The position numbers and the translations under genes were made by a program. This document shows, piece after piece, positions 1 through 37,032 of a DNA stretch of 37,032 bases. A model generated the notes under the pieces. It had not been told where the DNA came from and made no database searches. It saw nothing but the letters and a program-made list of their open reading frames with translations. How positions within the stretch are numbered: position 1 is the stretch's first letter; every line of letters starts with the position of its first letter. The DNA is from an uncultured Acholeplasmatales bacterium (GTDB lineage Bacteria > Bacillota_I > Bacilli_A > Acholeplasmatales > Anaeroplasmataceae), in contig CAJOQR010000125.1 of assembly GCA_905236965.1 (NCBI GenBank), positions 1 through 37,032 on the forward strand. The letters are read 5' to 3'.

Positions 1-591
1 GATCAATATAAAGGTTATATTTTATTATTCTTAGGTGCTGAATATACTAAGCATGGTTGGACACAACAATATCATATTGGTGCTTTAAGAAATAATTCTA
101 AATCAATGCTAGCTAAGATTGGTCCTGATACTGGATATGATGCAATTGAAGACCAAGTTTATATGGAAAAATTATCTTTATTATTAGCAGCATTAGATGA
201 AAAAGGTAATTTACCTAAAACTATTTTATATAATTTAAATCCACGCGATAATTATGCTTTAATGGTTTTAGCAGGCTGCTTCCAAAAAGAAGGAACTAAA
301 AATAGAGTTCAAGTTGGAACTGCTTGGTGGTTTTTAGATCAACAAGATGGTATGAGACAAAATTTAGAAACAGCAATGCAAGTTACAGTTATATCACAAA
401 CTGTTGGTATGCTTACTGATTCTCGTTCTTTCTTAGCATATCCTCGTCATGAATATTATAGAAGATTATTATGTCAAATGTTAGGTGAATTAGTTGAATC
501 AGGCCAATATCCAGCAGAAGAGTTGGATACTTTAGGCAAGATTGTTGAAGATATTTGTTATAATAATGCTAAAGAATTTTTTGGATTCTAA
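1..591 (+). CDS. uxaC: Glucuronate (uronate) isomerase, C-terminal part, truncated by the window edge
   Basis: Frame +1 is open from base 1 (DQYKGYILLFLGAEYTKHGWTQQYHIGALRNNSKSMLAKIGPDTGYDAIED...) and continues into ORF 106..591 (AWWFLDQQDGM...VGMLTDSRSFLAYPRHEYYRRLLC), characteristic UxaC C-terminal motifs. Confidence 0.92.
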   Translation, partial: DQYKGYILLFLGAEYTKHGWTQQYHIGALRNNSKSMLAKIGPDTGYDAIEDQVYMEKLSLLLAALDEKGNLPKTILYNLNPRDNYALMVLAGCFQKEGTKNRVQVGTAWWFLDQQDGMRQNLETAMQVTVISQTVGMLTDSRSFLAYPRHEYYRRLLCQMLGELVESGQYPAEELDTLGKIVEDICYNNAKEFFGF

Positions 592-610
592 TATAAAAAT
601 TAAATATGAT

Positions 611-646
611 TAAAGCCTACTATGTAGGCTTTAATTTGCTTTTTTA
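611..646 (+). terminator. Rho-independent terminator after uxaC
   Basis: taaagcctac-tat-gtaggcttta perfect stem followed by a T-rich tail (atttgctttttt). Confidence 0.8.
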
Positions 647-659
647 AGGGAGTAAATTT

Positions 660-1775
660 ATGAAAAAAAAGATTTTAAAAATTCTTAAAATTTTGCAAAT
701 TTTTATTTCAATTATTACATTTTCTTTAATATTTTTTTCATTAAGAGATAATGAATTGAATTTAGTTTTGCCAAATGCAATACAATTTTTACCTTTTATA
801 TTTTATGGAATATATTTAATATTTTTTGCTTTCGAATTTTTTATATCTAAATCTAATTTTCGTTTATTAATTAATTATTTTGAAATAGTTTTTATTTTAT
901 CTTCTTTTATAAATATAAATATTGAAACTATTAGCTTAATTATTATGATTTTTTCTATTTTTAATGCGATTATAGTTGTTGCATCATATATAAAAGATTC
1001 AAAAGAAAATGATGTAAAAACCTTACCAATAAGCTATTTTAATGAAATTCATTTATATACTGTTTATGGTACGCTTGCATTTTTAACAACTATTGGTATT
1101 TTTTGTTGGGCATTATTTGAAAAATTTGAAATTAATAAAGCATATATTTTATTATTTATTCCAATAATAATTATTGTTATGTTTATTGTAATGATTGAAT
1201 TAAATCCTTTTAATAGGGCTTGTAATTATATTAATAATAAGCTTGATTATGATACTTTTAATTTAAAATTAGATAAATTAATGGCAAATAATCTTCATAC
1301 AGAAACAAGATCTTATCTTGAAATTACAAGAGCTAATTATATGCTTTTAAATGATAAAAAGGAAGCATTAAAATATTATAAGGATGTTACTCCTGTTAAA
1401 AATAAAGTTTTTATGAGCTCATATTTAATGATTAAAGCAAATTTTGCAATCATTAAAAAAAATAGAGCTGAATTTGATGAGGCATATAATATTTTAATGC
1501 TTAATTCAAGAAATAAAAAAATGCTTTTTGATTTAGATTTAAGATGGAAAATTGAAAACACTAAAGATGAAATTGAAAATATAGAAAACATATTAAATGC
1601 TAAAGAAAGATATTTATTATCAACAATTATTAATAAAGAATTACTTTTAATATATTATATTTCAAGAGATAAATTAGATTTAGCAAGGAATTTAGCTTTA
1701 GAATTAAAAGATTGTCCTTTAAATGAAATAAAAAAATTAGCTCTTGATTTTTTGGAAATAAAATATGAAGAATAA
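660..1775 (+). CDS. Integral membrane protein of unknown function with a soluble C-terminal half
   Basis: 371-aa ORF with several hydrophobic segments in the N-terminal half and a charged helical C-terminus; preceded by aaggGAGt. Confidence 0.75.
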   Translation: MKKKILKILKILQIFISIITFSLIFFSLRDNELNLVLPNAIQFLPFIFYGIYLIFFAFEFFISKSNFRLLINYFEIVFILSSFININIETISLIIMIFSIFNAIIVVASYIKDSKENDVKTLPISYFNEIHLYTVYGTLAFLTTIGIFCWALFEKFEINKAYILLFIPIIIIVMFIVMIELNPFNRACNYINNKLDYDTFNLKLDKLMANNLHTETRSYLEITRANYMLLNDKKEALKYYKDVTPVKNKVFMSSYLMIKANFAIIKKNRAEFDEAYNILMLNSRNKKMLFDLDLRWKIENTKDEIENIENILNAKERYLLSTIINKELLLIYYISRDKLDLARNLALELKDCPLNEIKKLALDFLEIKYEE

Positions 1776-2184
1776 AAAAATAAAATTAATTAATTTATTA
1801 AATTTAATCGCATTAATTATTGAATTTATAATTATGCTTATTATATCAATTTGGAAAAAAGATTGGCTTTTTACTTATAAACAAATGTGCATAGCTTTAG
1901 CTTTATCTGGTGTTATAAATTTCATATTTTTATTGATTAAAGAAATAAAATTTATAACATATGATTCTAAAAAATATACGCCATTTATATTTATAGCTCA
2001 TAGCTTTTTTTCTATATTGTGTTATTATGTTGCAATTTTTATAGAATTTAATGATTATTGTTTATTATTATGGTGTTTATTAATTTTAGTTTTAATAATA
2101 CCTTTAATTGTTTTTCCTTTGCTTAATTATTTTATTTATAAAAAAAATAAAGACAATAAACCTAAATTTATTGTAAATAAATAA
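1765..2184 (+). CDS. Small integral membrane protein of unknown function, overlapping the previous CDS by 11 nt
   Basis: 139-aa ORF with about 4 hydrophobic segments; overlap suggests co-translation. Confidence 0.65.
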   Translation: MKNKKIKLINLLNLIALIIEFIIMLIISIWKKDWLFTYKQMCIALALSGVINFIFLLIKEIKFITYDSKKYTPFIFIAHSFFSILCYYVAIFIEFNDYCLLLWCLLILVLIIPLIVFPLLNYFIYKKNKDNKPKFIVNK

Positions 2185-2297
2185 TATATAATACATAATT
2201 ATTATTAAAATTTTATAATTTTAATATTTAACTATAAAATCATAAGCTTTTGTGGTAAAATATTATGAAATGTTTTTAAAGTTTGGAGGTTATTTGA

Positions 2298-4724
2298 ATG
2301 AGCGAATATAATCATAAAATAGTAGAGAAAAAATGGCAAAAATATTGGGAAGAAAATCAAATTTTCAAAACTGATGTATGGGATTTTTCCAAACCTAAAT
2401 ATTATGTTTTGGATATGTTCCCATATCCTAGTGGCGTTGGTTTACATGCTGGTCATCCTGAAGGATATACTGCAACAGATATTATATCTAGAATGAAAAG
2501 AATGCAAGGATATAATGTATTACACCCAATGGGATATGATTCATTTGGCCTTCCTGCTGAGCAATATGCAATTACTACAGGAAATCATCCTGAAGGATTT
2601 ACTAAAAAGAATATTGAAACATTCACTAAACAATTAAAAGAATTAGGTTTCGATTATGATTGGAGTAAATGTATTTCTACATCTGATCCAGAATTTTATA
2701 AATGGACTCAATGGATTTTTAAAAATTTATATTTAGATGGATATGCTAAATATATTGATATGCCTGTTAATTGGTGCGAAGAATTAGGTACTGTTTTATC
2801 TAATGATGAAGTAATTGATGGTAAAAGTGAAAGAGGAGGATATCCTGTTGTAAGAAAAAATATGAAGCAATGGGTTATTGATCAGCCTGCTTTTGCAGAA
2901 GAGCTATTAAATGGTTTAGATGAGATTGATTGGCCTGAATCTACAAAAGAAATGCAAAGAAATTGGATTGGAAAATCAACAGGTGTAGAAGTTGAATTTA
3001 AAATTGTAAATGGTGGAAAATTTTCAATTTTTACTACATGTATTGAAACAATTTATGGTATTACTTTTATGGTTATAGCTCCAGATGGAGAAATTGCTAA
3101 ATCACTTTTAAATAGAGTTGAAAATAAAGAAGAGGTATTATCTTATATAGAAGAAACTTCTAAAAAAAGTGATCTAGATAGGACTGAGCTTAATAAAGGA
3201 AAAACAGGTTGTATTTGCAAAGGTGTTTATGCAATTAATCCTGTTAATGGAAAAGAAGTTCCTATATTCTTAGGTGATTTTGTTTTAGCAAATTATGGAA
3301 CAGGTGCTGTTATGGCTGTACCAGCTCATGATCAAAGAGATTATGAATATGCTTTAGTGCATAATATTCCAATGATTCAAGTTATATCAGGTGAATCTAT
3401 TAAAGAACATGCATTTGAAAAACAAGATTATTTAGGAAAAGGTTATAAATTAATTAATTCAGCTGAATTTGATGGATTGACTGTTGAAGAGGCTAAAGAA
3501 GCAATAACTAATAAATTAGAAAAAATGGGTGTTGCAAAAAGAACTGTTAATTATAGATTTAGAGAATGGATATTTGCTCGTCAAAGATATTGGGGTGAGC
3601 CTGTACCAATTGTACATACAAAAGATGGTGATTATGCACTACCTGATGATGAACTTCCTTTAGTTTTACCATTATTAGATGATTATAAAAGTAAAAATGG
3701 TAAAGCACCTTTAGAAAATGCTACAAATTGGAAAAAATATAATAAAAATGGTGTTGAAGGAATAAGAGAAACTTCAACAATGCCTGGGTCTGCAGGTTCT
3801 AGTTGGTATTTTTTAAGGTATATTGATCCTGATAATAAAAATGAATTAGCAAATAAAGAATTATTAAAGCATTGGATGCCTGTTGATTTATATATAGGTG
3901 GACCAGAACATGCAGTAGGACATTTAATGTATTCTAGAATTTGGAATAAATATTTATATAATAAAGGAATTTCTCCAGTTAAAGAGCCATTTAAAAAATT
4001 AGTTCATCAAGGAATGATTTTAGGCTCTAATGGTATAAAAATGGGAAAAAGATTCCCTGAATATGTTATAAATCCTTCTGATATTGTTGAAGAATATGGG
4101 GCAGATACATTGCGTTTATATGAAATGTTTATGGGACCTTTAGAAGCATCAAAGCCTTGGAGTAATGCTGGTGTTGAAGGTGCTAGAAGATTTATAGATA
4201 GAGTTTTTAGATTAGTATCAGATGATACATATAAAAGAAAATTTAGTTATGAATATGATGATACATTAGAAAAAATATATCATCAAACTGTTAAAAAGGT
4301 TACATTAGATTTTGAAGCATTATCTTTTAATACTGCAATATCACAAATGATGATTTTTGTTAATGAAGCATATAAAACAGATAAAATTTATATAGGTTTT
4401 ATTGAAGGATTAGTTCAATTATTATCTCCTATATGTCCTCATGTATGTGAAGAGATGTGGGAAGAATTAGGACATAAAGAATGCATTGCAAAATCTAATT
4501 GGCCTAAATATGATGATGAAAAGATTTTAGATAATGTCATAACTTATCCTATTTCTATAAATGGTAAAATGCGTGATAAAATTATTATATCTGCTGATGC
4601 TTCAAAAGAAGAAGTAGAAAAATTAGCATTAGAAGGCGAAAAGGTTAAAAATTATATTCAAGGAAAAGAAATAGTAAAGATTATTGTTGTTCCTAAAAAG
4701 ATTGTTAATATAGTTATTAAATAG
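2298..4724 (+). CDS. leuS: Leucyl-tRNA synthetase
   Basis: PYPSGVGLHAGHPEGYTATDI, NWCEELGTVLSNDEVIDG, GTGAVMAVPAHDQRDYEYA, SAGSSWYFLRYIDP, GADTLRLYEMFMGPLE motifs; SD tggagg 5' of ATG. Confidence 0.97.
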   Translation: MSEYNHKIVEKKWQKYWEENQIFKTDVWDFSKPKYYVLDMFPYPSGVGLHAGHPEGYTATDIISRMKRMQGYNVLHPMGYDSFGLPAEQYAITTGNHPEGFTKKNIETFTKQLKELGFDYDWSKCISTSDPEFYKWTQWIFKNLYLDGYAKYIDMPVNWCEELGTVLSNDEVIDGKSERGGYPVVRKNMKQWVIDQPAFAEELLNGLDEIDWPESTKEMQRNWIGKSTGVEVEFKIVNGGKFSIFTTCIETIYGITFMVIAPDGEIAKSLLNRVENKEEVLSYIEETSKKSDLDRTELNKGKTGCICKGVYAINPVNGKEVPIFLGDFVLANYGTGAVMAVPAHDQRDYEYALVHNIPMIQVISGESIKEHAFEKQDYLGKGYKLINSAEFDGLTVEEAKEAITNKLEKMGVAKRTVNYRFREWIFARQRYWGEPVPIVHTKDGDYALPDDELPLVLPLLDDYKSKNGKAPLENATNWKKYNKNGVEGIRETSTMPGSAGSSWYFLRYIDPDNKNELANKELLKHWMPVDLYIGGPEHAVGHLMYSRIWNKYLYNKGISPVKEPFKKLVHQGMILGSNGIKMGKRFPEYVINPSDIVEEYGADTLRLYEMFMGPLEASKPWSNAGVEGARRFIDRVFRLVSDDTYKRKFSYEYDDTLEKIYHQTVKKVTLDFEALSFNTAISQMMIFVNEAYKTDKIYIGFIEGLVQLLSPICPHVCEEMWEELGHKECIAKSNWPKYDDEKILDNVITYPISINGKMRDKIIISADASKEEVEKLALEGEKVKNYIQGKEIVKIIVVPKKIVNIVIK

Positions 4725-4732
4725 GTGAAAAT

Positions 4733-6172
4733 ATGAAAAAAATTGGGCTTAGAACTATAAAAACTGCAATTTCAATTTTTATATGTTCTTTAATATATAT
4801 AATTTTAAGAATAATAGATAAATCAACTAATTCATCTTTTCATTTTTCATATATATTATATAGCCCATTTTTTGCAGGTATTGCTACTGCTTATTCTTTA
4901 TATCCAGATAAAAAAAGAAGCTTAAATCAAGCAAAAAATAGAATTGTGGCTTCTATTATAGGCGGATTAATAGGAATTATATTAGTAGTTATTTATGAGC
5001 TTATTTTTGGAAAAAATTCTTGGCCTTTGGTTATTGATATTAATAGGAATACCACTGAATATATAATACCTTTTATTTTAGTTGCTTGCTTTGTGGTTTT
5101 AGTTATTGAGGTTTCAATAGCATTAAAACAAAACGCTGTTGTTTTTGTTGCCATATTGACATTTATTTCAATAACTTTAAATCCTAATGCGACATTATCT
5201 AGAGAAATTGGTATTTGGATTTTTGGCTTTAATAGAATAATTTCAACAATTATTGGAGTTGTTGTGGCATTATTTGTTAATACATTTCATTTGCCGCATA
5301 GAATTAAAAACAAAGATTTATTGTTTTGCCTTGGCTTAGATGGATTATTAAAAAGCGATAAAGCAACAATAAAAGGTTTTATGAATTATAAATTAAATTA
5401 TTTATGTAGTCATGGTGCTAATTGTACAATATTTACAACGAGAACCCCATCTACATTTATGCAAATATTAGATGATGTTAATATTAATTTGCCAATTATA
5501 TGCTTTAGCGGGGCAGCTTTATATGATTGTAGAAATAATAAATATATATATAAAGAGCTTATTGATAATGAATTAGAAATTGAATTGGAAAATTATTTTA
5601 AATCTATTAATATTTCTCCTTTTAAAAATTATATAATTGATGATCTTCATCATGTATATAATGATAAAATTAATAATTTTGGTGAAGAATTATATAAAAA
5701 AACAAGAAAAAATTTATCATATATAAGCTATGATGAGATTGATTCATCTAAAAAAGGTGATTTAATTAATTATCTTTTAATTGAAAAAGAAGAAGTTATA
5801 AAAAATATGAAAAATGATTTATTAAATGGTCCTTTAAAAGATAAAATATCAATTCAAATATATGATTATTTTGATTCTAATGATGATTTAGTACCAGAAT
5901 TAAAATATGCTAAAATTTATAGTAAAAAAATAGAAGATTTAAATGGTTTAAAAGAATATGCCAATAAAAATAATTACCGTATTGTAGGAGTCACTTATTC
6001 TCAAATAAATAATAATTTATTATATAATAGTGATTTTAAAGTTACATCAAAAGAAAATAAGGATTTTTTAAATGATTTAAATATCATTAATAATTCTAAG
6101 ACATATGATGATTTATTTAAAGTGATGCAAAAAATGTATTATAGTAAAAAATATAGTAAGAAAGTTGAGTGA
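4733..6172 (+). CDS. FUSC/aromatic-acid-exporter (ArAE_1)-like membrane domain fused to a degenerate HAD-like domain
   Basis: N-terminal about 190 aa with multiple TMs ending NRIISTIIGVVVALFVNTFHLP (ArAE_1-like); C-terminal part starts LLFCLGLDGLLKS and has RTPSTFMQILDDVNINLPIICFSGAALYD, resembling the Cof-type HAD layout without catalytic Asp. Confidence 0.7.
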   Translation: MKKIGLRTIKTAISIFICSLIYIILRIIDKSTNSSFHFSYILYSPFFAGIATAYSLYPDKKRSLNQAKNRIVASIIGGLIGIILVVIYELIFGKNSWPLVIDINRNTTEYIIPFILVACFVVLVIEVSIALKQNAVVFVAILTFISITLNPNATLSREIGIWIFGFNRIISTIIGVVVALFVNTFHLPHRIKNKDLLFCLGLDGLLKSDKATIKGFMNYKLNYLCSHGANCTIFTTRTPSTFMQILDDVNINLPIICFSGAALYDCRNNKYIYKELIDNELEIELENYFKSINISPFKNYIIDDLHHVYNDKINNFGEELYKKTRKNLSYISYDEIDSSKKGDLINYLLIEKEEVIKNMKNDLLNGPLKDKISIQIYDYFDSNDDLVPELKYAKIYSKKIEDLNGLKEYANKNNYRIVGVTYSQINNNLLYNSDFKVTSKENKDFLNDLNIINNSKTYDDLFKVMQKMYYSKKYSKKVE

Positions 6173-6178
6173 ATTTAA

Positions 6179-7003
6179 ATGAGTAATGTATTAAAAATTA
6201 CTAATTTAACAGCGAGAGTTGAAGAAAAAGAAATTTTAAAAGGTGTTGATTTAGAAATAAAAACAGGCGAAATTCATGCGATTATGGGGCCTAATGGTAC
6301 AGGTAAATCAACATTATCATCTGTAATTATGGGACAAAGAAGATATGAAGTAGAAGCTGGAGATATTACATTAGATGGTAAATCAATTTTAAATATGGAA
6401 GTTGATGAAAGAGCTAGAGCTGGTATATTTTTAGCTTATCAATCACCTGTTGAAGTTCCAGGTGTTACAAATAGTGATTTTGTTAGAACTGCAATGAAAG
6501 CTGTTACTGGAGAAAATGTTTCATTATTTAAGTTCATTAAAGAATATGATAAAGCATGTGCAGATTTAAAAATGCCTGATGATTTGGCTCATAGATATTT
6601 AAATGAAGGATTTTCAGGTGGCGAAAAGAAAAGAAACGAAATTTTGCAAATGAAAATGCTAAAGCCTAAATTTGCTATTTTAGATGAAATTGATTCAGGA
6701 CTTGATGTTGATGCATTAAGAATTGTTGGCGAAAATGTATATAATATGGTTGATGATAACCTAGGAGTTTTATTAATTACACATTATGAAAGATTATTAG
6801 ATTATATTAAACCAGATTTTGTTCATATAATGATTAATGGAAAAATTGTAAAAACTGGCGGAAGAGAATTAATTGAAAAGATTGATAAAGAAGGTTATGA
6901 TTGGGTAAAAGAAGAGCTTGGTATTGAAATTGACCCTGACCAAGATAAAAAAACTCATGTTCTTTTAGGATCTTGTGCTAGAAATACTAATTCTATAAAA
7001 TAA
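6179..7003 (+). CDS. sufC: Fe-S cluster assembly ATPase SufC
   Basis: GPNGTGKSTL Walker A, FSGGEKKRNEILQM signature, LDEIDSGLDVDAL. Confidence 0.97.
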   Translation: MSNVLKITNLTARVEEKEILKGVDLEIKTGEIHAIMGPNGTGKSTLSSVIMGQRRYEVEAGDITLDGKSILNMEVDERARAGIFLAYQSPVEVPGVTNSDFVRTAMKAVTGENVSLFKFIKEYDKACADLKMPDDLAHRYLNEGFSGGEKKRNEILQMKMLKPKFAILDEIDSGLDVDALRIVGENVYNMVDDNLGVLLITHYERLLDYIKPDFVHIMINGKIVKTGGRELIEKIDKEGYDWVKEELGIEIDPDQDKKTHVLLGSCARNTNSIK

Positions 7004-7779
7004 TGGATAAAAAAATTATTTTAGCCTCAAATTTGGGTCAAAGAGGCATAATTGATAAAACATTAGATGTTATTTATGAAATTAAAGATTCTATTAATTT
7101 AACAATTAAAGATGGAGTATTTGCCAATATTTTAGACAGTACATGTAATAGTGATGTTATAATAAATGTTGAAAAAAATGCATCTGTTAATTATTATGTA
7201 TTAAATACTAAAAATACAAAAAAAGTTTTTAATTTATCTGGAGAATTAAATTTATTAGAAATTAATTTAGATGAAACAGATGAAAATATAAAAGCTAATT
7301 TATTAAATGAAAATGCTACATTTAATGTAAAATTATTGTCATTTTCTAATAATTTTAATTCTAAATATTCATTTTATGTATCACATAAATCAGGAAAAAC
7401 TTTTTCTAAAATTGAAAATGTTGGTGTTGCATTAAATGGTGGTAATTTATTATTTGATGTAACAGGTAAAATTGAAAAAGGCATGAAAGCAAGCAAAGCA
7501 TCTCAAATTTCAAGAGGAGTAATTATGGATGATAATTCAAATATCATTATTAATCCTATTTTATTGATAGATGAATATGATTGCTTTGCAAACCATGGTG
7601 CTGCAATAGGTAAAATAAATGATGAAGATTTATTTTATTTAATGAGTAGAGGATTAAATAAAAATGAAGCATTTTTATTAATGCTTCAAGGTATGATAAA
7701 ACCATATGTTGATTCTATTCCGACTGATTCTTTAAGAAATAAAATTAATGCAGAAGTTTTATCTTTTATAACGAGGTAG
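7003..7779 (+). CDS. sufD: SufB/SufD family scaffold protein (short SufD)
   Basis: C-terminal [44 protein letters not shown]; located between sufC and sufS. Confidence 0.88.
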   Translation: MDKKIILASNLGQRGIIDKTLDVIYEIKDSINLTIKDGVFANILDSTCNSDVIINVEKNASVNYYVLNTKNTKKVFNLSGELNLLEINLDETDENIKANLLNENATFNVKLLSFSNNFNSKYSFYVSHKSGKTFSKIENVGVALNGGNLLFDVTGKIEKGMKASKASQISRGVIMDDNSNIIINPILLIDEYDCFANHGAAIGKINDEDLFYLMSRGLNKNEAFLLMLQGMIKPYVDSIPTDSLRNKINAEVLSFITR

Positions 7780-7783
7780 AAAT

Positions 7784-8989
7784 ATGAATTTAGAAGAAAT
7801 TAGGGCTGATTTTCCAGTTTTTAGGAATGAGCCTAATTTAGCTTATTTAGATAATGCTGCAATGGCATTAAAGCCTGATTGTGTTATTAATGCTGTAAAT
7901 GATTATTATTCAAAGCTTGGTGTAAATGTTCATAGGGGCGTTTATAGATTAAGCTATGAGGCAACAGATAAATATGAAGAGGCAAGAAAAACTATTGCTT
8001 CATTTATTAATGCTTCTTTTGAAGAAGTTATTTTTACAAGAGGTGCATCAGCATCCTTAAATTTAGTTGCATCAAGCTATGGACTTAATTTTTTAAAGCC
8101 TGGTGACGAAGTTATTACATCAGAGCTTGAGCATCATTCATCTAATATGCCATGGTTTGAAGTATGCAAAAAAACAGGTGCTGTTTTAAAATATATTCCT
8201 CTTGATGAAGAAGGAAGAATTACTGTTGATGCTTTCAAAAGCGTATTGAGTGATAAAACTAAAGTAGTTGCTATAACATATGTTTCAAATGTAATGGGTT
8301 ATATAACACCAGTTAAAGAAATTATTAAATTAGCTCATGAAAAAAATGCTATTGTTAGCTTAGATGGAGCACAAGCTGTTCCTCATATGAAAGTTGATGT
8401 TAAGGATTTAGATTGTGATTTTTTATCATTTTCTGGTCATAAATTATGTGGTCCAACAGGTATTGGAGTTTTATATGGTAAATCTAATTTGTTAGAATTG
8501 ATGCCACCTATTGAATTTGGAGGAGATATGGCTGATGTTGTTACAACTACATCTCAAACATATAAAGCATCTCCTTATAAATTTGAAACTGGAACACCTA
8601 TAATTGCATCTGCTCTAGGTTTAGCAGAAGCATGTAAATATATTGATGCAATAGGCTTTGATAATATTATTTTTCAAGAAAGAAAATTAAGAAAAAAAGC
8701 AGTAGAAGAATTAGAAAAAATTCCAGGTATAATTATTTATAATAAAAGCTGTGAAACAGGAATTATATCATTTAATTTAGAAGATGTTCATCCTCATGAT
8801 GCAGCATCTGTATTTGATAATAATGATGTATGTATAAGAGCAGGACATCATTGTGCTCAATTAATAACCTCATGGTTAAATACAATTGGAACTGTAAGAG
8901 CTTCATTTTATTTTTATAATACTGAAGAAGATGTAGATAAATTTATAAAAGCTGTTAAGGATGCAAAAAATTTTTTCTCTAGCTTTTAG
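7784..8989 (+). CDS. sufS: Cysteine desulfurase SufS
   Basis: NAAMALKP, VNVHRGVYRLSYEATDKYEEAR, SFSGHKLCGPTGIGVLYG (PLP lysine), RAGHHCAQ (active-site Cys). Confidence 0.97.
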   Translation: MNLEEIRADFPVFRNEPNLAYLDNAAMALKPDCVINAVNDYYSKLGVNVHRGVYRLSYEATDKYEEARKTIASFINASFEEVIFTRGASASLNLVASSYGLNFLKPGDEVITSELEHHSSNMPWFEVCKKTGAVLKYIPLDEEGRITVDAFKSVLSDKTKVVAITYVSNVMGYITPVKEIIKLAHEKNAIVSLDGAQAVPHMKVDVKDLDCDFLSFSGHKLCGPTGIGVLYGKSNLLELMPPIEFGGDMADVVTTTSQTYKASPYKFETGTPIIASALGLAEACKYIDAIGFDNIIFQERKLRKKAVEELEKIPGIIIYNKSCETGIISFNLEDVHPHDAASVFDNNDVCIRAGHHCAQLITSWLNTIGTVRASFYFYNTEEDVDKFIKAVKDAKNFFSSF

Positions 8990-9001
8990 GAGGCTATAAT
9001 T

Positions 9002-9445
9002 ATGGATTTAAATACTTTATATAGAACTGTTATAATGGATAATTATAAAAATCCTAAAAATAAAGGTTTAACAAGAAGTGATGAATTTCATTTTGTTCAT
9101 TTAAATAATCCATCGTGTGGTGATGAAATGAATGTTGAAATTAAAATTGTTGATGATAAAATAGTTGATATTCATCAAGATGGTCATGGTTGTTCAATTT
9201 CTATGTCATCAGCATCAGTTATGAGTGATGTATTAATAGGTCATACAGTTAATGAGGCAAAATCATTAATTAATGATTTTTATGAAATGGTTAAAGGTAA
9301 TGATGATATTGATGAAGAAGGCCTAGGTGAGGCAATTGCTTATATGGGAGTTAGAAGTTTTCCTGCCCGTATTAAGTGTGCAACTCTTGCATGGAAGGCC
9401 ATTGAAAAAGCTATAGATGAGGTGGAAGCAAATGGCAAAAAATAA
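9002..9445 (+). CDS. sufU: SufU/IscU-like Fe-S assembly protein
   Basis: [56 protein letters not shown]. Confidence 0.96.
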
Positions 9446-10838
9446 TATTGCAGATGATATTGTTAGCGATTATAAATATGGCTTTAAAACTGATGCAACT
9501 AATGTATTAACATCTGGAAAAGGTTTAAATGAAGATGTAATAAGATTTATTTCAAATGCAAAAGGTGAACCAGAATGGATGTTAGAATTTAGGCTTAAAG
9601 CTTATCAAAATTTTTTAAAGATAAAAAATCCTAAATGGGGACCAGATTTATCTAATATTAATTTTGATGATTATACATATTATATAAAATCATCTAATAA
9701 GGTTGAAAATGACTGGAATGAAGTTCCAGAAGCAATAAAAGACACATTTGATAAATTAGGAATTCCAGAAGCTGAAAGAAAATATTTAGCTGGTTCATCT
9801 TCTCAATTCGAATCAGAGGTTGTTTATCATAACAATATGAAAGAATTAGAAGAACAAGGTGTTATTTTTACTGATACAGATACTGGTTTAAGAGAATATC
9901 CAGAAATTTTTAAGAAATATTTTGGCACATTAGTTCCATCAGATGATAATAAATATGCAGCGCTTAATAGTGCTGTTTGGAGTGGTGGATCATTTATATA
10001 TGTCCCTAAAGGTGTTAAATTAACTAAACCAGTTCAATCATATTTTAGAATAAATACAGAAAGAATGGGACAATTTGAAAGAACCTTAATTATAGTAGAT
10101 GATGGTGCTGATATACATTATGTTGAAGGATGTACAGCTCCAATATATTCAAAAGATTCCCTACATGCAGCAGTTGTAGAAATATTTGTTGGAAAAAATG
10201 CACATTGTAGGTATTCTACAATTCAAAATTGGTCTAATAATATTGTTAATTTGGTAACAAAAAGAACTTTGGTTGATGATTATGGCCATATGGAATGGAT
10301 AGATGGAAATGTTGGTTCTGGTTTAAATATGAAATATCCAGCATGCATTTTAAAGGGTAAGAATGCGAAAGGAACATGTATTTCGATAGCATTTGCATCA
10401 GAAGGGCAGCTTCAAGATGCTGGAGCTAAAATGATTCATTTAGGTGAAAATACAACATCAACTATCATTTCTAAAAGTATTTGTAGGAATGGTGGTAAAG
10501 TTAATTATCGTGGCTTAGTTTCATGTGAAAATAAAGCATTAGGTGCTAGATCACATGTTGAATGTGATACTCTAATTTTAGATGAGAAATCATCATCAGA
10601 TACAATTCCTAAAAATATTGGAAAAAATGGTAATATGTATATTGAGCATGAAGCAACTGTATCAAAAGTAAATGAAGAAGAATTATTTTATTTAATGAGT
10701 AGAGGTTTAACAGAAGCAGAAGCAACTGAAATGATTGTTATGGGCTTTATTGAACCATTTTCTAAAGAATTACCTATGGAATATGCAGTAGAATTAAATA
10801 GATTGATTAAGCTAGAAATGGTTGATTCAATCGGATAG
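9432..10838 (+). CDS. sufB: Fe-S cluster assembly protein SufB
   Basis: SufB motifs ([70 protein letters not shown]). Start moved from 9417 to the ATG at 9432 (MAKNNIADD), which has gaggtgg 5' of it; overlaps sufU by 14 nt. Confidence 0.96.
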
Positions 10839-10847
10839 GAGAAAAAA

Positions 10848-11540
10848 ATGACTTTTAGATATGCAACAAAAGGAAGAAGATTTATAACATATTTAATTGA
10901 TTTTGTTTTATTATCAATCATTGCAGGGCATTTAGGTGGTTTTTTTGAAAATTTATTTGGACTAGATTCATCTATTGAAAACTCATATCTTGAATTAGCT
11001 TTAATGGAATATGTAAATTATATGGGTGGTTCTGGTTCAATGGAAAATGTTTTTTATTATTCTCAACAATACGTTTTGCATTATTTGATTAATACATGCT
11101 TTAATAGTATAACAATTTTGTTTTTGATAATTATTTTCTTAATAATTATTCCTAAATTTTGGGGTGGAAAAACCATTGGTAGATGGTTAACTAGATTAAT
11201 ATTGGTTGATAATAAAGGACATTATGTAAATACTAATAAATTAATTTTAAGAGAAATAGTTGGTACATTTATTTTTTATTCAATATTAGGTGGTTTAGGT
11301 ATAATTATTTCAGCATTTATTGTATTAGCTAAAAAAAGGTCAATACCAGATTTAGTCTCTAAAACATATTTAGTTTTTGAACCTGATATGAATGTTAATA
11401 GTAATGATAATAATACTTTTAAATCAAATGATATAACTGATAAATTTGATGATTCTTTAAGTGTTGAAAGCAATTATAAAGAAGTATCAAATGAAGATAT
11501 AAATAATGAAGATTCAGAAGATGATTATAAAATATTTTAG
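10848..11540 (+). CDS. RDD family membrane protein
   Basis: RYATKGRRFITYLIDFVLLSII opening and GGKTIGRWLTRLILVD typical of RDD; acidic C-terminal tail. Confidence 0.8.
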   Translation: MTFRYATKGRRFITYLIDFVLLSIIAGHLGGFFENLFGLDSSIENSYLELALMEYVNYMGGSGSMENVFYYSQQYVLHYLINTCFNSITILFLIIIFLIIIPKFWGGKTIGRWLTRLILVDNKGHYVNTNKLILREIVGTFIFYSILGGLGIIISAFIVLAKKRSIPDLVSKTYLVFEPDMNVNSNDNNTFKSNDITDKFDDSLSVESNYKEVSNEDINNEDSEDDYKIF

Positions 11541-11549
11541 GTGATATTT

Positions 11550-12095
11550 ATGTCAATAACTGTTGTTAAAATTGAAAGTTCATATAAAAATACAATTACC
11601 TCATTGTTAAAAGAACTTGTTGGTTTTAACAATAAAGTAATTGAAAAAGATAATTATACAATCATTGAACATAATTATGAAAACATAGATGATATTAAAT
11701 CATTAATTTTAAGCTTTTCAAGCGAACAAATGATTAATGTTTTTTGTTATCAAACAATCACATATAATTATAATGAAGAATATAATTTAGTTAAAAATGC
11801 ATTAAATAATTATAAAAATGGTTTTTATACTTTAAAGGATTTATTAATTAATGATGATTTAAATAATCATAAAAAAGAAATTTTATCATTAATATTAAGT
11901 GGTTCAGGGATAACTGAAGATTTTATAATTGAATATTTAAAATATGATTTGAATTTAAGCAAAGCAGCAAAAGAGATGTTTATTCATAGAAATACAATGA
12001 TTTATAAATTAGATAAATTAAAGGAATTAACTGGTTTTGATTTAAGGTGCTTTAAAGATTCATATATATTATATAATTTAATAATTAATAAATAA
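11550..12095 (+). CDS. PucR/CdaR-type helix-turn-helix protein
   Basis: C-terminal YDLNLSKAAKEMFIHRNTMIYKLDKLKELTGFDLRCFKDSYILYNLI matches the PucR C-terminal HTH pattern. ATG at 11550 has taggtgat as SD, preferred over GTG at 11541. Confidence 0.75.
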   Translation: MSITVVKIESSYKNTITSLLKELVGFNNKVIEKDNYTIIEHNYENIDDIKSLILSFSSEQMINVFCYQTITYNYNEEYNLVKNALNNYKNGFYTLKDLLINDDLNNHKKEILSLILSGSGITEDFIIEYLKYDLNLSKAAKEMFIHRNTMIYKLDKLKELTGFDLRCFKDSYILYNLIINK

Positions 12096-12168
12096 TTTTT
12101 GTGCATTTTGTACATTTTATTAAAATGCTTTCTATTATAAAATCAAAATATAAATGGAGGATTTAAAA

Positions 12169-13275
12169 ATGGCAACATTAAGTTTAAAAAATATTAATAA
12201 AATTTACCCTAATGGCGTACAAGCTGTATTTGATTTTAATCTAGAAATAGAAGATAAAGAATTCATTATTTTTGTAGGCCCTTCTGGATGTGGTAAATCT
12301 ACTACACTTCGTATGATTGCAGGTTTGGAAGATATCTCATCTGGTGAATTATATATCAATGGCGAGCTTATGAATAATGTAAGCCCTAAAGATCGTGGTA
12401 TTGCGATGGTTTTCCAATCATATGCATTATATCCACATATGACTGTTTATAATAATATGGCATTCTCATTACAATTACGTCGTATGGAAAGAGAAGAGAT
12501 TGCTCAACGTGTTGCTGAAGCAGCAAAAATTTTAGGTCTTGAAGCATTCTTATCAAGATATCCAAGACAATTATCAGGTGGACAATGTCAACGTGTTGCT
12601 TTAGGTAGAGCTATTGTTCAACATGCTAGTGTATTCTTATTAGATGAACCATTATCAAATCTTGATGCTAAGCTTCGTGTTACAATGCGTGGCGAATTAA
12701 CTAAATTACATAAGAGATTAGGTTGTACATCAATTTATGTAACACATGACCAAATTGAAGCTATGACAATGGCAACAAGAATTGTTGTTATGAGAGATGG
12801 TCGTATTCAACAAGTAGGTACTCCAAAAGAAGTTTATAATACACCTGCAAATGTATTCGTTGGTGGATTTATTGGAACACCTCCTATGAATTTTATTCAT
12901 GGTACTTTAACAGATAAAGGTGAATTTATATCTTCAAAAGGAAATTATAAGATCCGTATTCCTGAAGAAAAATTAACTGAAGCAAGAGAAAAAGGATATG
13001 AAAACAGAGATATTATTTTTGGTATTCGTCCTGAAGATATAACAGATAAGAAAGCTGTTATTCAAGCATATCCTGAATCAGTTGTTGATGTAACAGTTGA
13101 ATTATCAGAATTATTAGGTGCTGAAACAAACATCTATACATCAGTTGATGGTGATGCAATTATTGCATCTGTAACTGCAAGAGATGATTTAGCTCCTGGT
13201 CAACCATTAAAGCTTGCTTTTAATATGCATCATTGTCATTTATTTGACCCTGAAACAGAAGAAATTATTAAATAA
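12169..13275 (+). CDS. Carbohydrate ABC transporter ATP-binding protein, MsmK/UgpC type
   Basis: FVGPSGCGKSTTLRMIAGLE, LSGGQCQRVALGRAIV, LLDEPLSNLDAKLR, VTHDQIEAMTMA, TOBE-like C-terminus. Start moved to 12169 (MATLSLKNI), with ggagg at 12156-12160. Confidence 0.93.
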   Translation: MATLSLKNINKIYPNGVQAVFDFNLEIEDKEFIIFVGPSGCGKSTTLRMIAGLEDISSGELYINGELMNNVSPKDRGIAMVFQSYALYPHMTVYNNMAFSLQLRRMEREEIAQRVAEAAKILGLEAFLSRYPRQLSGGQCQRVALGRAIVQHASVFLLDEPLSNLDAKLRVTMRGELTKLHKRLGCTSIYVTHDQIEAMTMATRIVVMRDGRIQQVGTPKEVYNTPANVFVGGFIGTPPMNFIHGTLTDKGEFISSKGNYKIRIPEEKLTEAREKGYENRDIIFGIRPEDITDKKAVIQAYPESVVDVTVELSELLGAETNIYTSVDGDAIIASVTARDDLAPGQPLKLAFNMHHCHLFDPETEEIIK

Positions 13276-13287
13276 TTATGGTTATTT

Positions 13288-13320
13288 ATGGCTCACTCAT
13301 GTGAGCCATTTTATTTTTAT
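13288..13320 (+). terminator. Rho-independent terminator
   Basis: atggctcac-tcat-gtgagccat 9-bp stem followed by tttatttttatt. Confidence 0.88.
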
Positions 13321-13401
13321 TCTTGAAGATTAATAATATACTTTTTCTCTAAAGTTAATGATATTATAAATAAATTTAAATAAATAATTTATCAAATAAT
13401 A

Positions 13402-13430
13402 TTGACTAAAAAAATGATAGATTATAAAAT
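13402..13430 (+). promoter_or_regulatory. Candidate sigma-A promoter of the Rhs gene
   Basis: TTGACT (13402-13407), 17-nt spacer, TAAAAT (13425-13430), upstream of SD agaaaggtg and ATG 13481. Confidence 0.6.
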
Positions 13431-13480
13431 TATAATGTATTAAATCTATTAAAAAATAAAAAAAAGAAAGGTGTATAAAA

Positions 13481-16400
13481 ATGGCAAACACTGGTTTAAA
13501 GGAATATAATAAATTTTTAGATTATAAAATAGGCGGAATATCTTTAAAAATTAATTTATCAAATGTTAATAAAAACTTTCTTTTTATATCACCTTTAACA
13601 TTACAAATCGGTAAAATGCCATTAGATATAAGCATTATATATAATGATTTATGTAAGGATAATATAGAATATTTTGGAAAAGGAATAAGATCAACTTTAT
13701 ATAAAAAAATAAATGAAATATCAAATGATGAATGGGAAGTTGAAAATCCTGATTTTACAGTTGATACATTTAATAAAATAGAAGATTTTAAATATTTAAA
13801 TTATGAAAATAGGAATGTAATAATAAAAGAATATGTATCAGAAGATTTTAATTATAAATTATATGATAAAGAAGGAAATGTAATAGAATATAATGATAAT
13901 TCAAATAATTATTTTAAGTATGTAAATATTATAGGTGAATCAAAATATTTAATTACATATCCTGCTAATCAAATAATTTATAAAAATTCATTTAATGATA
14001 ATTTAACATTAAATATAACAAATAATAGAATAAATAATTGTTATTATAGAGATTCATCTTCAACAGATATATTATTTGAAACAGAATTAATATATGATAA
14101 TTTAAATAGATTAGAAGAAATAAAGATAAAAAAAGGAAATGAATATTTAAGAGATGAATCAATAATATATGGAAATAATTCATATACATTTATAGATAAT
14201 ATAAGTGGTAATAAAATAATAATAACAATAAATTCAAATTCAACTCTAATTGAAGAATATTTTTTAAATAATTTAATAGGAACAACAACAATAAATTATT
14301 ATATAAATAAAACAAAAGTAATAAATTCATTAGGACAAGAAATAATTTATTTGTTTTCAAATGAAGGATTGTTAATAACAGAATTAGAAGATAATATGGC
14401 AAAAGGATATGTATATAATAAGACATTTAAAGCACCAACACTTCTAACTAATGAATTTAGGGTTAAAAGTATAGATAGCTCGGTAACTAGAAAATCTTTA
14501 GGTACATTTACAACTTCAAATATAAATAAATCTGAATATACACAAACTATTGACTCTGATTTGAGTGAAATAATAGATAATTTATATCAATTAGAAGGAA
14601 CTGGAAATATATATAAAACAGTTACGATTGAAGGCACATCAAATGATTATTTGACTTTTTTGATATGGATGAAAGAAATGACAGTATCATCAAATTCAAG
14701 TGCTTTTATTGAATTGATGGTAAATTCAGATATTCAAAGAATTTATTTAAATGATTTAACAGTATGTAATAATTTTAGGATGATAACAGTAGGAATAAGA
14801 CCTAAAAAATCATATAGTAGTGTTAGAATGTTAATTCATTTAACAAATTGTACACTATTAATGGGAGGAATCCAATTAATAAAAAAAGGATTTGGAATAT
14901 TATATGAATATGATGAGCTTGGAAATGTAATAAAAAAAGAAGATAAGCTTGGAATATCATCATATGAATATAATTCAAATAATAAAATAATAAATGTATC
15001 AGATTATGTAGGAAATATTAAAAATATAGAATATAACCAAAATAATCAACAAGAGATAAATGGAACAAGATATGGAGTTTTAGAAAAAAATGAATATGAT
15101 ACATCAAATATTCATAATTTAATTAAAAAAACATATAAAACAATTGAAGAAGAATTTAGTGAAGAATATTTTTATTCAAATGGAAAAGATTTAACAAAAA
15201 CAAAAGATATATTTTCAAATGAAACATTTTATGATTATGATACATTTAAAAATATATCTAATATATTAAGATTAAATATAGATGTTAAAGAATTTAATTA
15301 TAATAATAAAAATTTATTATCGAGTATAATAAGAAATCCAGAAGATAATTATGAAGTAGCATCATATACATATGATAATTATTATAGAATTTCAACAATT
15401 ACTACAGCATCAAATTCAGTTTATAGCTTTACATATGATAATTATAATAATATATGCAATATAACTCTTGATGGAATATCATTAATTAATTTTACATATG
15501 ATGATAATCAAATGTTAACAAATTTAACATATCCAAATGGAGATTTTTATACAATATGCTATTCAAATAATTATAAAACAATATCATCAATATCTATCAA
15601 TAATATATTAGCATATGAATATACATATGATGTGGAATTAAGATTAACAGGAATATCAAATAATGATATAACAAAAACATATACTTATGATAATGATTCA
15701 AAAATTATAAATCAAGAAATAAATGGTAATTTAATAGAATATAAATATTATTTAGATGAATTAAAAATGATAATTGATCATATTGATAATAAGAATTTTT
15801 ATCAAATATATAATTCAAAAGAAATTGAATTAGGGGCAAATCCTTTAATGTTAGAAAAATATGTTATAAATAATTCAAATCTTTTTATAACAACATTTTC
15901 AAATCCAATAAAGGTAAATAATGAAGAAAATTTTTGTTGTGCAAAAAATAAAAATAATATAATATTACCGATATTATCATCAGGTGGAAATACATATAAT
16001 TGTATTGAAAATGTTGGAGGAGTAAATGCATACTTACCTGGAAAGAATTCGAAATATTTAAGTTATGATTGTAATGGAACGACACCAGAAGGAAGCGGAA
16101 TTGCGATAGGAATGTGGATAAAACCATTTACCATAAATGATAGTTATATATTTATGATAAGAAGGTTTAATTTAAGTACTCCTGCAATATATGCAAGATT
16201 ATTAAATGGAAGTATAAAAATATATGTAGAAAACAATCAAGGAACAAGAATTAATATAATAACAACAGATAGCTTAATAACAAATAATGAGTGGACATTT
16301 ATAGCATTAAATTATTATGTAGATTATATAGAAGAAGATGATTATGGATTTGAAATATATTGTTATGAATTTTATATAAGAAATAAAAAATATACATATT

Positions 16401-18853
16401 ATAGTCAAAGTCAAGATTATAATATATCAAATTTAAATAATTTAAGATATCATTTAGGATATCAAATGATAAATGGAAATATATCAAATGTTTTCAATGG
16501 ATATATAACAGGACTAATAATGTCAAATGGCAATTATTTAAATACAATATTTTTAAAACAATATTATATAGAATCATTTTATGATTTAATAAATAAAGCT
16601 AAAACTAAAGCAGTAGATTATTCTACTCATACATATTTTCATGAATCAGGAATATATCCAAATTATGATATTTTATCACTTAGAGGAAATTTAGAAAGTA
16701 AAAATGGTTTAAGACCAAAAATATATGACATACCACAAATAAATGGAGAATATATAAGTTCAAGCTTTAATTATAATAATATAAAAAATAGTTATGTATA
16801 TACTCCAAAATCACTTTTAGGATATGAATTAAATTATAGAGATTATGGAACAATTATATTAAGTTTTATAACATATGATACATTATTAAAAGAAACTATA
16901 TTAGAATTACATGATTCTAATAGAAAAATAGAAGTATATATTTTAAATGATTATTTATATTTAAATTTGTTTGGGACAACATATAATTTAAATTATTATG
17001 TTTCAAAAAATGCATGGCATAGATTAGGGATAAGCTTTTCATATGATGAGCCAACAATTTCATTTAGACTTTTTTATGATAATAATTCAACATTAAAAAC
17101 AAAAAATATATCACAATTAGCATCAATAAAGACATTATATATAGGTAGTCAAGAAGAAAATAGTAATGCAAGTAATTTGTTGTTTGGACAAATAGCTGAT
17201 GTTTTATTGAATGAGGCATATATAACATATTCAACATTTAATGCAATAACAAATACAACGTTTGCTATATCAAAGGCATTAGAATATGATTCATTAGGAA
17301 GAAAAATAAAAGAAATAATAAATTATGATGGAACTGAGGTATTAATAAATACACATACATATGATAAAATGAGAATAGTATCTGAAAATTTATCAGGTGT
17401 AGGTAGAACTTATAATTATAATGCTAGAAATTATATATCATCAATTATAGATTCAACATATGGAAATCATACATATACATATGATGATAGAGGATATTTA
17501 GCAAGTGATAATAATATAAATTATGCATATGATGGAAATGGAAATATATTAAGTGCAGGATCGATGCAATTTATATATGATTCAAATTATAAAGATAGAT
17601 TAAATTCAGTTGGTGGAATAAATATTACATATGCATCAAATAATCCATATTATCCTATATCATATAAAAATATGACATTTACATATGAAGGAAGAAAATT
17701 AAAAGAAGTAGGATTACCTAATAATAAAAAAGTAATATTTTATTATGATGATGAAGGAATAAGATATAAAAAAGAAATAAAAGAAAATAATGTTGTAACT
17801 AAAACAATATTGTATTATTATGATAATAAGAGATTATTATGTGAAATAGATGGAAATGTAAAAAGAAATTATTTATATGATAATGAAGAATCAATATATG
17901 GATATGTAGAAGGAGAAATGTCGTATTATTATATAAAAGATTCACTTGGAATAATACATGGAATAAAAAACATATCAGGACAAATAGTAGCATCATATAC
18001 ATATGATGCCTATGGAAATATAATAAATGAGACAGGAACATTAAATAATAATATAAAATATAAAGGATATTATTATGATGAAGAAATAGGAATGTATTAT
18101 TTATTATCAAGATATTATTATCCAGAATGGAGAAGATTCTTAACACCAGATAATTATACTTATTTAGATTTTGAAGATATAAATGATTTAAATCTATTTG
18201 CTTATTGCAATAATAATCCTATTATGTATTCTGATCCTGAGGGCCACCTTTTTATAAGTGCCATGGTTATTGGAGGAATTGTTGGCTTTATAACTTGTGC
18301 AGGTGTTAGTGCTATATCTCAAGGTATAACTAGTGGTTGGAATAATATAAATGGATGGCAGGTTCTTTTTGATGGCGTAATTGGAGGAGTTAGTGGCATA
18401 TTATCATCATCAGGTATTGGAGCTATTGCATCTAGAATAATTTCAGGATGCATTGGATTTGCAGGAAGTGTAGGGGGAGATTTAATTTCATCAGGAGGTG
18501 ATTGGGAATCAATTAATTGGTGTAAGGCTGCATCTTTAGCTATTGCTAATGCTATAATTTCTTGGAAAGGTGGAGCACAAAATTCCAAAAATATAGGTGA
18601 AAAACTTCTTAATGATAAAGAAGTAAATAGAACATTTAAAATTTTATATGATGCAACTAATAATTATATTTCTGGTTCGATTTCAAAAAGAGGGTTTGCT
18701 GGAGTTTTTAATTTGTATGGTAAGCAGTTTATTAATTCAGTTACTGATGCTATGCCAGCTATAATAGTTAAATCAACAGCAAATGGACTTGCAAAAAATA
18801 CAATATCTTCGATTGCAAGTGGATTAGCCAATTTTATTGATTATCATGTATGA
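13481..18853 (+). CDS. Rhs/YD-repeat polymorphic-toxin-type protein with embedded LamG/concanavalin-like domains and a Gly-rich C-terminal tip
   Basis: Many YD repeats (YTYDNYYRIS, FTYDNYNNI, YTYDDRGYLASDNNINYAYDGNGNIL); Rhs core end YYYDEEIGMYYLLSRYYYPEWRRFLTPD...NLFAYCNNNPIMYSDPEGH; variable C-terminus after PEGH; no N-terminal signal peptide. Confidence 0.92.
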   Translation: MANTGLKEYNKFLDYKIGGISLKINLSNVNKNFLFISPLTLQIGKMPLDISIIYNDLCKDNIEYFGKGIRSTLYKKINEISNDEWEVENPDFTVDTFNKIEDFKYLNYENRNVIIKEYVSEDFNYKLYDKEGNVIEYNDNSNNYFKYVNIIGESKYLITYPANQIIYKNSFNDNLTLNITNNRINNCYYRDSSSTDILFETELIYDNLNRLEEIKIKKGNEYLRDESIIYGNNSYTFIDNISGNKIIITINSNSTLIEEYFLNNLIGTTTINYYINKTKVINSLGQEIIYLFSNEGLLITELEDNMAKGYVYNKTFKAPTLLTNEFRVKSIDSSVTRKSLGTFTTSNINKSEYTQTIDSDLSEIIDNLYQLEGTGNIYKTVTIEGTSNDYLTFLIWMKEMTVSSNSSAFIELMVNSDIQRIYLNDLTVCNNFRMITVGIRPKKSYSSVRMLIHLTNCTLLMGGIQLIKKGFGILYEYDELGNVIKKEDKLGISSYEYNSNNKIINVSDYVGNIKNIEYNQNNQQEINGTRYGVLEKNEYDTSNIHNLIKKTYKTIEEEFSEEYFYSNGKDLTKTKDIFSNETFYDYDTFKNISNILRLNIDVKEFNYNNKNLLSSIIRNPEDNYEVASYTYDNYYRISTITTASNSVYSFTYDNYNNICNITLDGISLINFTYDDNQMLTNLTYPNGDFYTICYSNNYKTISSISINNILAYEYTYDVELRLTGISNNDITKTYTYDNDSKIINQEINGNLIEYKYYLDELKMIIDHIDNKNFYQIYNSKEIELGANPLMLEKYVINNSNLFITTFSNPIKVNNEENFCCAKNKNNIILPILSSGGNTYNCIENVGGVNAYLPGKNSKYLSYDCNGTTPEGSGIAIGMWIKPFTINDSYIFMIRRFNLSTPAIYARLLNGSIKIYVENNQGTRINIITTDSLITNNEWTFIALNYYVDYIEEDDYGFEIYCYEFYIRNKKYTYYSQSQDYNISNLNNLRYHLGYQMINGNISNVFNGYITGLIMSNGNYLNTIFLKQYYIESFYDLINKAKTKAVDYSTHTYFHESGIYPNYDILSLRGNLESKNGLRPKIYDIPQINGEYISSSFNYNNIKNSYVYTPKSLLGYELNYRDYGTIILSFITYDTLLKETILELHDSNRKIEVYILNDYLYLNLFGTTYNLNYYVSKNAWHRLGISFSYDEPTISFRLFYDNNSTLKTKNISQLASIKTLYIGSQEENSNASNLLFGQIADVLLNEAYITYSTFNAITNTTFAISKALEYDSLGRKIKEIINYDGTEVLINTHTYDKMRIVSENLSGVGRTYNYNARNYISSIIDSTYGNHTYTYDDRGYLASDNNINYAYDGNGNILSAGSMQFIYDSNYKDRLNSVGGINITYASNNPYYPISYKNMTFTYEGRKLKEVGLPNNKKVIFYYDDEGIRYKKEIKENNVVTKTILYYYDNKRLLCEIDGNVKRNYLYDNEESIYGYVEGEMSYYYIKDSLGIIHGIKNISGQIVASYTYDAYGNIINETGTLNNNIKYKGYYYDEEIGMYYLLSRYYYPEWRRFLTPDNYTYLDFEDINDLNLFAYCNNNPIMYSDPEGHLFISAMVIGGIVGFITCAGVSAISQGITSGWNNINGWQVLFDGVIGGVSGILSSSGIGAIASRIISGCIGFAGSVGGDLISSGGDWESINWCKAASLAIANAIISWKGGAQNSKNIGEKLLNDKEVNRTFKILYDATNNYISGSISKRGFAGVFNLYGKQFINSVTDAMPAIIVKSTANGLAKNTISSIASGLANFIDYHV

Positions 18854-19260
18854 TAGATGGAATTAAATTATTATTAGCGAAAAATAGCTGGGTTTGGGTG
18901 CTTTGGCTTTGTTTGTATTATAGTGTATTAAATTACCAATCATTAGGAGTTCTTGATCTTAAAATAGAATTCTACTTGAAATATTGTGTTAAAAATAAGT
19001 TTTTAAATAAGTTATTCTTTAAAGATTCTGATTCTACAATCCTCATTTTTGGTGCTATATACACAATTATACTTTTTTTTGTTGCGCTGTTATATTCGAT
19101 TATTACTGTTGCATGTTATTGTTTAGATATAGAAATATTTAGTTTAAAATTTACATTTTATTTTTTTCCTGTTATATATGTCTATATACCATTTATTTTT
19201 ATGGTATATTTGGATATATTTCAAAGAGATGATTACTACAAAAGAAAAAAAAGAAAATAA
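18850..19260 (+). CDS. Integral membrane protein, candidate cognate immunity protein of the Rhs tip
   Basis: ATGA overlap with the Rhs stop (18850-18853); 136 aa with several hydrophobic segments and a basic C-terminus (YYKRKKRK). Confidence 0.55.
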   Translation: MIDGIKLLLAKNSWVWVLWLCLYYSVLNYQSLGVLDLKIEFYLKYCVKNKFLNKLFFKDSDSTILIFGAIYTIILFFVALLYSIITVACYCLDIEIFSLKFTFYFFPVIYVYIPFIFMVYLDIFQRDDYYKRKKRK

Positions 19261-19358
19261 GATAGAGCTTTAAATATGAATTAAAAATTATAATAATATC
19301 TTGGCAATTGTGTTTTATTTTATCCATTTAGTGTCTACTTTATTAAGAACACAATACT

Positions 19359-19496
19359 GCAATTTTCGGTGGAGTAGGATACATTAGTGGTTTTGCAACT
19401 TTAAGAATTCCTTTTGCTGGTGGCAGAGTAGGCTTAAAATATAGTGCGATAAGATTTGGAATTGAAAAAATATTAGATTTACCAAAGTATTTTTAA
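19359..19496 (+). pseudogene. Orphan C-terminal fragment resembling an Rhs tip
   Basis: Frame reads AIFGGVGYISGFATLRIPFAGGRVGLKYSAIRFGIEKILDLPKYF*, with no start or SD and an in-frame TAA at 19344-19346. Confidence 0.45.
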
Positions 19497-19511
19497 AGTT
19501 ATTGGAGTAAT

Positions 19512-19975
19512 ATGAAAATAAATATATTTAAAGGTTTTTCTTTAAGGATTTTGTTTAATGTTGATATATTTATGTCACCATTTTTGATAATGGCTATTAT
19601 TTTATATATTGTTAAAAGTGATTATATCCTATTAACTGTTGTTATTATATTATATATACTCATATCTGCTATAGTTTTATTTATATCATATGTTTTTTTA
19701 GAAAAAAATATAATTATAAATATATTTATTTTGAAGAAGAATCATTTTTGTTGATAAATAGGAATGGAGGAATTATTGATTTTGAAAATTCAAAAATATA
19801 TATTGATAACCCAATTTTAGGATTATTAATATCACCTATTCATCTTGTATTATATTATGAATTAAAATCTGATTTTGAAATAAAAGAAAAAAGTATAGAG
19901 TATACAAGGGTATATTTGACTATTGGAGATTACATAAAATTAAAAAAAGCAAAAAACAAATATGTAGAATCGTGA
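19512..19975 (+). pseudogene. Membrane protein interrupted by a -1 frame change (ORFs 19512..19754 and 19748..19975)
   Basis: The second ORF's frame is open upstream (RKKYNYKYIYFEEESFLLINRNGGIIDFENS...), so the pair reads as one protein joined at the T7/A7 tracts near 19693-19708. The second ORF begins only with TTG and lacks an obvious SD. Confidence 0.55.
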
Positions 19976-20263
19976 TTTACCCATTTCTTTAGACAAATTT
20001 AATTAATTATAGCTGTCGTGTGGTTTGCTGTCTATATTGTAAATAATATTGATTAAACAAAATAATTAATATAATATTAATTTAGTCTAAAAAATGTACG
20101 CATCCATAATATTACATTTTTATCTTGAAATTTATAGTGATAGAATTGATTTGTGGAAATTATTTATTGATTAGTATAAAAATTCCTAATTATAAGAAAG
20201 TTAAAAAGAAGTTTTTTGATGATAATAGCAATAAATTTAAAAACTAATTAAGGAAATGAGAAT

Positions 20264-21199
20264 ATGAAAAAATCAATTGATACTCAATATGGAAAATTAG
20301 ATTATGTTGAATCATTTTTTACTGGTAAAGTTGATATTTATTTAAATGGAAAACAAGCAATTAAAAAAAAGAAAAAAGAATTTCAAATAGAGACTACTAA
20401 TAATACAAATGATTTAAATACTAGTTTAATTGATATTCATATTTTTGGGAGTTTTATATTTGGAGTTAAGGCAATCTTAAATGGACATTCTTATACAATT
20501 TATGAAAAAGCTAAATGGTATGAATATTTAATTATGATATTATTTATCATTTTAACTATAATATGGGGAAATGTTCCTACTTTATGTAAAATATTACCTA
20601 TTGTTGGTGGAACTATAGGTGGATTTGTTGCTGGATTTATTAATTTTTTAGGCTTTGCTTTAGCAAGGAAAACTGATAAATCATTAATAAAATTAATAAG
20701 CATAATTGGTTCTGGATTATTATCATTTTTCACCTGCTTTTTAATCGCTTTTTGCATTTTATATCCTGGATTAAAGGGTAAAAAATGTTAATGTTGAAAA
20801 CAATGCTGCAAGAGTAATTAATATTGCAGAAAAAGAAACATATTACGCTTATGTTGGTGATTCTTTACACCATTTTATCAAGGGGCTAGTGAAAAATACA
20901 ATTTTGATTCTACTGATAATAAAGTTGTAAGTGTTGATAGAGCTGGATACATAAAATGTAAAAAAAAAGGTAGTGCTAATATTTATGTATATCGTGATTG
21001 GAGTTTTTATGCATATGTTAGTATAAATGTAATAGAAAAACCTGACATTGATTATAATTATGATGAGAATTTAGAAAATGTTGAATTTTCTTATGTTGAT
21101 ATGATTCAAGGAATAAAATTAGAAGGAAATAAAAAATATTATTTAATAGTTCCTAATTATTTTACTAGTGATTATTATATAATTAGAAAAAAATCATAA
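20264..21199 (+). pseudogene. Membrane protein (intact N-terminal ORF 20264..20791) with a frame-disrupted extracellular Big-2-like C-terminal region
   Basis: After the stop at 20791, another frame reads NVNVENNAARVINIAEKETYYAYVGDS, then a third reads FTPFYQGASEKYNFDSTDNKVVSVDRAGYIKCKKKGSANIYVYRDWSFYAYVSINVIEKP...IIRKKS* (ends 21199). Confidence 0.6.
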
Positions 21200-21209
21200 T
21201 AAAATTTAA

Positions 21210-21234
21210 AGAGGAGGTCAATTTGACCTCCTCT
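21210..21234. terminator. Bidirectional terminator between convergent operons
   Basis: agaggaggtca-att-tgacctcctct 11-bp perfect stem; T-rich on the + side and aaaatttaaa (T-rich on the - strand) on the other. Confidence 0.8.
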
Positions 21235-21243
21235 TATGTTATT

Positions 21244-21873
21244 TTACATTTCAGATTCTAATTTATTTAAATCTAAAATTTTATATTTTTTATTATTATT
21301 TTCAATGATTCCTTCTTTACATAATTTTGATATTTCTGTTGATAAAGAAGGTCTTTCAGCATTTAAAAATTGAGCTAAATCTGTTTTTGAATATTCAATT
21401 TCAAATTCTAACTTTTTTCTCATTTTATATTCATTATAAAGATATGCACATATCTTTTTTCTTATGAATTTACAAGATAATAATTTAATATGATTTGATT
21501 GAGTTATTGAATAATCAGAAATATAATTTAATATCTTTTCATTTAAAGATTTATTTAAATTCATTAAATTAAGTAAATCAATTTTTTTTATTGATATTAA
21601 TTTTGCTGTTTTAGATGTAATTGTAAAATTTGCCATATATTGTGGATTTGATGAAAATATTAATGATAAGCCAATTACATCGCCTTTTTTAATTGTTCTT
21701 ATTATTTTTTCATGACCATCATTGTAACTTTTTGTAGCTATAACCTCACCTTTAGTAACTAAAACAATTGATTCACATTGATCAAATTCATGTAAAATTA
21801 TATCACCTTTGGTTGCTTTAAATGTTTGATGATTTATTTTTTTTAAATCTTCATCTTCTATATAAAATTCCAT
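21244..21873 (-). CDS. Crp/Fnr family transcriptional regulator
   Basis: cNMP-fold (ATKGDIILHEFDQCESIVLVTKGEVIATKSYNDGHEKIIRTIKKGDVIGLSLIF) plus C-terminal HTH (YSKTDLAQFLNAERPSLSTEISKLCKEGII). Confidence 0.88.
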   Translation of the reverse strand: MEFYIEDEDLKKINHQTFKATKGDIILHEFDQCESIVLVTKGEVIATKSYNDGHEKIIRTIKKGDVIGLSLIFSSNPQYMANFTITSKTAKLISIKKIDLLNLMNLNKSLNEKILNYISDYSITQSNHIKLLSCKFIRKKICAYLYNEYKMRKKLEFEIEYSKTDLAQFLNAERPSLSTEISKLCKEGIIENNNKKYKILDLNKLESEM

Positions 21874-21887
21874 ATTTTAGAAAAAGA

Positions 21888-23165
21888 CTATAATTTAGCC
21901 TTTTCATCCTCCTTAATTTGTTCTTTTGCAATTGCAAGCATTAATTTAATTCTATTTTCTTGGTTAACCTTAGTTGCAGAAGGGTCATAATCTATTGCTA
22001 CAATATTAGCATCTGGGTGAATAGATTTAATTTTTTTCATAACACCTTTTCCACAAATATGATTTGGAAGGCATCCAAATGGTTGTGCACATACGATATT
22101 TCCATAACCTATTTCAACCAATTCCATCATTTCAGCTGTTAATAGCCAGCCTTCACCCATTTTTGTTCCATGATCTAAAACACCTTCTGATAAATCTTTG
22201 GTGTGAGAAAAATATTTCATAGGTGTAAATTTTGTTTTTGAGATGGAGTTTATCATTAATTTTTCTCTTTTTCTTAAATATTTAATTAAAAATTTATTTA
22301 ATAATGCTCCTTTTAAACTTGTTTTATATAATTGTCTATCATATAAACCATTATATAAACAATATAAAATAAAGCCATATAAGCCTGGTACCATTACTTC
22401 AGCATGCTGTGAAACTAAAAATTCTTCTAACCTATTATTTCCTAATGAAGCATATTTTACATATATTTCACCAACAATACCTACCTTTGGTATTGCATGA
22501 GATAAATCTAATTCTAATTTATTAAAGCATTTAGCAATATAATTTATATTTTTCTTTAAATATCTATATTGATATCCTTTGTTATGCTCAAATTGATTTA
22601 ATATTTCATTTATTAGCTTTATAGATAATTCATAAGAACTACCTTTTTTAATTTCATATGAGCGTGTTTTATTATATAAATACATTATTAAATCGCCATA
22701 TGTCATTGCCGCTGCAACTCTAACAATTAAAGGCAATGTAATTTTTAAACCACTATCTTTTTCTAAATTAGACGCGTTTAAAGAAACAACAGGTATATAT
22801 CCATATCCTGCTTTTTTTAAAGCCTTTCTAAGAAGGTGAATATAATTTGATGCTCTACATCCACCACCTGTTTGTGTTATTAATAATACAACTTTATCTA
22901 AATCGTTTCTATGATTTAATGCATCAATGAATTGGCCTATAACTAATGTTGCAGGATAACATGTGTCATTATGAACATATTTTAATCCCTCTTCAATAAC
23001 CTCTGGACCTTCATTATGCAAAACTTCAACTTTATAATTGCATTGTTTTAAAATTCCTTCAAATAAAGTCATATGAAATTCAAGCATAGAAGGAATTAAT
23101 ATTGTATGAGTTTTACGCATAGAAGCAGTAAATTTTGGATATTTTATTTCATCAATGTTTTGCAT
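21888..23165 (-). CDS. 2-hydroxyacyl-CoA dehydratase-like / activase-associated protein
   Basis: NDTCYPATLVIGQFIDAL, TQTGGGCRASNYIHLLRKAL, QPFGCLPNHICGKGVMKKIK, IDYDPSATKVNQENRIKLML. Start moved from 23171 to 23165 because AGGAGG lies directly against the first ATG. Confidence 0.8.
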   Translation of the reverse strand: MQNIDEIKYPKFTASMRKTHTILIPSMLEFHMTLFEGILKQCNYKVEVLHNEGPEVIEEGLKYVHNDTCYPATLVIGQFIDALNHRNDLDKVVLLITQTGGGCRASNYIHLLRKALKKAGYGYIPVVSLNASNLEKDSGLKITLPLIVRVAAAMTYGDLIMYLYNKTRSYEIKKGSSYELSIKLINEILNQFEHNKGYQYRYLKKNINYIAKCFNKLELDLSHAIPKVGIVGEIYVKYASLGNNRLEEFLVSQHAEVMVPGLYGFILYCLYNGLYDRQLYKTSLKGALLNKFLIKYLRKREKLMINSISKTKFTPMKYFSHTKDLSEGVLDHGTKMGEGWLLTAEMMELVEIGYGNIVCAQPFGCLPNHICGKGVMKKIKSIHPDANIVAIDYDPSATKVNQENRIKLMLAIAKEQIKEDEKAKL

Positions 23166-26085
23166 TTTCATCCTCCTGCTTTAATGCAGAAAATAAACTT
23201 CTAAGTCTTATTTTTACAGCACCTAGATTTGTTATTTCATCTATTTTTATTTGTGTATATATTTTTCCATGTCTTTCTAAAATTTCTTTGCATTCATCAG
23301 ATGTTACAGCATCTAATCCACAGCCAAAAGATACTAATTGTATTAAATTTATATCTTTATTCATAGTTGCAAATTTTGCTGCAGCATATAATCTAGAATG
23401 ATAAGTCCATTGATTTAATACACCTGTTGGGAATTTATCTATTTGATCTGAAATGGAATCTTCAGATATTACTGTTACTCCCATGTCAGATATTAATTTA
23501 TCAATTCCATGATTTACTAAAGGATCAACATGGTATGGTCTTCCTGCTAAAATAACAATAGGCAAATTATTATTTCTAGCATTTATTATATATTGTCTTC
23601 CAGTTAATCTTATATCCTTTAAGAAATTATCATATTCATTATAAGCTAAAGAAGCAGCTTCTTTTATTTCTGGTTTTGTTATTCCTTTATAATATTTTTT
23701 CAAAATAAAATAAATTTTTTCTTCAAAAACATTACGATTATGTATTGAAATAAAATCATGAATAAATGTTACAGAATCTATTGTTCCAACATTATTTAAT
23801 ATTTGCTGAGGATAATATGCAACTACAGGGCAATTAAAATGATTATCGCCTTTATTTTCATCGATATTATATGTCATACAAGGATAGAAGATAGTATTGT
23901 ATCCTTCTTTAATTAATTTTTCAATATGACCATGAACTAATTTTGCTGGATAACAAATTGTATCAGAAGGTATAGTGTTTTGTCCTATTGAATATATTTT
24001 TTCATCTGAAAAGCCTGAATTTATTACATTAAATCCTAAGGTTGTAAAAAATGTATACCAAAATGGATATAGTTCATACATATTTAATGCAAGAGGTATA
24101 GCAATTGTTCCTCTTCCATTTTCTATTTTTTTATTTGTTTTATATCTAGATAATTTATCTTTAATAAATTCATAAATATTTTCACCCTTAACTATATCCT
24201 TTTTAGATAAAGGTTTTTCACATTTATTTCCGCTTATAAATTTATTTGGATTGCTGCCAAAAGTATTTATTGATAATAAGCAATGATTATTACACCCATT
24301 ACAATTTATATTTTTAATTTCATGGTTGAATTTTTTTAATTCATCTTTTGTAATAGTTTTTGATGATTCTATTTTTAAAGATTTTGCATAAAGTGCAGCT
24401 CCATATGCACCCATTAAGCCTGCAATATTTGGACATACAACATTTAGACCTAATTCACGTTCAAATGCTCTTAAAACTGCTTTATTTAAAAATGTTCCAC
24501 CTTGAACAACAATATGCTCACCTAATGCTTTTTTATTTGGAGTTCTAATTACTTTATACAATGCATTTTTTACAACAGAAATTGATAAACCAGCAGAAAT
24601 ATTATCAATTGTTGCGCCATCTTTTTGAGCTTGCTTTACACTAGAATTCATAAATACTGTGCATCTTGAACCTAGATCAACAGGCTTTTTAGCCATCAAG
24701 CCTAAATTTGCAAATTCTGCAATATCATATCCTAAAGCATTTGCGAAGGTTTGTAAAAAAGACCCACATCCAGAAGAGCATGCTTCATTTAAAAATATGT
24801 TTGATATTACATTATTTTCGATTTTAAAGCATTTTATATCTTGTCCACCAATATCTATTATAAAATCTACATTTGGCATAAATTTTTTTGCGGCAGTATA
24901 ATGTGCCATTGTTTCAACTAAGCCACCATCTAAATTAAAAGCATTTTTTGCTAATTCTTCACCATAACCAGTAGAAGCAGAAGCAGCAATTTTAATATTT
25001 GGATATTTATTATATAATTCTTCAAATATTTGCTTTATAACAAAAACTGGATTTCCTTTATTAGGTTGATAATGCTCATATCTAATATTTTCATCTTCAT
25101 CAATTAAAACAAATTTTAAAGTTGTAGAACCTGAATCTATTCCTAAATATAAAATTCCCTCATAATCATCTAAAGAATATGTTGATACCTTATCTTTTTC
25201 GTGCCTTTTTATAAATTCATTATATTCATCTTCATTTGCAAAAAGTGGAGTATTATATTGATAAGTTGCTTTATTTGTGAATTCAATTAATTTATTTATT
25301 GTCTCATCTAAATTAATAACTTCTTTTGAAACTAATGCAGCTCCTATAGCAACATAATATAATGAATTTTCAGGACAAATTCCTTCTGTATGTAATACTT
25401 TATCAAAGCTATTTTTTAATTCAGATAAAAATGTTAATGGACCACCTAAATAAGCAATATTTCCTTTAATTTCTCTTCCTTGAGCAAGGCCTCCTATTGT
25501 TTGATTTACAACTGCATAAAAAATAGAAGCAGCTATATCTGATTTTGATGCACCTTGATTAAGAAGAGGCTGAATATCTGATTTAGCAAAAACTCCACAT
25601 CTTGATGCTATAGAATATAGCTTTTGATGCTCTATAGCTAAATTATTGATTTCTGTTATATCAACATTTAATAATGTAGCCATTTGATCTATAAATGCAC
25701 CAGTTCCACCAGCACATGATCCATTCATTCTAACTTCCATTCCGTCAGTTAAAAATAAAATTTTAGCATCCTCTCCACCTAATTCTATAATGCAATCTGT
25801 TCCAGGAATTAATTTATTTGCAGCGATTCTTGTTGCATAAACTTCTTGTACAAAAGGAATACCAATGCTTTCTGCAATTCCCATTCCTGCAGATCCTGAA
25901 ATTGATAAGCATACTTCATTTGAATCTATAATTTTATCATTTTTTAATTCTTCTATTTTATTTATAATATTATCTTTGATATGAGAATAATGACGCTTAT
26001 AATCTGTATAAATAACATTATCTTGTTCGTCTAGAACAACACATTTTATAGTAGTTGAACCTACATCTAAACCGATTCTCAACAT
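23152..26085 (-). CDS. Acyl-CoA dehydratase activase with tandem BadF/BcrA ATPase domains and DUF2229-like C-terminus
   Basis: Two ATPase repeats (LRIGLDVGSTTIKCVVLDE and LYLGIDSGSTTLKFVLIDE), GGEDAKIL / GGQDIKCF, NGSCAGGTGAFIDQMA / NEACSSGCGSFLQTFA, Cys cluster CNGCNNHC...GNKCEKP, LAGRPYHVDPLVNHGID. Confidence 0.92.
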   Translation of the reverse strand: MLRIGLDVGSTTIKCVVLDEQDNVIYTDYKRHYSHIKDNIINKIEELKNDKIIDSNEVCLSISGSAGMGIAESIGIPFVQEVYATRIAANKLIPGTDCIIELGGEDAKILFLTDGMEVRMNGSCAGGTGAFIDQMATLLNVDITEINNLAIEHQKLYSIASRCGVFAKSDIQPLLNQGASKSDIAASIFYAVVNQTIGGLAQGREIKGNIAYLGGPLTFLSELKNSFDKVLHTEGICPENSLYYVAIGAALVSKEVINLDETINKLIEFTNKATYQYNTPLFANEDEYNEFIKRHEKDKVSTYSLDDYEGILYLGIDSGSTTLKFVLIDEDENIRYEHYQPNKGNPVFVIKQIFEELYNKYPNIKIAASASTGYGEELAKNAFNLDGGLVETMAHYTAAKKFMPNVDFIIDIGGQDIKCFKIENNVISNIFLNEACSSGCGSFLQTFANALGYDIAEFANLGLMAKKPVDLGSRCTVFMNSSVKQAQKDGATIDNISAGLSISVVKNALYKVIRTPNKKALGEHIVVQGGTFLNKAVLRAFERELGLNVVCPNIAGLMGAYGAALYAKSLKIESSKTITKDELKKFNHEIKNINCNGCNNHCLLSINTFGSNPNKFISGNKCEKPLSKKDIVKGENIYEFIKDKLSRYKTNKKIENGRGTIAIPLALNMYELYPFWYTFFTTLGFNVINSGFSDEKIYSIGQNTIPSDTICYPAKLVHGHIEKLIKEGYNTIFYPCMTYNIDENKGDNHFNCPVVAYYPQQILNNVGTIDSVTFIHDFISIHNRNVFEEKIYFILKKYYKGITKPEIKEAASLAYNEYDNFLKDIRLTGRQYIINARNNNLPIVILAGRPYHVDPLVNHGIDKLISDMGVTVISEDSISDQIDKFPTGVLNQWTYHSRLYAAAKFATMNKDINLIQLVSFGCGLDAVTSDECKEILERHGKIYTQIKIDEITNLGAVKIRLRSLFSALKQEDENAKH

Positions 26086-26252
26086 AATATTACACTCCTT
26101 TTTTAAAAAACATTATAATTATATTATTATAAATAAAATAAGTCAATAAATTATTTATCAATTTGTAATAAATATAACAAAAATAAAGATAAAAATTTAA
26201 AACAATTCAAATTTTAATATTTATTTTATGTTTGCTATAAAATGATTTTTTA

Positions 26253-26281
26253 TTGTAAAAACTAAACCTTTATTATATAAT
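26253..26281 (+). promoter_or_regulatory. Candidate sigma-A promoter for the lipoprotein (and possibly cysS)
   Basis: TTGTAA (26253-26258), 17-nt spacer, TATAAT (26276-26281), 35 nt before ATG 26316. Confidence 0.6.
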
Positions 26282-26315
26282 AAAAAAAGATATACGTATT
26301 AAGAGGTAAGATTAA

Positions 26316-28181
26316 ATGAAAAAGTTTTTTAAAATTATTTCTCTTGCATTATCTTTTGTCTTATTAATTACATTAGTATCTTGTAATAATGATATAAAAG
26401 GTTCTCTTGAGATTACTACTACATCAACAAAAATAGAAGCTACAGCTTCTTTTAATAAAAATACTATTTTAGAGGAATCTACAACAATTGTTACAATTAA
26501 ATTATATAATGAGGATGTTTCAGAACAATTAGAAAGAAAGACTGTTAATTTAGGCGATGAAAAAGTACAAGGATCTGTTACTTTTGAAGATTTAACATCA
26601 GATACAACATATGTTTTAAGATTATATGTATCTCATAATGGAACAGAAACATTTATTTGTGAAGCTAATGCTATAACTTCTTCAAGTGGTTCATCAGAAG
26701 AAAAACCTATAGAAATAAATTCAATTGCTGATTTTTATTTAATTGAAGAAGATAGAGATGCATATTATAAATTAATGTGTGATTTAGATTTTATTGATGC
26801 AGCTGATATTAGCATTTGTTCATCATCAGAACCTTTCGAAGGTGTTTTTGATGGTAATGGTCATACTATTTCAAATTATAAAATAGCAACTGGTGAATAT
26901 GCTGGTTTATTTGAATATGCTAAAGATGCAACATTTAAAAATTTAAATTTAAGTAATGTTTATATGAGTTCTTCATCTACATGTAAAAATATTGGTGCTT
27001 TAGTTGGATATGCAACTAATACAATAATAAGTGATGTTTGCTTAAATAATTTTGATTTAATAACACCAAGTTCAAGTTCAACTCCAACAACAACATCTCA
27101 AATTGGAGGATTAGTTGGTGTTATTACAACAGAAGCAGATTCAAATGATGATAAGAATATTTCTGAAATTAAAAATTCTAAAGCCTTAAATATTAATTTT
27201 TCATTAACACAAATAAGACCATCTTCAAATTATTTATTTTATTGTGGTGCATTTGCAGGAAGAATTTCTGGTGAAACAAGTGTTGATAATTGTAAGGCTG
27301 AAGGAGTTTTAGATATAAAAACTAAAAGTTCAAATGGAACTGCATATATTGGCGGATTTGCTGGTGCAATTGAATCTTCTTTAGTTGTATCAAATTCTAT
27401 ATCTATGACATCTATTAGCTTAGTAAGAAATTCAAATACCTTTAGCTTATTATGTATAGGAGGCTTTGCAGGATCTAACGCTGCAGGTCAAATTAATTTA
27501 GATAATTGCTTTGCTGTTGGTGATATTGAAGCATTAAATGATGAGGCTAGAAATTCAAATACAACTAATATTGCTATGAAAGCATTTATTGGTGGTGTTG
27601 TAGGATTAATAACATCTTCACCAAAAGGAGTTAAAAATTGTTATTATGCTAAAGCATGTAATGGAATTAGTGTTGTTCAAGCTGATATAGAACAATCAAC
27701 TAATTATGTAGATAAATGCTTTGTATCAACAACAATAGCATATGTATCAAATGCTATAAAAAATAAAATTTCTGATGTTTATTCATATGATGATTGCTTA
27801 AATGTAAAAGGAATGACTATAGAAGGCGCTGATACTTTATATATCGAATCTGCTAATAATAGTGCTTATGAAAATATTTTTAATCAAGATATTAAGGATT
27901 TATTTGAATTATTTATTAATTCAAGAGAATCTTTTATATTAGAAATGTCAAAATTTGATTATGAATCTTATTCTTATACATATGAAATTTTAGAGGATAC
28001 ATCAATTGAATTATCTAATAATGTTTCAATTGTAATTTTAGGAACTTCTAGTGTTTTAAGTGTTGAATCATCAACTATTATTGTTAAACCTGTTGGATCT
28101 CAAGCATTTAATTCAATTAAAATTTCTATGTTATTTGATGATTTTACAATAAATGCTATTGTTCATATGGTAACAAAATAA
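26316..28181 (+). CDS. Surface lipoprotein with GLUG-like repeats
   Basis: Signal peptide with lipobox LVSC-NND; repeated IGALVGYA, IGGLVGVI, CGAFAGRI, IGGFAGAI, IGGFAGSN, IGGVVGLI motifs. Confidence 0.82.
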   Translation: MKKFFKIISLALSFVLLITLVSCNNDIKGSLEITTTSTKIEATASFNKNTILEESTTIVTIKLYNEDVSEQLERKTVNLGDEKVQGSVTFEDLTSDTTYVLRLYVSHNGTETFICEANAITSSSGSSEEKPIEINSIADFYLIEEDRDAYYKLMCDLDFIDAADISICSSSEPFEGVFDGNGHTISNYKIATGEYAGLFEYAKDATFKNLNLSNVYMSSSSTCKNIGALVGYATNTIISDVCLNNFDLITPSSSSTPTTTSQIGGLVGVITTEADSNDDKNISEIKNSKALNINFSLTQIRPSSNYLFYCGAFAGRISGETSVDNCKAEGVLDIKTKSSNGTAYIGGFAGAIESSLVVSNSISMTSISLVRNSNTFSLLCIGGFAGSNAAGQINLDNCFAVGDIEALNDEARNSNTTNIAMKAFIGGVVGLITSSPKGVKNCYYAKACNGISVVQADIEQSTNYVDKCFVSTTIAYVSNAIKNKISDVYSYDDCLNVKGMTIEGADTLYIESANNSAYENIFNQDIKDLFELFINSRESFILEMSKFDYESYSYTYEILEDTSIELSNNVSIVILGTSSVLSVESSTIIVKPVGSQAFNSIKISMLFDDFTINAIVHMVTK

Positions 28182-28204
28182 TTGTAATAAGGGAGTGATT
28201 TATT

Positions 28205-29533
28205 ATGGGTTTAGTAATCTATAATTCATTGACTAATAAATTAGAAGAATTTAAACCTCAAAATGGAAATAAAGTTAATATGTATGTATGTGGACCTACT
28301 GTTTATAATTATATTCATATTGGAAATGCTAGACCTGTTATATTTTATGATATGTTAAAAAGATATTTAACATTTTTAGGTTATGATGTTTGTTATGCTT
28401 CTAATATTACTGATGTTGATGATAAAATCATTAATCAAGCTATAAAAGAAAATAAAACTGAAAAAGAGGTCGCTAGCTTTTTTGAAAATGCATATTTTGA
28501 TGCAACAAAAACGGTTGGTTCAAAAAAGCCTGATATAATTCCTCATGCTACTGAATATATAGAAGAAATGATATCTTTTATTCAAGAATTAATTGATAAA
28601 GGATATGCATATAATGTAGATGGTGATGTATTTTTTAGAGTTAATAAAATTAAAGATTATGGAGTCCTTTCAAATCAAGTATCTACAGATTTAGAAAGTG
28701 GTGCTAGAATTAATGTTAATGATAAAAAAGAAAATCCATTAGATTTTGCTTTATGGAAAAAAACAGATGCTGGTATTAAATGGGATTCACCTTTTGGAAA
28801 AGGAAGACCAGGATGGCATACTGAATGTGTTGTAATGAATCATAAGCTTTTTGGTACAGGATTAGATATTCATGGTGGTGGTATGGATTTAAAATTTCCT
28901 CATCATGAAAATGAAATTGCTCAATTTGAGGCTTTATATAAAACTCATTTAGCTAAATATTGGATTCATGTTGGAAGACTTGATTTAGCTGGTGCGAAGA
29001 TGAGTAAATCTTTAGGTAATGTTATATATGTTAAGGATTTAAAATCAAGTGTAGAAGGAATGGTTTTAAGAACTTTAATTGTTTTATCTCCTTATAGAAA
29101 TATTATTCCTTATAGTCAAGAATTAGTTGACCAATATAAAAAAGAATATGAAAAATGGCAAAGAGCATATAAACAATCAATTTATGAGCTTCAATATAGA
29201 AACATTGATTTAAAAGAAAATGATGAAAAATATATTGAAAGCTTTAAAGAATATATGAATCAAGATTTTAATGTTCAAAATGTTTTAACATTAATTAATG
29301 AAATTGTTAAAGAAATAAATGTAACATTAAGAGGAAAGAATTTTGAGAGAAATTCTATTTGTATTAATACATTAAAAACAATTTTAGATGTTTTAGGTAT
29401 TGATTTATTTATTGAGAAATTAAATGATGAAGATTTAGAACTTTATACTAAATATAATGATGCTAGAAATATTAAAGATTTTGCCACAGCAGATATTTAT
29501 AGAGCTAAATTAATGGAGCATAACATATTATAA
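28205..29533 (+). CDS. cysS: Cysteinyl-tRNA synthetase
   Basis: MYVCGPTVYNYIHIGNARP, NITDVDDKIINQA, GWHTECVVM, DIHGGGMDLKFPHHENEIAQ, KMSKSLGN. Confidence 0.97.
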   Translation: MGLVIYNSLTNKLEEFKPQNGNKVNMYVCGPTVYNYIHIGNARPVIFYDMLKRYLTFLGYDVCYASNITDVDDKIINQAIKENKTEKEVASFFENAYFDATKTVGSKKPDIIPHATEYIEEMISFIQELIDKGYAYNVDGDVFFRVNKIKDYGVLSNQVSTDLESGARINVNDKKENPLDFALWKKTDAGIKWDSPFGKGRPGWHTECVVMNHKLFGTGLDIHGGGMDLKFPHHENEIAQFEALYKTHLAKYWIHVGRLDLAGAKMSKSLGNVIYVKDLKSSVEGMVLRTLIVLSPYRNIIPYSQELVDQYKKEYEKWQRAYKQSIYELQYRNIDLKENDEKYIESFKEYMNQDFNVQNVLTLINEIVKEINVTLRGKNFERNSICINTLKTILDVLGIDLFIEKLNDEDLELYTKYNDARNIKDFATADIYRAKLMEHNIL

Positions 29534-29907
29534 TGGATATTAATTTATTAAATGGATTATCACTTGCTTATATTGGTGATGCTTATTATGAATTAAAAGT
29601 CAGGACTCATTTTATTAATTTGGGCTATATGAAAGTTAATGATTTGCATAAATTTGTTGTTAAATATACAAGTGGTGATGCTCAAGCTAAATTTATTCAT
29701 TATTTTTTAGAGAAAAATATTTTAAAAGAAGAAGAGATTCTTATTTTTAAAAGAGGAAGAAATTCTCATGTTCATACATCAAGAAAAAATCTTGAATTAA
29801 AAGATTATTTAGATGCTACAGGGTTTGAAGCTATATTTGGATATTTATATTTAAAAAATGAAATAAATAGAATTGATGAATTGATGGATATTATATTTAA
29901 AATATAA
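29533..29907 (+). CDS. mrnC: Mini-ribonuclease III
   Basis: LSLAYIGDAYYELKVRTHFI, FKRGRNSHVHTSRKN, YLDATGFEAIFGYLYL; starts within the cysS stop (TAATG). Confidence 0.94.
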   Translation: MDINLLNGLSLAYIGDAYYELKVRTHFINLGYMKVNDLHKFVVKYTSGDAQAKFIHYFLEKNILKEEEILIFKRGRNSHVHTSRKNLELKDYLDATGFEAIFGYLYLKNEINRIDELMDIIFKI

Positions 29908-29926
29908 AATTGAAGGAGGTTTCTAA

Positions 29927-32900
29927 ATGGGAAGAAAAAAAGTAAAAGATAGTGATATTAAAACTGATGTTATTTTAAATGATGATTTGGAAACTTTAAA
30001 TTCAAAAATTGAAAATAAAACTATTGATAATCTTATAGAAGATCCAATGGTTAGAGAAAAAATAGAACAAAAAAGTAAAAAAGAATTAGCATCAGAATAT
30101 AGATTGGCAGAAAAAAATGCTAAAAAAGAAAAAAAGAAAAATGAAAAATTTGTAAAAAAGCATAGAAAGCAAATCAAAAAGAATCCTGGTACTTTAATTA
30201 GATATAATCCAGATCCTTTAAATGGTTTACCAGATGAAATTGTTGAAAAAAGAATATTAGACAATTTAATAAATAATTCTAAAACAAAAACATCTAAATC
30301 AATTGGAAGAATTATTTGTGGTAATATTTTTACTTTCTTTAATTTTTTAATTTTTACTATTGCTGGTTTTTTAATTTCTGTTAGAGCTTTTACTGATTTG
30401 ACATTTTTATTAATGGTTTTAGTTAATATTAGTATTGGTACTTTTCAAGAAATAAAAGCTAAAAAAACAATTGATAGATTATCTTTAATTTCTGCTCCAA
30501 CAGCATATGTTATGCGTGGTGGTATGAAGCATGAGATTCCTGTTACTGAAGTTGTGCTAGATGATTTAGTATTACTTGAAACTGGTAAACAAATTTGTGC
30601 TGACTCTATTGTAATTGAAGGAACTGTTGAAGTTAATGAATCTTTATTAACAGGTGAATCTGATGCTATTGTAAAAAAACCAGGTGATATTTTATATTCT
30701 GGATCTTTTGTTGTATCAGGAAGGTGCTCATCTAGAGTTGATAAAATTGGAACTGATAATTATATTGAAAGATTAAGTAATCAAGCTAAACAATATAAAA
30801 AGCCAAAATCTGATTTAATGCATTCTTTGAATTTAATCATTACAATTATGGCGTTTATAATTATACCTATTGGTGTTTCATTATTTTTTATAATGTATAG
30901 AAGAACTGGTTTAACATTTACTTATTCTATAAGAAAAACAGCTGGCGCTATGGTTGGTATGATTCCTTCGGGATTATTTTTAATGACAACAATTGCTTTA
31001 GCAGTCGGTGTTATTAAATTATCTTCTAGAAATGTATTGGTTCAAGATTTATATTGTATTGAAATGCTTGCAAGAGTTAATTGTATTTGTTTAGATAAAA
31101 CAGGTACTATAACAGATGGAACAATGAGTGTTAAAAATGTTATAGATTATAATACTTTTTATGGACTGGCTACTAATAATGTTATAAGTGCAATGCTCAA
31201 TGTTTTGCAGGATAATAACTTAACATCGCAAGCATTAGAAGAAAAATTTGGATTAGGTAAAAGAATAAAGCATATTGCTAAAATACCTTTTTCATCTGCT
31301 AGAAAATTTCAGGCTGTTACATTTGAAAAATATGGAACATTTATTTTAGGCGCTCCTGAATTTGTTTTTAAAGAAAAATATAATCTTATTAAAAATGATG
31401 TTAATAAATATGCAGCTTTAGGATATAGAGTTTTAGTATTAGCTCATAAGGATGGAACTATTGAAGGAACTGAACTTCCTAAAACTGAAGTAGAAATGGC
31501 TTCAATGATTTTAATTGAAGATAATATTAGGCTAGATGCGATTAATACCATTAGATATTTTAAAGAATCTGGTGTTGAGGTTAAGGTTATTTCTGGTGAT
31601 AATCCTTTAACTGTTTCAAAAATAAGTCAAAGGGCTGGTATTGAAGGTGCTGAAGATTATGTTTCTTTAGAAGGCTTATCTGAAAATGATGTTAAGCAAA
31701 TGGCTTTAAGATATACAGTTTTTGGTAGAGTTTCTCCTTCTCAAAAGAAAATATTGGTTGAAACATTAAAAGAAAATGGTAGAACTGTTGCGATGACAGG
31801 TGATGGTGTTAATGATATTTTAGCTTTAAAAGAAGCAGATTGCTCTATTGCTGTTGCAAGTGGTTCAGAGGCTGCAAGAAATGTTTCTCATTTAGTTTTA
31901 CTAGATTCTAATTTTGATTCTATGCCTAAAGTAGTTGCTGAAGGAAGAAGAGTCATTAATAATGTTACTTCTGTTGCATCATTATTTTTAACAAAGACAA
32001 TTTTTTCATTATTATTAGCTATTCAAGCTTTGATTACAGGAACATATCCAATTTCTACTAACCAGTTATTTTTAATTGATGTTCTAGCTATTGGTATTCC
32101 ATCACTTGTTTTAGTAATTGAACCTAATAATAATACTTTCCAAGGTAAATTTTTATCTAATGTAATTAGAAAGGCATTACCTGGTGCTATAACGATATTA
32201 TTTATATCAATTATTGTTTTTGGATTAGTTGATAGTCTTAGCCTAGACCGGACTACAACATCAACAATTATTGTTATTGCTGCAACGCATACATGCTTAA
32301 TGGTATTATATAAAGCATGTAAACCATTTAATACAATTAGAAAATTTTTATTTGGAATATGTTATTCGTTATTCTTATTTGCAATATTTTTAATGCCACA
32401 AATATTTGAATTTAAGCCTTTAGTAAGCTTTTCTGAATATTATACTTCTAATTTGAATTCATCTTCTATTGCAAATTACCCTTCTGTTTCGATAAGTGAA
32501 GATAATTATTATGTAATAGATGGTATGATTACAAATTATATAAAAACAACTATATCCTCATCAGATTATTTTACAGCAAGGTATAATTCAAATGATGGTA
32601 AATATTATTATTATATAAATGGTATTACAGCTACTAATATTGAAGTTGAAAATCCTTTAATTTCATATGATAATCAAGGCTTTATATATTTAGGTGGATA
32701 TAGAGTATCTAATTATTCTTATTCAGATTTAATATCTTATACAACTGATGATGCTGGAAATTCTAATGTAATACAAAATATTCATATAGATGAATTAGGA
32801 TATGTATATTATGGACTTTCTGATGATGATAGGCCTGTTAAGATTTTAATTCCTGCAAATGAAAATAATTTATATTATAACCATACTCTTAATTATGGTA

Positions 32901-33907
32901 GAGCAGTTGAAGAAGAAGTTCAATTAAAAATTATGCCAACAGTTGAAATTTCATCTGGAAATATAATTATTGATTCTGTTTCATCTGTTGAAATTTTAAA
33001 TCAAGCTGGAAATAAAATAAATGCTAGATATCATTGTGATAACCTACCAAATTCTACTTTGAATGCTACAATTACTATTAATCCTAAAAATTATCAATTA
33101 TTGATTAATGATAATCCAGTTTATTATGAAGTAAATAATGTAAAATATTATTACACAGTAAGCCTACCTTCATTTACTACAAATGGTTCTCTTGATAGAT
33201 TTGATGCATCGAATACAGCTTATGTATATTCAGCAAATAGTCAATTTAGCTTGTATGAATTATTTGGAGAAAAAGTATCAGATGGATTATATAGATTATA
33301 TTGTTCAGATGGAACAATTGCAGAATATGATAGTTATAATAATTTTATAGAAGCAACATATCTTGATGGTAGCATTGATCAAAATTATATTTTAAAAGAT
33401 ATTCAAAATGGATTAGCATCATATGGTAATATTCCTGGAGGAAGTATAGATGTATCATCATTAAGTGTTATTCCTGGAACAACAAATTATTTATTAACTT
33501 CTGATAATGTTTCTTATTTTCCTGATTCAACTAATGCAGATGAAATAAGAGATGGTGTTTCAATTAATAATTCAATTATTTGTCCAACATTGGAATTAAC
33601 TACTAGTGGTAGATATATAATAAATGATTATTATACAAATTTTGAAGTTAACCAAAGTGATTTAGATCCTAGAATGAATTCTGATAATTATTTAGTATTA
33701 GGTGGAGTAGTAACTGATTATGAGCTTAATAAAGATGATATCATATCTAATACTTCTGGTATTGTTAAAGAATTATCAATTAAAGGTAAAATTTTCTTAT
33801 TAATGCTATGCTTATTATCAGCACCATTAATGAAAATATTACAAGGTTTAGTTCCTTGGATTAAAAAACAAATTAAGGTTATTCAAAAACTTATTACAAA
33901 AATGTAA
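29927..33907 (+). CDS. Cation-translocating P-type ATPase (CtpE/Exp7-like) with large C-terminal ectodomain
   Basis: TGESDAIVKKPGD, VNCICLDKTGTITDGTMS, MTGDGVNDILALKEADCSIA, MIPSGLFLMTTIALAVGV; about 450 aa of Tyr/Asn/Ser-rich sequence between the penultimate and final TM. SD gaaggaggt. Confidence 0.93.
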   Translation: MGRKKVKDSDIKTDVILNDDLETLNSKIENKTIDNLIEDPMVREKIEQKSKKELASEYRLAEKNAKKEKKKNEKFVKKHRKQIKKNPGTLIRYNPDPLNGLPDEIVEKRILDNLINNSKTKTSKSIGRIICGNIFTFFNFLIFTIAGFLISVRAFTDLTFLLMVLVNISIGTFQEIKAKKTIDRLSLISAPTAYVMRGGMKHEIPVTEVVLDDLVLLETGKQICADSIVIEGTVEVNESLLTGESDAIVKKPGDILYSGSFVVSGRCSSRVDKIGTDNYIERLSNQAKQYKKPKSDLMHSLNLIITIMAFIIIPIGVSLFFIMYRRTGLTFTYSIRKTAGAMVGMIPSGLFLMTTIALAVGVIKLSSRNVLVQDLYCIEMLARVNCICLDKTGTITDGTMSVKNVIDYNTFYGLATNNVISAMLNVLQDNNLTSQALEEKFGLGKRIKHIAKIPFSSARKFQAVTFEKYGTFILGAPEFVFKEKYNLIKNDVNKYAALGYRVLVLAHKDGTIEGTELPKTEVEMASMILIEDNIRLDAINTIRYFKESGVEVKVISGDNPLTVSKISQRAGIEGAEDYVSLEGLSENDVKQMALRYTVFGRVSPSQKKILVETLKENGRTVAMTGDGVNDILALKEADCSIAVASGSEAARNVSHLVLLDSNFDSMPKVVAEGRRVINNVTSVASLFLTKTIFSLLLAIQALITGTYPISTNQLFLIDVLAIGIPSLVLVIEPNNNTFQGKFLSNVIRKALPGAITILFISIIVFGLVDSLSLDRTTTSTIIVIAATHTCLMVLYKACKPFNTIRKFLFGICYSLFLFAIFLMPQIFEFKPLVSFSEYYTSNLNSSSIANYPSVSISEDNYYVIDGMITNYIKTTISSSDYFTARYNSNDGKYYYYINGITATNIEVENPLISYDNQGFIYLGGYRVSNYSYSDLISYTTDDAGNSNVIQNIHIDELGYVYYGLSDDDRPVKILIPANENNLYYNHTLNYGRAVEEEVQLKIMPTVEISSGNIIIDSVSSVEILNQAGNKINARYHCDNLPNSTLNATITINPKNYQLLINDNPVYYEVNNVKYYYTVSLPSFTTNGSLDRFDASNTAYVYSANSQFSLYELFGEKVSDGLYRLYCSDGTIAEYDSYNNFIEATYLDGSIDQNYILKDIQNGLASYGNIPGGSIDVSSLSVIPGTTNYLLTSDNVSYFPDSTNADEIRDGVSINNSIICPTLELTTSGRYIINDYYTNFEVNQSDLDPRMNSDNYLVLGGVVTDYELNKDDIISNTSGIVKELSIKGKIFLLMLCLLSAPLMKILQGLVPWIKKQIKVIQKLITKM

Positions 33908-33934
33908 AACGGCTATTTGCCGTTTTATTTTTTT
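33906..33934 (+). terminator. Rho-independent terminator after the P-type ATPase
   Basis: aaaacggc-tattt-gccgtttt followed by attttttta. Confidence 0.85.
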
Positions 33935-34032
33935 AGATATTTTTTTACAAATAAAATATACTAATACTATAAAATATGATGGAAGTTTAAATGAAAAAGA
34001 TTGTTTATATTTAAATTAAAAATTTAATATGA

Positions 34033-34038
34033 TATAAT
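34033..34038 (+). promoter_or_regulatory. Candidate -10 element (TATAAT) upstream of rlmB
   Basis: gaTATAATac 30 nt before ATG 34068; no clear -35 at canonical spacing. Confidence 0.4.
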
Positions 34039-34067
34039 ACTTTTTGGAAATTAAGTTCGGTGATATT

Positions 34068-34775
34068 ATGAAAATTTATGGAAAGAATTGTATAAACGAA
34101 GCACTTAGAGCTAAGGCTAAGCTTGATAAGGTTTTTTTGCTTGATACAAACCAAAAAAAAGATATTAACATAATTGATCAATTAAATAAAAATTCAATTC
34201 AATATGAAATAATTAATAAGAAAAAAATGGAATCTTTATTTGGATTGAATACTCAAGGATATGCAGCTTATAGACAAGATTATAAAATTTTAGGTGAGGA
34301 TGATTTAAATAATTTTATTAATTCATCTAGAATTTTAATACTTGATGGTATTATGGATCCTCATAATTTAGGTGCAATTTTAAGAACTGTTGATGCATTT
34401 GGGGTTGATTTAGTTATTTTACCAAAAAATAGAAGTGTAAGTGTTAATGAAACTGTTGCTCATGTTTCTACAGGTGCAATTGAACATACTAATATTATGT
34501 ATGTTAATAGCTTACTTAATATTTGTAATAAATTAAAAGGAATGGGTTTTTGGATTTGTGGTACAGATGCAAAAGGTAACATTTTAAGTTCTAATATTGA
34601 TAAAGATTTAAAATTGGCTGTTATTATAGGTTCAGAAGGCTTTGGTATGTCTAAAACTTTAGTTAATGCCTCTGATTATTTAATTTCAATTCCAATGGTT
34701 GGTCATGTTAATAGTTTAAACGCAAGTGTTTCTGCCGCAATTGTTATGTATGATTTAATGAAAAAAGGAGAATAA
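34068..34775 (+). CDS. rlmB: 23S rRNA (guanosine-2'-O-)-methyltransferase RlmB (SpoU/TrmH family)
   Basis: LDGIMDPHNLGAILRTVDAFGVD, VIIGSEGFGMS, IPMVGHVNSLNASVSAAI. Start moved from TTG 34044 to ATG 34068 (MKIYGKNCINEAL). Confidence 0.92.
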   Translation: MKIYGKNCINEALRAKAKLDKVFLLDTNQKKDINIIDQLNKNSIQYEIINKKKMESLFGLNTQGYAAYRQDYKILGEDDLNNFINSSRILILDGIMDPHNLGAILRTVDAFGVDLVILPKNRSVSVNETVAHVSTGAIEHTNIMYVNSLLNICNKLKGMGFWICGTDAKGNILSSNIDKDLKLAVIIGSEGFGMSKTLVNASDYLISIPMVGHVNSLNASVSAAIVMYDLMKKGE

Positions 34776-34781
34776 AAATAA

Positions 34782-35309
34782 ATGTTTGTTAACTACAATG
34801 ATTTTGAGTTATTATATTTAATTAATGACGAAGGTAGTGAACAAGCTTTCCATCTTTTGCTAAAAAAATATAAACCTTTAATACATTTTGAGGTTAATAA
34901 CATGCTTTATGATACTGATAAAAGAAAAGATTTGTATCAAGAGGGGTATTTAATTTTAATTAGATGTATAGAATTGTTTAATGATTATTTTAATGCAAGC
35001 TTTTATACTTATTTTTTAATTTCTTTAAGAAGAAGATTAAAAACATTATTGATAAGAGATGATTATTATTCTAATAGCATTTTTTATGATGATATTAGAG
35101 GATTAGAATCTAGTGATATTAATTATAGCTATTATGAAAAAATAATAGAAGAAAAAACAAGCAAGAATGGTGTTTTATATTTTGAAGATTGTATATGTAG
35201 GGGATTGTCTTTAAGTTCTTTTGCTAAAAATAATAATTTATCATATTATGAAGCTCAAAAAATTAAAGATTTAGTCTTAGATGAATTGAAAAAAAATATT
35301 GAATATTAA
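34782..35309 (+). CDS. Sigma-70-like (SigH-position) RNA polymerase sigma factor
   Basis: Region-2-like: AFHLLLKKYKPLIHFEVNNML...RKDLYQEGYLILIRCIELFNDYFNASFYTYFLISLRRRLK; sits between rlmB and rpmG as sigH does in Bacillus. Confidence 0.75.
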   Translation: MFVNYNDFELLYLINDEGSEQAFHLLLKKYKPLIHFEVNNMLYDTDKRKDLYQEGYLILIRCIELFNDYFNASFYTYFLISLRRRLKTLLIRDDYYSNSIFYDDIRGLESSDINYSYYEKIIEEKTSKNGVLYFEDCICRGLSLSSFAKNNNLSYYEAQKIKDLVLDELKKNIEY

Positions 35310-35327
35310 ATAAAAATAGTCTATAAT
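35299..35327 (+). promoter_or_regulatory. Candidate promoter for rpmG-secE-nusG
   Basis: TTGAAT (35299-35304), 17-nt spacer, TATAAT (35322-35327), overlapping the 3' end of the sigma gene. Confidence 0.6.
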
Positions 35328-35380
35328 ACGGAATGTGAACCGTAAAGGTTTTTTTATTTTACAAAAATGGAGTGAGGCAT

Positions 35381-35530
35381 ATGCGTGAAAAGATAATTTT
35401 GATTTGTGAAGAATGCTTGAATAGAAATTATACTATTACAAAAAATCCTCAAAAAAATCCACAAAGAATAGAATTAAAAAAATATTGTAAATATTGTAAT
35501 AAATACACAATTCATAAAGAAACAAAATGA
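35381..35530 (+). CDS. rpmG: 50S ribosomal protein L33 (zinc-ribbon form), absent from the supplied ORF track
   Basis: [49 protein letters not shown] (49 aa), CxxC...CxxC, preceded by gGAGtGAGG; directly upstream of secE-nusG. Confidence 0.92.
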
Positions 35531-35540
35531 GGAGATTTTT

Positions 35541-36062
35541 ATGAAAGAAAAAGATTTAAAAGAAAATGAATTAATTGAAAAAGAAGAAGAAAAAGAAGAA
35601 ATAGTAGAAGAAACAGAAAAAGAGAAAATTGAAAATAAAGTTAATGCTCAAATTCAAAAAAAGCAAGAAAAAGAAAATAGGCCATCTAGAATAGCTCAAT
35701 ATTTAAAAGAAGAGCATAAATGGTTTAATTATGTGCTATTATTTATTTCTGTTTTTGTTTTAATGCTAGGTATTTTGATATTAGTAGGTACTTTAGTTGT
35801 AAAAGAAAATATTTGGTTTATAGGTGAACATCCAACTTTATATGGAATTATAATAGTTGTAATTTCTGCTTTAGGTACATTATATTCTTTATATCCTTTC
35901 TATAGACCATGTTTTCCTGAATTTAAAAAAATAACATGGCTTAAAGGAAAAAAATTTATAGCAGATATAGTAAGAGTATTTTTGTTCATAATAATATTTA
36001 CTTTATTGTTCTTATTATATGATTCATTTATTTCACAAGTTCTTGGGTATATATTTAATTAA
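35541..36062 (+). CDS. secE: Preprotein translocase subunit SecE with extended N-terminus
   Basis: C-terminal FPEFKKITWLKGKKFIADIVRVFLFIIIFTLLFLLYDSFISQVLGYIF is canonical SecE; N-terminal acidic stretch plus two additional TMs; upstream of nusG. Confidence 0.88.
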   Translation: MKEKDLKENELIEKEEEKEEIVEETEKEKIENKVNAQIQKKQEKENRPSRIAQYLKEEHKWFNYVLLFISVFVLMLGILILVGTLVVKENIWFIGEHPTLYGIIIVVISALGTLYSLYPFYRPCFPEFKKITWLKGKKFIADIVRVFLFIIIFTLLFLLYDSFISQVLGYIFN

Positions 36063-36078
36063 GGAGATATTATAAAAT

Positions 36079-36621
36079 ATGAAAAGATGGTATGTTGTTA
36101 CAACTTATTCAGGATATGAAAATTCTGTAAAGCAGGATTTGGAACGCCGTATTCAATCAATGAATATGCAAGATAAGATTTATCAAGTATTAGTTCCAGA
36201 AGAAATAGTTGAAACTGTAGATAAAAAGGGTAAGAAAAAAGAAAAAATAGTTAAAATGTATCCAGGATATGTATTTGTAGAAATGGAAGTTGAAAAAGAA
36301 ATGGATGATGTTTCTTGGTTCAATGTTCGTAATACACCAAAGGTTACAGGATTTTTAGGATCTTCAGGTTCAGGAACAAAGCCTGTACCAGTTCCAAAAG
36401 AAGAAATGGATGGAATTTTAAGAAAGCTTGGCATGATTTCAAAGCCTAAATTTGAAATTGTTGCAGGTGATAATGTCATTATAGTTGATGGAGCATTTGC
36501 AAATATGGAAGGCGAAGTTGTAAATGTTAATGAAGAAAAAGAAATTGTTACTGTTTTAATTGATATGTTTGGCCGTCAAACACCAATGGAATTCCAATTT
36601 AATGCTGTAAAGAAAAAATAA
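36079..36621 (+). CDS. nusG: Transcription termination/antitermination factor NusG
   Basis: KRWYVVTTYSGYENSVKQDLERRI, MYPGYVFVEME, NTPKVTGFLG, KOW-like FEIVAGDNVIIVDGAFANMEGEV, MFGRQTPMEFQF. Confidence 0.97.
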   Translation: MKRWYVVTTYSGYENSVKQDLERRIQSMNMQDKIYQVLVPEEIVETVDKKGKKKEKIVKMYPGYVFVEMEVEKEMDDVSWFNVRNTPKVTGFLGSSGSGTKPVPVPKEEMDGILRKLGMISKPKFEIVAGDNVIIVDGAFANMEGEVVNVNEEKEIVTVLIDMFGRQTPMEFQFNAVKKK

Positions 36622-36626
36622 AATTT

Positions 36627-36656
36627 AAGGATGATTTTCATCCTTTTTATTTTTGT
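36627..36656 (+). terminator. Rho-independent terminator after nusG
   Basis: aaggatga-ttt-tcatcctt followed by tttatttttg. Confidence 0.85.
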
Positions 36657-36721
36657 TATATCAATTTAAAAATCTCCTTTTTTATGAAATAAAAATATTG
36701 TCAATTTATAAAAAAATGTTG

Positions 36722-36750
36722 TTGACAAAGAAATATTGTGATGATATAAT
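36722..36750 (+). promoter_or_regulatory. Consensus sigma-A promoter of tRNA-Tyr
   Basis: TTGACA (36722-36727), 17-nt spacer, TATAAT (36745-36750). Confidence 0.88.
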
Positions 36751-36789
36751 GAAAAAGCACTGTCCGAAAGGACTTAGTGTTAAATATGT

Positions 36790-36874
36790 GGAAGGGTAGC
36801 GAAGAGGCTAAACGCGGCAGACTGTAAATCTGCTCCCTACGGGTTCGGTGGTTCGAAACCACTCCCTTCCACCA
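36790..36874 (+). tRNA. tRNA-Tyr(GTA), CCA encoded
   Basis: Acceptor GGAAGGG/CCCTTCC, anticodon arm GCAGACTGTAAATCTGC (GTA), long variable arm, T-arm GTGGTTCGAAACCAC, discriminator A + CCA. Confidence 0.95.
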
Positions 36875-36893
36875 CTTTTTTTAAAAGATTTGA

Positions 36894-36922
36894 TTGACAT
36901 TGAATCTTAAAAGTGATATCAT
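36894..36922 (+). promoter_or_regulatory. Promoter of an rRNA operon (operon lies beyond the window)
   Basis: TTGACA (36894-36899), 17-nt spacer, TATCAT (36917-36922), followed by a boxA-like leader. Confidence 0.75.
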
Positions 36923-36952
36923 TAACAAGTCGCTGAAATGATAGCGAAAAAA

Positions 36953-36970
36953 ATGGTCTTTGAAAACTGT
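36953..36970 (+). promoter_or_regulatory. rRNA leader boxA-like antitermination element
   Basis: tggTCTTTGAAAACTgtat matches the well-known Bacillota rRNA leader TCTTTGAAAACT. Confidence 0.7.
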
Positions 36971-37032
36971 ATATAACTTTGTAAACGACGAAATAAACAA
37001 AAAACGCAATTCAAGAAGTTTGAATGAGCGAA

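Follow-up and report, generated by a model that had tools for sequence, protein, structure and literature searches.

The locus described here raises the question of what is encoded by a long Rhs-type gene whose end overlaps the start of a small membrane-protein gene, and of how the C-terminal tip of the Rhs protein might act. The locus lies in a 37,032-nucleotide stretch of DNA from an uncultured Acholeplasmatales bacterium (Anaeroplasmataceae; contig CAJOQR010000125.1), which was analysed as a whole and is referred to below as the window. Its features are as follows.

13288-13309, + strand: terminator-like hairpin (terminator search) that closes the upstream operon and marks the island's left edge
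13481-18853, + strand: Rhs protein P0001, complete, 1790 aa, with a conserved N-terminus and no signal peptide seen by eye
16061-16315, + strand: possible LamG/ConA-like domain, P0001 residues 861-945, below the Pfam cut-off (E 0.0093)
18002-18247, + strand: Rhs-associated core, residues 1508-1589 (NCBIfam TIGR03696, E 1e-18)
18149-18151, + strand: first Asp of a presumed autoprotease pair (LTPD), 28 residues ahead of the second
18233-18235, + strand: second Asp of the pair (DPEG), with tip release presumably just after it, as in the Tse5 precedent (PMC10684867)
18248-18592, + strand: N-terminal half of the tip, about residues 1-115, hydrophobic, Gly-rich and predicted helical, common to tips with several different C-terminal halves
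18593-18850, + strand: C-terminal half of the tip, about 86 aa, FNLYG type, with few conserved polar residues (S146, R148, N155 and Y157)
18850-19260, + strand: candidate immunity protein P0002, 136 aa, with three hydropathy-predicted membrane segments
19359-19493, + strand: remnant of a different Rhs tip, of which the final 45 codons are left, sharing 46% identity with the ends of tips in G028 and G029
19512-19972, + strand: frameshifted membrane immunity gene of a displaced cassette (ORFs 19512-19754 and 19748-19975; E 7e-9 to the L043 immunity ORF)
20264-20791, + strand: 175-aa membrane protein at the end of the island, with a weak DUF613 match
20855-20872, + strand: terminator-like hairpin (terminator search), right edge of the island

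The initial annotation had described a complete Rhs-type gene followed directly by a membrane-protein gene, and both descriptions were confirmed. The 1790-aa frame is intact, its ATG is preceded by the ribosome-binding-site-like AAGAAAGGTG, and homologous scaffolds, whose open frames reach 1,844 aa, align to it from residues 1-3. RHS repeats were detected with Pfam (PF05593, E 5.5e-8) in addition to the TIGR03696 core, and solved Rhs and teneurin-like chains in the PDB aligned to P0001, the Rhs structures with E values down to 8e-28. The weak LamG-like match within the shell is possibly a binding domain. A single copy of the gene was found in the 1.5-Mb, 83%-complete genome, and scaffolds matching its N-terminal 250 residues occur in 16 genomes of the family, those inspected sharing the same start. 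In six related genomes a protein of ~300 aa is encoded directly upstream of the Rhs start, overlapping the Rhs gene in some (L114 573-1508, L115 562-1479, L116 2174-3109, L117 586-1488, L118 563-1480 and L121 2071-2973), and in most of these six a gene for ~195 aa lies further upstream; the ~300-aa gene is absent from the window. The L116 protein, the sole one scanned, has a nucleotidyltransferase domain (PF01909/PF18765), and the ~300-aa protein is possibly a regulator of Rhs expression.

The core of P0001 ends in NLFAYCNNNPIMYSDPEGH at residue 1589 (window position 18247). Near this end both aspartates of the DPxG...DPxG pair are present, the first in a D-N-Y-T motif so that the first DPxG is not kept. 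A search pattern that demands the first Asp matched 43 family cores; the two residues are 28 apart in 39 of these and 27 apart in four, as against the usual 22-23. In Tse5, whose core encloses and cuts the tip, the spacing is 23 (PMC10684867), and residues 1487-1588 of P0001 align to the Tse5 core. By analogy with known Rhs structures, the tip would lie inside the YD-repeat shell and, as in Tse5, would be cut loose after DPEGH by the paired aspartates.

The tip comprises the 201 aa after DPEGH (18248-18850). The initial annotation placed about 200 aa here, ending in ANFIDYHV, which proved correct, although its start at 18240 was a few bases early. The sequence is hydrophobic and Gly/Ser/Ile-rich, as had been described, and the absence of recognised enzyme motifs was upheld when known domains were searched, no domain, toxic or non-toxic, being matched. 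Nothing was found for the tip in Pfam, NCBIfam, PADLOC or the PDB, or in phages; single-sequence scans of genome and viral contigs gave nothing, and neither did an alignment scan of viral contigs. An alignment profile scan of genome contigs, by comparison, recovered relatives in two uncultured Anaeroplasma MAGs, Acholeplasma oculi ATCC 27350, Paracholeplasma vituli and a Clostridia MAG, the two Anaeroplasma contigs (G021:C10 and G022:C13) being placed in the genus of the window by genome search. The host is accordingly Anaeroplasma-like and belongs to the Mollicutes. The eight close relatives span three taxonomic families at 42-58% identity, and wider profile matches were obtained in 13 of 395 genomes of the class.

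In the C-terminal half of the tip, alignment of the relatives showed no conserved His, Asp or Glu, the invariant residues being Ser, Arg, Gly, Asn, Tyr, Leu and Pro. Seven glycine-zipper-type motifs were counted in the tip against a shuffle mean of 4.0; this number was reached in 207 of 2000 shuffles and is not clearly above what composition gives. The last 80 residues have average hydropathy (KD 0.00). We rejected the hydropathy of this segment as a divider of tip types, since it separated them poorly (rho 0.33, p 0.018). AlphaFold predicted helices only, in a poor model (mean pLDDT 48.9) for which Foldseek returned nothing significant (best E 0.5), and the models of tip and partner were too weak for use.

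The partner gene begins within the ATGA that it shares with the Rhs stop (18850-18853), and the 136-aa product with its three predicted segments fits the membrane protein originally described. It had also been expected that homologous tips would be paired with homologues of P0002. This expectation held in part: each of the eight close tip relatives is followed, on the same strand, by an ORF for a small membrane protein, whereas the link of P0002 itself to these proteins is weak, though above chance. The relatives' partners are connected among themselves by pairwise z scores of 14 (L011-L088), 8.7 (L012-L088), 8.6 (L010-L012), 6.2 (L091-L089), 5.6 (L099-L091) and 4.2 (L090-L091). P0002 joins the set weakly through the A. 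oculi and P. vituli proteins (z 5.7 and 5.5 to L088 and L089); apart from two near-identical proteins, its resemblance to the relatives is marginal. Its score of 77 with the A. oculi protein was reached in none of 5000 shuffles (fitted p 3e-4); it scored 56 with the family member L091 and at most 48 with unrelated next-ORF proteins. Identities of the relatives' partners to P0002 are 12-21%. No P0002 homologue was found by single-sequence search of the 55 genomes of the family, and the profile-profile score against the relatives was reached by 1/150 and 3/150 shuffles. Because that score is weak, homology would rest on the pairwise scores to L088 and L089, and, judged from sequence, this appears to be the weakest link of the case. 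Immunity proteins of CDI ionophores share about 30% identity within groups (PMC11630599), and fast divergence of immunity proteins is, by this analogy, to be expected.

The same scaffold carries many other ends. The Rhs core was found in 27 of the 55 genomes of the family, with up to 11 matches per genome, and from loci of the family and the order we collected 59 pairs of tip and next ORF, of which 52 were non-redundant (tips at most 50% identical to each other). These 52 variable tips follow the same core boundary in related genomes. Three tips among ten proteins scanned contain nuclease-type domains, namely Tox-REase-9 (E 1.9e-13), AHH (9e-8) and GIY-YIG (4e-7), which shows that polymorphic toxins are carried on this scaffold; the next ORFs of all three are soluble. 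The proposal that the window tip acts on membranes was thus supported, an enzyme-free tip being followed by a membrane partner, whereas the nuclease-domain tips precede soluble ORFs. Membrane proteins follow 33 of the 52 tips (63%), compared with nine of 24 other window genes, so that a membrane partner, taken by itself, is a cue of limited specificity. The frequency was higher for tips matching the N-terminal half of the window tip (13/14, against 20/38 of the others; one-sided p 0.0066). Tips with membrane partners also have more zipper motifs (p 0.023) and fewer His residues in their last 100 aa (p 1.4e-4), the latter by a measure chosen after seeing the data. Across the set, tip similarity and next-gene similarity are correlated (Mantel r 0.375, 0/2000 permutations), a pattern that fits the expectation for putative cognate pairs. 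A second type of partner accompanies enzyme-free tips in four loci (L023 2399-2815, L031 2208-2666, L054 678-1364 and L098 2030-2620); in it, two or three membrane segments precede a portion that looks beta-rich by eye, and the L023 protein gave one weak bacterial PH match (E 0.011).

Downstream of P0002, the island contains the tip remnant and the frameshifted immunity gene listed above, and the 175-aa membrane protein at its end is possibly another orphan gene. Three terminator-like sites were found in the region, compared with 0.7 expected. Orphan cassettes consisting of a tip, a core stub and their own membrane gene occur among the relatives as well (L010, L011 and L102). Tip replacement that leaves such remnants is a known pattern of Rhs and CDI loci, and the remnants of other cassettes suggest that tips have been replaced and lost at this locus.

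Taken together, P0001 and P0002 are probably an antibacterial Rhs polymorphic toxin and its immunity protein, the tip being a putative membrane-depolarising domain that would work like Tse5. The gene anatomy, the family of tips, the membrane partners recurring as next genes and the absence of a recognised enzyme were all observed directly. We infer that the freed 201-aa hydrophobic tip would insert into the cytoplasmic membrane of a rival and dissipate its membrane potential, and that P0002, translated in step with the tip, would sit in the membrane of the producer and block insertion or assembly of the cognate tip.

Tse5 and Tsi5 of Pseudomonas aeruginosa (PMC9637101 and PMC10684867) resemble this pair in having an Rhs core with a terminal Asp pair, an adjoining membrane immunity protein, and a C-terminal tip with several hydrophobic helices and no enzyme prediction. 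The window system differs in its Mollicutes host, in an Asp spacing of 28 rather than 22-23 and in that a T6SS sheath was not found; a phmmer search with the tip against PDB chains including Tse5 gave no match to Tse5-CT up to E 10. Depolarising tips are also known in Bacillota from the glycine-zipper LXG toxins EsxX and TelE (PMC12744356 and PMC10434224), but these have an LXG domain and T7SSb delivery, neither of which was found for P0001. EsxX is neutralised from outside by the membrane proteins ExiCD, and soluble immunity exists as well (PMC12744356). The CDI ionophores of type 10 CdiA-CT (PMC11630599), compared by description, likewise combine helical depolarising tips with very diverse small membrane immunity proteins (~30% identity), although they sit on the CdiA stalk of Gram-negatives and have a separate entry domain and a two-helix CdiI. 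LrhA, a Listeria T7SSb substrate (PMC10327511), is a 1656-aa Rhs protein of Bacillota, and the gene after it is a candidate for immunity whose product has a TM segment. EssC and small partner proteins are encoded next to LrhA; none of these was seen near P0001.

The main rival to a depolarising tip is that the hydrophobic N-terminal half serves only to ferry the toxin through the membrane of the target, and that the final ~86 aa form a small unrecognised enzyme acting inside the cell. The Gly-rich half is indeed found joined to C-terminal halves of several kinds, and in L096 and L030 enzyme-like ends come after related hydrophobic stretches. We nevertheless consider this unlikely, as the C-terminal half has no conserved catalytic-type His, Asp or Glu, the AlphaFold prediction, of low confidence, is all-helical, and the partner is a membrane protein rather than a soluble one in all close relatives. 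If the tip is membrane-active, its neighbour could still be an accessory protein, an orphan gene or an entry factor instead of the immunity protein, and the weak resemblance of P0002 to the partners of other tips would agree with such a role. The ATGA overlap, the position conserved in every relative and the correlated divergence of tips and next genes (the Mantel test above) speak for immunity, and make the other roles quite improbable.

Cassette remnants just downstream might also mean that decay or truncation has deprived the tip of its toxin domain. This we rejected as very improbable: the reading frame is intact, the tips of close relatives in other genera hardly differ in length (200-204 aa), and residues of the C-terminal half are conserved among them. 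The least probable reading, which we give hardly any weight, is that P0001 acts on eukaryotic cells or another non-bacterial target like the C components of Tc toxins. TcC proteins share the Rhs core, and the host lineage is animal-dwelling, but the divergence of the tips matches that of the next genes paired with them, the sister tips include nuclease types known from antibacterial systems, and a TcA/TcB-like giant gene is not found beside P0001 within the window.

As regards export, known Rhs proteins travel by T6SS, T7SSb, Sec or T2SS (PMC10684867 and PMC10327511). No signal peptide was seen by eye in P0001 or in the homologous scaffolds inspected, which are about 1,550-1,840 aa long with a conserved N-terminus; Pfam found no LXG domain in P0001; and neither EssC above the cut-off nor a contractile sheath was detected in any of the 55 genomes. 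Partial EssC matches fell far below the cut-off and came chiefly from frames about as long as FtsK/SpoIIIE-like proteins (600-850 aa); they were rejected as T7SSb. Export is therefore unexplained, since signal peptide, EssC above the cut-off and contractile sheath were all not found; an incomplete genome (83%), an atypical signal or lysis are possible reasons for the gap. Penicillin-binding transpeptidases were found in 21 of the 55 genomes and not in the 83%-complete genome of the window. Thus the family seems to mix lineages with and without wall enzymes, and a cell wall may be missing from the producer and from rivals like it, which would leave the target of a membrane toxin directly exposed.

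On sequence comparison, the tip and its partner appear to form a new, unnamed tip-immunity family of Rhs polymorphic toxins that is not a sequence member of the Tse5 family. It would add to the few membrane-acting Rhs toxins, among which Tse5 is the sole characterised precedent of those compared here, and the cultured relatives A. oculi and P. vituli make the pair testable. A literature search, with most subscription journals outside its coverage, returned no paper joining Rhs toxins with Mollicutes or Acholeplasmatales. The present results place a large polymorphic toxin arsenal in the Acholeplasmatales, and the feature of greatest interest is the Mollicutes setting, in which the route of export is unexplained. 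It is conceivable, though on balance doubtful, that rivalry among wall-less Mollicutes (Anaeroplasma/Acholeplasma) is fought out with Rhs toxins of ~1,800 aa that form a large unrecognised set, that many of these toxins depolarise membranes, and that they are exported by none of the known Rhs routes.
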